64,000 bases of DNA from Kovacikia minuta CCNUW1 (lineage in GTDB: Bacteria; Cyanobacteriota; Cyanobacteriia; Leptolyngbyales; Leptolyngbyaceae), in the NCBI RefSeq assembly GCF_020091585.1, contig NZ_CP083582.1:3348001-3412000 (forward strand). The letters run 5' to 3'. A program made the translations under genes and the position numbers. Positions 1 through 64,000 of this stretch are shown here, piece after piece. Below the pieces are notes generated by a model, which was not told the DNA's origin, made no database searches, and saw only the letters and a list, made by a program, of their open reading frames with translations. Numbering within the stretch: the first letter of the stretch is position 1; every line of letters begins with the position of its first letter.

Positions 1-645
1 CCACAAACCACCATAGTCATTTTGAACCAGAAACAAGAATAATCCTAAGAGGATGGCAAACCAACCCAGGATTCTGCCCATTCGGGCTGCCCAGTGTACT
101 CCTTTAAAGCGATCGCCTGTTATTTTCCAAACAGCAGCTTTGAGAATTTGTCCGCCATCGAGGGGTAAGCCAGGAATCAGGTTAAACAAGGCCAGAACCA
201 GGTTGATGACCGCTAAATTTGTTGCCAAAACATTAACTGGATTGGTTGATCCTGGAATTACAAGCGCCAAAATACTGAGTAGAACAAATAAACCGATGCT
301 CACCACAGGACCTGCGATCGCAACCTGAAAAGCTTTTCCGGGAGTTTTTGATTCCTGTTCAATCGAGGCAATTCCACCAAACAAAAATAAGGTGATGGAA
401 TTGACTTTAATCCCCTGGGTCTTGGCGACAACACTATGTCCCAGCTCATGCAGCAATACGGAGGCAAATAATAAAAGTGCCATCAATACTCCCGCTGTAT
501 AAGCTGTGAAAATACCCCAGTCGGGATATTGCCTCTGCCACAGCAAGCCTCTAGGAATTGCGACTAAAACAATAATCACGAACCAGGAGGGATCGATATA
601 AAGTGGAATCCCGAATAGTGAGCCAACTCGCCAACCTGACTGCAT
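1..645 (-). CDS. Site-2 protease family (M50) membrane metalloprotease, 3' end outside window
   Basis: Intramembrane zinc protease of the M50/site-2 type, which cuts membrane-embedded substrates such as anti-sigma factors. The 215 visible residues start at an ATG at 645 preceded by AGGAAA. The zinc motif HELGH lies at about residues 66-70 in a hydrophobic segment, and the second metal/active-site motif (NLIPGLPLDGG) is near residues 155-165. Several membrane helices surround both motifs. The reading frame is still open at base 1, so the C-terminus, where many cyanobacterial homologues carry CBS domains, is not visible. The substrate cannot be inferred from the neighbours. Confidence 0.9.
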   Translation of the reverse strand, partial: MQSGWRVGSLFGIPLYIDPSWFVIIVLVAIPRGLLWQRQYPDWGIFTAYTAGVLMALLLFASVLLHELGHSVVAKTQGIKVNSITLFLFGGIASIEQESKTPGKAFQVAIAGPVVSIGLFVLLSILALVIPGSTNPVNVLATNLAVINLVLALFNLIPGLPLDGGQILKAAVWKITGDRFKGVHWAARMGRILGWFAILLGLFLFLVQNDYGGLW

Positions 646-752
646 AATAATTTCCTCAGCCCTTCTTCTAGGATAAGGGATGCTTTCAACCAAAAGAATC
701 TGCAATTTGGTTAGGTTAACCGCATTGTGATTGATCCCCAAATATGCGAAAG

Positions 753-1079
753 TTAACCTAGCTTAACAGCCGTCCCCGTTGCTGTGATCAGGAGTAAAGC
801 TCCGGTTTCATCGATGTTAATGGTGCCTGTATTGACTGAAATGCCAATCACTGCGTCTGCTCCCAGGCGCTCGGCACGTTTCTCTAATTCAGCGATCGCC
901 TCTCGCTGTCCCTGCTCAAACACCCGCTCGTAACTGCCCGTGCGTCCCCCAATCATATCCCGGATACCCGCAAAAAAGTCTCTCAGGGCATTACTACCGT
1001 AAACAACTTCTGCTGTAACGACTCCCAAGTATTGGGTTACCGTCATCCCTTGAACAATGTCGGTTGTTGACAGAATCAT
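753..1079 (-). CDS. YbjQ/UPF0145 family small protein
   Basis: Protein of 108 residues that matches the compact YbjQ (UPF0145) fold over its full length: an N-terminal strand with a TTDIVQGM-type start, a central helix rich in Arg/Glu (REAIAELEKRAERLGADAV) and a C-terminal strand block ending in an ATGTAV-type motif. The ATG at 1079 follows GGAGG. The family is called heavy-metal-binding in databases but its function is not established. It is transcribed away from the TPR gene that starts at 1155 and may form a unit with the protease gene at 1-645. Confidence 0.85.
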   Translation of the reverse strand: MILSTTDIVQGMTVTQYLGVVTAEVVYGSNALRDFFAGIRDMIGGRTGSYERVFEQGQREAIAELEKRAERLGADAVIGISVNTGTINIDETGALLLITATGTAVKLG

Positions 1080-1154
1080 AAATCCTCCGCTTGTTAGGAA
1101 ATCCAGCAGTACTCTCTCATACTCTTGACTATCTTGCCGATCGAACGAGTGAAA

Positions 1155-2273
1155 ATGTCAGAAAAATCGACTCAGCGTAAACAATCTCCGTTAATTGTCA
1201 GCTTTCTGTTGCTTGGATTGCTGGTTCCCTCTTTCATCTGCACTGCCCCTGCGATTGCGGGCAAGTCTAAGGATGATGAGCGATTAACTGAATTGTTAAA
1301 GGAGGGGCGTAAACAGGTTGATTCAGGCAATCTCCCAGCGGCGATCGCAATTTACCAGCAAGCAGCCGATTTAGATGCCGAAAACCCCCGCATTTTCTCT
1401 GGAATTGGTTATCTCCAAGCCAGTCAGGGAAATTTTTCGGAAGCGGTGAGAGCCTATCAACGGGCGATTGCCCTTGAGCCTAAAAACGCAGATTTCCAGT
1501 ATGCCCTTGGTTTCAGTTTGGCAAATTTGGGAAATAACGATGAGGCGATCGCTGCCTACCGCCGCGCCACTCAAATCAATCCGCGCCATCTGAATGCCTA
1601 TTTGGGGCAGGGGGTTTTGCTGACCCGTGAGGGTAAATACGACGAAGCCATGCAAGCTTACAAGCGGGTGCTGGCTTTTGACCCACGCAATGCCAGAGCC
1701 TATGACTTGATGGGAGCACTGTTGATTAAGCAGGATCGCCCCAGTGCTGCCCTTGAACCTTTGCAGCGGGCAGCTCGGTTGGCTCCTAAAGATGGGGATA
1801 TTCAGGTAACCCTGGGGGCGGCATGGCTGAGTATTGGTAATCTGACTGAAGGACTTGCCGCCTTTGAACGGGCAGCACGATTAGAACCACGCAATGCTGC
1901 GATTCAGCTTCAGATGGGCAAAATTTGGCAGGCTAAAGGTAGGAAAGAAGAGGCTTTTAAGGCATACCAGCGGGCAACTTATTTGAAGCCCGACCTGGCT
2001 GAAGCCCAGGCAGCCGTAGGCGATTTCTATATGGAACAGAAAGATCCCTTATCCGCCATTATTGCCTATCGCCAATACACCCACCTTGCCCCTAACGACC
2101 CAGAAGCATATTACAAACTGGGTAAAGCGTTGAAGGATCGCGATCGCGTCCCAGAAGCAATCTCAGCATTTGAGCAGGCAAAACGCCTCTACCAACAACA
2201 AAGCAAATCTGACAAAGTTCAAGAAGTTGAAAAGCTATTGCATGAGCTAAAAAAGAAAGACAAGTCGGATTAA
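1155..2273 (+). CDS. Secreted TPR-repeat protein
   Basis: Tetratricopeptide protein of 372 residues. An N-terminal hydrophobic stretch (LIVSFLLLGLLVPSFICTA) followed by AIAG looks like a signal peptide, so the protein is probably periplasmic or lipid-anchored. From about residue 40 to the end there are consecutive 34-residue TPR units with the usual G/Y/A spacing (for example NFSEAVRAYQRAIALEPKN). TPR arrays bind proteins; the partner is unknown. A TTG at 1125 would add ten residues, but the ATG at 1155 puts the signal peptide nearer the N-terminus and is preferred. A weak hairpin with a T run follows the stop. Confidence 0.85.
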   Translation: MSEKSTQRKQSPLIVSFLLLGLLVPSFICTAPAIAGKSKDDERLTELLKEGRKQVDSGNLPAAIAIYQQAADLDAENPRIFSGIGYLQASQGNFSEAVRAYQRAIALEPKNADFQYALGFSLANLGNNDEAIAAYRRATQINPRHLNAYLGQGVLLTREGKYDEAMQAYKRVLAFDPRNARAYDLMGALLIKQDRPSAALEPLQRAARLAPKDGDIQVTLGAAWLSIGNLTEGLAAFERAARLEPRNAAIQLQMGKIWQAKGRKEEAFKAYQRATYLKPDLAEAQAAVGDFYMEQKDPLSAIIAYRQYTHLAPNDPEAYYKLGKALKDRDRVPEAISAFEQAKRLYQQQSKSDKVQEVEKLLHELKKKDKSD

Positions 2274-2288
2274 CGACTCCGTTCACCC

Positions 2289-2315
2289 GCTGCTAGTAAC
2301 CCGGCAGCTTTTTTT
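2289..2315 (+). terminator. Probable rho-independent terminator after the TPR gene
   Basis: A five-pair stem (GCTGC 2289-2293 with GCAGC 2304-2308) closes a ten-base loop and is followed by seven T residues. The stem is short, so this is a modest call, supported by its position just past the stop at 2273. Confidence 0.5.
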
Positions 2316-2346
2316 CCTACATATTTTGGAATTGCGCCATGATTGC

Positions 2347-2426
2347 GTAGGGTGCTGTAAGCGACAGCGTAACGCACCGCTAACCCACGCCTCGGTGCGT
2401 TACGGCGATGCCTAACAGCACCCTAC
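2347..2426. repeat. Long composite inverted repeat (MITE-like hairpin)
   Basis: Two nested perfect 12-base arms: GTAGGGTGCTGT at 2347-2358 with its complement at 2415-2426, and CGTAACGCACCG at 2368-2379 with its complement at 2393-2404. They are separated by a small internal loop and a 13-base terminal loop. The 80-base element could fold into one long hairpin in DNA or RNA. It has no coding capacity. Such elements are common as dispersed intergenic repeats in cyanobacteria; no second copy was seen in this window. Confidence 0.8.
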
Positions 2427-2544
2427 AGCTCATGCTAGATCAAATATTGCCAGGTTAATAGTAACTTTTCGGATGCAACGAAGGCTCTATACGGTCGGTG
2501 TGCAATGGGATTATGTTAGATCGATTTAATTACAACTAACGACT

Positions 2545-2751
2545 CTACTGTCCGCGTCCTGGTTTACAATCGGCAAAACCCAACGCTTCCGTATCCAAAA
2601 AACTAGCGATCGCCATTTCAACTACTGCCTCAATGGGGTACTCAATTTCAGTCGCGCGAGCGAAGAGAGCAGTGCGAATGCGCTCAGGCAAGCGTTCTAA
2701 GATGACTTCGGCATCAGCAGGAGAAAGCTGTTCTTGAAGTTTGGCTTGCAT
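2545..2751 (-). CDS. Small conserved-type hypothetical protein
   Basis: Protein of 68 residues, mostly helical and charged (LSPADAEVILERLPERIRTAL near the N-terminus), with no membrane segment or signal peptide. The ATG at 2751 lies just past the stop of the GIY-YIG gene on the same strand, and a GGAG inside that gene's end could serve as its ribosome site, so the two are probably co-transcribed. I do not recognise the family. A regulator or antitoxin-like partner of the nuclease-like neighbour is possible but not shown. Confidence 0.6.
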   Translation of the reverse strand: MQAKLQEQLSPADAEVILERLPERIRTALFARATEIEYPIEAVVEMAIASFLDTEALGFADCKPGRGQ

Positions 2752-2755
2752 CACT

Positions 2756-3133
2756 TTACATCTCCGTCGGGATTTGTACGTTGTAAGGCGGCTCGGTGGC
2801 TCTTAAAATCATCGCTTCTAGCTCCAATAATAACGCAGGGCTTTCCCAGTGCGAAATCACCTGCATCGCAATCCGCACATCCTCATCGTTATATTTATCG
2901 AGCCATGCCCACAGAAAAGCTTTATGTCCGCCACTGAAACGACCTCGCAAGCTTTTAGTTTTACCGATGTAGAGCAGTCCATTAATCCTGTGTTTGATTG
3001 CGTAAATGCCAGGACGAGAAGGGATACGGGCAAATCCACGACTCAAGGGTTGACATTGCACAAAGGGGATGAAGGCGATCGCGTCTAAAATCCTTCGGGC
3101 TTGGATTTGCAGGTCAGAATCGTTCGTTGGCAT
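2756..3133 (-). CDS. GIY-YIG nuclease family protein
   Basis: Protein of 125 residues with the family's two signature strands, PGIYAIKH at about residues 40-47 and LLYIGKT at about 53-59, followed by the arginine helix (LRGRF) and a C-terminal Glu in LLLELEAMILRATEPPYN that fits the metal-binding glutamate. GIY-YIG domains cut one DNA strand in repair, restriction and homing enzymes. Here the domain stands almost alone, so the role is open. It is followed within a few bases by a 68-residue helical protein on the same strand. Confidence 0.85.
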   Translation of the reverse strand: MPTNDSDLQIQARRILDAIAFIPFVQCQPLSRGFARIPSRPGIYAIKHRINGLLYIGKTKSLRGRFSGGHKAFLWAWLDKYNDEDVRIAMQVISHWESPALLLELEAMILRATEPPYNVQIPTEM

Positions 3134-3186
3134 GAAAGAACAAAAGGGAGTTGCACAGAAGTTATGCGCTCACAAATTCTGCGCCT

Positions 3187-3660
3187 TCATAGTTTTCGCC
3201 GCATCTCGATCTGAAAAGCTTCAAACCCCAAACCTTCATACAACGATTTTGCTGGCGAATTCTGCAAGACATCAAGGTCAACTTCTGTGCAATTTTTGTC
3301 TCGACCCCACTGAAATGCCGCTTCTATCAGCGATCGTGCAACTCCAGATCGTCGATGCGTAGGAACAACGTAAATCGCGTGGATATGCAGGGATAATTTT
3401 GGTAAGAATACAGGAGGTAAATGAGCAATGCTGGCTTCGAGAATACCAATCAATTGGCTGGGTGCAGCGTCCAATTCTACACCAAGAAAAAGATGATCAG
3501 GAGAGTTGATTTGCGATTGGATGCAATCGCGCAACCAAGTCGAACCAGCATTAGAGTTTTGAAACCGATGACCACCGAAAGATGCCATCTCATCGAGCAT
3601 TGCCTGAAGGTATTCAACAATAAGCTCAATTTCATGATGAGAAAGCTTTCGGATTTGCAT
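3187..3660 (-). CDS. GNAT family N-acetyltransferase
   Basis: Acetyl-CoA dependent N-acetyltransferase of 157 residues. The acetyl-CoA binding motif A is present as IHAIYVVPTHRRSGVARSLI at about residues 100-119, and the C-terminal motif B reads AKSLYEGLGFEAF. The ATG at 3660 (MQIRKLSHHE) gives the usual GNAT length. The frame is open upstream to 3933, but that part overlaps the SMI1/KNR4 gene in another frame and does not look like protein. Substrate unknown; resistance, ribosomal-protein or small-molecule acetylation are all possible. Confidence 0.85.
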   Translation of the reverse strand: MQIRKLSHHEIELIVEYLQAMLDEMASFGGHRFQNSNAGSTWLRDCIQSQINSPDHLFLGVELDAAPSQLIGILEASIAHLPPVFLPKLSLHIHAIYVVPTHRRSGVARSLIEAAFQWGRDKNCTEVDLDVLQNSPAKSLYEGLGFEAFQIEMRRKL

Positions 3661-3787
3661 ATCAAGATTTACTTCACAAATATCGGTATAACGTTTGTAT
3701 TGAGCGGTTGCTGAAATACTTTGAATGCACCAGAGTCTAAAGTAAATCCGCTCCAATAGCGTTATTAGGGTGCGATAGATACGTTGT

Positions 3788-4522
3788 TTAGAGGTCAGGT
3801 GCTTCCCACCATCTCTGAGGATCATCCTTGTATTTCCGCCGAATCTCTGACAATCTTTTCCAAACTTCTGGGAATGCCTGCCAATCTTTAGCTTTATATC
3901 GAGGGTCAGATTCGTAGTAGAGGCTGGCTTCATAGCATTCTGCCTCCGCTTGCACCAGTTTTGTCAAGCTTGAATAAGCAATGAGGTACTCACCGTAATC
4001 ATCTCCTACGAAGTCAACAGCTAGAACAGGACTTGTATCCTGTTGCACCGAATCACCAACAACGGTATGGCATCCCTTCGTTGTATCGTAAGCCCAAAAA
4101 ATTGGAAAGAGGCGAGGATGCCATACTTTGCGTGCCCAGGAAAACTCACCTCCGTCTAAGCTGTTGATCAATTCATCACCCCAGCATACTTCCATCAAGC
4201 TTGAGTAGTCTTCTGGGAAATAGTCTTCCTCAGAAAAGGGTTGCGTTATGGTTTCGTAGATTGCGATGGCTGTCTCCAGCGGAAGAAATACCTCTCCGAG
4301 AAAATATTTCCCGTGCCACTCCTCATCCATCCATGCTCCATTTCCCCATTGATAGAGGTCATAAGCCTCTACAGGTAAACGAAAGGGTAATTCTGCTGTA
4401 AGCTCATCAATTTCTTCGCGTGTTAACCCTTCTTGAAGCGATTCAAAACGAGTGTTTCCTAATAACTCATGTCCTTCTAAACAAATGAGGATTCGTTCTA
4501 AAGCATCTGTTAAAACTGACAT
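3788..4522 (-). CDS. SMI1/KNR4 family protein
   Basis: Protein of 244 residues with the SMI1/KNR4 (SUKH-like) pattern: an acidic helix with EEIDELTAELPFRLPVEAYDLY, then WGNGAWMDE and a PLETAIAIYE strand-helix. In bacteria this superfamily often supplies immunity proteins to polymorphic toxins, but many members stand alone as here. The ATG at 4522 is chosen; a TTG at 4534 would add four residues. No toxin gene is seen beside it. The neighbours are small accessory genes (GNAT, GIY-YIG), which suggests a variable patch rather than a core operon. Confidence 0.8.
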   Translation of the reverse strand: MSVLTDALERILICLEGHELLGNTRFESLQEGLTREEIDELTAELPFRLPVEAYDLYQWGNGAWMDEEWHGKYFLGEVFLPLETAIAIYETITQPFSEEDYFPEDYSSLMEVCWGDELINSLDGGEFSWARKVWHPRLFPIFWAYDTTKGCHTVVGDSVQQDTSPVLAVDFVGDDYGEYLIAYSSLTKLVQAEAECYEASLYYESDPRYKAKDWQAFPEVWKRLSEIRRKYKDDPQRWWEAPDL

Positions 4523-5094
4523 TTTCCGCAGCAATCCTATTGGTTAATTATTGGCGATCGCCTCATTAATCATTCTGCAATGTCTTCCTTACTAATGGCT
4601 AAGCACCCTAACCCCTAACAACTTACTATATGGAATTTTTCTGGGTAATGTCTAAATCGGGGTATTATCGAGAATTTTTTCTGGATATTTACTCCGTGAC
4701 AGACAGTATCAAGACTTTTTTCGCGTGATATCCTGCCCGCGGGAAATTACCGGGAAAAAACCGTGTAGCTTCAGTAAATTAAGGTTATGGCACTATCGAC
4801 CAGGGTTAGGACAAATTGAACGATTGAAATGGTTCTGTATTGGTCATTCACCTTCTGCCTTCTGCCTTTCGCTGTAGAGATAGCTATAGCAATAAAGGTG
4901 AAGACATTTTTTAGCGCTGAAATCCTTTGCTAGTGATGATTGATTTCCTCGCACCTGCCATCTAACACCTACCCGTTTTATTCTCATCCTTTATCCTTCC
5001 CACCCCCTACTCCCTCTTCATCCCTCATCCCTCATCCTTTCTCGCCCCCTTTTATCCTCTATCCTCATCCTTTATCCTTTCCTCACCCCCTTCT
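4523..5094. other. Gene-free stretch with polypyrimidine low-complexity tract
   Basis: No credible gene. Bases 4975-5095 on the plus strand are almost pure C/T/A built from repeats of CCTTTATC, CCCTCATC and similar units. The plus-strand frame through it gives only Ser/Pro/His-rich sequence and is not a gene. The 4850-4870 part holds the CTTCTGC unit that forms a longer array at 49352-49400. Confidence 0.7.
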
Positions 5095-6852
5095 TCACGG
5101 TTTAATCAACCGTTGCTCGGATCTGCGGGAGTAGGCGGCTAGTCGGATGCCCTGCAAAAGTCCCTGAACAATAACTGCTGCCATCAACACATTGATGCCA
5201 ACTACGGCTGAAATATATAGCGGTTTCGACAAGCCCAGGACAAAACTGAGTCCCAAACTAAAGCCGGATGCCATTGTCAGGAGTGCGATCGTTACACCTG
5301 CTCCCAGGGAAATTCCCTTTGCGGTTGTTTTCTCAACCACAAACCCGGCTACCAATCCAGTTAATGCGCCGCTCATAAACCCGGCGATCGCTCCGGGCAA
5401 AACGGTCATACTATCTACCGACAGAGCTTCGATCGCAGGGAGTAATAACGCCATACTGCCTACGGCAAATCCGGCAATCACACCTGTGGTTGCCCCCGCT
5501 GTAGATGCCAGGGTGCCCATAATCCAGGCGGCAATCTCAAACCCAACTGCTGCCCCGATCGCAACACCAAACCAGGTTACTGCCACTACTCCCTCAACCG
5601 CCCCCACAAACAAAGCGAACCAGGCTGTTACCCAGGAGGCCAAAAATGAGAATGAAAACAGCAGGACTAACAACCCATAGGGTAAACTCTTTGTTTGCAT
5701 AGCTAGGGGAGCAGTTTTCACTCGCAGTTCCAGAGTGTAGGTTTGCTCCAGGGTGTTGGTGTGTAGCAGAATCTTACGGTTAAAAGTTTTGTTACGCATT
5801 AACTTGGTCGTATCAACCGTAATCCGGCACTCAGTCTGATTGCCCTGGAACACAAGGGGGTGAAACGAAATCCAGGAATGGGAACTGGGGCAATGGGGAG
5901 GATCACTGGGGTGGGGGGCAACTTCCCAGGTTCCTTCCAGAATTGTTTTAGGGACTGAATTACTGATTTCAATGGTATGAAATAGCCTCTCACCGGGTCT
6001 GGTTGCAATCAAATCAAGGCTAGATTGATTGAGTCTGGCTTCTGGTGATCTCAGAGGATAAATGGGTAAGGATGCTAAAGCCTCGATTGCATTGGGATAG
6101 CGATCCTCTACCCTTGGCTCAACCATTTTCTCTAACCAACTCACCCAACCTGCGCTCAGTTTGGGAACCAGAGACCGAAAGTTTACCCGGTAGGTGATAT
6201 CAATTAGGTTCCCCACATTGGTTGATTTTGTGTTGGTCAATAAGCAGATCAGCGTCACTCCCAAACCATACAAATCTGAAGCTTCTGTAAGTTGACGATT
6301 AAACAATTGTTCAGGCGGCATAAAGCCCAGGGTGCCCTTGACCACACTGCTGATGCCAACCTGCCCATCGCCAACCCGCGCAAACCCAAAATCGACCAGG
6401 TAAACGTTGATCTGGTCGTCAACCAGAATGTTTTCTGGTTTCACATCTCTGTGGATGACGGGCGGAACCCGATTCTGCAAGTACGCTAAAATCTTCAGTG
6501 CTGCAACTGCAATCTGCTTAATTTCATCGGGACTAAAGCTGCGCATCTCCGCAAGCGAAGTAGCATCTTTATACTCTTGAACCATACAAAATCCATCCAA
6601 CGTCTGGAAGGAGTCCAGGTATCGAGGAATGCCAGGATGATCGAGTCCGCGTAGGGTTTGAATCTCGCGATCGTGGGCGTCATAATCTGTCCAGGTCGAA
6701 CCAGACCTGGCAAATTGAAACTCCTTGATTACCACGGATTTTTGCGTTTTTACATCCGTTGCAAGATAGGTAACTCGACCTCCAAGATGGTTACGCCCTA
6801 ACTCCCTCACTACCTGATAGCCAGAGTTAGAAAAATCTGGAAAGTTGTTCAT
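5095..6852 (-). CDS. Membrane Ser/Thr protein kinase with glycine-rich multi-helix C-terminus
   Basis: Eukaryotic-type protein kinase of 585 residues. Visible motifs are the glycine-rich loop (ELGRNHLGGRV, residues 17-27), the ATP lysine at 43 (VVIKEF), the catalytic HRDVKPEN starting at 134, DFG at 154-156 and a PPEQ activation-loop end near 180. Residues 280-385 form a strand-rich domain with LFHTIEISN and WISFHPLVF, similar to Ig-like sensor domains in other cyanobacterial kinases. From about 390 to 570 the chain is a run of Ala/Gly/Val-rich hydrophobic helices (AGATTGVIAGFAVGSMALL) that could form six or more membrane segments. The kinase would face the cytoplasm. Signal and targets are unknown. 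Confidence 0.9.
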   Translation of the reverse strand: MNNFPDFSNSGYQVVRELGRNHLGGRVTYLATDVKTQKSVVIKEFQFARSGSTWTDYDAHDREIQTLRGLDHPGIPRYLDSFQTLDGFCMVQEYKDATSLAEMRSFSPDEIKQIAVAALKILAYLQNRVPPVIHRDVKPENILVDDQINVYLVDFGFARVGDGQVGISSVVKGTLGFMPPEQLFNRQLTEASDLYGLGVTLICLLTNTKSTNVGNLIDITYRVNFRSLVPKLSAGWVSWLEKMVEPRVEDRYPNAIEALASLPIYPLRSPEARLNQSSLDLIATRPGERLFHTIEISNSVPKTILEGTWEVAPHPSDPPHCPSSHSWISFHPLVFQGNQTECRITVDTTKLMRNKTFNRKILLHTNTLEQTYTLELRVKTAPLAMQTKSLPYGLLVLLFSFSFLASWVTAWFALFVGAVEGVVAVTWFGVAIGAAVGFEIAAWIMGTLASTAGATTGVIAGFAVGSMALLLPAIEALSVDSMTVLPGAIAGFMSGALTGLVAGFVVEKTTAKGISLGAGVTIALLTMASGFSLGLSFVLGLSKPLYISAVVGINVLMAAVIVQGLLQGIRLAAYSRRSEQRLIKP

Positions 6853-7070
6853 ACTTGCTACCGGACAGTTTTACAGTCTTATCTCATCTTAGATTGAAGA
6901 TCTTAGATCGAAGATTGTGAAAAGTTTGTGCCAGATCATCAACTTCTGATAAGAAGATTAAACCCTATACAACCCGTTTCACTCGATAATTTGGGGATTT
7001 TTGTGTCGGTCTTGAAGCTTTCGAGAGTGTAACTGGAGAAATGTAGTGGCACATTGCACCAGGGCTGAAT

Positions 7071-8096
7071 CTACATTGAATCATCTGTTGCCACTTTGCG
7101 TTTGGCAGGGTTTAGAGCCAGAACCAGTATTTGGCGCAAGGCAACCAATAGTTCTTCAAACATAATCCGCCAGCTTCCCCTTGCCCAACGGAAAAGATCG
7201 AAGAAACACCAGAGGCGATCGTACCAACTGATTGGGACTACCATCACGACTTTGGCATATTCACGCAAAATTCTCCAGCGCGGTAACATAATCCGTCCCT
7301 GATTGTTTGGGTCCCACCAGGCCGAATAGCGAGCAAAATCCTGCTGACCATCTTTCCTGAGATGCTTCAGCATGGACTGCTCCGAATGAACCCGGTAAAA
7401 AAATAGATACTCAGGAATTAAATGGAATGGACCGGAGAGCGCCAGTTTTGCCAAAAACACGCCGTCTGAATGACCGTAATTATCCCAAATTGGGAGCTTT
7501 ACGGCACTGACCCGCATCATGCCATGAATCTGGTGACAACTGTTGTAAGTGCAAACCTGGCTACGAAAGCGCTCTCTGGGTTTAGGAGAATCGACATGCA
7601 TTCTGCCATCTCCTAATAGCGGTTTGAGGGCTTGCTTAACAAAATGCTTTAGCCCTGATGTTGAAGGGATGACCGTCCCATCATCTAGATCTTCCAGGAT
7701 TTCTCCTTTTTCGTTAATGGTTTTCATCCATGAATGACACAGGAGAATGGAAGGATCTTGATCAAGCACTTCAACACATTTTGCTAAATAATCTGGTGCG
7801 ATGACATCATCATGGGCTACTAACTTAAAATACTCACCCGTGGATAGTTCAAACACCCGGTTTAAGTTCCAGGCTGCTCCCATGTTGCGATCGTTGCGTA
7901 TGTAGCGAATACGCGGTTCTCGTGAAGCATACTCCAAACAAATCTCTGGGGTTCTATCTGTTGAAGCATTATCCGAAATAATTAGTTCAAAATCTTGAAA
8001 GGTTTGAGCCAGAACCGAATCGATCGCTTCCCTGACGAACTCTTCGCCGTTATATACAGCGAGACCTAAACTGACACGGGGTGAATTAACAGTCAT
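7071..8096 (-). CDS. Glycosyltransferase family 2
   Basis: GT-A fold glycosyltransferase of 341 residues. The N-terminus VSLGLAVYNGEEFVREAIDS, the nucleotide-binding ISDNASTDRT (40-49) and the metal-binding HDD (95-97, in place of the usual DxD) define the family. The C-terminal third is basic with amphipathic helices, as in enzymes that work at the membrane on polysaccharide or O-antigen precursors. It is transcribed away from a second family 2 enzyme at 9314 across a 1.2 kb gap. Sugar and acceptor are not predictable. Confidence 0.9.
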   Translation of the reverse strand: MTVNSPRVSLGLAVYNGEEFVREAIDSVLAQTFQDFELIISDNASTDRTPEICLEYASREPRIRYIRNDRNMGAAWNLNRVFELSTGEYFKLVAHDDVIAPDYLAKCVEVLDQDPSILLCHSWMKTINEKGEILEDLDDGTVIPSTSGLKHFVKQALKPLLGDGRMHVDSPKPRERFRSQVCTYNSCHQIHGMMRVSAVKLPIWDNYGHSDGVFLAKLALSGPFHLIPEYLFFYRVHSEQSMLKHLRKDGQQDFARYSAWWDPNNQGRIMLPRWRILREYAKVVMVVPISWYDRLWCFFDLFRWARGSWRIMFEELLVALRQILVLALNPAKRKVATDDSM

Positions 8097-9313
8097 CTAA
8101 ATTGATGCTCCAAAAAAGTCACAATGGTTGGTTCAACTAATTTGTCTAATTAAACTTAGAGAATGTTTAGAGAGTATTCAGTTGGTTAGTAATCAAGGTC
8201 AAATGAATAAACGAAATGAAATTTTAGTTGGCTCGGCAACTACCTGTTTCGTCTGCAAATGAACTTGTCTCCATTCACCTTTTCCTGATTTCTTTTCGGT
8301 TATTTAACCCGAAATCATGCTCAGGTTCCGCTACACCAATTTCTTCTTTGTCGATTAATTTAATGATTAATATTGCAGGGCAGATAGCGCTACCGATGTG
8401 GCTTCAGCCCCCATCTTCAAAACTACCTGTGAGTAACAATCACATCAGTTGCCAAACCTACACCAAACTCTATGGGGCTATTGTTAATGATAATCCCGCT
8501 GGCTTGAAAGGACTTTATGGAATCTTTATGGAAAAGACTTGTTGTAAGCGGCAATTGTTCCGCTGATCGTTGAAGTCTCGCAATTGATTGTCATAGATTC
8601 CTCAAGATTTTAGAGGTTCTCCTGAATGAGGATTCTCTTTGGAATTGCCTGTTATGGCGAATAATAAGGGCATCGCAATTGCCCTGCTTTCTAGAGCTAC
8701 GTCGAATATAGTCGCAAATTCTAAGGGTGATCTTTCTATAGATAGAGTCGGTTATTCTTAGACCTGGGTAATACTGGTGACGATTATTATTCCAGTCAGA
8801 GGGACTCGCTCAGGGGGATTCGGCGATGCCCTTCCTGGAATTCTCCATTCTAGGGATGCTGAAACATGAAGTTAATTTTTAACAGTCTTTGAACTCATCA
8901 GGCTTTCTTGACAGAAAGCTAAATTTCCGGACTGGGCTTTGAGAAATTCAAATAACACAAGCCGAAAATGATAAGGTTGGGTAATATATTGAAATTTTAG
9001 AATGAAACTTCGTAATTGATCTAGAGCAGCTCGCGGGAGCAGGAGGGGGAAATTACCTTGTTATTTCTACAACAGATCCGCTGGAATAAGCAGTTACTAA
9101 ACATAGGGTTATCATATGTTTAGTAACTGTGTTACACATGGGAATTTGGATGTCTACAGGCTAAGGTTGTGGTTTGAATCATTTGACTGTACGGTTGCTG
9201 AGGGGTGCTAACTTGCACACTTTTTTTGACAGTACGTAATTTCATCAGTCATTAACTGATGCTGAACTCATTGAGAGTGCAAATTGAGAACCTACGATTT
9301 TAGTTCATTCACC
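8097..9313. other. 1.2 kb gene-free divergent region between two glycosyltransferases
   Basis: Long AT-leaning stretch that must contain both promoters of the divergent glycosyltransferase genes. The only longer frame (8228-8566, TTG start) has poor protein character and no ribosome site and is not accepted. A 12-codon start (MRILFGIACYGE, from ATG 8625) reads like the beginning of a glycosyltransferase but stops at once; it may be a gene remnant. A perfect 15-base inverted repeat lies at 9091-9129 (separate entry). Confidence 0.6.
9091..9129. repeat. Perfect 15-base inverted repeat, possible operator or attenuator
   Basis: CAGTTACTAAACATA at 9091-9105 is exactly complementary to 9115-9129, with a nine-base loop. 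There is no T run after it on either strand, so a simple terminator is unlikely. It sits about 185 bases before the start of the plus-strand glycosyltransferase at 9314. Confidence 0.75.
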
Positions 9314-10354
9314 ATGCCAAAGGTATCTGTAATTATTCCAGCCTACAATTCGATGAAGTATCTTCCTCAAACGCTGGAAAGTGTTTTGCAGCAGGATTTT
9401 ACTGATTTTGAAGTGCTAATTGTCAACGACGGTAGTTCAGACCAGATTGAGCAATGGGCAGCGCAGTTGGTTGACCCCCGTGTAAGGCTAATCTCCCAGG
9501 AGAATCAGGGCGTTTCCGCTGCTCGTAATGCAGGGATTGCCCAAGCGAAGGGGGAGTACGTTGCTTTTTTAGATGCGGATGATCTGTGGGAACCCACGAA
9601 GCTTGCCAAGCAGGTGCAGTGTCTGGATAGCAATCCTGAAGTGGGTTTGGTACATACCTGGATGTTTTTTGCGGATGAGCAGGGTAAATCAACAGGTAGG
9701 GTACTGCCTTCGGATGCGGAGGGTTGGGTTTGGGAACGGCTTGCCGAGAAGAATCTGGTGGCGTGTTCTTCGGTGATGGTTCGTCAGGCTTGCTTTGAAT
9801 CAGTTGGCGTGTTTGATTCTACGCTGATTCCGATCGAAGACTGGGATCTGTGGATTCGGATTGCATCGCGCTACCCCTTTGCGGTGATTCGGGAACCGTT
9901 GATGTACTATCGAAAATTGCCAACCAGCATTTCCACAAACTGCAAATTAATGGAAAAATCTTTTTGTTTGCTAATCGAAAAGGTCTTTCAATCCGCACCT
10001 CCAGATTTGCAACTCCTTAAGCCCCGCAGCTATGGTCACGCCTATCTCTGTCTTGCCTGGAAGGCGTTGCAAAGTGCCGATCGAGACTATAACCTGGCGA
10101 TTTCATTTCAGAAGAAAGCTCTTACTTCCTATCCGAAAGCGCGGTTTTCCAAGGAGAATCTTCGCCTCAGTCTGGCGATCTCTTTGATGCGTCTATTTGG
10201 CAGTGATCGGTACACCCAGACCCTATCCCTGTTGTACAAATTACGCCAATCTGCGCTTCAAGGAAATCGATCTTCATCGCTATCAAGCCCCACAGGTTAT
10301 CAATCGGAAACTTTCAAAGTTGTAGAAACCAGAGCAAATGTTTCTAAATATTGA
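9314..10354 (+). CDS. Glycosyltransferase family 2
   Basis: Glycosyltransferase of 346 residues with a clean family 2 N-terminus: VSVIIPAYNSMKYL at 4-17, VNDGSSD at 37-43, and the metal-binding DADD at 87-90. The middle contains IPIEDWDLWIRIA, the ED motif of the acceptor region. The ATG at 9314 fits the start of the fold; a TTG at 9284 would add ten unlikely residues. Directly downstream is a deaminase gene with no clear link. Likely role in capsule, sheath or other exopolysaccharide synthesis at the inner face of the membrane (inference). Confidence 0.9.
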   Translation: MPKVSVIIPAYNSMKYLPQTLESVLQQDFTDFEVLIVNDGSSDQIEQWAAQLVDPRVRLISQENQGVSAARNAGIAQAKGEYVAFLDADDLWEPTKLAKQVQCLDSNPEVGLVHTWMFFADEQGKSTGRVLPSDAEGWVWERLAEKNLVACSSVMVRQACFESVGVFDSTLIPIEDWDLWIRIASRYPFAVIREPLMYYRKLPTSISTNCKLMEKSFCLLIEKVFQSAPPDLQLLKPRSYGHAYLCLAWKALQSADRDYNLAISFQKKALTSYPKARFSKENLRLSLAISLMRLFGSDRYTQTLSLLYKLRQSALQGNRSSSLSSPTGYQSETFKVVETRANVSKY

Positions 10355-10411
10355 ATGAAATCGGTTTGTTACAGAGAGAGGCTCTTTCAGCGTCCCCCTT
10401 GCTATCGCTCC

Positions 10412-10870
10412 ATGCACGACACTTTTATTCGCACCTGCATTAAACTTGCTCAACAAGCTGTAGAAAAAGGAAACCAACCCTTTGGAGCTTGTCTGGTTAA
10501 AAATGGTGAGATTTTGCTAACCGCAGAGAACACGATCCACACAAACCACGACAAAACTCAACATGCAGAGGCAAACCTCGCCAGCCATGCGAATCGAATT
10601 TTTGACCTAGAAACATTGCAAGACTGCACGCTTTACACCAGTACAGAACCCTGTGCGATGTGTTCAGGAGCAATTTATTGGGCGGGTATCCGGCGGGTCG
10701 TGTTTGGGTGTTCTCAGGAAAAGTTTGCTGAATATGCCGGAAAAGCGATCGATATTCCCTGTCGAGTGGTTTTTGCTTATGGGCACCCTCCAACTGAGGT
10801 GGTTGGACCGGTTCTAGAAGAAGAAGCGATCGTGGTGCATCAGGGTTATTGGAAAACGGACAGGCGGTGA
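10412..10870 (+). CDS. Nucleoside/guanine deaminase-like zinc enzyme (CDA fold)
   Basis: Cytidine-deaminase-fold protein of 152 residues. The zinc and proton-shuttle motif HAE is at 51-53 and the second zinc motif PCAMC at 80-84, followed by SGAIYWAGIRRVVFG. This pattern and the length fit guanine deaminase or related nucleobase deaminases better than TadA, which acts on tRNA, although TadA-like activity cannot be excluded. The start is placed at the ATG at 10412 (MHDTFIRTC); an ATG at 10355, directly after the stop of the glycosyltransferase, would add 19 residues that do not resemble the fold. Confidence 0.85.
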   Translation: MHDTFIRTCIKLAQQAVEKGNQPFGACLVKNGEILLTAENTIHTNHDKTQHAEANLASHANRIFDLETLQDCTLYTSTEPCAMCSGAIYWAGIRRVVFGCSQEKFAEYAGKAIDIPCRVVFAYGHPPTEVVGPVLEEEAIVVHQGYWKTDRR

Positions 10871-11033
10871 TAAGGGGGAAAGGATGAGCGATGAGGGATG
10901 AAGGATGAAAGATAAAAGACATCAATTACCAGTTGTCGTACCAATTTAAACGGCATGGCAAATATTTTCCTGTGAGCCCCATCCTCAAAGACTTTTACAA
11001 TCTGCAATCTAAAATCTGCAATCTAAAATGGTT

Positions 11034-11133
11034 AGGACTTACGCAGAAACCGGGTTTCTGAACGAAGATCTGTCATTTAACCGTTGAGATTCTGTCTAGA
11101 AACCCGGTTTCTTTCAAACTGCGCGTAAGTCCT
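11034..11133. repeat. Inverted repeat element with paired AGAAACCGGGTTTCT cores
   Basis: Outer arms AGGACTTACGC (11034-11044) and its complement (11123-11133) enclose two near-palindromic 15-mers, AGAAACCGGGTTTCT at 11045-11059 and AGAAACCCGGTTTCT at 11098-11112. The same two cores, with different outer arms, recur at 55651-55738. Non-coding and MITE-like. The flanks (10871-11033 and 11134-11218) hold only purine-rich and CTTAAAACT-type low-complexity sequence. Confidence 0.8.
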
Positions 11134-11218
11134 GATGGTATCAGTTATCAGTAATTCCCTGTTCCCTGTTCCCTGGTTCTCAACTTAAAACTTAAAACTC
11201 AAAACTTAAAACTCTCCA

Positions 11219-11837
11219 CTATGGAGAAGGAGTTGTCGCTGGCTCAGACTGGGTAGGTGAAGGCGAAGGTTGGGGAGATTCTGGAGTGGGGGCAGATTGG
11301 AGGTTAGATAGGGTGGCGGAAACCAGAGCGTAACCCAGGTAGGCAGGTAGACAAATTGCTACCAGGAGGGCCGATCGCCGCTAAAATCGTGGTCCAATTT
11401 GAGGCAGAACCATAGTGGGTGCGATACGGGTCGTGGGGCAGAAATTCTGGTTGAATAATGTCGCGCAGCGCAAGGGGACGTTTGAAGCGAACCCGGCGAT
11501 CGTCCAATTTTTCCAGTAAAATCCAGCCTGCCTGGGCTTCTTCATCACATAATTGCCGAAATACAGCAGGATTGCGAAACACATCCTGATTTGCCCGCAC
11601 AATTTTAAACTCCCAACCAGTGAGGCGAAGATCCTTAGGAGCCGTGGGAGAACCATTGGAAGGTGAAGAGTCTACCAGGGAATAGGTTTCTTTCGATTCA
11701 TAGGGTGTCAAGACTACTTCTTCCTCCTCACGCTGACGTTCTAAAACTGCCTGTTGCCATCGTAACCAACCACTGGCAGCCATTGCTTGAATACCGAGGC
11801 TGCCAACAAACAAACTCAAGAGCTTGATTTCGAGCAT
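11219..11837 (-). CDS. Membrane protein of unknown function, frame broken by one extra base
   Basis: As sequenced the frame from 11837 stops at 11304 after an unnatural tail (GPPGSNLSTCLPGLRSG). If one C at 11371-11372 is removed, the sequence becomes a GCGATCGCC site and the frame continues to 11219, giving about 205 residues with a convincing membrane helix (LLVAICLPAYLGYALV) and a Pro/Ser/Thr-rich end. The N-terminus has another hydrophobic segment (LLSLFVGSLGIQAMAAS), then Glu-rich sequence, then a domain with WEFKIVRANQDVF and AGWILLEKLDDRRVRFKR. Family not recognised. The break is probably a sequence error. Confidence 0.65.
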
Positions 11838-12134
11838 GCATGGAGGGGGAAAGGGGTAAAGAGATGAGGGGGTAAGGAGATGAGGGGATGATAAGTAAAA
11901 TGACTTAAGGGAGAGTACTAAAGTGCTTAATGCAACTCTTATTAGCGCGAATATAACAGTTATTTTGGCAACTGCAACCGTCTTAAAGGGGGAAATTAGG
12001 GAAAGGATAAAGGATAAGGGATAAAGGATAAAAAGTGCCAGGTGTCAGTTATCAGGTGTCAGTTATCGGCAATTTACTCTCCACTATTCACCGTTCTCAA
12101 CTTAAAACTCAAAACTCAAAACTTAAAACTCTCT
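11838..12134. other. Non-coding purine-rich repeats
   Basis: No gene. Contains GGGGATGA/AAGGATAAGGGATAA-type low-complexity runs and a second copy of the CTTAAAACTCAAAACT text also seen near 11180-11215. Confidence 0.6.
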
Positions 12135-13265
12135 TCACCGCTTTCCCAGATATCCTTCTACCAGCAAATCTGAACCGATCGATCGCCATTTTACTTGCTC
12201 CAGTAGAATTGCATCAGTCATCATCGGCAATCCCAAATCGCCTATTGGAGAAGGTGCGGTGCTGCCACCGATAATTTTGGGCGCGATGAAGGCGAGGATT
12301 TTTTGAATCGAACCATCAGCGATCGCCTGGGCTGCCAGGGTACCGCCGCATTCCCAGAGAACACTGAGGTAGCCGCGATCGTACAAATAGGTCATCAACG
12401 TAGAAGGAATAAGTGGGTTTAATTCTAATACTTCTATTCCACGTTGCTTTAGCATTTCCTGAAATTTTGGTTGCGCCTTAGGTTCCGTTACAACCAATGT
12501 GGGAGCCAGGGAGGTATCCCAGAGATTGGCATCGTCAGGAAGATCGAGCGATCGACTCATGACAACGCGCAATGGCGTAGGGCTTTCTTGGCGGCTGGTC
12601 AGGAGTGGATTGTCACGCCGGACGGTGTTTCCACCCACAACAACTGCGTCACACCCCAACCGCAGTTGATGCACTTCAGCACGGGCAGCAGGACTGGTAA
12701 CCCAGGCACTATGACCTGTGGTTGTTGCAATTTTGCCATCCAGGGTCATGGCATACTTGAGAATGCCAAACGGGCGCTGGTATAAAATCCGATGGATAAA
12801 AGCTTCATTTAGCGTCCGACAGGCCGCTTCTTCCACACCAACCACCACTTCAATCCCTGCCTGTTGCAGGCGGGCAATTCCCCCCCCGGAAACCCTGGGA
12901 TCAGGGTCTACCATTCCCACCACAACCCGTTTTATCCCCGCTGCTAGGATCGCCTCTGAGCAGGGCGGCGTTCGTCCGTAGTGGTTGCAAGGCTCCAGGT
13001 TGACGTACAACGTAGCACCTCTGGCACGCTCTTTTGCTTGCCGCAGGGCAAAAACTTCGGCATGGGGTTGTCCCGCTGCGGGATGAAAGCCTTCCCCAAT
13101 AATTTCACTATTCTGCACAATGACTGAACCGACTAACGGATTGGGCGCGGTACGTCCCAGTGCCTTTCTCGCCAATTCCAGGCAGCGTTGCATGTAAGTG
13201 GCATCCTGTGGTTGAGAAGGGCTAGATTTGAGATTTGAAGGAGAATTTTGGGAAGAATCAATCAT
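12135..13265 (-). CDS. ribD: Bifunctional riboflavin biosynthesis deaminase/reductase RibD
   Basis: Two-domain enzyme of riboflavin synthesis, 376 residues. The N-terminal deaminase half shows the zinc motifs HAE (about residue 69) and PCNHYGRTPPC (about 93-103) and the family start YMQRCLELARKALGRTAPNP. The C-terminal half (about 150-370) is the NADPH-dependent reductase with RPFGILKYAMTLDGKIAT and VVVGGNTVRRDNPLLT. Together they deaminate and then reduce the pyrimidine ring intermediate. The ATG at 13265 is used; a GTG at 13271 adds two residues. Divergent from the small secreted protein at 13310. Confidence 0.95.
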   Translation of the reverse strand: MIDSSQNSPSNLKSSPSQPQDATYMQRCLELARKALGRTAPNPLVGSVIVQNSEIIGEGFHPAAGQPHAEVFALRQAKERARGATLYVNLEPCNHYGRTPPCSEAILAAGIKRVVVGMVDPDPRVSGGGIARLQQAGIEVVVGVEEAACRTLNEAFIHRILYQRPFGILKYAMTLDGKIATTTGHSAWVTSPAARAEVHQLRLGCDAVVVGGNTVRRDNPLLTSRQESPTPLRVVMSRSLDLPDDANLWDTSLAPTLVVTEPKAQPKFQEMLKQRGIEVLELNPLIPSTLMTYLYDRGYLSVLWECGGTLAAQAIADGSIQKILAFIAPKIIGGSTAPSPIGDLGLPMMTDAILLEQVKWRSIGSDLLVEGYLGKR

Positions 13266-13309
13266 AGTCACAGTTAATTCGGTTCATCTTGTAATCAACC
13301 CCACCTGCG

Positions 13310-13759
13310 ATGAGAAGTACCCTCAAAAAATTCTGTTGCACGATCGCTTTTACCGCCACCGTTGTAGGGTCATTCATTCCTGCAATTCCAATCTTGAACA
13401 GTGCTGCCAATGCTGCTCCCGCTAAAAGCGGTTGGGTCGCAGTTACCACCGACAGTCGAAATAAGACCTGGTACGTGGACAATGGCTCGATTCAAGGACG
13501 GGGGCGCTATCGGTACTTCTGGTCTTACATTGTAGGGGGTACACCCTACCCCGATAGTGGCAAGATTGCTTACAGTACAGCCTTTTACCTATCTGTCGAT
13601 TGTCAACAGAAACGATTTCGCCTGCGCTTTGCCAAATCTCTCGACGAAAATAATAAGGTGATTAAGGAATACGACTTTGGTGACAAAGGACCGATGGGAG
13701 GTGCAAGGGCAGATTCCGGAGAAGCCGCTTCGTTAAACCATGTTTGCTCGAGACGATGA
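13310..13759 (+). CDS. Small secreted protein, surface-adhesin E-like
   Basis: Protein of 149 residues with a signal peptide (basic start, hydrophobic run, then SAANA about residues 31-35). The mature part is strand-rich: GWVAVTTDSRNKTWYVDNGSI, a tyrosine/tryptophan-rich RYRYFWSYIVGGTPY, SVDCQQKRFRLR and a terminal NHVCSRR. Two cysteines (DCQQ and HVC) may form a disulfide. The pattern resembles small secreted domains of the surface-adhesin E type that are common in cyanobacteria. Function unknown; probably periplasmic. Confidence 0.75.
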   Translation: MRSTLKKFCCTIAFTATVVGSFIPAIPILNSAANAAPAKSGWVAVTTDSRNKTWYVDNGSIQGRGRYRYFWSYIVGGTPYPDSGKIAYSTAFYLSVDCQQKRFRLRFAKSLDENNKVIKEYDFGDKGPMGGARADSGEAASLNHVCSRR

Positions 13760-13811
13760 GAATTTCAACTAAAGGAAATCCGATTTCTGAGATTTAAGGA
13801 GATTTGATGGC

Positions 13812-13842
13812 AACAAAAAGGACAGGCTTGAAACCTGTCCTT
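13812..13842 (-). terminator. Rho-independent terminator of ndhH
   Basis: AAGGACAGG at 13818-13826 pairs with CCTGTCCTT at 13834-13842 around a seven-base loop. On the minus strand the stem runs into a T stretch, just after the ndhH stop at 13866. Because the stem is symmetric it may also slow transcription from the plus-strand gene ending at 13759. Confidence 0.8.
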
Positions 13843-13865
13843 GAACAAAAGTCATTAGGTAGGAG

Positions 13866-15050
13866 TTAGCGATCGACCGATCCCATGATGATGTCGATGC
13901 TGCCCAGGATTGCTACAATATCCGCTACCTTCATGCCCCGTAGCAGGTGGGGCAAGACTTGCAGGTTGTTAAAGTCCGCCGCCCGAACTTTGAAACGCCA
14001 GGGGAAAACACTATCGTTGCCCTTGATAAATACACCCAGTTCCCCTTTACCACTTTCCAGGCGAACATAATGTTCCCCTTCGGGAACTTTCCAGGTGGGA
14101 GCCAATTTCTTCCCAATAAACTGGTAGTCAAAGCTACTCCACTCGGATTTAGGACCGGCTGCCATCCGCTTTGCTTCCAGGTTTTCGTAGGGGCCACCGG
14201 GGAGTCCTTTCAGCGCTTGCCGGATGATCTTGACCGACTCGCGCATTTCTCGCATCCGCACCATGTAACGGGCAAGGGCATCTCCTGCTGTCTCCCATTG
14301 CACCTCCCAGTCAAAGTCGTCATAGCACTCGTAGTGATCGACCTTACGAAGATCCCACTTAACGCCTGAGCCACGCAGCATTGGACCTGACAACCCCCAA
14401 TTAATCGCCTCATCACGGGTGATGGTGCCAATCCCCTCGATCCGACGACGGAAAATGGGATTATTGGTTACCAGACGCTCGTACTCATCTACCTTAGGCA
14501 GGAAGTAGTCGCAAAAATCTGCACACTTATCGACCCAACCATAGGGCAGGTCGGCAGCAACTCCGCCAATCCGCCAGTAATTATTGTTGACCATGCGGTA
14601 GCCTGTTGCCGCTTCCCATAGGTCATAAATTAATTCACGCTCACGGAACTGGTAGAAAAAGGGAGTTTGGGCACCTACGTCTGCCAGGAATGGACCAAAC
14701 CAGAGCAGGTGATTTGCAATGCGGTTCAGCTCCAGCATAATCACCCGAATATAGCTGGCTCGTTTGGGAACTGCAATCCCTGCCAGTTTTTCGGGGGCGT
14801 TAACCGTAATTGCCTCGTTGAACATGCCTGCCGCATAATCCCATCGGCTGACATAGGGAACATACATGACAACCGTGCGGTTTTCGGCAATTTTTTCCAT
14901 CCCCCGGTGCAAGTAACCAATCACAGGTTCGCAGTCAAGCACATTCTCCCCATCCAGGGTGACAATCAACCTCAACACTCCATGCATCGAGGGATGATGA
15001 GGCCCCATGTTGAGCACCATGGGTTCAGTTTTTGTCTCAATCATTGCCAT
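13866..15050 (-). CDS. ndhH: NAD(P)H-quinone oxidoreductase subunit H (NDH-1)
   Basis: 49-kDa-type subunit of the cyanobacterial NDH-1 complex, 394 residues, full length. It carries the family hallmarks [16 protein letters not shown] near the N-terminus, [17 protein letters not shown], and a C-terminus ending DIIMGSVDR. This subunit lines the quinone site in the peripheral arm on the thylakoid or plasma membrane and takes part in respiration and cyclic electron flow. It is followed by a good terminator. The IS110-type element lies upstream of its promoter region. Confidence 0.97.
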
Positions 15051-15352
15051 AGAAGAACGGTCTCCCCTTTTGTGAAGGTCTGCGAAGTGGCTGGGTACAC
15101 TTTAGATTATAAGGACTGGTGGCTAGAAGAGTTGATTATGAGCGAGCTAGATTCTATTCAGGATGTCAAGGACAACCATAGAAAATAGGCGATAGAAGGG
15201 TTAGCCATCAGTGATCAGCAAAAGGCTAATAGCTGACGGCTGACGGCTAAATTACTCAGTCTCGCTCACAACGGGTTTGAAGCTGCAAAGCAGGGTTCGT
15301 TGACAGCCCCTAAGAATTGCGAATTAAACCATATCGGCAATTCCAATCGTAA

Positions 15353-15533
15353 GGGCTTAGCATTCGGGCAGAAACCTTTGCCATCGCCGAAAGCGTCTCT
15401 GCCGCATGCTAAGCCCCTTGTGTGTAGGGCAGCTTTCAGCAACAGTAATGAAAGTTGGGTCAGGTCAAGTGCACTCTGGTATGCCCCTAAGGCTAGCCAA
15501 GCCTGGATGTAGATTAGACGCTTTTGCTGACCC
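15353..15533 (+). ncRNA. Candidate IS110 bridge (seek) RNA
   Basis: Two hairpin domains lie in the left end. The first has an 11-base perfect stem (15353-15363 with 15406-15416), then GGCAGA 15367-15372 with TCTGCC 15398-15403, around a 25-base internal loop. The second is closed by GGGTCAG 15457-15463 and CTGACCC 15527-15533 and encloses a 63-base region with a smaller hairpin (AGGCTAGCCAAGCCT). Two looped domains of about 180 bases in all match the known layout of IS110 bridge RNAs, which guide target and donor choice. Transcript ends and guide pairing were not determined. Confidence 0.5.
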
Positions 15534-15662
15534 TAAGCCCGCTCCAGCCGCTCACCACACTGAACAGTATCATAGGGCTGCCCCTGCAGTGGACATGACC
15601 CTGGACTGACAAGGAAAGTGGGTTCTGAGGCTGTAAACCCTGGATGGATTGAAGGAGCCTTT

Positions 15663-16658
15663 ATGTCATCGTCGTCCCCTGTCGTTGATGCTGTATTGGG
15701 TTTAGACATTGGCAAAACACGGATTCATGGGGTGTTGCTCTGTGGCACCCAAGCGCTTCGACGCAAAGCGGTCGCCAACACAGTTGCTGGGCACCAAGAA
15801 TTGCTCGCTTGGTTGAGCCAGCAACGCTTTACCCAGTTACATGCCTGTCTCGAAGCCACCAGCACCTATGGGCATGCCATCGCCAAGCAGTTGCATCACG
15901 CCGGGTATGGCGTGACGATTGCCAATCCCCAAGCGGTCCATGCTTATGCCCAGAGTCGCTTGAGTCGCACCAAGACCGATGCGGCTGATGCTCGCTTAAT
16001 TGCCGAATACTGCCGTGACCTGAAGCCTGAGCTTTGGCAACCACCGGCCCCTGAGGTGGAAGTGTTGCAAAATCTGATGCGACGGGTGCAGGCCCTCGAG
16101 CAGATGATTGGACAGGAAACCAATCGCCTCGAAACGGCTCCCCCTGAGTTGGTAAGCGAGATTAATACTCACATCACCTTTATGGAAGACCAACTCAAAG
16201 CCTTGCGAGACAAGATTCGAACCCATATCGACCAATTCCCCGGTCTCAAACGGCAACACGAATTGCTCGATTCGATTCCTGGTATTGGTCCTCACACCGC
16301 GGCCCTGATTCTCGCAGAAATCGGCAGTTGGCAGCACTTTGCTTCGGCTCGGCAGTTGGCGGCTTACGCCGGACTCACGCCCCAGGAAAAAACCTCTGGC
16401 ACATCGATTCACGGCAAGCCCAGGCTGTGCAAACTTGGTAATGCCCGCTTACGCAAAGCCCTGTTTCTCCCAGCCCTGTGCCTTTTACGCTGGAGCAAGC
16501 CGATTCAAGCTTGGCGCGCACAACTCCTCCAGCGCCACAAAACTAAGCGTCAAGTCGTCGGGGCCGTGATGCATAAGCTGATTCGCTGGATTTACGGGGT
16601 TCTGCACGCCAATAAACCTTTTGACGCCCAGGTCTGCTTCCCGACCTCATCGACTTGA
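15663..16658 (+). CDS. IS110 family transposase (DEDD recombinase)
   Basis: Transposase of 331 residues with both family domains intact. The RuvC-like N-terminal domain shows the DEDD tetrad: D15 in GLDIGKTR, E64 in CLEATSTYG, and D106 and D109 in TKTDAADARL. A coiled stretch at 130-195 is followed by the C-terminal domain with SIPGIGPHTAALILAEIG and the serine region KTSGTSIHGKPRLCKLGNAR (S245/S248), where the catalytic serine of the family lies. The ATG at 15663 follows GGAG. The length is normal and the frame unbroken, so the element could be active. Confidence 0.93.
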   Translation: MSSSSPVVDAVLGLDIGKTRIHGVLLCGTQALRRKAVANTVAGHQELLAWLSQQRFTQLHACLEATSTYGHAIAKQLHHAGYGVTIANPQAVHAYAQSRLSRTKTDAADARLIAEYCRDLKPELWQPPAPEVEVLQNLMRRVQALEQMIGQETNRLETAPPELVSEINTHITFMEDQLKALRDKIRTHIDQFPGLKRQHELLDSIPGIGPHTAALILAEIGSWQHFASARQLAAYAGLTPQEKTSGTSIHGKPRLCKLGNARLRKALFLPALCLLRWSKPIQAWRAQLLQRHKTKRQVVGAVMHKLIRWIYGVLHANKPFDAQVCFPTSST

Positions 16659-16683
16659 CACCTGCAACTTTGCACAGTATCTA
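16655..16683 (+). promoter_or_regulatory. Outward-facing sigma70-like promoter at the IS right end
   Basis: TTGACA at 16655-16660 overlaps the transposase stop codon. It is followed after exactly 17 bases by TATCTA at 16678-16683. In IS110 elements a -35 box in the right end is known to join a -10 box of the left end after circle formation; here a usable -10 already follows. Transcription from it would run antisense into queF. Confidence 0.45.
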
Positions 16684-16713
16684 CAAGTTACCGATTTTAT
16701 TTTGTTCTTGTTC

Positions 16714-17151
16714 CTAAGCTTCTTTATGGTGGTTCACTTCAATCACCGTGTGGACATTCCCACGGGGTAAGAAGTCACCTTTAATCCGAATTTCTAGGGG
16801 ATCACAGGCGGCGATGAAATCATCCAGGATTTGATTGACAGACTCTTCGTGGGAAATGTAGCGATCGCGGTAGTTGTTGATATATAGCTTCAACGCCTTC
16901 AACTCCACGACCCGCTGATTAGGAACATAGGTAAGGTGGATAGTGGCAAAGTCAGGATAACCAGAAAACGGGCACTTACAGGTAAATTCCGGCAGCGTAA
17001 TATGAATTTCGTAGCGCCGTCCAATCCTGGGATTGGGAAACGTAATCAAGGTGCCCTCTGCAATTAAACGCTCCCCATATTTTGACTCTGTACTGTGTTC
17101 CTGATTTTCAGTTTCAGAGAGGGGCGATCGCTGGGCGGGAGAATAGCTCAT
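16714..17151 (-). CDS. queF: NADPH-dependent 7-cyano-7-deazaguanine reductase QueF
   Basis: Reduces preQ0 to preQ1 in queuosine synthesis. 145 residues, the short (type I) form. Catalytic and substrate residues are visible: Cys60 in CKCPFSG, Asp67 in PDF, the VELKALKLY strand (83-90, with the preQ0-binding Glu) and HEE at 101-103. The C-terminal GDFLPRGNVHTVIEVNHH matches the family. It stands alone between an IS and a gap. The right-end promoter of the IS points at its 3' end. Confidence 0.95.
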   Translation of the reverse strand: MSYSPAQRSPLSETENQEHSTESKYGERLIAEGTLITFPNPRIGRRYEIHITLPEFTCKCPFSGYPDFATIHLTYVPNQRVVELKALKLYINNYRDRYISHEESVNQILDDFIAACDPLEIRIKGDFLPRGNVHTVIEVNHHKEA

Positions 17152-17470
17152 AAATACTGAGGCAGCGTTAAGATTTGCCCCTTGATCTTAAAACATTTGC
17201 TTCTCCGATTCGTCAAATCCCGGGATAGGGCTAAGGGCAATTGGTGATTGGTCGCCAGTTACCCCCATTCGTCTTCGTCATTCATCACCCAGGGTTCACT
17301 GCTAGCTGTTCACTGCTCAACGTCTCCCCCCTCCCATTTCCCTTACTACTCCCCCCTCTCTTCTCTCCCACTCCCCCTTTTCTGTAAATTTCTTGACTAA
17401 ATGCAATGAGATTGTGCCACTTCTATTGATCTCATGCATAATTTATGCGCGATTCACTACGCTTCGACCT
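17152..17470. other. Gene-free stretch with pyrimidine-rich repeats
   Basis: No gene. Bases 17325-17385 are C/T-rich runs (CTCCCCCCTC type). The divergent promoters of queF and of the gene at 17471 must lie here but no clear boxes were recognised. Confidence 0.5.
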
Positions 17471-18049
17471 ATGACTTCCAAAACAAACGCCAAACCCCCG
17501 ATGTCTAATGCCAAACCCTCTGGTTCTCCCAACCCACCAGTGAATAATCCTTACTCACCTTCGGTGCCAATTTCGCTCTACCGCGAGGTTACAAATGAGT
17601 TGCAGACAACCAAAACGCAGGCAGATTCCCTGAAACTTCAAAATCAGGAATTGGTTCAGCAAAACCAGCAATTACGGCTGGAAATTGAACGGGTGGTTCA
17701 AACTGCCTTGAAACTGCGACAGGTAGCCGACTCCTTCAGCTCTGGTAAACTGGCGACCGCAGATGCTCCGCAACCAGAAGTAGAAATTCATTTTGAGCAT
17801 CCTCCTACTCCTGTGGCATCCCCCGTTTCTACCAAGTCAATCGAGGCAGAAGCACCAGAGTTTCCTACGCCACCCCTGAAGAAAAAATTGGTGACTGAAC
17901 AACAACCGCCTCAACCGCGTCGGAAGATTCAGTCCGATCGTCCTTCAGAAATTAGCGGTTGGTGGCTAGTACTGACCATTATTGTGATTGTTGTGACTGC
18001 CTTTGGGACTGGTTTCTTAATCGTCCGCCCGCTTTTACCCAGTAAATAA
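17471..18049 (+). CDS. Coiled-coil protein with C-terminal membrane anchor, unknown function
   Basis: Protein of 192 residues in three parts: a Pro/Asn/Ser-rich start (1-35), a Gln/Leu-rich coiled coil at about 45-90 (TTKTQADSLKLQNQELVQQN and on), a Pro/Glu-rich linker, and one membrane helix near the end (WWLVLTIIVIVVTAFGTGF). It is therefore a tail-anchored cytoplasmic protein. The ATG at 17471 is preferred; an ATG at 17393 would add a hydrophobic stretch that looks accidental. It precedes glnB by 185 bases, but glnB has its own regulatory site, so they are not clearly co-regulated. Confidence 0.7.
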   Translation: MTSKTNAKPPMSNAKPSGSPNPPVNNPYSPSVPISLYREVTNELQTTKTQADSLKLQNQELVQQNQQLRLEIERVVQTALKLRQVADSFSSGKLATADAPQPEVEIHFEHPPTPVASPVSTKSIEAEAPEFPTPPLKKKLVTEQQPPQPRRKIQSDRPSEISGWWLVLTIIVIVVTAFGTGFLIVRPLLPSK

Positions 18050-18136
18050 ACAAGTCATTGCTATTAATGGATTTTGGCTTGGTTGCCGATATGTTAAAGC
18101 AATTGTGGCGAAGAGCGGTCTTGTCATCCCCAAAGT

Positions 18137-18179
18137 GTATCTTTGTCTACAAAAGATCCACTTTTGACGGTGATAGAAA
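18137..18179 (+). promoter_or_regulatory. NtcA-activated promoter of glnB
   Basis: GTA-N8-TAC, the NtcA consensus, occurs at 18137-18150. A -10-like TAGAAA at 18174-18179 starts 23 bases further on, the spacing usual for class II NtcA promoters, which places the transcription start near 18185. NtcA control of glnB by nitrogen status is well known in cyanobacteria. Confidence 0.75.
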
Positions 18180-18230
18180 GTGTCATGCTAGATATCAAAG
18201 TTTGTCACTAGAAGTAGTGAAGGAGTGTAG

Positions 18231-18572
<342 letters not shown>

Positions 18573-18606
18573 GCTTTTCAGGCTTTAGCAATTTTGATAG
18601 CCCCTT

Positions 18607-18644
18607 AAAAAGGCACTCCTGAGTACTCAGCGAGTGCCTTTTTT
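18607..18644 (+). terminator. Strong rho-independent terminator of glnB
   Basis: AAAAAGGCACTC (18607-18618) pairs fully with the arm starting at 18632; a 13-base loop and a T run complete a textbook terminator 35 bases after the glnB stop. Bases 18651-18868 downstream hold only C/T-rich filler. Confidence 0.9.
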
Positions 18645-18868
18645 AATTTGTGAACTGTGGTGCGGCTGAATTTGCTCCTTCATTCAGTCATCCCTTCACT
18701 TCAGCTTTCCTTCCCTCTTTCCTTCCCTTTACACTTCTCCACCTCCTATAGCAGTCCTGAATCATTTGTGAAAAAGGAGAGTTGTGAAAGTCTTTCCCGG
18801 AGGGAAAGCCCTTTCACAATCCAAATAGGATCGCTATATGTCCTATCCTTAACCCTTATCCTCTCCCC

Positions 18869-19669
18869 CTACCCCCATTCCTCAACCTGCTTAGCTTCGG
18901 CGCTGATTAATTGCTGCTCTACTGCTTTCCAATTTACCTGCGCTTTCAATACATCCCGAATTAAGATCCCCTGCTGTAACTGTAAAACTCGATCGCAGAA
19001 CTGCTCTGCCAGGTTCAGTTGATGGTTAACCATAAATATCGTTGTTCTATCGGTTTTAGAGAGATCTTCCAGAACATTGAGCAGCAGGGCAGCACGGCCC
19101 GCGTCCAGGGCGGAGGTTGGCTCATCCAACAAAAGTACGCTGGGCTGCATGATCAGGGCACGGGCGATCGCTACCATCTGGCGTTGCCCCACCGAGAGTT
19201 GCAGTTCAGTTCGGCTCAACCACTCTGAGGGAATTCGCAAGCGCTCTGTCCATTCTGCAACCCTCTGCCGAATCAATTTGTCGTTGGTCTGCTGTAACCT
19301 TAAAGGGTACTCAAGGGCCTGTTGAACCGTCATACCCAACAATTTAGATTCTTGTAAAACCAGAACAACCCGTTGTCGGAGTTGAACTACCGGAATCTGG
19401 CTTAATTTCGTCCCATTCAAGTAAATTGTGCCCTGGGTAGGGTCACTCAACCGGTTCAACAAGCGCAGAAGGGATGTTTTCCCTGCACCTGAGGGACCAA
19501 CAAGGGCAACGCGATCGCCCCGCCCTGCCTCAAAAGAAATCTCCTTCAGCAAATACACTGTTTCCCTTACCATTGTCCCCTTTTGCCTCAGGCTTCCAGA
19601 TCCCAAAGCTTTAGGAACAAGGCTGACCTGCTCAAAACGGACGGAGGGTGGCTCATTAATAGCAGTCAT
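18869..19669 (-). CDS. ABC transporter ATP-binding protein
   Basis: Single ATP-binding cassette of 266 residues. Walker A is GPSGAGKTS, the Q-loop is in VVLVLQESKLLG, the signature reads LSVGQRQ in place of LSGGQ, Walker B is VLLLDEPTSALD and the switch histidine is in MVNHQ. The order and size resemble the YbbL/FetA type cassettes. The ATG at 19669 overlaps the TGA of the upstream gene in ATGA, so translation is coupled to a 242-residue protein with several membrane segments. That protein does not look like a classical permease, so the transported substrate is unknown. Confidence 0.88.
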   Translation of the reverse strand: MTAINEPPSVRFEQVSLVPKALGSGSLRQKGTMVRETVYLLKEISFEAGRGDRVALVGPSGAGKTSLLRLLNRLSDPTQGTIYLNGTKLSQIPVVQLRQRVVLVLQESKLLGMTVQQALEYPLRLQQTNDKLIRQRVAEWTERLRIPSEWLSRTELQLSVGQRQMVAIARALIMQPSVLLLDEPTSALDAGRAALLLNVLEDLSKTDRTTIFMVNHQLNLAEQFCDRVLQLQQGILIRDVLKAQVNWKAVEQQLISAEAKQVEEWG

Positions 19670-20397
19670 CAGGAATGCTGCCCCAGGGCTGTCCAAATCG
19701 TCCAGGCGTCCATTAAAACCAGTAACACTGTCAATCCCAGCAAAATCAAATACATCCAGGGTTGGGAAAGTGGACGCACATCCCTTGTGTCAATGCCTGT
19801 CCGCGCCTGCACCTCCTGCACGAGACGAGCAAAACCAGCAACGCGCATCGGTAACAGATACCCCTGCCCACTGTGGCTGAGGAAGTAATAGACCAACCCT
19901 CCCTGCCCTGTAGAACGCGGTTTTAATGCCTTAATTTCTGTCCAGGGCAGTATCCAGCCCCGACGAAACAGACGAGGCACCCAACTGGCATAGGAGACCT
20001 GAATTCCCTGCTGATCTAAAATAACGCGCTCACTCAAGGCCCCAGATAAAAAAATCCCGCCTAAACCAATTCCAACCCACAGCAGTTGAAACGGAATACC
20101 CGACCCGGAAGTTTGGGCTAGAAATGGTAAGGGCACCGTCAGCGCACCATACAGGCATAATAATGTCAAACGAATCAACGGAGAAATCCGAAAAACAACA
20201 GTCGGTTCCAGCCTGCATGCTTCATCATTCGATCGCTGAGTTAAGGGTTCAATCTCGTGACTCGGATTGGTCTCCGTATCAGCCTGAAATGGACGATTCA
20301 AATCCACAAGGGTCTCCACTGCGCTTTCTTCTACCAATTTAAGCTGAAATTGTCGGTGAACGATCGCTGAAAGGAGAGGGTTGTAAGGTGAGGACAT
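19669..20397 (-). CDS. Membrane protein coupled to the ABC ATPase, unknown function
   Basis: Protein of 242 residues. The first 75 residues are soluble and charged. Two hydrophobic helices follow (LIRLTLLCLYGALTVPLPFL, then LLWVGIGLGGIFLSGAL), then a soluble part with WVPRLFRRGWILPWTEIKAL and SHSGQGYLLPMRV, then a last helix near the C-terminus (YLILLGLTVLLVLMDAW). The middle part resembles a PH-like domain of the kind found in bacterial membrane proteins, a tentative view. The ATG at 20397 is used; a TTG at 20409 adds four residues. Its stop overlaps the start of the ATPase gene. Confidence 0.7.
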   Translation of the reverse strand: MSSPYNPLLSAIVHRQFQLKLVEESAVETLVDLNRPFQADTETNPSHEIEPLTQRSNDEACRLEPTVVFRISPLIRLTLLCLYGALTVPLPFLAQTSGSGIPFQLLWVGIGLGGIFLSGALSERVILDQQGIQVSYASWVPRLFRRGWILPWTEIKALKPRSTGQGGLVYYFLSHSGQGYLLPMRVAGFARLVQEVQARTGIDTRDVRPLSQPWMYLILLGLTVLLVLMDAWTIWTALGQHS

Positions 20398-21189
20398 TTC
20401 CTTGCACAACCTTTAAGGCATCTCTGGGCATTAAATTACATACGGGTTCTCCTCAGCACATCAATGAAACACAGCTATGCTTTAACGAGTTGAAAATCAG
20501 TTGAATTTGCTTTCACAAAGTAACAATTTTGTTTTGTAGCTTCCTCTAATCCATCCTTCAGTATATTCTCTGACCCTTCCTTAGTAATTCAGCAAAATAA
20601 ACAGCAGGGTTGCCAAAACCGAAGTATAAAAAATAGACCTTTTTCAATGTTTAGTTTGAGAAAGGCGGTTCTTCTTTCCACAGGAATTATTCATCTTGTC
20701 TGCATCGCCAAAAATAAATGTGTTTATTTAAACCTTCAATTCAACAAGATTTAGGTATTTGAAATTGGTGATTCACGATGTCTTAATTAACTTAGATCGG
20801 GATACTGAATTGTTTTTTGTGTTTAGGGAGACATGCTTCAATCTTGCTTTAAAGAAGCTCGGCTCTCCTTACAGAGATTTTATAAAAGTCAGGCTTAAAA
20901 GACCATCTACCAGTGTTATGGATTAGAAAGGTGCAGATTTGTAATAATTTAGAGCCTTCTCCTAAAGTCCGAAAAACGGAAGTTTAAAGCATCAATAAAC
21001 CCTGATTTTTTTCACTTTTAGGTTCAGCTATTTAGCGGATCTTGATCAAATTGAGGGAATGTTAGGTTTGAAATGTAATAAAGAGTTTCTACCAAAACTG
21101 GTTTGTCTACTAGTTGGAAGATCATTGGTGGTAACTCGTTGAGGTTGACTCGAATTCTTTCTTGCAGCGCGGTAAGTCTGCTTCTAAAA
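20398..21189. other. Gene-free AT-rich stretch
   Basis: No frame here reads like protein and no RNA gene was recognised. The AT-rich part from 20480 to 21100 should hold the divergent promoters of the membrane protein at 20397 and the small gene at 21190. Confidence 0.5.
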
Positions 21190-21465
21190 ATGAAACACGA
21201 TGTTGAACGTCAGCCCGCAAGTGTTGAGGTGGGTGTTTACGAGTGCGAGATTCATCTCAAGTTCAGGTTGATTGAGGAAAAAAGCATCCTGAGCGATCGG
21301 GAAAAACTTCTGGAAACCCTGATTGATGCGTTTGTGTGTGGAACCGATGAGTACATGGAGCCGATCGAGATCGAGGTAGAAGCCCATGCGGTACCCGAAG
21401 TGCAAGCATCTCCTCAAATGCGGCGTCGGCTAATTCGCTTACGAAATTCCAGAGATCTTGCTTAG
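21190..21465 (+). CDS. Small cyanobacterial protein, Npun_R1517-like
   Basis: Protein of 91 residues with the pattern ASVEVGVYECEIHLKFRLIEEKSILSDREKLLETLIDAF and an ending PQMRRRLIRLRN. From memory this matches a small conserved cyanobacterial family named after Npun_R1517 and annotated as a heterocyst-differentiation regulator; that link is recalled, not checked, and the family also occurs outside heterocyst formers. Acidic, no membrane segment. The ATG at 21190 is chosen because the frame upstream to 21103 has no protein character. Confidence 0.7.
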   Translation: MKHDVERQPASVEVGVYECEIHLKFRLIEEKSILSDREKLLETLIDAFVCGTDEYMEPIEIEVEAHAVPEVQASPQMRRRLIRLRNSRDLA

Positions 21466-21601
21466 TCTGCCTGTAACGTCTATGTCGGTTCCCTTTGGCA
21501 AGTTTCAGGAACTTCGTAGAAAATTTACTCGAATAAATTTCTGGATTCCTAGTTGACATATGCCGCTGTATTCGTTAGCCTTATTAAGGTCTAGTTAATA
21601 C

Positions 21602-21674
21602 GCCCCCATCGTCTAGAGGCCTAGGACACCTCCCTTTCACGGAGGCGACGGGGATTCGAATTCCCCTGGGGGTA
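21602..21674 (+). tRNA. trnE: tRNA-Glu (anticodon TTC)
   Basis: 73 bases that fold as a cloverleaf: acceptor GCCCCCA with TGGGGGT, anticodon stem CCTCC/GGAGG around loop CTTTCAC with anticodon TTC at 21636-21638, and T arm GGGGATTCGAATTCCCC. No CCA is encoded. Besides translation, this tRNA is the substrate for glutamyl-tRNA reductase, the first step of heme and chlorophyll synthesis. Confidence 0.97.
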
Positions 21675-21833
21675 TTACTCAGTCACTCAAAAATGATAGA
21701 AATGTTCTTAAAGGGCATCCTGTTTTCTTTGAGCAAGTGCATCCATATAGAGACCCGATTAATCGTGGCTCCAGGAAATAGGGATTGGCAGAGTTTTGCT
21801 ATACGCTCTGTACCTGATGGGGTATGTGTTTCC

Positions 21834-23516
21834 CTATCTGCCTGTTAATCGATCGAATCGCTCTCGGACTGCCAGGTTAACAAGGGAACGCAGCAGAAAC
21901 AGCATGCCAAGTCCAGATAAGCCAAAGGCAACAAATGCCCACAGCTTGAATCCCCCGACCAGCAATACGACGCCAGATAGCAACGAGAATCCAACCAGAC
22001 ACGCATAGATCAAGCTTCTAATCGCAAGATTGATGTGTTTTAGTGCCCGTTCTGTCTCGATCGATTTCACACGCATTTCCAGTTCTCCCTGTTCCAGCCG
22101 ATCTTCCATCCGCTGGATCAGGCGTTCAACCGCACTGGGTTGTCGCAGCTTATAGACAATAAATTCCCGCGCTTGCTTGGCAATCTCTCCAACTGCCCTA
22201 CCCTGTCCCTTGGTTGTAGCAAGGCTCTGGACAAAGGGTTTTGCCGATGCCAGCAGGTTGTATTGGGGGTCTAAATCACGGGCGACGCCATCCAGAGTGG
22301 TCAATGCTTTTAAGATAAAGGTCATTTTAGCTGGCAGCCGAAAAGGTTGCTGTTCAAACAGCGCGTAAACCTCACTACGGACCTGGTTAAATGCCTGGAG
22401 CTCAACGGGTTTCTCAGTAAATTTTTCCAGAATGAAGCGAGTGATGCGTCGAACAGGCGTCATATCGGCGATCGGTTCAATCAGCCCCATGCTGGTCAGG
22501 GTGTCAATGACCTGATCGGTGTCTTTGCGAAGTACGGCAAAGAAAGTTTTTACCATCTGGTCTTTGTCGATGGATTGGACTTCTGCCATCATGCCGAAAT
22601 CGTAGAAAATCAGGCAGCCGTCCTGGGTAACTGCCATGTTGCCGGGATGGGGATCTGCCTGGAAGAACCCGTCCTGAAGCAGTTGTTTGAGATAGCAGCA
22701 AATCCCAATTTGGTTAATTTCTTTGACATCAATCCCGCAGGCTTCCAGACTGAGCCGATCGTTGATTTTAATTCCCGGCACATAGTCCATTGTTAGGACC
22801 TTGTGAGTTGTAAACCTGGGATAGACTTTGGGGACAATGATTCGGGGATGGTCACGGAAATTGTAGCGAAAGCGATCGGCGTTAATTGCCTCCTGAATGT
22901 AATCAATTTCTTTGTAGAGAATTTGAGCAAATTCCTGATAAATGGCATCCAGGTCATATTGTCGGGTCCAGGGCAGGTAGCGCTGGCAAAACTGGATGAG
23001 TTTCCGCAAAACTTTGAAGTCTAAGTCAAAGAGCCTTGCTAGTCCGGGTCTTTGGACTTTGACCACCACTTCTTCTCCCGTATGCAGACGGGCTTTGTGA
23101 ACTTGACCCAGACTGGCAGAGGCAATTGGGGTCGGATCAAAATCCTGATATAGCTTGAGGACAGGACTACCCAATTCTGACTCAACGATAGACACCACTT
23201 CATGGCCGCCAAACGCGGGCACCTGGTCCTGTAGCTGTCCCAGCGCTTTGACGTACTCGGCTGGCAACAGGTCTCCCCGGGTTGATAATGCCTGTCCGAT
23301 CTTGATGAAAGTGGGACCCAATTCCAAGAGCGTTCCAACCAGCCACTGTGCCCGCATACTACGGTACCTGGGCGATCGTGGGGTGCCCCGACTATCCCAC
23401 CAGAGATAGGCCATCAACTGAGCCGCCGACAGAAAAACATCCGTCTGCCGCGCCAACGGGGAGTATCTGGCGCGTTGCCAACGCAAAGGCTTGGGAGTAG
23501 CAACGATTTTTAGCAT
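21834..23516 (-). CDS. AarF/UbiB/ABC1-type atypical kinase
   Basis: ABC1/UbiB family protein of 560 residues. The family motif LGPTFIKIGQALSTRGDLLP (KxGQ) is near residue 70, followed by ALGQLQDQVP, the lysine in VVKVQRPG, QADPHPGN and YDFGM. Two hydrophobic helices close the C-terminus (LIYACLVGFSLLSGVVLLVG). Family members in cyanobacteria and chloroplasts act on quinone and lipid metabolism at thylakoid or plastoglobule membranes, probably as ATPases or kinases of small substrates. Cyanobacteria have several paralogues, so no gene name is given. Confidence 0.92.
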   Translation of the reverse strand: MLKIVATPKPLRWQRARYSPLARQTDVFLSAAQLMAYLWWDSRGTPRSPRYRSMRAQWLVGTLLELGPTFIKIGQALSTRGDLLPAEYVKALGQLQDQVPAFGGHEVVSIVESELGSPVLKLYQDFDPTPIASASLGQVHKARLHTGEEVVVKVQRPGLARLFDLDFKVLRKLIQFCQRYLPWTRQYDLDAIYQEFAQILYKEIDYIQEAINADRFRYNFRDHPRIIVPKVYPRFTTHKVLTMDYVPGIKINDRLSLEACGIDVKEINQIGICCYLKQLLQDGFFQADPHPGNMAVTQDGCLIFYDFGMMAEVQSIDKDQMVKTFFAVLRKDTDQVIDTLTSMGLIEPIADMTPVRRITRFILEKFTEKPVELQAFNQVRSEVYALFEQQPFRLPAKMTFILKALTTLDGVARDLDPQYNLLASAKPFVQSLATTKGQGRAVGEIAKQAREFIVYKLRQPSAVERLIQRMEDRLEQGELEMRVKSIETERALKHINLAIRSLIYACLVGFSLLSGVVLLVGGFKLWAFVAFGLSGLGMLFLLRSLVNLAVRERFDRLTGR

Positions 23517-23601
23517 TCCATCGGGGGAAGGGGATAAGGGATGGGGAAAGGTTTAATTTTAATTTTGAATTTTGGCTTCTGACTCCTGACTTCTGGCTCC
23601 T

Positions 23602-25704
23602 TTAAACCTGGGCGTTGTCAAAAGACTGGGGGAGGGTGAGGGTGAAACAGGTTTCGCTGGTTTGGGGATTGTCTTCGATCGGACCACTCGATACCGTAAT
23701 TGTGCCATTTAGAAGCTGAACCAGGGATTGCACGAGAGCCAATCCCAAGCCTGTGCCTTGAATGGCATTTTGGGTGACCCCCTGGGAGCGTCTAAATTTC
23801 TCGAAAATGTGGGGCAGGTCTTCAGGAGAAATTCCAGATCCAATATTGCAGAGGGTAAGCACAATCCTACCAATGGGATGATCGATCTGATGAACAACGC
23901 GGAGTTGGATCTGGCTATTAGGGTTGGAGTATTTGCCCGCATTCGTGAGCAGTTCGAGCAGGACACGATTTAGACTGTCGCGATCGCTGTGCAATTTCAA
24001 CGGTTTTTTGGGCAGGTTCAGGTCCAGGGTTAATCCTTTGGTAGACCATTTCTGATCGAAGAAATCTACCAGGTCTTTGAGCAGGACTTTCAAGTCGATT
24101 TCTTCTAACTGGATGGCAACTTGTTTCGCTTCCAGTTCTTGAAGGGCTAAGAGGTCATTAATCAGGTTGGTTTCCTGGGCACATTGCTGCTCCAAAATAT
24201 CGAGGTAACGAGCGCTGCGATCAGCAGAAAGGCCGATCTGGCGCAGCATTCGAATTGCCATTGTCATGCTGGTAAGAGGGGTTCGGAGTTCGTGACTGAC
24301 GGTACTGAGGAATTCATCCTTCAGTTGGTTCAAATGGCGCAGTTGGTCTACCTGCTGGCGTGTCCGTTCGTACAGCTTTGCCTGAATCGACAGGCTCTGC
24401 TGAAGTTCAGCGGTGCGTTTGTCAACCAATGCTTGAACTTGCCGCAGAGTTTCAGTTTGAATAATTGCGGTACTGACTTGGGCGCTGACTAATTCCACCA
24501 GTTCAATTTCCTCTGGTTTCCAGTTATGGGGGTGTTGATGCTGAAACACCAGGAACCCCAGAACCGTTCCCTGACTTTCGAGGGGAGAGAGGAGCAGCGC
24601 CGGAAATTTTTCCAGTTTGAAGAGGGGGGCAACGCCGGTTCCTGGATCAAATTTGGGGAGCTGATCATGGTTGGCGATCGCGATCGAAGACCCTGGATGA
24701 AGCAATGCAAACTGACAGAGGGCACATTCTGACATCCAAAAAGATTGGTTGAGGACGCTTGCAACGGGCTGTACAGAATCTTCGGCATCGGGTTCAACTA
24801 GCCATTCACAAGCAACGGTGGTTCTAACTTTAGGGATTGTTTCCTGTACCCGGTTTCGAAATAGGGGTTCCCAGTACTTGAGGCGCAGCAAAATTCCGCG
24901 TGGAATCTGAAGTGCCTGGGCTGTGCCGTTGGTTGCCAGTTGTAGAATCTGATTCAAATCTGAGGTGTTGCGGATTGCTACTGTTAATTGATTGATGACT
25001 GCCTGATACTGGGTCTGTCGGGTTAACTGATGCTGGAGTTGAATTTGGGAAAGGACGATCGCCACTGGCTGCGACAGCGATTGTAGCCCTTCTATTTCCG
25101 CCTCTGTCCAGGGGTGGGAGTGGGACTTGAGGAGACTGAGGATGCCAATTGTAGTTCCCTGGAACTGAATTGGTATTCCTAACACTGCTTTTACTTGTAA
25201 AGCAACAATTCCAGAGATTTCCACAGTTTCCAGCAACTCAAGCCAGGGACTGATGGGTAAACTACGTTTTGCCTCAGGTGAGAGCGATTCCAGGTTGATA
25301 AGGGCGATCGACTCAAAAAGGTTCAACTGTTCTTCCAGAACAGGTAACTCAGGGTTATCGAGCTGAACCGTAGCCGTCGGCGAAGCTGCCAACCAGCAGA
25401 CCGATGCACCTCCAGGCACGAGCAGCAAACAACCCTTTACTCCAAAGGCTGTTCCCAAAGCATGGGCAATTTCAGCCAGCATTACCCCAGGTTCAATGGT
25501 GCTTGAAGCAAACTTGAGAATTTGCTGCCAGAGGTGAAAGAGGTCTTCATTGTTCTGCATGAGCGAATTAGGAGAGGCTTGTGCCGAAGCTGCTCTGGTT
25601 GAAGGGTGCAGGGGAGAGACGGGGAACCCTTTGTCGGATATTGCCTCAACCGTGAAACTAGTGTTGCCGCCAAAAGGTGAGTTCCCTTGTTGCACATTCT
25701 GCAT
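23602..25704 (-). CDS. GAF-domain sensor histidine kinase
   Basis: Soluble histidine kinase of 700 residues. Two GAF-type domains (about 50-215 and 235-420, with AVLGIPIQFQGTTIGILSLL and FPALLLSPLESQGTVLGFLV) precede a short coiled coil. HisKA follows with the phosphorylated histidine in STVSHELRTPL, then a HATPase_c domain with LTNAGKYS (N box), SGISPEDLPHIFEKF and GTGLGLALVQ. No membrane helix and no bilin-binding CYS-His motif were noticed, so the signal is not obviously light. No response regulator gene adjoins. Confidence 0.9.
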   Translation of the reverse strand: MQNVQQGNSPFGGNTSFTVEAISDKGFPVSPLHPSTRAASAQASPNSLMQNNEDLFHLWQQILKFASSTIEPGVMLAEIAHALGTAFGVKGCLLLVPGGASVCWLAASPTATVQLDNPELPVLEEQLNLFESIALINLESLSPEAKRSLPISPWLELLETVEISGIVALQVKAVLGIPIQFQGTTIGILSLLKSHSHPWTEAEIEGLQSLSQPVAIVLSQIQLQHQLTRQTQYQAVINQLTVAIRNTSDLNQILQLATNGTAQALQIPRGILLRLKYWEPLFRNRVQETIPKVRTTVACEWLVEPDAEDSVQPVASVLNQSFWMSECALCQFALLHPGSSIAIANHDQLPKFDPGTGVAPLFKLEKFPALLLSPLESQGTVLGFLVFQHQHPHNWKPEEIELVELVSAQVSTAIIQTETLRQVQALVDKRTAELQQSLSIQAKLYERTRQQVDQLRHLNQLKDEFLSTVSHELRTPLTSMTMAIRMLRQIGLSADRSARYLDILEQQCAQETNLINDLLALQELEAKQVAIQLEEIDLKVLLKDLVDFFDQKWSTKGLTLDLNLPKKPLKLHSDRDSLNRVLLELLTNAGKYSNPNSQIQLRVVHQIDHPIGRIVLTLCNIGSGISPEDLPHIFEKFRRSQGVTQNAIQGTGLGLALVQSLVQLLNGTITVSSGPIEDNPQTSETCFTLTLPQSFDNAQV

Positions 25705-26308
25705 GAATCGCTGGAGATGAGTCTGTAAGCTTTAAATGAACCCTATCGCACGAATGTCCTGTTTAGAGTTCCCTGATCAGTTCAGCCCTTAGCAGGAAAA
25801 GTCCAGAAACTGGCAAAGAACTTTGATAAAACTGAGTTTGATATTCAGGAACTTAAAGGAATCATCTTGTGGTCTTGCTATCAACCGTCCGTTTTGCCTT
25901 AAAGGCTAATCGCTAATTGCTGATAGCTGAGCGCTCTAAAGCATGACACCACCCTTATGACAATCACTCGAATGGCAGATTAAACAACCTAACTTGTTCT
26001 AGATTACACCGCGTATAATCTTTGAGTAACCGTAGTTTTAATGGTTCTTCCCCCAAGGATGATGGGGAAGAAATGTAGCAGTATTCTTTCCCTTCTGCCT
26101 GAAAAATAGAAACCAGAATCCAGGAGGCAGAATCTAGAATGGCTAACCTTTCCTGGCTCTTGGGTCCTTGATTTCCATTTTGGGGATGGGGGAGGTCAAT
26201 CTGCTCCGACTGAATTGGGAACGGCTATATTTTTGAATTTCTCTACTTAGAGTTCGCTGACACCTCAGGAAGCTGCTATAAACAATAGGATAAATACGCA
26301 ATAAGTAC
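25705..26308. other. Gene-free divergent region
   Basis: No gene or RNA recognised. Contains the short GCTAATCGCTAATTGCTGATAGCTGA-like filler seen also near 15225-15245, and must hold the divergent promoters of the histidine kinase and the HerA-like gene. Confidence 0.5.
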
Positions 26309-28069
26309 ATGGGTATTGGTCAGTCTGGGCAACTGCGGGCTAAGTCTAATAACCTGCGTTCGGTAGAATCACAAAATGGGCTGATTCCTGTTTCTGCTGC
26401 GATCGTCATTGGCACCGTTAAGGGACCGGGTGAAACGGGAAATCAGTATGTATTTATCACAACAGATAACCGCCACGTCAAAATCGGTGAGTTTGTCTAT
26501 TACGAGGTTTTAGAAGAAGGGGCGGGTTCTGATAGGGCGGTGCTTCAAATTTTAGGCAAAATCTCTGCTCGATGTTTAATTGACCACCTGCCCGATCGCA
26601 TCTTTGCGGATACACAAATTAGCCCAGAGACCATTGCGGCGCTAATTGGCTTCACCGATACCAATCCGGAGATTTATGAGGTAACCGTGGATGTGGTGGG
26701 TTACTTTGATCCGGCTTTAGGTTTTATGAATCCCCGGCAAACGCCCAATCCTGGTGCTAAGGTTTATCTGGCGGACGATGCTCTGCTCAAGCGGGTGTTG
26801 AACCGGAAGCAGCCTGGGCAGGTGGGAGCAGCCCATGTGGGGGCACTGCTGCTGCGGCAGGGGGAGGCGGTGCCGATCGCCCTCGATGTGAAGGAATTGG
26901 TTAGCACCCACATGGCAATTCTGGCAGGGACGGGATCGGGCAAGTCCTACACGGCTGGGGTGTTGGTGGAGGAATTGCTGCTGCCCCATAACCGAGCAGC
27001 GGTATTGATTTTTGATCCTCATGGAGAATATGGCACCCTGACCGACATGCGAGGGCATTCAGGGTTTAAAGCAGAGGATGGCTATGCCCCAAAGGTGAAG
27101 GTTCTGAAGCCGGAAGAAATTCGGATTCGGGTTTCGTCGCTTGACTATGCCGATATTCTGACCCTGTTACCAGAAATGAGCGATCGGCAGCAGTCTATTC
27201 TCAATAAAGCCTATTCCATTCTCAAACGGCACAAGCGAGGAGAATATCGTTGGGATGTGCAGGATTTGATCTCTGCGGTATACGAAGCCGATCGGCAGAC
27301 GGACGAGGAGGGGAACGAGAAGGCGGGATCGTCTGCCCCAGCCCTGGAATGGAAGCTGGAGCGAATGCAGCGATCGCCCTATTTCCACGCGTTTGAGCAT
27401 CTCGCCCCGAAGGATTTGTTTGAACCGGGTCAGGTGACGGTGCTGCAAATGAATGAAATTAGTCAGGAGGAGCAGCAGGTTATCTGTGCAGCGGTATTGC
27501 GGCAGTCCAACCAGGCGCGGATGAATTCCCAAAAGGAATTGATCACCCCAGATGATGAGAATTATTTGCCCTACCCGGTGTTTATTTTGCTGGAGGAAGC
27601 GCACCGTTTTGCCCCCGCCCATGAACCTTCTCGCTGTAAGGCGGTGATTCGCACCATTTTGAGTGAAGGGCGGAAGTTTGGCTTGGGAGTGGGACTCATC
27701 ACCCAGCGCCCCGGCAAACTGGATTCGGATGTGCTGTCCCAGTGTATGAGCCAGTTCATCATGCGAATTGTAAATCCGGTTGACCAGGAAAGCCTGAAGT
27801 ATGGGGTGGAGTCGGCGGGACGGGATTTGCTGAAGGAATTGCCTGCTTTGACCAAGGGACAGGTGATTATCTCTGGAGCCTGTGTCAATACACCCGTTCT
27901 TTGTAAGGTGCGCAAGCGCCTGACCCAACACGGTGGCGAAACTCTGAATGCTCCTGATATCTGGCAACAACACTTCCAAACTCATCGAGTGCGGGAGCGG
28001 GAGATGCAGGAAGCGCCAGTGGCAGGCAGGGGGAGATCGCAAACCGTTCGCGGCATGAGTATTGAGTAG
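26309..28069 (+). CDS. HerA-like hexameric ATPase (DUF87 family)
   Basis: P-loop ATPase of 586 residues of the HerA/FtsK class. An N-terminal beta-barrel (HAS-barrel) region with IGTVKGPGE and VKIGEFVYYE is followed by Walker A AGTGSGKSYTAGV at about 212-224, FDPHGEY, Walker B FILLEEAHRFAP at about 424-435 and the GLVTQRP-type motif as GLITQRPGKL. HerA proteins translocate along DNA, with NurA nuclease in archaeal repair or with other nucleases in phage defence. No nuclease, NurA or SIR2 gene adjoins, so only the motor role is supported. Confidence 0.88.
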   Translation: MGIGQSGQLRAKSNNLRSVESQNGLIPVSAAIVIGTVKGPGETGNQYVFITTDNRHVKIGEFVYYEVLEEGAGSDRAVLQILGKISARCLIDHLPDRIFADTQISPETIAALIGFTDTNPEIYEVTVDVVGYFDPALGFMNPRQTPNPGAKVYLADDALLKRVLNRKQPGQVGAAHVGALLLRQGEAVPIALDVKELVSTHMAILAGTGSGKSYTAGVLVEELLLPHNRAAVLIFDPHGEYGTLTDMRGHSGFKAEDGYAPKVKVLKPEEIRIRVSSLDYADILTLLPEMSDRQQSILNKAYSILKRHKRGEYRWDVQDLISAVYEADRQTDEEGNEKAGSSAPALEWKLERMQRSPYFHAFEHLAPKDLFEPGQVTVLQMNEISQEEQQVICAAVLRQSNQARMNSQKELITPDDENYLPYPVFILLEEAHRFAPAHEPSRCKAVIRTILSEGRKFGLGVGLITQRPGKLDSDVLSQCMSQFIMRIVNPVDQESLKYGVESAGRDLLKELPALTKGQVIISGACVNTPVLCKVRKRLTQHGGETLNAPDIWQQHFQTHRVREREMQEAPVAGRGRSQTVRGMSIE

Positions 28070-28109
28070 GTACACGTTAAGAAGTTGGAAGAGAAGCTGA
28101 ACGGTTAGC

Positions 28110-28137
28110 CGATCGTGATCTAGTCTGATCACGATCG
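28110..28137. repeat. Inverted repeat between HerA-like and PEP-CTERM genes
   Basis: CGATCGTGATC (28110-28120) and its exact complement (28127-28137) flank a six-base loop. No T run follows. It lies 38 bases upstream of the PEP-CTERM start codon and could act as an operator or weak transcription barrier. Confidence 0.65.
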
Positions 28138-28174
28138 AAGCTGATGAGTGCTTTTCTCTTTGGAGATCCTGAAA

Positions 28175-28792
28175 ATGTCCTGCAAAACCAATTCATCCCT
28201 ACTCGCAGTTGCCTCACTGGTGGGGCAACTGGGAATGCCACTCCTCGACGTGCAACCTGCTGCTGCCATCAGTTTGACCTGGACGCTCTCAAATGCGACT
28301 TTCTCGGATGGGGTGCTGCTATCTGGGGTGACTTATGCGGATGGTGGGACTGCATCTGGTTCGTTTGACTACGATGCAGCCACAAACCAGTACAGCAACA
28401 TTAATGTGGTTACAGGGGAGGGGTATACCTATCGGCAACTTGGCTGGTTGTCTGAGCCTCAGCCCCTGTCCAATCACCAGAATCTTTATCTTTTTCGAGA
28501 AAAAACTTCGCTGAATGAACCTTTTTCCTCTGCCGTCAAGTTTCAATTTGCGCATCCTTTGACCAATGCAATGAATCCTGGGCTGATTGCGATCGCTGCC
28601 GCCTCGGAGGAACGGATAACCCGTGGACCCCAGGGGCTGGATATTGAAACCCGTACCCTGGTTCCGGGTACGAATGCTTTCATTTCTGCGTCTACCCAGG
28701 CTGTTCCAGAGCCTATCAGCGCGATCGGCTTAGGAGTCGCAGGGGTTTGTTTTTGGTGGATGAAGAAGCAAAAAAGTTCTCAGAATAAATAG
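28175..28792 (+). CDS. PEP-CTERM sorting domain protein
   Basis: Secreted protein of 205 residues. A signal peptide (LLAVASLVGQLGMPLL to PAAA) starts it and a PEP-CTERM tail ends it: VPEPISAIGLGVAGVCFWWM followed by KKQK. The PEP-CTERM signal is cut and sorted by an exosortase, which must be encoded elsewhere. The mature part is Ser/Thr/Ala-rich with strands such as DGGTASGSFDYDAAT. The ATG at 28175 follows GGAG at 28162-28165 and is preferred to a GTG at 28148. Such proteins are usually exported to the surface or sheath. Confidence 0.85.
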   Translation: MSCKTNSSLLAVASLVGQLGMPLLDVQPAAAISLTWTLSNATFSDGVLLSGVTYADGGTASGSFDYDAATNQYSNINVVTGEGYTYRQLGWLSEPQPLSNHQNLYLFREKTSLNEPFSSAVKFQFAHPLTNAMNPGLIAIAAASEERITRGPQGLDIETRTLVPGTNAFISASTQAVPEPISAIGLGVAGVCFWWMKKQKSSQNK

Positions 28793-29051
28793 AGTTTGCC
28801 TGAAATGTACACCGTAGAGTGTTCACTAAGCAATAACCTGACGAAGACTCAAACAGGCTAATTAGATAGCTTTCCGGTCAAAACCTGGTTCAAACGCAAT
28901 CTCACCTGGATCATTTTTTTAGGCTTGCTCCTGTTTAGCCTGCTCCTCTGTATAGATTACGAGGCTTGATATTTGATTTTTCATGACTGGATTGCTATTA
29001 ATATTTCAGGCAATCTACACTCAATTATAAAAAACTCACCCAGTTTCAAAA

Positions 29052-29300
29052 CTAGAATGAGGCAACTTCTTTGTGAATTGTTAAATCAATTCCACCAATG
29101 ATGGGCAAAGAATGATTTAAGGTTAGCTCCAATAAGATCCAGCCTTCTAAAACTTCCTGCAATTCATCTCGACAGGATTCGAGGCTGGCAGTATTGGCAT
29201 AAACGCCCTGACAAGCTGGGATCTCCCCGTAAAAAGTGCCGTCTGACAAAATCTCATATTTTGCCTGGTCCATTGCAGCCTGGATGTATTCGGTGAGCAT
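29052..29300 (-). CDS. HicB-like antitoxin domain protein, no HicA beside it
   Basis: Protein of 82 residues with the HicB partial RNase-H fold pattern: MLTEYIQAAMDQAKYEILSD, GTFYGEIPACQGVYANTAS and ESCRDELQEVLEGWILLEL. HicB proteins neutralise the HicA mRNA interferase. No HicA-like gene is seen on either side: the 259 bases downstream have no matching frame. Unpaired HicB-like proteins are frequent in cyanobacteria. The ATG at 29300 is used; a TTG three codons upstream is also possible. Confidence 0.8.
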   Translation of the reverse strand: MLTEYIQAAMDQAKYEILSDGTFYGEIPACQGVYANTASLESCRDELQEVLEGWILLELTLNHSLPIIGGIDLTIHKEVASF

Positions 29301-29390
29301 TGGCAGCAAAGTAGATTGGATTTTGTGGGTGTTGAAACTTAGTTTACTTCACCGAATATACTGTGGAAATTTGGCTCCATCGATGATGGG

Positions 29391-31503
29391 TTAGGAAACG
29401 ATCGCGGAGATAGGTTTAGTCTCAGGGTCGCCCAGGCTACCAGGGGGGGGTAAGGCTTCTGTTGAGATTTCGGTTGGTTTGGGGATGTCTGTTTCGGGCA
29501 GTTGGAGTGGGGTTTCTTCGTAGACTTTCAGGTCAAACCAGAAGGTCGTGCCTTTGCCGACTTCGCTGATCAAGTGCACTTTGCTGTTGTGTGTTTTCGA
29601 TGATGTTGCGGACGATCGACAAGCCCAGACCCGTCCCTTCTAAGGTATGAACGCGGTTTTCGACGCGGAAGAAGCGATCGAAGATCGCTTCCTGATCCTC
29701 TGAATCAATTCCAATGCCTGTGTCAGCGACTTCTACCCGCACAAACTGATCTGTTGTCTCTGCATCAAGGGCAGAATTGCCGTTCAAATTACAGGGTTGG
29801 GTCAAGAAGGGACTGGGTTGATTGGCATTGGGTTTGCAGTTGCCTGCTCCAACCAGATAGGCACGCATTGCTACCTTGCCGCCGGATTCTGTAAATTTCA
29901 GGGAGTTGCCAACCAGATTTGTGAACACTTGCAGCAACAGATCATAATGTCCCAGAACCGGGGGTAAATCGGGTTGAATATCCTGAATCAGCTCAATTCC
30001 CTTATCCTTGGCATTGAGCTGGTAGGTGCGCAGGGTTTGCTCGATCGGTTGGGCCAGGTCTACCGCTTCCATGTGGTAGAGCTTACAGGACTCCAACCGG
30101 GACAGATCTAAAACATCATTGACCAGGCGAGTCAGGCGATCGGTTTCGCGATTGGCAGTTTCTAAAAATTCCTGCCGTTCCTCATGGCCCAGGTCTTCGC
30201 CGTATTCATAGAGGGTTTCGATAAAGGATTTAATGTTGAAGAGGGGAGTTCTCAGTTCATGGGAAACGTTGCTAATGAACTGGCTCTTTGCTTCGTTGAG
30301 TTCTGCCTCGCGGGTAATGTCCTGCACCGTCATGGCAATCCCTCTGACATTCTCACGGGAGAGATCCAAAACTGTGGTTAGAAGAATGCGAACGGTGCGT
30401 TCTCGCAGGGTGTCTGGGGAGGAATCGCCTGCTTCCTTTAAGGTAATGCGAAACTCTGCCCCTTCTCGCAGTTCGCCTTTGGCAATCTGATAAAGGGGAC
30501 GGGTGACTTCGGCTTGAACTGCGGCAGGGAGCAGATAGAGCAGGTTTGTGCCTTCGACTGCCTTACCTTCCCAGCCAAATAGGCGACGGGCGGTGAGGTT
30601 GGCCAGAATTACCTGGATGCTGGTGTCTAACAGGACGGCACCATCGGCGATCGTTGAAACCAGGGTTTCCAATTTGGCTTTTTCGGCGGTTAGTTCTTCA
30701 ATATTTTGCTCTTCGTAGCGCTCTAACCGTTCTGCCATGTCGTTAAAGCTGGCAATCAATTCGCCAAGCTCGCCCCCTAGGGGCAGATCAACCCGTTGCT
30801 TGAAGTTGCCGGAGGCAATATTCTTCACCCCAACCAGGAGTTCTTTAATGGGTTTGGTAATGGTTAGCGCATTAAAAACGGCTCCCAAAATCACCATTAC
30901 CCAGATGGAGACAAAGACGGCAATCGTGACATCCCGTGTCAGGTGGGAAGAGGTGACGACGGTGGGGTTGGGGTTGGTGCCGATCGCCAGCACCCCCTTA
31001 TAGACGCCTTCATAAATTAAGGGCACAAACACGTCGGTCACTTCCCCATCAGGGGTCAGGTGTTGCCGCACCATCGGGGCATCGGTTTGGGCTGCATAAT
31101 CATCGGGAAGGTGAATTTTGCGCCGGATGGTGAGGGAATTTTGAACCTCGGACTCGGAGAAGGGAATGCCAAAGAAAATATTACCTTCCTCATCGGCGTA
31201 GAGCATATAGCGAACGCTTGCGGTACTGCTATAGAACCGATGGGAGAAGCGTGCCAGTTCTGTCCGGTTATTTTCGCCTACCAGCGGCGCAACGTTTGCA
31301 GCCAACAGCAAGCCCAAATCTCGACCAAAGCGAGTGTCATTGAGTCGGGCATCCTGCTGAATTGTATTGACTGCCCAAAAGGTTAAACCGCTCATAACCA
31401 GGGAAACCACCAAGGTTGCAGCCGCCATTAGCTTAGTCTGAAGGGTAAACTCAGACCACCAACTGGCAAGGGTTTCTCTGATTCTGCTGAGGAATGAAAG
31501 CAA
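29391..31503 (-). CDS. nblS: NblS/Hik33-type sensor histidine kinase, frame broken near the end
   Basis: Membrane sensor kinase of the NblS/DspA/Hik33 type, which controls responses to high light, nutrient, cold and osmotic stress. Order: TM1 (about 26-48), a periplasmic sensor part, TM2 (about 190-215), HAMP, PAS (AILANLTARRLFGWEG), HisKA with SNVSHELRTPLFNIKSF, HATPase_c with GTGLGLSIVRNIIE. The last part is split: one extra base at about 29591-29593 turns the expected EKHNSKVHLISEVGKGTTFW into another frame that stops at 29533. Removing it restores about 703 residues to 29391. The start is a TTG at 31503. The gene follows purD on the same strand. Confidence 0.88.
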
Positions 31504-31513
31504 GGGGTGATGG

Positions 31514-31541
31514 GTGTCAGGTGTCAGGTGTCAGGTGTCAG
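31514..31541. repeat. Heptanucleotide array GTGTCAG x4
   Basis: Four perfect copies of GTGTCAG between purD and nblS, directly upstream of the nblS start. Similar TGACACC text occurs at 57730-57750. Confidence 0.85.
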
Positions 31542-31641
31542 TGCATAGATTGAATTAGGGTGGCTGGTGTTGCAACTTATTGAATGATCAACAACCATAA
31601 CCAACAACTAATCACTCATTACTAACAACTTTAACTATATG

Positions 31642-32934
31642 TTAACTGGAAGCGGATGGAATGGTTTTTACCCGGTGACCAATGTCGCGGCGGTAATACA
31701 TGCCTTCAAATTGAATGCAGTCTACAGCCGCATAGGCGTTTGCGATCGCCTGGTTAAAGGATTCCCCGATTGCTGTTACGCCTAAGACTCTGCCGCCATC
31801 GGTGATCAGGTTGTTTTGTTTCAATTGAGTGCCTGCATGAAAAACGACCGCTTCTTTTTCTTCTGCGGCAGCAATGCCCGTAATGAAATTTCCCTTAGAG
31901 TAAGACCCAGGGTAGCCATCGGCGGCAACGACCACACAGGTTGCCACCCCTGATTTCCATTCGATGGGGGGGATTTCCGCTAGTCGTTGTTGGGCACAGG
32001 CAAGCAGCAACTCATCCAGGGGGCTGTCGAGTAAGGGGAGCAGTGCCTGCGTTTCGGGGTCGCCAAAGCGACAGTTAAATTCAATTACCCTGGGGCTTCC
32101 GTCTGGTGTAATCATCAATCCGGCATAAAGTACGCCGCGATAGTCGATCCCCCGTTTTTGCAGGTGGGCGATCGTGGGTTCCAGAATCTCGGTTTGAATT
32201 TGCTGCATCAATTCGGGCGTGACGATCGGGGCGGGGGCATAGGCTCCCATGCCGCCTGTGTTGGGTCCGGTATCTCCATCCCCAATGCGCTTGTGATCCT
32301 GAGCCGCCAACAGGGGACGGATGGTAATGCCATCGGTCAAAGCCAGAATGGAAACTTCCTGTCCGGTCAGGCACTCCTCAATGACCACGAGGTTTCCGGC
32401 TGCGCCAAACTGCCCCCCAAAGGCAGCAGCGATCGCCGCTTGGGCTTCCTCGATCGTTGACGCCACGGTTACACCTTTTCCGGCTGCTAAGCCGTCCACC
32501 TTGATGACAATCGGCACTCCCTGTTCTTTCACATAGGCTTGGGCGGCGGTTTCTTGATTAAAAACAAGCGATCGGGCAGTGGGGATCTTTGCTTCCTGCA
32601 TCAACGCTTTCGCCCAGGATTTACTCGCTTCAATTTGCGCGCCCATCCGGGTGGGACCAAACACTTTTAATCCCTGCTTTTGCAAATAATCGGTAATTCC
32701 ATTGGCTAACGGAACTTCTGGTCCAATCACTACCAGGACAACGCCGTTTACGAGGGCAAAGCGACCAATGCCTTCAAAATCATCGATGTTCAATCCCAAA
32801 TTGTGGCAACCCTTTAGCAGAGCAGTGCCTCCGTTTCCAGGCACACAGATGACCTGCTGTACCCTTGAGGACTGCAAAAGTTTCCAAGCCAAAGCATGCT
32901 CCCGTCCACCACTGCCAACAACCAGAATCTTCAC
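31642..32934 (-). CDS. purD: Phosphoribosylamine-glycine ligase PurD
   Basis: Second enzyme of purine synthesis; joins phosphoribosylamine and glycine with ATP. 430 residues when started at the GTG at 32934, which has a GGAAGGG site just upstream and gives the standard VKILVVGSGGREHALAW start. An ATG at 32976 would add 14 residues. ATP-grasp motifs are present: DGLAAGKGV, EECLTGQEVS, DHKRIGDGDTGPNTGGMGAY and EFNCRFGDPE. It lies directly upstream of nblS. Confidence 0.95.
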   Translation of the reverse strand: MKILVVGSGGREHALAWKLLQSSRVQQVICVPGNGGTALLKGCHNLGLNIDDFEGIGRFALVNGVVLVVIGPEVPLANGITDYLQKQGLKVFGPTRMGAQIEASKSWAKALMQEAKIPTARSLVFNQETAAQAYVKEQGVPIVIKVDGLAAGKGVTVASTIEEAQAAIAAAFGGQFGAAGNLVVIEECLTGQEVSILALTDGITIRPLLAAQDHKRIGDGDTGPNTGGMGAYAPAPIVTPELMQQIQTEILEPTIAHLQKRGIDYRGVLYAGLMITPDGSPRVIEFNCRFGDPETQALLPLLDSPLDELLLACAQQRLAEIPPIEWKSGVATCVVVAADGYPGSYSKGNFITGIAAAEEKEAVVFHAGTQLKQNNLITDGGRVLGVTAIGESFNQAIANAYAAVDCIQFEGMYYRRDIGHRVKTIPSASS

Positions 32935-33011
32935 GTTTTCCCTTCCATGCAGTTTAGTAGACCACGATAGACCCATTCATTATGTCATGCTGCCATAACT
33001 GGCTAGAAAAT

Positions 33012-33078
33012 GGGGAGTGGGGAGTGGGGAGTGGGGAGTGGGGAGTGGGGAATGGGGAGTGGGGAATGGGGAGTGGGG
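33012..33078. repeat. Heptanucleotide array GGGGAGT x9
   Basis: Nine head-to-tail units of GGGGAGT (two read GGGGAAT) plus GGGG, between the divergent purD and TPR genes. It is a close relative of the GGGGTGT arrays inside the giant kinase gene, one of which also contains a GGGGAGT unit. Confidence 0.92.
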
Positions 33079-33143
33079 TAAGATGCGATGGAGGCGTGGG
33101 ACGATTAAACTGTCGGGAATCGGTTAATTTTTAGAGGAACGTT

Positions 33144-34565
33144 ATGGTCAAGTGTGGTTGCAAGTTAGAAACCGTTGCGCTTGTGATGTTGGTTGCTGGA
33201 TGTTGTTGGCCTCGGGGGGCGATCGCTCAAATTTATCAACCGTTTCCAAATAGTCAGCCGTTTCCGCCTGATAGTCCGATTCAACCCTTACCAACCGAAA
33301 ATCCCGGTCAACCGTTTCCGCCTGTTCAACAAAACCAACCGACTCCAACTCCGTCCCCGACTCCACCCAGCCAACCTCTTCCACCTAATCCTCCGACACC
33401 CAAACCGGAACCGAATGAGTTTCCGCCCAACCCACTGGAACTTAAGCTTTCCGATCCGCTTTTGCCCCAGGGAGCCGACCAACGTTCTTTAACGCCAGCG
33501 GAGCGCAAAAAACTGATTCCAGTGCTGGATCAGTTGAATGCTCAAGCGGCGGCACAATCGAAGGCGGGCGATCGGATTGGTGCTTACGAAACCTGGAACC
33601 GGGAACTCCGTCTGAGACGGCTGTTGGGTCCGGCGGAGGAGGTCAAAGCTTTAGGAAGAGTTGGCGATATTGCCTGGAAGGACAATGAAACGCCTCAGGT
33701 TCGGTGGATTACTCAACGGCTGGATACCCTCTGGGAGCAGGCGAAATCTCCTACTCCTGGTTTGGGAAACAACATCAATTTGAAAAATGCCAATGTGATC
33801 GATCGGACGACCTTGCTGGATGCATTGGGATTCGCCTATCAGCAGGTGCGATTACCTCAAACTGCGATCGCTGTCTACCAGCAAATTATCAAGGAGGCAC
33901 GCCAGCGTAAGGACTCCAAAAAGATCGATGCAACCCTGAACACCCTGGGACAACTTCATTTGAGTTGGTTTGACTACCCCAACGCTGCTGCAACCTACAA
34001 AGAACTACTGAATCGGGCAAGGGCAAGTCGTAATGCCGCCAATGAAGGAATCTATTTAACCCAACTGGCCTATGTCTATGAACAGGCAAAGCAACCAGCA
34101 GAGGCAATTACTTACCAGCAACAACTGGTTAACTTTTACATCAAGCAAAAAAATCCCAACCCGATTCCGGCACTGAAAATTAAAATTGCCGATAATTACC
34201 AGATTCTCTCTCGTCCAGATTTGGCAGAGCGCAACTATCAGTCCGCCTATCAGCTGGCCCAACCGCTGCTGGAACTGGGATACGCGAGCGATGCGCTGAA
34301 GAAATTGGGAGTCCTTTACCTGACGAATCAACGCCTGGATGCTGCCCTGCGAGTCTATAACTATCTGGTTGGTGTGGAGCAACAGGCTTATAACGTCTAT
34401 GGCATGATGGATGCCTACGACCAGATTGGGCAAATTTATCTGTCCCGCAAAGCCTATCCTCAAGCACGCACGGCTTTTCAAAGAGGTTTGGTACTTGCTA
34501 GACAGTTGAAATATAAGGAAGACTATTTCGCAACTCAAATTCAACAGATTTCTAGACAACCGTGA
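33144..34565 (+). CDS. Secreted Pro-rich TPR protein
   Basis: Protein of 473 residues with a signal peptide (VALVMLVAGCCWPRGAIA), which contains a possible lipobox-like AGCC. A Pro/Gln/Phe-rich region follows with repeats such as QPFPPVQQNQPTPTP (about 30-110). From about 125 to the end it is helical with TPR-like units (RIGAYETWNRELRLRRLLG; FAYQQVRLPQTAIAVYQQII; RPDLAERNYQSAYQLAQPLL). It is probably periplasmic or outer-membrane-linked, acting as a protein-binding scaffold. The ATG at 33144 follows AGAGGAA. Confidence 0.8.
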   Translation: MVKCGCKLETVALVMLVAGCCWPRGAIAQIYQPFPNSQPFPPDSPIQPLPTENPGQPFPPVQQNQPTPTPSPTPPSQPLPPNPPTPKPEPNEFPPNPLELKLSDPLLPQGADQRSLTPAERKKLIPVLDQLNAQAAAQSKAGDRIGAYETWNRELRLRRLLGPAEEVKALGRVGDIAWKDNETPQVRWITQRLDTLWEQAKSPTPGLGNNINLKNANVIDRTTLLDALGFAYQQVRLPQTAIAVYQQIIKEARQRKDSKKIDATLNTLGQLHLSWFDYPNAAATYKELLNRARASRNAANEGIYLTQLAYVYEQAKQPAEAITYQQQLVNFYIKQKNPNPIPALKIKIADNYQILSRPDLAERNYQSAYQLAQPLLELGYASDALKKLGVLYLTNQRLDAALRVYNYLVGVEQQAYNVYGMMDAYDQIGQIYLSRKAYPQARTAFQRGLVLARQLKYKEDYFATQIQQISRQP

Positions 34566-34706
34566 TCAGGAAGGGGGAATAGAGAATTGTTGCAGCCAAT
34601 TACTGATCACTCATTGCCTGTTTCAGTCAAGGGCATTCCCGACTCGGCACTCGGCACTTTGCCCTATCGATTACCATAAGCAATATCCATCACACTTCGA
34701 CTTCCC

Positions 34707-35270
34707 ATGACGCAAGCCTCCGATCGGGTTTATTGGACGACCGAGGATTTGAAGCTCTTACCCGACAGTAGCAACCGCTATGAAATTATTGATGGACGGT
34801 TACTCATGACTCGTGCTCCTCACTGGAAGCATCAGAAAGTGATCGTTAAAGCTTCCAGAATTCTGGATACCTGGGCAGAGGCAAGTCAGTTGGGGGAAAC
34901 CGTGGCGACACCTGGCGTCATTTTTGACGAAGCTGATAATGTGATTCCAGATGTGGTCTGGATTAGTTATCAGCGATTAGCGACGGGAGTGGATGAAGAT
35001 GGTCATTTCACAATCGCTCCAGAATTAATTGTTGAGGTGTTATCGCCAGGGACGCAAAATGAGCGCCGCGACCGCGAAACAAAGCTAAAACTTTATGCAG
35101 AGCGTGGGGTACAAGAGTATTGGATTCTGGATTGGCGGATTCAACAACTGGAAATTTACCGCCGTCAGGACGCTCTGTTGAAGCTCGTTGTGACGCTATT
35201 TCCCCAAGATGTGCTTACCTCTTCTACGCTTCCCGGCTTTAGTTGCGTGGTTACTGAATTCTTTCGTTAG
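34707..35270 (+). CDS. Uma2 family endonuclease-like protein (DUF820)
   Basis: PD-(D/E)xK-fold protein of 187 residues of the Uma2 family, which is greatly expanded in cyanobacteria. Visible motifs are YEIIDGRLLMTRAPHWKHQ near the start, PDVVWIS (catalytic Asp), ELIVEVLSPGTQNERRDRET with the Glu-x-Lys-like site, and KLKLYAERGVQEYWILDW. The real function of the family is unknown; some copies are thought to be linked to mobile DNA. It converges with the giant kinase gene, with the stops adjacent at 35270/35271. Confidence 0.88.
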   Translation: MTQASDRVYWTTEDLKLLPDSSNRYEIIDGRLLMTRAPHWKHQKVIVKASRILDTWAEASQLGETVATPGVIFDEADNVIPDVVWISYQRLATGVDEDGHFTIAPELIVEVLSPGTQNERRDRETKLKLYAERGVQEYWILDWRIQQLEIYRRQDALLKLVVTLFPQDVLTSSTLPGFSCVVTEFFR

Positions 35271-38200
35271 TCAATTCAGGTTTGCCTGGGTTAGTTCCAG
35301 GATTTCATCGAAGCAGTAGTCATTTACCAGCCGCTTCAGCGATCGAGCCAGGGCAGAATCAGACTCAGGAATTTGCTCAATCAGTTTGAGAATCTGGTTG
35401 GCATCCACTCGTAGGGCAGCCTGGTGCAATTGGGTAATCCATTGGGGGGACATAGTTTGGAGGGAGGAGGGAGGGGGGAGGGGGGATGAAATGGCGTGTT
35501 CGTCTGTATTGGTGTCTCCGTCCTCTGGTTCCTCGTAAATGTACTTCACGCCCAGGTGGTGAGCCATTTTCTCGAAGATTTCCTGTTCTTTAAAGGGTTT
35601 ACCAACAAAGTCATCGCAACCTGCTGCCAAAATGTTCGATCGCTGTTCCTCGAAAGCGCTGGCGGTAAGGGCGATGATTTTGGTGGGGTGTGGGGTGTGG
35701 GGTGTGGGGTGTGGGGTGTGGGGTGTGGGGTGGGGAGATTGAGCGGTCTCTGCGTCCCCTGGCTCCTGATTCCTGGCTTCTTTCGCTCGAATCTGGCGGG
35801 TTGCCTCGTAGCCATTCATTACGGGCATGCGCATATCCATCCAGATCAGATGGGGATGGTAGGTTTGCCACTGGGCGATCGCTTCCTGCCCGTTGTCTGC
35901 GGTGCGAACTTCAAACCCAATAGTGCTCAGGAGTTGGGCAATCAGGTCGCGGTTTTCGGGGCGATCGTCCACGACCAGAATGCGGTAGGCGGGTTGGTCT
36001 GGGGCAAGCCTGAGGACGCGCCTGCTGGTCGAAGGGGGAACCACCTCAACTGGATCTGCCAGGGTTACTGGGATCTCGAAGTAGAAAGTTGAGCCGACAT
36101 CTACCGTGCTGACGAAGTAAATATCACCCCCCATCAATTGCACGAATTGACGACTGATGGCAAGTCCCAGGCCTGTCCCTTCTCTGGTTTGGGTTCCAAC
36201 CGTTGTCTGAACAAAGGGTTCAAACAATCGATCCATCTCTTCTAACGCAATCCCGCAGCCGGTGTCTTCGACTTCAAAGAAGAGGGTGAGGGGTGGGGAG
36301 TAGGGGGTGTGGGGTGTGGGGTGTGGGGTGTGGGGTGTGGGGTGTGGGGTGTGGGGTGTGGGGTGTGGGGTGTGGGGTGTGGGGAGTGGGGTCTCCACAT
36401 CTCTGTGTCTCTGGATCTCTGCGTCTCCTGGCTCCTGACTCCCTTCCTCTCCTGGCTCAACCCGCAACCGCAAAACTACCCCTCCCCGTTGGGTGAATTT
36501 AATGGCATTTCCCAGTAGATTGATGAGAACCTGGCGCAGTTTGCCTTCGTCGGTGAAAACGTATTGGGGCAAGTCGGAGGCAAGCTCAAACTGAAGCGAG
36601 AGGTGTTTGGCGGCTGCCCGGATTTGAAACATTTCGCGCAGGGTTTGTAGCAGCAGTAGTAGATCGAAGGGAACGGGGTTTGCGGTGACTCGCCCTGCTT
36701 CGATTTTGGACATTTCCAAAACATCGTTAATCAGGTTTAGCAGGTGTTCGCCGCTACGGTTGATGGTTACCAGGGAGTTGCGCTGATTGGCGGTCAGGGC
36801 GATGTCTCGTTCCATGAGTTGGGAAAAACCGAGAATGGCGTTTAAGGGGGTGCGGAGTTCGTGGCTCATGTTTGCCAGGAAGGCACTTTTTGCCCGGTTG
36901 GCGGCTTCGGCTGCATCCTTGGCAATTCGGAGGGCAGATTCTGCTTTGTGACGGGCACGACCGATCGCAATCAGTTCTCCCACCAACTTGAGTAAATTAA
37001 TTTCTGCATGGCTCCAGGTTTTGGAGTAATGCACCACATCTGCCCCTAAAAACCCAACGACGCGATCGGAGTGAATCATGGGAACGACAACCGCAGATTG
37101 CACGGAGAGGCTGGTAAAAAAGTTTCTTTCTGCTGAGTTTGGCGGGAGTGCTGAGATCTGGGCAATTTGCAGCACATCTCCCTGGCTGACTTGATGATGC
37201 AGATAGGAGAATTCTGCAACGGAAGCACCATTGGGATAGTGGGGTAAGGGTTTGATGTTCGGTGCATGCCATGCCTGTATCAGGTGAATCCGGCTCTGGT
37301 CAGGCGAGTATTCGAAAATACTGGCGCGTTCGGCTTCAATCAATTGGGCGATCGCTTCCAGGGCAAAGTCCAGGGCAGTTGTCCCATCCTGATCGATAAA
37401 CTGGCGAGAAATACTGCTCAGCAAACTATCGATTTGGGCACGCCGCGCCAGGGCATCTTCCGCCTGCTTGCGCTCTAGTTCAGCCCCAGCACGGGCAGCA
37501 AAAATCTTCAGGATTAATTCCCGTCCTGGATCGGACTCCATCGGTTGGTTATCCATCACTGCCATGTGACCCAGAATTTCTCCCGATGAGTCGATCAGGG
37601 GAACGCCTAAATAGCTCTCTGCCTTCATGTCAACCAGCAAGGCATCTTCAGGAAAAAGCTGCTGAAGGTCGGCGGGATAGTAACAGGTTCTACCCTGAAA
37701 AACCTGTTCGCAGGGGCTGTTTTGCAGGCAATAGGTAAAGTTTTCAGCAAATCCATCCCCGCTCCAGCACGCCAGGGTGTGGACAGAATCGCCGATGTCT
37801 TCCCCATGCTCAGAAACGAGGGCGTAACGAACTCGCAGCACTCTGGCGAGGTAACGAACACAGGCACGGAAAAATTCATCCCCCGTTTTGGAAGCGGTGC
37901 CTTCGACGATTAACCGCAGGGCTTCTTCCCGTTGTTTGCGATCGGTGATGTCTTCGGCAATGCAAAGTAGATGGGTGGGGTTTCCCTGGTCGTCGAACAA
38001 CGGTAATTTGAGGGTGCGTGCCAGGATGGTTTCCTGGGTGGTCGGCAGGGGCTGCTCGACCACTTCCAATAACGTTTTTTGTTGGACTGCCTGAAGGTCC
38101 TGTGCTCGGAAGAAATCTGCCTGTTCCTGGGGAATCAGGTCGTAGTCGGTTAGCCCGATCGCCCCTGTTCTGGAAAAGCCTAGGATTTTTTCTGAACTGT

Positions 38201-41200
38201 TGTTGATTAATACGTAGCGGAAATCGTTCTGGATATCTTTGGCAAATAGTGCCAGGGGAATGTTTTCAATAATGCTGTTGAGGAATTGCTGGGACTGGCG
38301 CAGTTCTTCCTCAAGCCTTTTGCGCTCGCTGATGTCGGTCAGCACAAAATCCAGGCACCCTTCCTCAGGGTTAACGCGGAGTGATAGCAGTCCCCAGGCG
38401 ATCGAGCCATCGGGGCGGCGCAGTTGTTCTTCAAAGTTTCGCACTTCACCGTAGGTATCAAATTCTTCCAGGATGCGATCTCGATCGGCGGGATTGGCAT
38501 AGAACTCTTCGGTGAAGCGTCTGCCAACCAGGTCAGCGGGAGTGTTAAAACCCATAATTTCGGCATAACGCTGGTTCACTTCCAGAAACATGCCATCTCC
38601 CAAACGGGTGCGCCCAATCCCTACCTGGGAGTTTTCAAAAATGTTGCGGTACTTCAGTTCATTGCGCCGCAGGGCTTCTTCTGCCTGTTTGCTGGCGGTG
38701 ATGTCGGTAATTACCCCTTCCAGACAATATTCTTCCTGGTTCAGGCGCACGGAGTACATGCCCCAGCGAATGGAACCATCCTGCTGGCGGAACTGCATCT
38801 CAAAATTGTTGACTTCACCGGTTGCCAGCAACTCTTCTAGCATGCGATCCCGATCCTCGGGATGCACATAAAACTCGGTCGATCGCCGTTTTCCAATCAC
38901 ATCTTCTGGCGAACATAGGCCTGTGAATTCGACGTATTTCTGGTTTGCTTCCAGGATCAGCCCATCTTCTAAGCGGGTTCGAAAGATGCCAACCTGGGAG
39001 TTGTTAAAGATGTTGCGAAATTTGAGTTCACTGCGCCGCAGGGCTTCTTCAGCTTGTTTGCGTTCAGTTACATTGGTGCCAACGGAAAGGATTTCCACCA
39101 CATTTCCAGCTTCGTCCAAAATGGGTTTGTTAGACCAGACAACCCAGACCCGATCGCCGTTTTTGCACAGATTCTCGTTTTCATTCAGGGCATAGCGTTC
39201 GGGATGATGGCGCATGTCGTGCACAAGTGCGTTTAGATCGCGCCCGGAGCTTTCCATTTCGGGGACGATCGTCCCCATCACGTTATGTCCGATGAGTTCG
39301 TTTGCTTCGTAGCCAAAAAAGCGTTGTCCGTAATCATTGATAAACCGGATGATGCCACGGGTATCAAAGCGGACGATGATACAATTTGCTGCTTCAACCA
39401 GGTCGCGATATTGGGCTTCGCTTTCCCGCAGGGCTGCTTCCGTTCGCTTGCGATCGCTGACATCTTGAATCAAACTCAAAATTGAAATCGCTTTGCCAGC
39501 GTCATCCAGCAATACGGAGTTATACCACTCACAGTCCAGTACGCGTCCATCTTTGGCATAGTTGCGGTTGTAACTGATATTTTGTTGATCCTGACCATTT
39601 AATAGGCGGGTTGCAATTTCGCTGACCTGAGCCTGGTCTGCCTCATAAATGAAGCTCCAATCGCTCCAGACTTTGCCAATTAACTCCTCTGCTTTCCAGC
39701 CAAAAATGTGCTCAGCCTGGTGAGACCAGTGGCTAATCCGCAGTTCGTGATCCCATTCGATGACCCCCAGGGGCGAATTTTCGATGTGGAATGCCAACTG
39801 TTGGTGTGCTTGCCGCAGTGCTTCTTCCGCCCGTTTGCGATCGGTCACGTCCATGCCTAAACCAATCATGCGAACTGCCTGACCTGCACTGTTTCGCAGG
39901 GTCAGTCCTTTGCCTAAAATCCAATGAACGCTGCCATCTGCCCACAGAATCCGAAATTCAATGTCGTAGTCTGTTCCGGTTTCGATCGCATGGGCAATTT
40001 CCCGCGTCACCTCTGCCCGATCCTGGGGATGGACAATCCGCAAGAATTCGTCGAAGGTGCCACCAAAGCTACCTGGAGCCATGCCATGAATTTCTTCCAG
40101 GTTGTCTGACCATTTCACCTCGCCAGTCAGAATATTCCAATCCCAACTGCCCATGCGTCCAGCTTCCAACGCCAGTCGTAGCCGTTCCTCACTTTCGCGT
40201 AATGCCCTGTTCCGTTTGCTTGCGATCGGTAATATCGATGCTGGTGCCTTCGTAATAGAGAATGCCACCTGCGTCATCGCGGACGATACGGGCATTTTCG
40301 GATACCCAGATGATGCTGCCGTCCTTGCGATAGACCTGGGCTTCAAAATCGGTGACCGCGTAGTTTTTATGAAGTGCGAGTTGGAATTCTATGCGGCGAT
40401 CGGGGTTGACGTAAAGTTCTTGCCCAATGTCCGTGAGTGTCGTGATCATTTCTGTGGGCGAGGAATAGCCATGCATCCGAGCCAGGGTGGGATTGACGCT
40501 CAGGTAATGCCCATCGGGAGTACTTTGGTAGATCCCAACAACGGCATTTTCAAAAATGCTGCGATACCGTTCTTCTGCCTGTTTGAGGGCCGCTTCGGTG
40601 CGTCTGTAATCGGTGACATCGCGAAAGCTCCAGGCACGTCCAATGATTTGCCCATTGCTGCGAAGGGGTTGGGAATAGCGCTCAAAGATCCGACCGTCCT
40701 TAAATTCCAGCAGTTCCAGGGCAACTTCATCGGGGCGATCGCGAAATAATTGCCAGACCCGACTGAGAAATTGCTCCGAATTTTGGGTTTGTTCGCTCAA
40801 AAACTGTAATCGTTCATCGGCACTGCCGGGCAGCATCAGTGATTCGGGCATGCGCCACATCTGGAGAAATTTGCGGTTATAGATGGGTGTATTGCGATCG
40901 CGGGTTACCACCAAAATTCCATCGGCTGTCGATTCCAGGGTGGCTTGTAGCAAGGAAACATATTTCTCCCGTTCCTGTTCCGTGCGTTGATGCTCGACTA
41001 ACGCCTGGTGCTCCTGGGTCACATCCCGAATGATCAGCACCACTGGAGAGCCGTCTTCGACCTCAATGCAGTCACCGGAGATTTCGAGGAGGTGGGGTGT
41101 GGGGTGTGGGGTGTGGGGTGTGGGGTGTGGGGTGTGAGGTGTGGGGTGTGGGGTGTGGGGGTGTGGGGTGTGGGGTGTGGGGTGTGGGGTGGAATTCGTA

Positions 41201-41482
41201 GAGGGTAGGTTCGTAGGAGTGGGCGCGGAGCTTTGCGTCAGGATACTCTGTGATGGCAAGGAAATTTCCAGCCTGTTGTAGGGGCAACACATCCCTGAGG
41301 CAAGAGCCAACTACATTAGGGTCAAAACGGTTGACCAGACGGCTAAACGCCGGATTACACCGCTCGATTCGCTGCTCTGCATCCGTCCAGACAACAGCAT
41401 CTGCGATCGCTCCTAGGGCTTTCTCTAGCCTGCATAGGGTCGATTGCAACTGCTTCAGCAGGTTGGCTGAATCGGTTTCCAT
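35271..41482 (-). CDS. Giant PAS/GAF hybrid sensor histidine kinase, two frame breaks, three internal repeat arrays
   Basis: One gene of about 2,069 residues when two extra bases are removed (one C at 40205-40207, one G at 41157-41161); as sequenced it falls into three frames (41482-41072, about 41190-40189, 40346-35271). The ATG at 41482 follows AAGGAG. Order: about nine PAS domains (each closing with DVTDRK-type linkers; two neighbouring ones, with NIFNNSQVGIFRTR and NIFENSQVGIGRTR, look recently duplicated), two GAF domains, HisKA with ANMSHELRTPLNAILGFSQL, HATPase_c, a receiver domain (LVVDDRPENR, WMDMRMPVMNGYEA) and a short helical tail. No membrane helix was noticed, so it is probably cytoplasmic. 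Heptanucleotide arrays add TPHPTPH stretches in the first PAS, in HATPase_c and in the receiver. Confidence 0.88.
35685..35731. repeat. Intragenic heptanucleotide array 1 (GGGGTGT x6) in the receiver domain
   Basis: Six full units and a partial one. On the coding strand they give TPHPTPH repeats placed directly before KIIALTA, the fourth strand of the receiver domain. The present copy number keeps the frame. A 27-base block at 35747-35773 next to it recurs with 25 identities at 36416-36442 beside array 2, so array and block look like one inserted composite repeat. Confidence 0.92.
36304..36391. repeat. Intragenic heptanucleotide array 2 (GGGGTGT x11 + GGGGAGT) in the HATPase domain
   Basis: Twelve units, 84 bases and thus 28 codons, coding Thr-Pro-His repeats between the N box region (NLLGNAIKFTQRGGVVLRLRV) and LFFEVEDTGCGI, the G1 box. 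Together with the adjoining block at 36416-36442 it inserts roughly 50 residues into the ATP-binding domain. In frame at the present copy number. Confidence 0.92.
41094..41190. repeat. Intragenic heptanucleotide array 3 (GGGGTGT x13) in the first PAS domain, with an extra G
   Basis: Thirteen units, one of them GAGGTGT, plus a partial one: 97 bases. The tenth unit has five G instead of four (41157-41161). Without that G the array is 96 bases and joins the YEF side to the LLEISGDCIEV side in one frame; with it the frame is lost. Confidence 0.9.
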
Positions 41483-41578
41483 TCCTGACTCCTTATTACC
41501 AGACACAAGGGCTATACAATTCGCTCGTCTTTTGCAAAAATTAACGTCAACCGGAACTGGTCTGAGCCACGTTTAAAT

Positions 41579-44500
41579 ATGATGTTGCCAAAAAAAGATA
41601 CTCCAATCGTTACTCTAGCGCTCTTGCTAACTCTATCTGCCGCCTCTGAACCTTTTATACACAAGTTTTTAACGACCCATCCGGTTCTGGCTCAATCTGC
41701 ATCTCCAACGGCTACACCCCTGCCCCCGGTTGCCCCGAAGGATAAATTGGTACGGATTGATGGCTCGACCAGCATGGCAACGATTAATCAGGCGTTGAAG
41801 CAGCGTTACGAAACCCAATATTCTGGGACAACGGTTGATTTGACCTACAACGGTACCCGCTCTGCCCTGCAAGCGTTGCTAGATGGCAAGATTGACCTGG
41901 CGGCGATCGGGCGTTCTCTAACGCCAGAGGAGAAGGCGAAGGGATTCATCCAGGTGCCGGTCTCTCGGAATAAAATTGCGATGGTGGTTGGTCCTAACAA
42001 CTCCTTTACGGGCAGCCTCAGTGATCGGCAATTTGCCCAAATTTTCCGGGGCGAAATTACGGATTGGTCGCAAGTGGGCGGTTCTCCCGGTCCAATTCGC
42101 TTTATTGACCGCCCGGAGGATAGTGATACTCGCCAGGCGTTACAGAATTATCCTGTTTTCAGGGTAGCGCCCTTTGCGGCGGGTGCCAATGCGGTCAGGT
42201 TACCCAATGACACGACAGAGACGGTGATTCAGGAGCTAGGGACTGATGGCATCAGCTATGCGATCGCTGACCAGGTAGTAGAGAAACCGGGTGTGACTGT
42301 CCTCAAGATGCATGGAACGCTTCCCAGCGACCCCCGTTATCCCTTCTCCCAACCGCTGGTCTACGTGTATCGGGGTACTCCCCCTGCTGCGGTCAAAAGC
42401 TTCCTGGCTTACGTCACTGCTCAGGAAAATAAGGCGGCGATCGAGGAGGCACGGGTTGAGGGGGCAACCGCTTCTCCCTCCCCTATTGCAGAGGCAACCG
42501 CTTCTCCCTCGCCTGCGGCGACTCCTACCCCGGCAGCCAGCCCTGACCCCGCAGTCAGCCCTACCCCGGCAGCCAGCCCTGACCCCGCCGCCAGTACGGG
42601 AGTCAGGGATATCTCTCCCTGGTGGTTGCTGCTGCCTGCGGCAATTCTCGGGTTAGCCTGGTTTTGGGGTAACCGGGGGGCAGGTGCGCCGCCTGTTGCA
42701 AGCAGCACTCCTGCGGCTGGCACAGCGGCGACTGGAGGGATTACTCCCTCCCCGGTTCCCCCCGTGCCCTCTCCCACTCCTGCCCCTGCCTCTGTTGCTC
42801 CGATCGACGCTCCTGAAGGGACAGCGGTACGGGAAGCCTCTATTCCTCCTGCAACGAGAGAGGGAGCTGAGGTTCCTGGTATAGCTTCTGTCACTCCACC
42901 GATCACACCTGTTGAAGCAGCAACCCCAGCAGTGGGGGCGGGAGCGGCGGGAGCGGCGATCGCAGCGGGAGCGGGAGCGGCTGCCTTGGCGGGGCTGGCA
43001 GGGGCAAAATCCCGCGCTAACAGTACCATTACCCTCACCCCCCGCGATGCTTATCAGGCGTACACCAAGTGGGATGCCCCAGAGGAGCATCGGGCTGAGT
43101 TGCAGGCGCAGGGCGGCGATAACCTGATGCTGCGGCTGTACGATGTCACTGGACAGGACCCAAAAACCTACACGCCTGAAAACTTTGAAGAATTCGATGT
43201 GAGTGAGCAGGACTGGGATCGGAATCTGCCTGTTTTAAGCGATCGTGATTATGTTTCGGAAGTTGGATATACTGCCCCAGAGGGTCGCTGGCTGCCCCTG
43301 GCTCGTTCTAACCCCATTCGGATCAAGTCTCCCAATCTGGTTGCTCCCCCCGTTGAGCTGGTTCATCCGCCCGAAGGCTCACCAGCGGTTGAGGCAATTC
43401 CCCTCATCCAGACTCTTTCCCCTCCTGCCCCTGATACCGGGGCGATCGCGGGTGTTGCAGGAGCGGCGATCGCCGGGGGGGCTGCCCTTTCCGCTCTCAG
43501 CAGCGACCCGCAATCGGATGTGGAAGCCGCTAAGTTTGATGTTGGACAAACGGATCTGAGTAGTGAATCCCTGGCTTCTGTGGATGCGGGGTTGCCCGAT
43601 TTACCAGACGGTTACGGCGAAAGCCGAATTGTTTTGATGCCCCGCGATCCTCAATGGGCGTATTCCTACTGGGATACCCCGGATGAACACAAGTCGGAAC
43701 TGCGCCGCCAGGGGGGAGAAAAGCTGGCGCTGCGGATCTATGATGTCACCGATATTGACCTGAACCAGCAGGCTTCCCACAGTCTGCAACAGTATGACTG
43801 CGATGAGCTGGCGCGGGATTGGTATGTGCCGATTCCGGTCAGCGATCGCGACTATATTGCCGAAATTGGCTATGTCACCGGTGATGGTCGCTGGTTGATG
43901 TTGGCTCGCTCCGCTCCCTGCCGCATTCCCCCTGTCTACCCCTCCGACTGGTATGAGGAACACTTTGCCACGGTTTCCTGGGAAGAGAACCTGCGTGGCA
44001 GAACCATTCTGGATCTGGTTCCTCCCAGCCAGATTATGGGATCGGCTGCTCCAATTTATGACCAGGTGTTTGGCATGAGCGAGTCCGCTGAAGCAATGCG
44101 CATCGCTGGTTCTCTGTTTGGTTCAATGCAGCATGTTCCTGGTTCTGTCTTTGGGTCCGCCCAGATGGCTTCTGGGCAAGCGTTGAGTTCTTTCCAGGCT
44201 ATTCCTGGGCAGGCGGTCAGCTCCTATATCTTCCCGTCTGGGGTGGGAATGGGTGTAGTGCCCACTTTTTCTGGCCTCACTATGTCGGGAGTTGGGTTCT
44301 CGGCATCCATGCCACCGATTCGCGCTCGCAAGTTCTGGCTGGTTGCGGATGCAGAACTCATTATCTACGGCGCAACTGAACCGGATGCTACCGTGACGAT
44401 CGCCGGTCGCCCCATCACCCTCAACCCCGATGGTACCTTCCGCTTCCAGATGTCCTTCCAGGATGGCTTGCTAGACTTCCCAATTATGGCGGTTGCTGCC

Positions 44501-44599
44501 GATGGTGAACAAAATCGGGCGATTCACATGAAGTTTACCCGCGAAACCCCAGAACGACGGACGAATACAAAGGATGAGGCGCAGGAAGAGCCGTTTTAG
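41579..44599 (+). CDS. PstS-like periplasmic binding domain fused through a membrane helix to two DUF4912 domains
   Basis: Protein of 1,006 residues. A signal segment (LALLLTLSAASEPFI) is followed by a phosphate-binding-protein-like domain at about 50-285 (LVRIDGSTSMATINQALKQR; LAAIGRSLTPEEKAKG; PVSRNKIAMVVG). Then come Pro/Ala/Ser repeats (ASPDPAVSPTPAASPDPA), a membrane helix near 345 (WWLLLPAAILGLAWFW), a long Ala/Gly-rich linker, and two DUF4912 domains at about 475-580 and 680-785 that share the pattern ITLTPRDAYQAYTKWD / IVLMPRDPQWAYSYWD. The C-terminus is strand-rich with DAELIIYGATEPDATVTI. Topology suggests ligand binding outside and DUF4912 inside, but the function is unknown. Confidence 0.85.
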   Translation: MMLPKKDTPIVTLALLLTLSAASEPFIHKFLTTHPVLAQSASPTATPLPPVAPKDKLVRIDGSTSMATINQALKQRYETQYSGTTVDLTYNGTRSALQALLDGKIDLAAIGRSLTPEEKAKGFIQVPVSRNKIAMVVGPNNSFTGSLSDRQFAQIFRGEITDWSQVGGSPGPIRFIDRPEDSDTRQALQNYPVFRVAPFAAGANAVRLPNDTTETVIQELGTDGISYAIADQVVEKPGVTVLKMHGTLPSDPRYPFSQPLVYVYRGTPPAAVKSFLAYVTAQENKAAIEEARVEGATASPSPIAEATASPSPAATPTPAASPDPAVSPTPAASPDPAASTGVRDISPWWLLLPAAILGLAWFWGNRGAGAPPVASSTPAAGTAATGGITPSPVPPVPSPTPAPASVAPIDAPEGTAVREASIPPATREGAEVPGIASVTPPITPVEAATPAVGAGAAGAAIAAGAGAAALAGLAGAKSRANSTITLTPRDAYQAYTKWDAPEEHRAELQAQGGDNLMLRLYDVTGQDPKTYTPENFEEFDVSEQDWDRNLPVLSDRDYVSEVGYTAPEGRWLPLARSNPIRIKSPNLVAPPVELVHPPEGSPAVEAIPLIQTLSPPAPDTGAIAGVAGAAIAGGAALSALSSDPQSDVEAAKFDVGQTDLSSESLASVDAGLPDLPDGYGESRIVLMPRDPQWAYSYWDTPDEHKSELRRQGGEKLALRIYDVTDIDLNQQASHSLQQYDCDELARDWYVPIPVSDRDYIAEIGYVTGDGRWLMLARSAPCRIPPVYPSDWYEEHFATVSWEENLRGRTILDLVPPSQIMGSAAPIYDQVFGMSESAEAMRIAGSLFGSMQHVPGSVFGSAQMASGQALSSFQAIPGQAVSSYIFPSGVGMGVVPTFSGLTMSGVGFSASMPPIRARKFWLVADAELIIYGATEPDATVTIAGRPITLNPDGTFRFQMSFQDGLLDFPIMAVAADGEQNRAIHMKFTRETPERRTNTKDEAQEEPF

Positions 44600-45975
44600 A
44601 ATCGATCGCCCAGATCAACCGTAATTTCGCTGCCCCCGCGATCGTTCCAACCAAACTCAACTCGGAGGAGTCCGAAGGGAATCAGGAAATGGAACCCAAA
44701 CCCATAGCTGGAGCCATCCCCAGGTTTCAGTCGTGCCTGCGATGGGTTCCCTCTAACTTCGCTCTCTGTACCCAAAACACTGCCGTATTCGACGAACAAA
44801 ACTCCTCTGGTTTGGATTTCTCGCTTAAATAGGGTGAAATTAACGATCGGAAACCGATATTCAGCGGTAGCCAGAATAAAACTGCTACCCGATCCAACTG
44901 TTCCGCCATCGTAACCCCGCAAAGTAGAACTACCACCCAGGGTGAACGCTTCATAGGCGGGTACATCTCCCAAAATTGTGCCGCCTTGCAGATTTAACAC
45001 CAGCGTGCGTGGTCCCTGGGTAAACCCAAACAGGTTTAAGGGAATGAACTGACTAACGTTGCCGCTAAGGCGGGTATAGGTAATGCTGGCATCACCAACG
45101 GGAATGGACTGATCTACACCTAGCCTGGCTTTGGTTCCCTCTGTAGCATAGGTGGGATCATCGACGGCGCGATAATAAGCAGACAGATTCAGGGTCAGTA
45201 AATCATCCTGTCCTGTATCGGAAAAGGTCAGCGGATTGCCCAGAATATCTCTTGGACTAAGACGGGAAGTAAAAGCCCGGTTGCGCACCGAAACCCGCTG
45301 GTAATTGACTCCCAACGCTGCACCCAAATCCGGTGAGAAGGGTTGGAAATACTCAATTCCACCCCCCAGCCGATGTAGCCACGGCTTTTGGTTATGGGCA
45401 AGCCGTACATCCCGTCTGCCCTTGGCAAAAACGTTGACCGTCGATCGCGTATTGGACAGGTTGGCTGAAAAGAATCCAGGTAAAGATTCTGGTTTAATTG
45501 AATAGCCTAGATCAAACGCAACGCTTTCCTGGGAAATCGGATCTGCGGTTAATTCCAGGACAAACCGCTGGTTTCCATTGATTCGTTGCTGAATATACAG
45601 TGGGATTGGCAGATCCCCACCATCAAGGGTGGCTTGGGCGGCAGTTGGATAGTCACGATTGGGACCCTGGAGCGCTGTTGGATCGGCAAATGCTGATCCA
45701 AAATCGAATGAAAACCCCTGCTCTTTCTGGGTTCCAAAGGTTGACCTGATCGTGAAATTGGTTTGATCGACAAAGTTTGGCGTTTCACCCGTTTGTTCAT
45801 CGGGAGAAGGGGCAGGTAGCAAGTCTGCTGCCTGGGTAGACGATCGCTCCAACGGTGGAGAAGGATTGGCAGGGGACTGTGCCCCACCAGCAGGAACAGT
45901 GAGTATATGGATAGAAACGGCGACTACCACTCCTATACCCGATCTCTGAACAAACTGTACAGATGGCACGTGCAT
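44596..45975 (-). CDS. Omp85/BamA-type outer membrane beta-barrel without POTRA domains
   Basis: Protein of 459 residues. A signal peptide region (GIGVVVAVSIHILTVPAGG) and a Pro/Ser-rich linker are followed by alternating strand sequence to the end. The Omp85 signature region reads FTLGGSSTLRGYDGGTVGSG, with the RGY of loop 6, then ATAEYRFPI, and the protein ends FGWNDRGGSEITVDLGDRF with a terminal Phe as in outer membrane barrels. No POTRA repeats precede the barrel, unlike BamA/TamA. Its stop overlaps the stop of the DUF4912 gene by four bases. The ATG at 45975 is used; a GTG at 45987 is possible. Confidence 0.85.
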   Translation of the reverse strand: MHVPSVQFVQRSGIGVVVAVSIHILTVPAGGAQSPANPSPPLERSSTQAADLLPAPSPDEQTGETPNFVDQTNFTIRSTFGTQKEQGFSFDFGSAFADPTALQGPNRDYPTAAQATLDGGDLPIPLYIQQRINGNQRFVLELTADPISQESVAFDLGYSIKPESLPGFFSANLSNTRSTVNVFAKGRRDVRLAHNQKPWLHRLGGGIEYFQPFSPDLGAALGVNYQRVSVRNRAFTSRLSPRDILGNPLTFSDTGQDDLLTLNLSAYYRAVDDPTYATEGTKARLGVDQSIPVGDASITYTRLSGNVSQFIPLNLFGFTQGPRTLVLNLQGGTILGDVPAYEAFTLGGSSTLRGYDGGTVGSGSSFILATAEYRFPIVNFTLFKREIQTRGVLFVEYGSVLGTESEVRGNPSQARLKPGDGSSYGFGFHFLIPFGLLRVEFGWNDRGGSEITVDLGDRF

Positions 45976-46372
45976 TCCAACCTTCACACCTTAAAATAGA
46001 CATCCCTTCAGACTGCTGACGAGTATATCCTCTCATCCCCCCACCCCCCCCTCAACCTGGGATTTTATTGGTACGCTCATCCCTTAGAAAAAAAAAAAGA
46101 AATAAAGTCAGTAATACGAAATTAACCTGAGAAAAGGGCAGATGCCTGTAAGGGCGGGTTTAGCAGACCCGTGTGCATCCTGCCATGAATTTGACCGCAA
46201 AACCCGCCCCTACCAGATATCGAACTTATTTAATTCCTGTTCCTAAGGATTAGCAGCCCCTCTAGCATCGCATCCATAGTTAAACAGGAAATTTTTTCTG
46301 CGTTTTGCTTGTAGTTAAAGCATTGTTTCCCTCGATCGATAGATGTGTTGCGCGCAAAATATCTGCAAAGGT
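45976..46372. other. Gene-free stretch with an A run and an inverted repeat
   Basis: No gene. Holds an A11-type run at about 46087-46098 and the inverted repeat at 46148-46213. Promoters of the barrel gene and of dps should lie here. Confidence 0.5.
46148..46213. repeat. Imperfect inverted repeat, dispersed intergenic type
   Basis: GTAAGGGCGGGTTT (46148-46161) pairs, with one mismatch, with AAACCCGCCCCTAC (46200-46213); the region between is 38 bases. This GGGCGGGTTT/AAACCCGCCC type is a familiar dispersed repeat of cyanobacterial genomes. Confidence 0.75.
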
Positions 46373-46981
46373 ATGAATGAGTTCAGTAAACAACACCCTA
46401 TGACTACCACTAATCAAGTTCCTAAAAAGTCTGCTGGGAATGGTCATGCATCTGGTGACGGAAAGATCAATTCTTTCCCTGCTCCCAAACAGTTGGCGAC
46501 GCCAACCCACCTAAAACCAGAGCAAGTGCAAGCAGTGACTGAGGCAATTAATCCATTGGTTGCCGATGCCTTTGCGCTCTACGTTAAAACCAAAAATTAT
46601 CACTGGCACGTTGCTAGTTCCCATTTCCGCGACTATCACCTGTTGCTAGACGAGCAAGCGGATGCCATTTTTGAATCCATCGATCGCTTGGCCGAGCGGG
46701 TTCGCCGGATTGGCGGAACCACCATCCGCAGCATTACCCACATTAGCCAACTGCAAACCATCGCTGATGACAATGAGGACTTTGTGTTACCGGAGCAAAT
46801 GATCCAGCGATTGATTGATGACAATCTGCATATCGCCGAAATGCAGCGAGCTGCGATCGATGTTTGTGATGAGAACCGGGATGCGCCCACGGGTAACATC
46901 CTGGAGGAAATCCTGGACGATACTGAAAAGCGAATCTGGTTTTTGTACGAAATTAGTCAGGGTGGTCACAACATGGAATGA
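46373..46981 (+). CDS. dps: Dps family DNA-binding ferritin-like protein
   Basis: Ferritin-like protein of 202 residues. The Dps ferroxidase residues are recognisable in KNYHWHVASSHFRDYHLLLDEQADAIFESIDRLAERVR (His of HWH, then Asp/Glu of LLLDEQADAIFE). Dps assembles as a dodecamer that oxidises iron with peroxide and protects DNA. The N-terminal 60 residues are longer than usual, polar and Lys-containing, which fits a DNA-binding tail. ATGs at 46373 and 46400 are both possible starts; neither has a strong ribosome site. Confidence 0.9.
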   Translation: MNEFSKQHPMTTTNQVPKKSAGNGHASGDGKINSFPAPKQLATPTHLKPEQVQAVTEAINPLVADAFALYVKTKNYHWHVASSHFRDYHLLLDEQADAIFESIDRLAERVRRIGGTTIRSITHISQLQTIADDNEDFVLPEQMIQRLIDDNLHIAEMQRAAIDVCDENRDAPTGNILEEILDDTEKRIWFLYEISQGGHNME

Positions 46982-47287
46982 TCCGCTGATAGAAGTTGAC
47001 CTCATCTTCTGCCCCAACCTAGCCCCCAGCAGTATCATGGCGAAACAGTTTAGAAGAGGAGATCGCGGCGAGTGGCATGCTTTCCAGAGTATGAGTCAAG
47101 AGACAACGGAAAAAAAGCCAGATCGAAGCGTCGGACTTCGCGGGAAATCGGGCTATTGGCACTCATGGCAACCTCGAATTCTCAAACAAAAATGGCAAGA
47201 CCGATAAATTGGTCGATTACTCCGCTGAATTTTTGAGTGAATCCCTTAGTGACGCTCAGAGAAGATCTGAGACGTAGCGATCGTCCT

Positions 47288-48145
47288 ATGACGCCCCCAA
47301 ATTTACCAGCAAAAAATATCCAGCAACCCGTTAAACGGGCAGCGTCTCATCCCTGGGTCGAACAGTTGGCGCGATTCGGTTTTGCTGCAAAGGGGGTAGT
47401 CTATTTTATTGTTGGCTTGCTGGCAGCCCAGGCTGCATTTACTTCTGGGGGCAGAACAACTGATACCAGTGGTGCGCTTGAGGAGATCCTGATACAGCCG
47501 TTTGGTAAATTTCTGCTTGGTCTTGTCACCATTGGTTTGGTGGGGTACGCTCTCTGGCGCTTGGTGCAAACTGTTCTTGACCCCGAACACGCAGGGCAAG
47601 AATTGAAGGCAAAGCGAATCATTCAACGGGTTGGCTATGCGTTCAGTGGTTTAGCCTATGCAGGTTTAGCATTTACCGCTGTCAAGTTAATTGTGGGCGC
47701 AGGTCGCGATCGCAGCAATGCGACGCAGGATTGGACGGCGCGTTTGCTGGCTCAGCCCTTTGGTCAATGGTTGGTTGGGATAGCAGGCGGGATCGCGATC
47801 GCGGTTGGGCTTTCCTATTTCTACCAGGCATACAAAGGCAAGTTCAGGCAAAAGTTCAAATTGCACCAGATGTCTTCTACTGAGCAAACCTGGGCAGTAC
47901 GTCTCGGCAGGTTTGGAATTACTGCCAGGGGTGTTGTTTTTTGTGTTATCGGCATTTTTCTCATTAAAGCTGCTCTGCATACCAATGCAAGCGAAGCGAA
48001 AGGATTGGGGGGAGCACTGGCAGCTCTTGCCCAACAACCTTTTGGACCCTGGATCTTGGGTATTGTCGCCCTGGGGCTGATTGCCTACAGCATTTATTCC
48101 CTGATCGAAGCCCGCTATCGCCGAATTATCAACTCAACTGTGTAG
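47288..48145 (+). CDS. DUF1206 membrane protein
   Basis: Protein of 285 residues with three repeats of a paired-helix unit, the DUF1206 pattern: LARFGFAAKGVVYFIVGLLA, then RVGYAFSGLAYAGLAFTAVK, then LGRFGITARGVVFCVIGIFL, each followed by a QPFG motif (IQPFGKFLLGLV, AQPFGQWLVGIA, QQPFGPWILGIV) that starts the second helix. Six membrane helices in all. Function unknown. The ATG at 47288 (MTPPNLP) is chosen over a GTG at 47237. Confidence 0.85.
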   Translation: MTPPNLPAKNIQQPVKRAASHPWVEQLARFGFAAKGVVYFIVGLLAAQAAFTSGGRTTDTSGALEEILIQPFGKFLLGLVTIGLVGYALWRLVQTVLDPEHAGQELKAKRIIQRVGYAFSGLAYAGLAFTAVKLIVGAGRDRSNATQDWTARLLAQPFGQWLVGIAGGIAIAVGLSYFYQAYKGKFRQKFKLHQMSSTEQTWAVRLGRFGITARGVVFCVIGIFLIKAALHTNASEAKGLGGALAALAQQPFGPWILGIVALGLIAYSIYSLIEARYRRIINSTV

Positions 48146-48186
48146 ATAACCTGTCATGTTTCAGATTTATGAGTCATACCCGTAGA

Positions 48187-48205
48187 GACGTTCCGGCGGA
48201 ACGTC
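48187..48205. repeat. Short palindrome GACGTTCCG/CGGAACGTC
   Basis: Nine-base arms around one base, between DUF1206 and pdhB. This GTAGAGACGTTCC type is a common dispersed palindrome of cyanobacteria. Confidence 0.7.
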
Positions 48206-48292
48206 CTATCCAGCCCCTTCGCTAAACAAAGCACTTTTCGTTGCGATCGAACTCCCATAGAATAGTGAACGGCTTATGTTGAAGAGGAACTC

Positions 48293-49276
48293 ATGGCTGA
48301 AACGTTGATGTTCAATGCCCTGCGCGAGGCGATCGACGAAGAAATGGCAAAAGACCCAACCGTGCTGGTTATGGGAGAAGACGTGGGGCACTACGGGGGT
48401 TCCTACAAGGTCACGAAAGATCTGTATAAGAAATATGGCGATCTGCGGCTATTGGACACGCCGATCGCCGAAAATAGCTTTACTGGGATGGCAGTGGGAG
48501 CTGCCATGACTGGACTGCGCCCCATCATCGAAGGGATGAACATGGGCTTTCTGCTGCTGGCTTTTAACCAGATTGCCAACAATGCTGGCATGCTGCGCTA
48601 CACCTCTGGCGGTAATTTCAAGATTCCAATGGTGATTCGGGGACCCGGTGGAGTTGGGCGGCAACTGGGTGCTGAACACTCCCAGCGGCTAGAGGCATAT
48701 TTCCAGGCCGTTCCCGGACTCAAAATTGTTGCTTGCTCTACACCCTACAATGCCAAAGGGTTACTGAAATCTGCCATTCGAGACAACAACCCGGTGCTGT
48801 TTTTTGAGCATGTCCTTCTCTACAACCTGAAGGAAAATCTCCCTGAGGAGGAATACTACCTGCCCCTGGATCAGGCAGAAATTGTTCGTAAGGGCAAAGA
48901 TGTCACCATTCTGACCTATTCCCGTATGCGCCACCACGTTCTGCAAGCGGTCAAGACGTTGGAGAAGGATGGGTTTGATCCGGAGGTGATTGACCTGATC
49001 TCGCTGAAGCCTCTGGACTTTGAGGCGATCGGTGCTTCCATTCGCAAAACCCATCGGGTGATGATTGTCGAAGAGTGCATGCGCACAGGTGGCGTTGCCG
49101 CTGAAATCATTGCCTCGATTAACGATCGCTTCTTTGATGAACTCGATGCCCCGGTTCTCCGCCTTTCCTCCCAGGATATTCCCACTCCCTACAACGGCAC
49201 CCTGGAAAACCTGACGATCGTCCAGCCGCATCAAATTGTGGAAGCGGTGAAGAAGATGACAGCGGCAAAGGTGTGA
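48293..49276 (+). CDS. pdhB: Pyruvate dehydrogenase E1 component, beta subunit
   Basis: Beta subunit of pyruvate dehydrogenase E1, 327 residues, full length, supplying acetyl-CoA from pyruvate together with the alpha subunit encoded elsewhere. Family motifs: [16 protein letters not shown] near the start, the thiamine-site glutamate region [39 protein letters not shown], and the C-terminal transketolase fold with [14 protein letters not shown]. The ATG at 48293 follows GAGGAA. It is followed on the same strand by secD and secF, an order I recall from other cyanobacteria. Confidence 0.96.
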
Positions 49277-49310
49277 GGTGGTAGGTGGTAGGTGGTAGGT
49301 GGTAGGTGTC
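49276..49310. repeat. Heptanucleotide array AGGTGGT x4
   Basis: Four units starting on the last base of the pdhB stop codon, ending in AGGTGTCAGG. The same unit occurs at 51876-51896 and 57538-57565. Confidence 0.9.
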
Positions 49311-49351
49311 AGGAAGCAATTAGACTTCTGGCTTTTATCTTCTAGCTCTGC

Positions 49352-49400
49352 CTTCTGCCTTCTGCCTTCTGCCTTCTGCCCTCTGCCTTCTGCCTTCTGC
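49352..49400. repeat. Heptanucleotide array CTTCTGC x7
   Basis: Seven units (one reads CCTCTGC) 50 bases upstream of the secD start. The same unit appears in shorter form at 4850-4870. Confidence 0.9.
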
Positions 49401-49451
49401 CTCCCTGTTCCCCAAAAGCGTTATCATAGCCTTTGTCACGGGGATTACAGT

Positions 49452-50869
49452 ATGGGAAGACAGCGATCGCTTTTAGCGCGTAATTTTGGTTTTACTCATT
49501 GCCGCTGTGGTAGTGATTGTGAAGCTACCACCGCAGCTTGGTTTGGATTTGCAGGGAGGATCTCAGTTAACAATCCAGGTGAAGCCGACTAAGGATATCC
49601 CGGAGATTACCTCCAGGGAATTGGAAGCTGTTCAGAAAGTTGTTGAGGGACGGGTCAACGGGTTGGGCGTTTCGGAACCGATCGTCCAAACCGCTGGGAA
49701 TGACCAGATTTTGGTGCAGCTCCCAGGGGTCAACGATCCTCAACAGGCCGAACGCATTTTGGGCGGTACCGCGCAACTCGACTTCCGCCAACAAAAACCA
49801 GGAACGGAAGGAAACCTCCAGGTTGAGTACCAGATTCGGCGGGAGTACCTGACGAAGCAGGACGAGTTACGCAAGGGTGGCGACGAGAAGGCGATCACAG
49901 AAAACCAGGCAGCGATCCAGCGCAGTAATGAGGCGATCGGTAAGCTGTTTGAGCCGTCCGGGTTAACTGGAAAAAATCTGAAGGATGCTTTTCCGCAACC
50001 CACCAACTCCCAAAATAGCTGGGAAGTGGGCATCCGGTTTGATCCCCAGGGCGCAGACTTGTTTGCCAAATTGACCAAGGGGTTAGCGGGTACGGGTCGA
50101 TCGATCGGTATCTTCCTTGATAACGGCTTGATCAGTGCTCCAACGGTGGGTCCAGAATTTGCCCAAACCGGGATTACGGGGGGGAGCGCAGTCATTACCG
50201 GATTCAGTACGGCTGAAAAAGCAAACGAACTCGCAATTCAACTGCGGGGTGGGGCACTCCCCGTTCCGGTTGAGGTGGTTGAAAACCGGACCGTTGGCGC
50301 AACCCTGGGACAGGACAGTATTCAGCGCAGTATCTATGCTGCGATCGGTGGGTTAATCCTGGTACTGATCTTCATGTTGATCTACTATCGGTTGCCCGGT
50401 CTGATCGCCGACCTGGCATTGCTGATCTATGCTGCCCTTACCTACGCCGCCTTCATCCTGCTGGGTGTTACCCTGACCCTGCCGGGAATCTGCCGGATTC
50501 ATTCTCAGTATTGGTATGGCAGTAGACGCAAACGTGCTGATCTTTGAGCGGACTCGCGAGGAACTGAGGGCAGGCAAAACCCTCTACCGCTCGATCGAAG
50601 CAGGCTTCTACCGAGCATTTCCCAGCATCCTGGATGGTCACGTAACCACCTTGATTTCCTGTGCCGCCTTGTTTTGGCTGGGTTCAGGGTTAGTCAAAGG
50701 GTTTGCGCTAACCTTGGCGCTTGGTGTTGGAATTAGCCTGTTTACAGCGCTAACCTGTACACGAACGTTTATGTTGTCGGTCATTAACTTCCAAAATTTA
50801 CGAAAACCTCAATATTTTGCTCCAAATATTCCCCCGATTACTAAGCGCCAGCCGGAGGTGACCCCATGA
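49452..50869 (+). CDS. secD: Protein translocase subunit SecD, frame broken twice
   Basis: SecDF aids late steps of Sec export using the proton gradient. As sequenced the gene falls into three frames. Removing a G at 49480 joins the ATG start at 49452 (MGRQRSLLA) to [20 protein letters not shown], the first membrane helix. Removing a T at 50491 restores [20 protein letters not shown], the hallmark of transmembrane segment 4. The repaired protein has about 471 residues, normal for cyanobacteria, with [14 protein letters not shown], a P1 head, and the helices after [19 protein letters not shown]. The end overlaps secF by ATGA. Both extra bases are probably sequence errors, since the gene is essential or nearly so. 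Confidence 0.93.
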
Positions 50870-51861
50870 AGCTTCAGGTGACCAAGCAACGTAAGCGCTG
50901 GTGGGCAATCTCTTCAATTTTGATTCTGGCGGGCCTCATATCGATGGTGATTTCCTGGCAGCAAATTGGGTCACCCCTGCGCCCCGGATTAGACTTTGTG
51001 GGGGGGACCCGTCTGCAATTCGAGTTGGACTGCTCCAAAAACGATTGCAACAAACCCGTTGATATTGCCTCTGTTCGCACCGTTTTGGAAGAGGAGGGGT
51101 TGGGTAGTAGCAGTGTACAAGAGGTAACAGGTCAGGGACGACGGGGGATTTTAATTCGCAGCACTCCCCTGGATGTGGATCAGCGCACTAAGCTTCAGAC
51201 CGTTCTAAGTGAAAAAATCGGCACATTCGATCCGTCCAAGACGCAAATCGATACGGTCGGTCCGATTGTCGGTCAACAGCTTTTTTCCGCTGGAATGCTG
51301 GCGCTGCTGGTTTCCTTTGTGGGAATCACCGTTTATATGAGTATGCGGTTCCAGTTGGACTATGCCGTTTTTGCAATCGTCGCACTGTTTCATGATGTCC
51401 TGATTACAATTGGCATTTTCTCCATGCTGGGACTGATCTTGCATGTTGAGATTGACAGTTTGTTCATCGTGGCACTGCTCACGATCGTTGGGTTCTCCGT
51501 GAATGATACGGTGGTCATCTACGATCGGGTTCGAGAAACCCTCGCCCTTAACCCCGAAGGTGATATTGACAATATTGTGGATGCTGCGGTTGACCAAACC
51601 CTGACACGCTCGATTAACACCACTGTCACGGTTCTGCTCAGCCTGGTTTCCATCTTTCTGTTTGGTGGCGAAACCCTGAAGTATTTTGCTCTGGCGCTGA
51701 TTATTGGGTTTTCAGCAGGGGCTTACTCCAGCATCTTCGTTGCCAGTACCCTGCTGGCATGGTGGCGGAAGCGCTCAGGCAAAGCCCTTCCTGCTGTAGT
51801 TGCCACCAGCCCAGAGGTAAGTGACAGCCCATCCATCGACGGCAATCCTAAATCGGACTGA
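50866..51861 (+). CDS. secF: Protein translocase subunit SecF
   Basis: Partner of SecD, 331 residues, six membrane helices around a periplasmic head. It shows [17 protein letters not shown] near residue 40, [20 protein letters not shown] at the second helix, [20 protein letters not shown] and the family motif [17 protein letters not shown]. The start ATG overlaps the secD TGA (ATGA), so the two are translationally coupled. Full length and unbroken. Confidence 0.96.
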
Positions 51862-51875
51862 TGAGAGGAGGGAGT

Positions 51876-51896
51876 AGGTGGTAGGTGGTAGGTGGC
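51876..51896. repeat. Heptanucleotide array AGGTGGT x3
   Basis: Three units (the last reads AGGTGGC) just after the secF stop. Confidence 0.85.
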
Positions 51897-51996
51897 AGCG
51901 AAAGGATAAGGAATAAAAGTTACCGTATCACCCGTTATCCCATCACCTCATCTCCCTCCTCCCCACTCTCCACTCCCCACTCCCATAATCTTTTCT

Positions 51997-52422
51997 ATGG
52001 ATCAACCCTCCCCCATTCCCGAACCGGAATCCTCCGATATCCTGTTCCAGGAAGAAGTGGAACGGTTACATCGGTTGACAATTTACGCTCGCTGGAGCTT
52101 GGTGGGATTGCTCTGGCTCACGATCGGCAGTTTGAGTATTTGGGGATTGCGGTATCCCATTTCACTCATGCTTGATTACTTTACCTGGTCAGCCCTTCGC
52201 TATGGGCTGGTTTTCCACCGCTTGCCCGCGATCGGACTGGCAATTTGTATCGGTACAACGATTGGTGTTTTGGTCTGGCAAAGCCGTAATATTTTGCTTG
52301 GTCTGCCTCAGCAAGAACGAAAAAAATTGGAAAAGCAAGTCTGCCGTATCCGTCAGCAGGGCGCAAGTCACCCCCTCTGGAAGTTTGTTTGCCAGCATCA
52401 AGAAGCGTCTGATAGAAGGTAG
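51997..52422 (+). CDS. Small membrane protein, unknown function
   Basis: Protein of 141 residues with an acidic, Pro-rich start (MDQPSPIPEPESSD), two or three membrane helices (WSLVGLLWLTIGSLSIWGL; LPAIGLAICIGTTIGVLVW) and a basic C-terminal tail with KKLEKQVCRIRQQG. Location after secF suggests possible co-transcription, but 135 bases of repeats separate them. I do not recognise a named family. Confidence 0.7.
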   Translation: MDQPSPIPEPESSDILFQEEVERLHRLTIYARWSLVGLLWLTIGSLSIWGLRYPISLMLDYFTWSALRYGLVFHRLPAIGLAICIGTTIGVLVWQSRNILLGLPQQERKKLEKQVCRIRQQGASHPLWKFVCQHQEASDRR

Positions 52423-53001
52423 CGGTAGGATAAGGGTTGATAAAATGGCAGGGCTTTTCAGGGCTGCCAATCCAGCCAATCTGTATTTATAGCAGTGACA
52501 AGTGTTAGGGAAGAAATAACCAGCGCCCAAGGGTTTCGGCAATATTCAATGTCCTAACACCAATTTGAATTGAAAACGCGACAGATCGGGTAGGGGCGTT
52601 TGGCCAAACGCCCTTACATGAAAACGCGACAGATCGGGTAGGGGCGTTTGGCCAAACGCCCTTACAGGATGTTGATGTGCCACGAAGACTATTTAATTTG
52701 CTCTGAAAATTGCCATTTTTATTTCTTGGGGTACTAAAACTTAGCATGGACGATTGGTATAACCTTTAGGGCGATGGCTATCGTTCCCTGATTGCCTAAT
52801 TGGATTTAGCCACAAATACCGTTTCACCAAAGAAGTCGTGGCTTTGGGTCTCAGGATTTGTACGAGAGTCTTTGTATCATTACTGACTTTCCCGAATTGG
52901 CAGCTTACGGACTGAAGTTGATAAATAAATATCGTTTCAGGGAATCCTAAAATCTGTATCCCTGGAGTCACTAATCTATCAACCAGTCAGGAGAAATCCC
53001 T
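52423..53001. other. Gene-free stretch with a duplicated palindromic repeat
   Basis: No gene: the minus-strand frame at 52505-52747 only reads through the duplicated repeat. The part from 52700 to 53001 should hold the promoter of the M48 gene. Confidence 0.6.
52571..52666. repeat. Perfect 48-base tandem duplication, each with a 20-base palindrome
   Basis: 52571-52618 and 52619-52666 are identical. Each copy contains GGGCGTTTGGCCAAACGCCC (52594-52613 and 52642-52661), a perfect palindrome able to form a cruciform or RNA hairpin. The identity of the copies points to a very recent duplication or an assembly effect. Confidence 0.92.
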
Positions 53002-55471
53002 ATGCCTTCTCCCTCCGATTTGTTCCAAGCTGGAGTGGAAGCGGTCAAACGCAAGCAATATTCAAAAGCAGTTCAAGCACTTGAAGCATTTTGCAGCAGT
53101 CAGGCTCAAACCCGCTCTAAGGAATTCTTTCAGGCGCAAATGTACCTGGTCAGAGCGTACCAGGAGAATGGACAAATTCCCCAGGCTACTGCCCTCTGTC
53201 GAGAGATGGCAGCCAGCGAGTATGGACAGGTTCGAGAATGGGCGCAGCGTCTTTTGCCAACGCTTTCGGCGGATTCAAGCCAGTCTGCTGCTGATCCTAC
53301 CACTCCACCAGAACCTGTTGTTCAATCCTTTGCGCCCAAAAATCTCTTATCTCCGGAGCAATCTGCCGAACTATACAAAACAGGCAGTCAGGCGCTCAAA
53401 ACGCGAAGGTTTGCTGATGCGGTCACCCCATTAGAACAGTACTGTCAGGGCACAGATCCCAGTGCTGCGAACTATTCCCAGGCGCAAATGTGGTTAGTGA
53501 AAGCGTACAAGGGGAATGGGCAAACTGAGGCAGCGATCGCCCTTTGCAAACAGTTGCTCACCCATGAGAAGGAGTATGTCCGAATTTGGGCAAGTCAGTT
53601 TATTCAAACCCTGGCTCCTGCCGAACCAGCTCCAGAAGCATCTTCTGAGGCTTCCCAAAGTACAACTTCAACCAGTCCGCCCACGGGTTCATCGTTTGTG
53701 GGAGGGACGGCAAATGGGGCACCTGGTAGCGGACATCCCTCTCCTTCTGGTCCTATTCCTAAGGCGGGACGATCGGAACGGCGGGGCGTCAAATTGCCCA
53801 TGAAAGGGGTTGCAGCCAGTCTTTCAATGGCGTCTGGGGTCACCATCTCCCTGCTGTTCGGGATGATTCTGGTGCTGTGCCTCAGTTTGCTATTGATTGT
53901 AGATAGCAAAAATCCGACCCTGGGACTGGCGATCGGGGTCGTGATCACGATTGCGTTTAATGCGCTGGTCTTCTTCATTGCGCCATTCATCATGGATCTA
54001 ATCCAGGGTTGGCTCTATGGTACGCGCTGGGCTTCTTTGACGGAGATTGAGCGCTATAGCCCTGAAACGGCGAAGGTGATTCGCGAAGTTTGTGCCCAAA
54101 AGAAAATTAAACAACCCCGTTTTGGCATCATCGAAGATCAGAATCCGACTGCGTTTACCTATGGATCGCTGCCAAATAGTGCCCGTCTGGTGGTCAGTCG
54201 GGGACTTTTCACCTATTTGGATGATGACGAAGTGGCAACGGTTTATGCCCATGAACTGGGTCACATTGTGCATTGGGATTTCGCTGTCATGACGCTGGCA
54301 TCGACTCTGGTGCAAATTGCCTACCTGCTTTATGTTTATATCGACGAGATTGCGGACCGAATCGGCAATGATCAAGTCAAGAGTGGTGCCCGTGGTGTCA
54401 CGATCATGGCGTACCTGTTTTACGTAGTTGGGGAGTATCTGGTTCTCTACCTGTCTCGGACACGGGAATACTACGCCGATCACTTTGCGGCTGAGGTGAC
54501 GGGTAATCCCAATGCCCTTTCCCGTGCCCTGGTCAAAATTGCCTATGGCATTCTGGAAGAGGGCAAACGCAATCCAGAACCCAGTAAGATCCTTCAGGGA
54601 ACCCGCGCTTTAGGAATTGCCGATCCTAAATCCGCTGCCTTTACTGGAACTGCGTACCGGGTTGCTTCTGAACCTCAAAAAGTGGGCAGAGTTTTCCTGT
54701 GGGATATGTTTAATCCCTGGGCATGGTGGATGGAACTGAGTTCAACCCATCCTCTGACAGGCAAGCGGGTGCGTGCCCTCAGTACCTATGCGGAACAGCT
54801 GGGTCTGGAGACAGAATTTAACATGGGGCTGGTGATGCGCGAAGGTCGCAGCCTGAATAAAAATAAGCTTTACGGCAACTTTGCTGTAGATGTTTTCCTG
54901 CTATGGGCAGACTGGTTTGGGCTGGCGATCGGTGTCCTTGTGGGAATTGCCTTTCTAGCGATTAAGCCCGGTAACTTTGTGCCCCTTCTATCCGTTAGTA
55001 TGATTGGCTTTGGATTCGGGACTTTGCTGAAAATGGTCTTCATGTATCCTGACTTTAGCAAAGCACCTGCAACGGATGTGCTGTCATTAATGTCCGATCC
55101 TTATGCCAGTCCGTTACGCGGGCGTGCCGTTAAACTTGACGGGCAGGTCATCGGGCGAGGTGATGCGGGTTACAAGTTTGGCTCCGATTTGAAGATGCAG
55201 GACCCTACGGGTGTGATTTATCTGCGCTATGCTTCCCGGTTTGGTCCTCTGGGTAATTTCCGTGTTTGGAATGAGCCAGGCTGATGGTTTTGTGAATAAG
55301 GATGTTGCTGTAGTGGGCTGGTTCCGTCGGGGAATTATGCCCTGGATTGATATGGTACGGATGGATTGTCCTCAAAAATGGACGGTTACCAGCCATCCCC
55401 GCTTCTGGCTACTGATCCTGGGCATTGGATCAGTCGTTCTGGGCTTTATGCTGCCATCTCTATTGGGATAG
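53002..55471 (+). CDS. M48 family membrane metalloprotease with TPR-like N-terminal repeats, frame broken near the end
   Basis: Zinc protease related to HtpX. Two N-terminal helical repeats of about 110 residues (FQAGVEAVKRKQYSKAVQAL and YKTGSQALKTRRFADAVTPL) are followed by a Ser/Pro linker, two membrane helices (about 275-330), the catalytic HELGH at about 417-421 with the third ligand in EYYADHFAAEV, more membrane helices near 640-690 and a C-terminal soluble domain (LRGRAVKLDGQVIGRGDAGY). One extra C at 55260-55261 ends the frame at 55284; without it the protein runs to 55471, about 822 residues, and gains a last helix (WLLILGIGSVVLGFMLP). The ATG at 53002 follows AGGAG. Confidence 0.9.
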
Positions 55472-55650
55472 GTAAGGCAGAAGGCAGAAGGTGAATAACC
55501 GATATAAGACGGACGCGGGGACGCGGGGACGTGGAGACACGGGGATTTCAACCCGGTTTCTTGGTTCTCCGCGTCTCCCTTTCTCCCTTTCTCCGTATCA
55601 TCCTTACATTCCCCTAACCTCATAGATGCCCCCCCTGGCAACTAGAGCAT

Positions 55651-55738
55651 CGGTACAGTATTTCGAGAAACCGGGTTTCTGGTGAGGATATTCAACGAAA
55701 ATTGAGCATCTCACAGAAGAAACCCGGTTTCTGTACCG
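55651..55738. repeat. Second copy of the paired AGAAACCGGGTTTCT element
   Basis: Outer arms CGGTACAG (55651-55658) and CTGTACCG (55731-55738) enclose AGAAACCGGGTTTCT (55666-55680) and AGAAACCCGGTTTCT (55718-55732), the same cores as at 11034-11133. A half core (AACCCGGTTTCTTGG) lies near 55551. The rest of 55472-55650 is GGGGACGC-type low-complexity sequence. Confidence 0.8.
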
Positions 55739-55756
55739 GCGTTCTAGCACCTGTTG

Positions 55757-57043
55757 TTAGTTTTCAGGAAGATTATGGCAGCCCCGAAGGGCTAACAATG
55801 CTGTCCCGTAGGCGGCTTCTGTATGGGGCGATCGGATTACAGAAACTCCCATCTGACGGGAGCGAATGGCATTCCAGGTCTCATTTTTCGCCCCTCCTCC
55901 GGCGGTGTAAACCTGGGTCAGGGGACTCGCTCCTAAGGTTTGGAGCAGCCGATAGCCCTCTGCCTCAATTCGTGCCATGCTTTCCAGTAACCCATGCAGG
56001 AACGCTACCGGATCTGCGGGGCGGGGTTCCAGACGAGGACGCAACTGGGCATCGTTAATTGGAAAGCGTTCCCCTGGTTGTACCAACGGGTAATAGTCTA
56101 AAGAGCTTTCCTGGGAAGCTGAAATCTGAGCACTCAGCCCCTCTAGTTCTGCTGCGCTAAAAAATTGCTGTAATACTGCGCCACCTGTGTTTGAAGCGCC
56201 TCCCACCAGCCACAGGTCGCCCAACCGATGGCTGTAAATTCCATACTGCCCATTCTCTACGGGCGTTTTGCTCAATAGTTTGAGTACCAGCGTGGACCCT
56301 AAAGAGGTGACTGCTTCTCCTGGTGAAGCTGCGCCACTCGCCAGGAATGCGGCAATACTATCAGTTGTCCCAGCGCAGATCTGACAATGCTCTGACAAAC
56401 CCAATTGGGATGCAACCTGGGGTTGCGCTAAACCAATGGGAGTTCCCGGTGCAACTACCCGAGGTAGCAGGGGCAGAATTCCCAATCTTTCCATCCAGTT
56501 TGGATAACAGAGATGGGCGACATCGTAACCCAGCTTCAGGCTGTTGTGATAGTCGCTAATGCCGAGTTGACCGTGCAGCAGATACGCCAACCAATCTGCC
56601 TGGTGCAATAGGTAATGCGCCTGGGCAAAGTAGGGCTGCTGTTGCCACCACAACAGTTTAACCAGGCTAGAGGTTGCACTTAACACGGTATCTTTACCAG
56701 GAGGGCTGTTTTCCTGTTGTTGGGCAAAAAACTGCCGCAGGGGGTCTAACTCCCCTGCGCCACGGGCATCGTTGTAAAGCAAGGGGGGGGCGATCGGCTG
56801 CCCTGCACCATCACATAAGAGGACTGTGGAAGAGGTGCCGTTGATGGCGATCGCCCCAATTTCCTGCCTCAAATCGGTGGGCACTTGCTGAATCTGGTGG
56901 AATAGGGTTGCTTTCCAGGTTTTTGTCCAGTCGGTGGGTTGCTGGAACCGATCGCCTATTTGGAACAGCGGTTGCCCCGTGCGATCGATGACGGCAAGCC
57001 GCGCCCCCGATGTGCCAAAGTCAATTCCTGCGTAAACGCTCAT
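55757..57043 (-). CDS. FGGY-family sugar kinase, D-ribulose kinase-like
   Basis: Carbohydrate kinase of 428 residues with the ASKHA fold: phosphate-1 motif GIDFGTSGARLAVID, AINGTSSTVLLCD, the catalytic aspartate in AGTTDSIAAFLAS, and the adenosine motif YTAGGGAKNETWNAIRSRQM. It is shorter than classical xylulokinase and resembles the cyanobacterial/plant kinase (Synechococcus SePSK, plant XK-1) for which D-ribulose activity has been reported; that match is from memory. The ATG at 57043 starts the canonical first strand. Confidence 0.87.
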   Translation of the reverse strand: MSVYAGIDFGTSGARLAVIDRTGQPLFQIGDRFQQPTDWTKTWKATLFHQIQQVPTDLRQEIGAIAINGTSSTVLLCDGAGQPIAPPLLYNDARGAGELDPLRQFFAQQQENSPPGKDTVLSATSSLVKLLWWQQQPYFAQAHYLLHQADWLAYLLHGQLGISDYHNSLKLGYDVAHLCYPNWMERLGILPLLPRVVAPGTPIGLAQPQVASQLGLSEHCQICAGTTDSIAAFLASGAASPGEAVTSLGSTLVLKLLSKTPVENGQYGIYSHRLGDLWLVGGASNTGGAVLQQFFSAAELEGLSAQISASQESSLDYYPLVQPGERFPINDAQLRPRLEPRPADPVAFLHGLLESMARIEAEGYRLLQTLGASPLTQVYTAGGGAKNETWNAIRSRQMGVSVIRSPHTEAAYGTALLALRGCHNLPEN

Positions 57044-57181
57044 TCCTCTAACTTCAAGAAACCCTGAAAATTTAGCACTCTCTCACGGACATTGCTTAAC
57101 ACTGTTTTACGAAACAGACCAAACTCAAAAATCATTCAATAAAATCCAATATTTATAGCAGTTCTTATTGGAGAACCCTGC

Positions 57182-57526
57182 ATGTCCTATACATTTGAGA
57201 TTTTAGGTGTATCGTCCGTGCTGCATTTCTTCAACTACCAGCAGGAAGTTCTGCACCAAAAAAAACAAACAGGCGTGGAATACCTGGGATCTTACAAATG
57301 TACACTGGATGATCTGATTAAATCTGTTGAGTCGGTTCCACCTAAGCGGGGATGGAATCTGGATCAGGTGGTGGATTCGGTGGTCAACTTTTGGATGAAC
57401 AACACGGATAGCATCTATCACTGGAAACGACGCCTGGAAGATGCGGGCAATCAGAATCTTTTGATCTCAAGGCTGGCGGACTACACCTCATTAAAAACAG
57501 AGTTCGAGCGACTTCTGGAACAGTGA
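57182..57526 (+). CDS. Conserved-type hypothetical protein
   Basis: Soluble protein of 114 residues (YTFEILGVSSVLHFFNYQQE; WNLDQVVDSVVNFWMNNTDS; ending LKTEFERLLEQ). It follows a good GGAGAA ribosome site, and its codon use and helix pattern look real. No signal peptide or membrane helix. I do not recognise a named family. It is flanked downstream by an AGGTGGT array. Confidence 0.7.
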   Translation: MSYTFEILGVSSVLHFFNYQQEVLHQKKQTGVEYLGSYKCTLDDLIKSVESVPPKRGWNLDQVVDSVVNFWMNNTDSIYHWKRRLEDAGNQNLLISRLADYTSLKTEFERLLEQ

Positions 57527-57537
57527 ACAGTTTTAGC

Positions 57538-57565
57538 AGGTGGTAGGTGGTAGGTGGTAGGTGGT
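57538..57565. repeat. Heptanucleotide array AGGTGGT x4
   Basis: Four perfect units after the hypothetical gene. TACCACC and TGACACC units on the same strand at 57726-57750 close the gap on the other side. Confidence 0.88.
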
Positions 57566-57749
57566 AGGTAAGAAATAGCTGACAACAAGAGGTTTCAGGG
57601 TATCAGATGTCCTTTGTTGTGGATGATATCCATGGAGACTTCCACCGGAATGTTTCTACAGCATAGGAACAACCTATCTAGAACGCCACCAAACTGATGA
57701 CTGATCACTGTTTACTCGATACTGTTACCTACCACCTGACACCTGACAC

Positions 57750-58796
57750 CTAACTCAACTCCCTTGCCCAGGGTATGGGTGGTAGGGGCTTGGATAACCT
57801 GCTGGCTTTGGCAAATAGTTTGGCGGCTTGCTTGAGATCCACATTGCCGCCACTAATAATTACGCCAACGCGGGCACCGGGGGCAGAAACAACCCCTTCC
57901 AGTAAGGCGGCGGCGGCTAAAGCTCCGGTGGGTTCGACGACAAGTTTGAGTCGTTCCCAGAGGAAAAACATGGTACGCAGGATGGCAGCTTCCGAGACGG
58001 TTACCATGTCGTGGACGTAGTGCAACACCAGAGGAAAGGTGTATTTGCCCAAGTAGGGGGTGCGGGCACCATCGGCGATCGTATTTGGGTTATGAACGGT
58101 TTGCAGAGTGCGGCTGTGGAACGATCGGGTGGCGTCATCTGCCAGTTTCGGTTCAACCCCAATTATCTGACAGCCAGGGGAGAGGGTATGGGCGGCGATC
58201 GCGCATCCCGATAGTAAGCCGCCGCCGCCACAGCAGACCAGCAGAAAGTCCAATGGTCCCACTTCTGCAATCAATTCTTTTGCTGTCGTTCCCTGACCTG
58301 CAATGACCTGGGGATGGTCGTAGGGGGGAATCAGGGTCAAGCCGCGCTCCTGTGCCACCTGGTGTCCCAATTCTTCTCGCGACTGGGTTGCCCGATCAAA
58401 AAGGACAATCTCTGCCCCGTAACCGCGTGTAGCTGCCAGTTTCACCGCGGGGGCATCCTCTGGCATGAAAATGGTTGTTGGAATATTGAGCAGTTGCCCA
58501 GAAAGGGCGATCGCCTGTGCATGGTTTCCTGAGGAGAATGCCAATACGCCCCGTTCTCGTTGTTCTGGAGAAAGTTGTGCCATGGCATTGTAGGCACCCC
58601 GAAATTTGAAGGCTCCGATCCGCTGAAAGTTTTCGCACTTAAAAAACACCTGGCTCTGGGTCAGGCGATCGACGGTGGTAGAAGTCATCACAGGTGTGTG
58701 GTGTGCCTTTCCCTGTAAGCGCTCTGCCGCTGCGGCAATGTCAGCGTAAGTAACGACAAGACTATTACTGTCTCCAAGTGGTAATGCGTTCACCAT
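57750..58796 (-). CDS. PLP-dependent threonine/serine-type ammonia-lyase
   Basis: Fold-type II PLP enzyme of 348 residues. The PLP lysine is K64 in FKFRGAYNA; SSGNHAQAIAL (about 88-98) binds the cofactor ring and CCGGGGLLSGCAIA (about 187-200) its phosphate. There is no C-terminal ACT regulatory domain, so it is not the biosynthetic IlvA; the length fits catabolic threonine/serine dehydratase, serine racemase or threo-3-hydroxyaspartate ammonia-lyase. These cannot be separated by sight. Confidence 0.9.
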   Translation of the reverse strand: MVNALPLGDSNSLVVTYADIAAAAERLQGKAHHTPVMTSTTVDRLTQSQVFFKCENFQRIGAFKFRGAYNAMAQLSPEQRERGVLAFSSGNHAQAIALSGQLLNIPTTIFMPEDAPAVKLAATRGYGAEIVLFDRATQSREELGHQVAQERGLTLIPPYDHPQVIAGQGTTAKELIAEVGPLDFLLVCCGGGGLLSGCAIAAHTLSPGCQIIGVEPKLADDATRSFHSRTLQTVHNPNTIADGARTPYLGKYTFPLVLHYVHDMVTVSEAAILRTMFFLWERLKLVVEPTGALAAAALLEGVVSAPGARVGVIISGGNVDLKQAAKLFAKASRLSKPLPPIPWARELS

Positions 58797-59052
58797 TGTT
58801 AATCAAAGGTAGAGAATCTGGATTTTCCATCGGGTTTGCGATTGTGCTGTTCAGGATTGTAAGCAGCCTACGGACAACTTCCTGAGATGGATTTCTCGCC
58901 GCAATCATCCTTCCATCATGCATCTTCTGCTCAAAGTATTCTGGTGAGAGATTCTCAATGTCAGTCTGATTGGGCGTAAGGATTATTGCTTTTGGATGGA
59001 TAGCCGCTCTATCTCCCCATTCGCCGCACCCAATTTGTTTACGCTTACTTTC
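58765..59052 (-). other. Open stretch of 95 codons without a start, possible gene remnant
   Basis: The minus-strand frame is open from 59052 to a TAA at 58767-58765 and reads like protein (IENLSPEYFEQKMHDGRMIA; EVVRRLLTILN), yet the first ATG is at 58923, halfway along. It overlaps the end of marC and the start of the ammonia-lyase gene. It may be the tail of a lost gene or a short gene starting at 58923 (52 codons). Family not recognised. Confidence 0.3.
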
Positions 59053-59674
59053 CTAAAAAGAAGTGGTTAATTCCCTCTAACAGTGTTTCAACTGCTAGAG
59101 ACGCCACAATTAGCCCCATAACACGGGTTACGACGTTTACCCCTGTGTTTCCCAGGATTTGTTGCATCCACTCAGAGGTTAGCAAAATCAAATAGGTCAA
59201 AACCAAAATTCCGAGTAAAACACCTGCTGTTACGATTTGCTCAGAAACGGTGAATTTGTCGTTGTCGGTGAGTAATACCACTGCCATGATTGCCCCTGGT
59301 CCGGCGATGAAGGGCATTGCCAGGGGAAATACTGCAACATCGTGGGTGGCAGCTTCATCGGGGCTGGGTTGGGTGGTCATCAGTTGTTTTTCGGGTTCAT
59401 CTTCCAGCACCATCTTCAGTCCAATAATTAGGAGGATAATTCCTCCGGCAATCATGAAGGCGGGTAGGCTGATGCCCAGTTCGTCCAGTAGAAATTGTCC
59501 AAGTACAATGAAGCTGAGGAGGATGATGCCAGAGATAATTACCCCTCTGAGGATAATCCTGCTGCGGTTTTGGGACGTTTCCTGTTTGGTCATTGCCAGG
59601 AAAAGCGGCACCAGCCCGATCGGGTCGATAATCACAAATAATGTGACCGCATCTCCAATCACATGCCCAAACAT
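59045..59674 (-). CDS. MarC family integral membrane protein
   Basis: Protein of 209 residues with six membrane helices, the MarC/UPF0056 pattern: VTLFVIIDPIGLVPLFLAMT at helix 1, FMIAGGIILLIIGLKM, then AVFPLAMPFIAGPGAIMAVV, the most conserved segment, and a C-terminal helix RVMGLIVASLAVETLLEGI. The family was once called a multiple-antibiotic-resistance protein but has no proven transport role. The ATG at 59674 begins directly before the first helix. Confidence 0.93.
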   Translation of the reverse strand: MFGHVIGDAVTLFVIIDPIGLVPLFLAMTKQETSQNRSRIILRGVIISGIILLSFIVLGQFLLDELGISLPAFMIAGGIILLIIGLKMVLEDEPEKQLMTTQPSPDEAATHDVAVFPLAMPFIAGPGAIMAVVLLTDNDKFTVSEQIVTAGVLLGILVLTYLILLTSEWMQQILGNTGVNVVTRVMGLIVASLAVETLLEGINHFFLGK

Positions 59675-60285
59675 AGAAAAACCCCTGGAATTAATTAAGC
59701 TGTTGTCAAATTGTAGTGGTTATGGGTCAATCTGGCAGATGCGATCGATTTCGTGCCCTTTTGTCACCAAAGCAGGTTAGCGGTTAGTTCTCCGACTGTG
59801 TTAAAAAAAATTGGAGGTTTGGGGGATGCTGCGATCGTGAATCTGTCTGGAGCAACACCCCGATCCCAGTTTTTGACTGAGTTTATCCGCCAGATACCGG
59901 CTGGGGAACGATCGAAGTAGCCGTTTGAATCAATGTTGAGATCCTGGCATCGGGTAACCGTTCAGCACTGTAAAGCTTCCTTCTTATAGAGACCAGAAGT
60001 TTTAACGTAAGTCTCGTTAAAGATTGATTTTCGGTTGAAATATTTATTTTCTTTAAGAGGCACTTTTTGCTGGCGAAGTGTCCTGTAGGGTTATTAATGA
60101 GTTTTTTTGCTAAGGGAATTTACTCACTTCCACTTTGGTCAGAAGTGTTAGGGGCGTTTGCTTGCGCGATAAACCTTCTCCCTCCAGAGCAGTTATCGCC
60201 AATGCCCTATGGAATTTTGGGTTGCTGGCTATTTTTTTCCTGAACTTTGTCACCTTTCACCTGCTGTATCTGAGTTACCTACATC
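59675..60285. other. Gene-free divergent region
   Basis: No gene recognised: the plus-strand frame at 60135-60434 overlaps the real serine hydrolase start in another frame and lacks protein character. The stretch should contain the promoters of marC and of the first serine hydrolase. Confidence 0.5.
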
Positions 60286-61563
60286 ATGAGCCAATCATTG
60301 TTTCCTGCCCAACTCAGTCAAGGGTCAGATCTTGCCTTAGACCTTTCTCACAATTCTTGCAGACGCTGCTCTCCTGGTTGGATGTGTGCCAGCGTCGGTG
60401 TCACCGTTGGACTCGTGAGTGTGCTGCTGCCTAATGCGCCAGCTTTTGCCGGATCATCGGTTCACTCCCGTTCGGGTTCGTCGATGAAGGGGGCGATCGC
60501 AGCCCAAAATAGCCTGCAAGCGAAGCTGTCTCCGGTGGTGACCCAACGGTTTAAGGAGTTGGGCGTTCCGGGTGCAATGGTGGGGGTCTGGGTGAAGGAT
60601 CAACAATGGATTGCCACGTTGGGGGTTGCAAATCTGGCGAAAAAGACTCCGATCAAACCGAATGAGTACACGCGGATCGGTAGCATCACCAAAACGTTTA
60701 CGGGAACCGTCGTTTTGCAATTGGAGGATGAGGGTAAACTGAGCCTCAAAGACCCTGTGTCTAAGTATCTGCCCAACGTTCCCAATGGGGACAAGATTAC
60801 AATTCGACAACTGGGAGATATGCGGAGTGGTTTGTTTAACTACTCCGAGGATAGGACCTTTCAAAAGACTTTGTTCTCCAATCCCGAACGGGCATGGAAC
60901 CCTCAAGAGCTAATTAAAGTTGCGTTTCAACCCGACAATAAGCCATATTTTCTACCAGATCAGGGCTTTCATTATTCCAATACAAACACCGTTTTGCTGG
61001 GACTCATTGCCGAGAAAGTTACGGGCAATCCTTTGCACACTGAAGTTGACAGGCGGATTGTAAAACGATTTGGGTTGCGCCACACGATTTTTCCCACTGA
61101 TAGCACCATCCCAACCCCCCATGTCCACGGTTACTGGTATGACATGGATGCCAAACCGACCCCAGAAATAAAGGACGTAACAAACTGGAATCCTTCCTGG
61201 GGTTGGGCGGCGGGAGCGATTATCTCAAAACTGGAGGATGTGCGTCGGTACTCTAAACTATTGGCAACGGGTGGGCTGGTTAGCCGAAGTACCCAGGCAG
61301 AACGCTTGCGGTGGACAACAATTACAACCGAAGCACCGGGGCAGTGGCAGGGGGTGCCACTGAAGTATGGGTTTGCGATCGCCAGTTATAACGGGGCGAT
61401 CGGTCACAATGGCAGTCTTCCGGGCTATCAAAGCTTTATGGGCTATATCCCTGAACAGGATGCCACCGTCGTTGTGCTGGTTAATGTGCAGGAAAATGCC
61501 AAGGGAATTACGCCCGCCGATAACCTGGCACGGCTGATTGTTGATCAACTGAAACGGATGTGA
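60286..61563 (+). CDS. Secreted serine hydrolase, beta-lactamase/DD-peptidase type
   Basis: Penicillin-binding-protein-like hydrolase (class C beta-lactamase / Pfam Beta-lactamase fold) of 425 residues. The catalytic SITK motif is at 133-136 (S133, K136), the Tyr-x-Asn motif appears as YSNT in FHYSNTNTVLLGL, and the third motif as HNGSLPG. A hydrophobic segment around 37-57 (ASVGVTVGLVSVLLPNAPAF, then AG) suggests export. Substrate could be peptidoglycan peptides, a D-amino acid peptide or an ester. A paralogue follows on the same strand 125 bases further on. Confidence 0.9.
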   Translation: MSQSLFPAQLSQGSDLALDLSHNSCRRCSPGWMCASVGVTVGLVSVLLPNAPAFAGSSVHSRSGSSMKGAIAAQNSLQAKLSPVVTQRFKELGVPGAMVGVWVKDQQWIATLGVANLAKKTPIKPNEYTRIGSITKTFTGTVVLQLEDEGKLSLKDPVSKYLPNVPNGDKITIRQLGDMRSGLFNYSEDRTFQKTLFSNPERAWNPQELIKVAFQPDNKPYFLPDQGFHYSNTNTVLLGLIAEKVTGNPLHTEVDRRIVKRFGLRHTIFPTDSTIPTPHVHGYWYDMDAKPTPEIKDVTNWNPSWGWAAGAIISKLEDVRRYSKLLATGGLVSRSTQAERLRWTTITTEAPGQWQGVPLKYGFAIASYNGAIGHNGSLPGYQSFMGYIPEQDATVVVLVNVQENAKGITPADNLARLIVDQLKRM

Positions 61564-61687
61564 ATGCAACATCGCAAGATTCAGGAGTCAGGAGCCAGGA
61601 GTAGAAAAGCAATAAGACTTTCAACCTTACGATGTGTACTTCGTTTATGCATCACTCCTCCATGTTTTGCATCAAAAGGAATCAATA

Positions 61688-63311
61688 ATGGTTAAGTTAA
61701 TGAGACTGCCCTGCTGGTCTGCCCTGCTGGTTGGTCTGTCTTTCATGGTTTCAGTGTCAACTCAAGCCCAATCAAACCACCAGGGTACTCCACCCAAACC
61801 CGTCGCCCTGGCTCAGGCGGTCAATCCGCAAAAAGTCACAGAAGCCAGTGTCAAAGCTGCTCTACCTGAGATGGAAACTCTTGCGAATCAACTGCTGAAA
61901 AAGACGGGTGTACCAGGACTGGCGATCGCAGTTGTCTACAAAGATCAGGTTGTTTATCTGAAAGGGTTCGGTGTGCGGGAAGCAGGTAAACCTGCTCCGG
62001 TCGATCCGGATACCGTTTTTCAATTGGCTTCTGTTTCTAAACCGATCGCTTCAACCATTGTGGCGGGGGTAGTTGGGGATGGCTTGGTCAAGTGGGATGA
62101 TCCGATTATCAAACACTACCCCAGCTTTGAAATGGACAGCCCTTATGTGACCCGTGAGGTAACCCTGCGTGATATGTTCTCGCCATCGCAGTGGGTTGCC
62201 TGACCATGCCGGGGATGATCTGGAAGACCTGGAATTTGACCGGACAACGATTTTGCAACGGTTGCGCTATCTGCCCCTGGGCGATCGGTTTCGCTCAGTT
62301 TATAACTACACCAATTTTGGGTTGACCGCCGCCGCTGAGGCAACGGCAAAAGCAACCGGAAAATCCTGGGAAGATCTTGCCTTCGATCGGCTGTATCAAC
62401 CCCTGGGTATGAACCGAACCAGTTCGCGCTATGAAGACTTTGCCAGGGCTGAGAACCGGGCACTTGGGCATGTTCCAGTCAATGGCAAATGGGTGGCTAA
62501 ATATCAACGCAAGCCGGATGCCGAGTCTCCCGCAGGAGGGGTTAGTTCGACCGTGCGTGACATGGCAAAGTGGGTGCGGCTGCAACTTGGGAACGGCATG
62601 TTTGAGGGGAAACAAGTCATTGCTGCCAAACCGCTGGCAGAGACCCACATTCCCCACATGGTCAACGATCCGCCGAAGAATCCCAATCTCGATCGGGCAA
62701 GCTTTTATGGATTGGGTTGGAATGTCAGCTATTCTGACAGGGGATTGGTGCAGTTGGGGCATTCTGGTGCCTTCAATCTGGGGGCTGGGACGGCGGTCTA
62801 TTTGCTGCCAGCGGAGGACATTGGGATCGTGGTTCTGTCCAATGCTCGTCCGATCGGGGTGCCAGAAACGATCGCGGTGAGTTTTCTAGACATGGTGCAA
62901 TACGGGAAGTCTCGACACGACTACTTTGAGCTATTTCAACCTGCCTTTGCAACGCTCGAAAAACCGAACTACGGGACGCTGGTGGATTACACTAAACCGC
63001 CTGCCCAACGGTTACCCTCAATGCCTTTGACCACTTACACTGGTACGTATCGCAACCACTATTTCGGTGAAGTTGAGATCGCAGCCAGAGCGGGTAAATT
63101 GTTTCTGCTTCAAGGATTTAAGAAACAGGCATTCCCTTTACAGCATTACGATCGCGATATGTTTACCTACCAACCCGAAGGCGAAAATGCCTACGGTTTA
63201 AGTGGGGTAACTTTTACCATTGGCGCAAATGGAAAAGCGACAGCCGTAATGGTTGAAGACTTGAACATCAATCAACAGGGAACGTTTAAACGAGACTTGT
63301 CTAAGCCGTAA
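61688..63311 (+). CDS. Second secreted serine hydrolase with C-terminal DUF3471-like domain, frame broken once
   Basis: Paralogue of the previous gene. Signal peptide LLVGLSFMVSVSTQAQ; catalytic S115-V-S-K118; after the break YNYTNFG and LGHSGAFNLG supply the second and third motifs, and residues from about 430 (TYTGTYRNHYFGEVEIAARA) form the C-terminal domain. As sequenced the first frame stops at 62203: one extra base at 62182-62184 converts the expected RDMFSHRSGLPDHAG into another frame. Repaired length is about 540 residues. The ATG at 61688 follows AAGGA. Probably a sequence error, though loss of one paralogue would be tolerable. Confidence 0.88.
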
Positions 63312-63317
63312 TCTGCT

Positions 63318-64000
63318 TTAAAGGTTCTTGAGGCGTTGGCGAAATTCTGCTGCCAGTTTAGGATTGGGAATCTGGCTGGCAAGGACTTCGATCAGGGTGG
63401 TGCGATCGAGGTGGGGATTGTCTGTAACCACCTGTTTGATTAATACCTTGGCGATCGGCCCAATGCAGCGGGTCAATTCCTGGCGGCAACTCTCGACAAA
63501 GGCATCATTTGGTGCCGCAGAGGGAGGCGTGGAATAATTTTGTTGGGTGATGCAGGGATCTTCTGATTTAGGAGCCTTGGAACCGGAGGGTAGAAACGGC
63601 TGCCCACCAGAGGTTAGCTCCTGGGGAATTTGAATCCGGGTTCTGAAGTCGTTTGCCTGTTTGAGATCAGAAATTTGGGAGGTGAGAACTTCAATAAATC
63701 CCTGGGGGGTGATGTCTGGGTAATGGTTGAGGGTGTCGTCAATCAGGAAGCGGGCGATCGGACCGACACAACGGGTCAATTCCTGACGGCACTGCTCCAT
63801 GAATGCGGCGGATGAGATAGAACTGAGCGGGGGAGGCGAGGAGGGGGTGGCAAGACCAACCGATGCGGCGAGTTGCTTGCCCTGGGGTTTTTCAGCTTGA
63901 TGCAGAGCTTGGGTGGCAAGACTGAGCTGGGGTCGTTCTTCAGCTTGGGGCAGGGTTTGCATTGCCTCCAAAACTTCCCGTGCAGACTGAAACCGATCCT
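63318..64000 (-). CDS. C-terminal part of a Ser/Thr protein kinase with two Cys-containing repeats, 5' end outside window
   Basis: The frame stays open through base 64000 and its first visible residues, DRFQSAREVLEAMQTL, match the last helix of a cyanobacterial Ser/Thr kinase domain, so the kinase itself lies beyond the window. After a Gln/Ser/Pro linker come two copies of a domain of about 60 residues: FMEQCRQELTRCVGPIARFL ... EVLTSQI and FVESCRQELTRCIGPIAKVL ... EVLASQIPNPKLAAEFRQRL. This repeat occurs at the C-terminus of other cyanobacterial kinases (DUF8082-like, from memory); its function is unknown. A TTG at 63971 is not the real start. Confidence 0.75.
   Translation of the reverse strand, partial: DRFQSAREVLEAMQTLPQAEERPQLSLATQALHQAEKPQGKQLAASVGLATPSSPPPLSSISSAAFMEQCRQELTRCVGPIARFLIDDTLNHYPDITPQGFIEVLTSQISDLKQANDFRTRIQIPQELTSGGQPFLPSGSKAPKSEDPCITQQNYSTPPSAAPNDAFVESCRQELTRCIGPIAKVLIKQVVTDNPHLDRTTLIEVLASQIPNPKLAAEFRQRLKNL

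Follow-up and report, generated by a model that had tools for sequence, protein, structure and literature searches.

GGGGTGT arrays in a hybrid histidine kinase gene of Kovacikia minuta belong to an abundant class of heptanucleotide repeats, probably tolerated as in-frame linkers

The gene region of a hybrid histidine kinase in Kovacikia minuta CCNUW1 contains three arrays of the heptanucleotide GGGGTGT (ACACCCC on the gene strand), which encode TPHPTPH stretches. These are three among very many such arrays in the genome, and they are probably best explained as slippage-prone heptamer repeats that are tolerated as disordered linkers, with selection holding the reading frame. A preliminary description of this DNA had recognised the arrays correctly and had proposed a possible frame-switching gene. 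The evidence favours tolerated in-frame arrays over a dedicated switch: no such switch is needed to account for the kinase arrays, and a selected switch is unproven. Here 'the window' means the whole stretch of 64,000 nucleotides that was analysed; coordinates are positions in the window and the kinase features lie on its minus strand.

The minus strand of positions 35271 to 41482 gives Pfam matches to PAS, GAF, HisKA, HATPase_c and receiver domains. The make-up is that of a hybrid histidine kinase, with HisKA, HATPase_c and receiver carrying the conserved His, Asn and Asp (H32, N146/N150 and D374 of the core, invariant across 31 aligned sequences). The Pfam matches cover 36693-36893 for HisKA, 36063-36284 for the C-terminal part of HATPase_c (profile positions 38-110) and 35778-35981 for the matched part of the receiver. 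A core of 561 residues from HisKA through HATPase_c to the receiver was modelled with AlphaFold2 using 30 homologues (mean pLDDT 80, pTM 0.59), and structure searches with this model return the fold of an ordinary hybrid kinase.

The arrays had been assigned to one gene. As one open frame, this gene does not exist in the assembly: the gene strand of 35271-41482 contains stops in every frame (77, 66 and 15), and the kinase is split by two +1 shifts into three minus-strand ORFs, which were delimited from the ORF list, Pfam matches and, for the first two, a frame scan. ORF 1 (41072-41482; its open frame opens at 41506, with an ATG at 41482, and ends at 41072) is the N-terminal piece with the start of the first PAS domain, and is out of frame after array 1. 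ORF 2 (40189-41310) holds the rest of the first PAS region and further PAS domains, and ORF 3 (35271-40346; 1691 aa) includes PAS, GAF, HisKA, HATPase_c and receiver domains. The first frame change falls within array 1. The second, identified by frame scan and homologue comparison, is a +1 shift at a CCC (40205-40207) outside any array, where the two nearest orthologues read a single frame (ALRDSEERL and SLRNSEERL). Unless this second shift is a sequencing error, a change in array 1 alone could therefore not restore the frame of the whole kinase. As assembled, the kinase, broken at array 1 and elsewhere, is either decaying or carries consensus errors.

All three arrays were located by repeat search. 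Array 1 (41092-41191; 14.1 copies, 95% match) is out of frame by a net +1 nt according to the frame scan. Thirteen of its 14 units are 7 nt long and one is 8 nt, recognisable as a run of five G on the plus strand (41157-41161). Since the size of the shift is that of this visible 8-nt unit, no change in unit number is needed to explain it. Array 2 (36284-36392; 15.6 copies, 92% match) and array 3 (35683-35732; 7.1 copies, 100% match) are both in frame. The sites originally given for the arrays (first PAS domain, ATP-binding domain and receiver) hold in part. Relative to the Pfam matches, array 1 comes after the PAS_8 match in the first PAS domain (the orthologues carry this domain on without an array), array 2 precedes the matched C-terminal part of HATPase_c and array 3 follows the receiver match. 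In the AlphaFold2 model, arrays 2 and 3 are predicted to sit in low-confidence loops between well-predicted elements. The in-frame insert holding array 2 (36291-36458; core residues 172-216), which on the gene strand consists of a purine-rich part followed by the C-rich array, has a pLDDT below 50 and is placed with an ATPase-domain strand on either side. The in-frame receiver alpha3-beta4 loop holding array 3 (35682-35768; blocks 401-420) has a pLDDT of 53-59 and is placed between the helix 382-397 and the strand 426-431.

How common such arrays are was estimated from 100 evenly spaced stretches of 20 kb (2.0 Mb; L114-L213) of the 8.56-Mb genome, which is assembled in 3 contigs. Arrays of period 7 account for 390 of the 410 arrays with periods of 4 to 12; periods 4, 5, 6, 8, 9, 10, 11 and 12 contribute 0, 0, 1, 12, 3, 0, 1 and 3, respectively. 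ACACCCC/GGGGTGT is the commonest heptamer family (33 of the 251 period-7 arrays in the first 1.2 Mb), and the exact 21-mer (GGGGTGT)3 has 379 matches in the whole genome. This 21-mer is present in 12 of 58 genomes searched, K. minuta itself being included and no congener being in the set, and occurs chiefly in K. minuta and in three species that belong to a single other genus of the same family (90, 86 and 17 matches). A control with the reversed unit was void, as GGGGTGT reversed is a rotation of itself. The GGGGTGT family thus looks to have expanded recently in a few lineages.

The reading frame of arrays inside genes was examined for 308 array clusters using codon statistics of 360 nt on each side (threshold 9), with 11 clusters at stretch edges left unscored. 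Heptamer clusters are mostly outside genes: by codon score only, 162 of 297 have no coding side, 98 have one and 37 have coding sequence on both sides of one strand. The last group comprises 34 clusters with the same frame on both sides and 3 with different frames on one strand; at 4000 random places the corresponding numbers are 1273 and 58. On inspection, one open frame spans 31 of the 34 same-frame clusters and 3 are not spanned. Of the clusters scored as different, two mark gene boundaries (L123 and L179), and the third lies in a kinase whose frame breaks at a heptamer mosaic (L190). Intragenic clusters in the 2.0-Mb sample are therefore in frame in 31 of 32 cases, compared with one third expected if unit number drifted freely (p = 3.5e-14), a test that rests on a simple codon score and leaves the 98 one-sided and 162 non-coding clusters unclassified.

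A Pfam scan of 29 of the 30 host ORFs (the one left out, at L168, is a kinase that had already been inspected) identified, for example, PurK, an IleRS-like synthetase, glutamate synthase, a CobN/Mg-chelatase subunit, RecG, a penicillin-binding protein, a phosphate transporter and a nickel-insertion protein; 3 of the 29 gave no Pfam match. With housekeeping enzymes among the ORFs scanned, the tracts are not gathered in genes suited to switching. For some of these housekeeping genes, losing the frame would be lethal, so that frame-shifting repeats are not limited to genes that could be switched.

The strand on which the arrays are read is also restricted. Three 7-nt units sample all frames, and a unit containing a stop triplet can therefore not be read through. 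The sense strand is stop-free in 50 of the 52 arrays of same-frame clusters. For units with a stop on one strand only, that strand is antisense in 22 of 24 (p 3.6e-5), while the plus-strand split is 62:49 where neither side is coding. Arrays of the GGGGTGT family are stop-free both ways, and in the same-frame clusters the C-rich strand, encoding the TPH peptide, is the sense strand in 15 of 15 (p 6e-5). Short GGGGTGT-family arrays with G-rich sense do exist in HATPase loops that were fetched separately (L218 and L221).

The loop occupied by array 2 is a recurrent site. HATPase_c has 159 matches in the K. minuta genome and, among the matches listed, at least 17 (the window kinase included) start at profile position 23 or later and lack the part before one loop. 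In most of the matches examined (these and some long ones), this loop, between the N box and the G1 box, is filled with heptamer arrays, and one loop often strings together several families (RSQKPEARSQKPE...IQNSKFKIQNS...TPHPTPHT is an example). Outside the window, 39 distinct loops could be paired, of which 19 have arrays, 16 of these being in frame (11 of 14 with a stricter array score); with array 2 the count is 17 of 20. As the set consists of the late-starting matches and some long ones, it was partly picked for truncated domains and is enriched in broken genes. Very roughly, arrays are 12- to 16-fold enriched in this loop (about 53 kb of HATPase sequence has 20 arrays, or 15 with the stricter score; the coding-sequence background is 32 in about 1.39 Mb, a lower bound because strong coding was demanded on both sides).

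The three broken array loops (L190, L223 and L225) all have a length of 2 mod 3. Together with the window kinase, this makes four kinases of the genome in which the frame is lost at an array or a mosaic of heptamers. L190 has a second break upstream of the mosaic, a single-base gain in a short run. L223 (G000:C1:1070500-1075500) and L225 (G000:C1:5181500-5187000) are histidine kinases in which the HATPase-loop mosaic is the sole break seen in the fetched stretch. Another histidine kinase, at about 12.4 kb of L205 (G000:C1:4812417), is frameshifted within the HATPase domain without an array.

In other cyanobacteria, all of 174 distinct HATPase loops are in frame, including the 24 that contain arrays (24/24; 14 loops with the stricter score), in loci that come largely from draft contigs, in which a broken gene may escape detection. 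The two nearest orthologues of the window kinase are both intact (2174 aa in G015, where it adjoins the same divergent neighbour, a 1006-aa plus-strand gene at 41579-44599 of the window, and 2343 aa in G011). They have short, different sequences at the three loops and the GGGGTGT 21-mer is absent from both genomes; the tract is thus not conserved in the two orthologues examined. Loop 2 of the G011 orthologue holds another heptamer array (AGGAGCC, 36 nt). Orthologues of a different kinase in two genomes of one other genus (G003 and G043) are 84% identical over their matched stretch, and their HATPase loops contain heptamer inserts that differ greatly from each other. With matched segments of 84 and 57 residues, the two differ in length by 81 nt, divisible by 3 and not by 21. 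As the inserts differ and both frames are open, the content of the loop turns over with the frame kept.

We have weighed this picture against three other readings. In a contingency locus, slippage in an array would reversibly turn on or off the whole kinase or its receiver, and would be selected for doing so. One trait of such loci, a repeat inside an ORF with a unit length not divisible by three, is present: a 7-nt unit does shift the frame, array 1 lies near the gene start and is out of frame in the assembly, and breaks coincide with heptamer tracts in L190, in L223 and in L225, the last two having no other break seen. This part of the original proposal stands. A dedicated switch is disfavoured by the in-frame state of nearly all intragenic clusters and of every array loop from other cyanobacteria, by the arrays in housekeeping genes, by the two nearest orthologues, intact without GGGGTGT arrays, and by the second frameshift of the kinase, which is outside the arrays. 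We consider it unlikely. The arrays might instead act as nucleic acid, for example if G-quadruplexes on the template strand held back transcription or replication across the gene. In vitro, related heptamers rich in G do form G-quadruplexes, according to the available part of the source (PMC4692102), and the G-rich strand of the GGGGTGT family is the template in all 15 arrays of same-frame coding clusters. However, a hydrophilic peptide explains this orientation equally well, the orthologues manage without GGGGTGT arrays and the host genes are of many kinds, which makes such a role unlikely as well.

It is a serious possibility, to which we give slightly less than an even chance, that both shifts of the window kinase are errors of the assembly consensus, the gene being intact in the cell and the arrays in-frame passengers. 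Single-base gains in short runs are found in the 8-nt unit of array 1, at 40205-40207, in a PF00144 gene of the window and upstream of the mosaic in L190, and the orthologues are intact. Nevertheless, the breaks in the HATPase loops of L190, L223 and L225 leave the other residue (2 mod 3), and real pseudogenes would look alike. A counterpoint to the tolerance of in-frame arrays comes from the same loci: the broken array-bearing kinases (the window kinase and three more) outnumber the lone frameshifted HATPase without an array (L205). Arrays are thus associated with breaks, and may break genes.

Tolerance of in-frame arrays probably operates as follows. The kinase arrays belong to the tandem heptanucleotide repeats found genome-wide in cyanobacteria, which presumably originate and grow by slippage or copying. 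Those that land in genes would survive where the coding-strand unit is stop-free and the peptide falls in a surface loop; in the kinase, the loops occupied are a PAS loop, the HATPase loop between the N box and the G1 box, and the receiver alpha3-beta4 loop. There they would be translated as disordered linkers, and selection would keep the net insert divisible by three, as the statistics show for the genome and as we infer for the kinase gene. With units of 7 nt, slippage within an array, or an error of one base there, can break the gene.

Heptamer mosaics have further regularities. Neighbouring arrays less than 200 nt apart are of different families in 106 of 108 pairs, and in the 100 sampled stretches a G-rich array is followed by a C-rich one 37 times and the reverse order occurs twice; at 80 loci of other genomes, the G-rich to C-rich order leads by 5:0 among 21 pairs. 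We tentatively suggest, leaning slightly towards doubt, that the mosaics constitute one class of selfish-like repeat insertions, which are translated and have a fixed internal polarity (G-rich then C-rich, which reads identically on both strands). They would be filtered by stop codons and peptide character, enter the same surface loop of the histidine-kinase ATPase repeatedly over many kinases and genera, and turn over fast with the frame kept. A hairpin element was also considered and rejected: an inverted pair of one family occurs in only 1 of 108 neighbouring pairs, and folding, scored for 60 of 66 mosaics, is not shifted overall (p 0.14), though a z below -2 occurs in 28% against 5%.

Several known systems invite comparison. 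The STRR sequences of heterocystous cyanobacteria are short tandem heptamers present in many copies; the K. minuta arrays differ in mixing many families in mosaics, also within translated loops. In Rickettsia, palindromic elements are repeats that many unrelated proteins accommodate in frame. The heptamer clusters resemble these in being in frame in unrelated proteins (31/32 intragenic clusters), where they were presumably inserted, and differ in consisting of tandem 7-mer arrays in mosaics with no single conserved hairpin palindrome. Simple-sequence contingency loci of pathogens (Neisseria, for example) likewise have a tandem repeat inside an ORF, with a unit length not divisible by three; in K. 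minuta, known from its assembly alone, the in-frame state dominates and the arrays are genome-wide, including in housekeeping genes.

Closer relatives are the G-rich heptameric repeats of Nostoc sp. PCC 7120 and Xanthomonas, which, as the available part of the report has it, form many arrays per genome, some of them intragenic (Rehm et al. 2015, PMC4692102). From the same part, 68% of the Nostoc heptamers are intergenic and the authors judged phase variation unlikely (Rehm et al. 2015, PMC4692102). Our arrays are alike in having G-rich 7-nt units in many, partly intragenic arrays. They differ in unit (GGGGA(C/T)T in those genomes); coding arrays there are under-represented on the coding strand, and that part of the report describes no recurrent kinase loop (PMC4692102). 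The TAACTGA repeats of Beggiatoaceae and Microcystis, as given in the accessible part of another report, are mostly intergenic and upstream of start codons (PMC4679880); they too are direct repeats of a heptamer, which in Microcystis occur alongside other heptamers, and the unit is different. Among the matches listed in a search of open-access titles and abstract openings, there was no case of heptamer phase variation in a cyanobacterial kinase and none of in-frame heptamer mosaics recurring in kinase loops.

If these readings are correct, a common class of cyanobacterial repeats would rapidly supply proteins with disordered loops, chiefly at a single site in the catalytic domain of histidine kinases, and would amount to a natural experiment showing at which positions a signalling enzyme can change in length. 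Repeat units that are not a multiple of three would then be weak evidence of phase variation by themselves, and loops of this kind may be hot spots of gene breakage, real or apparent, in annotation. Elsewhere in the window, the PF00144 (beta-lactamase family) gene on the plus strand (61634-63311) is split by a +1 shift near 62180-62195, where there is no array.
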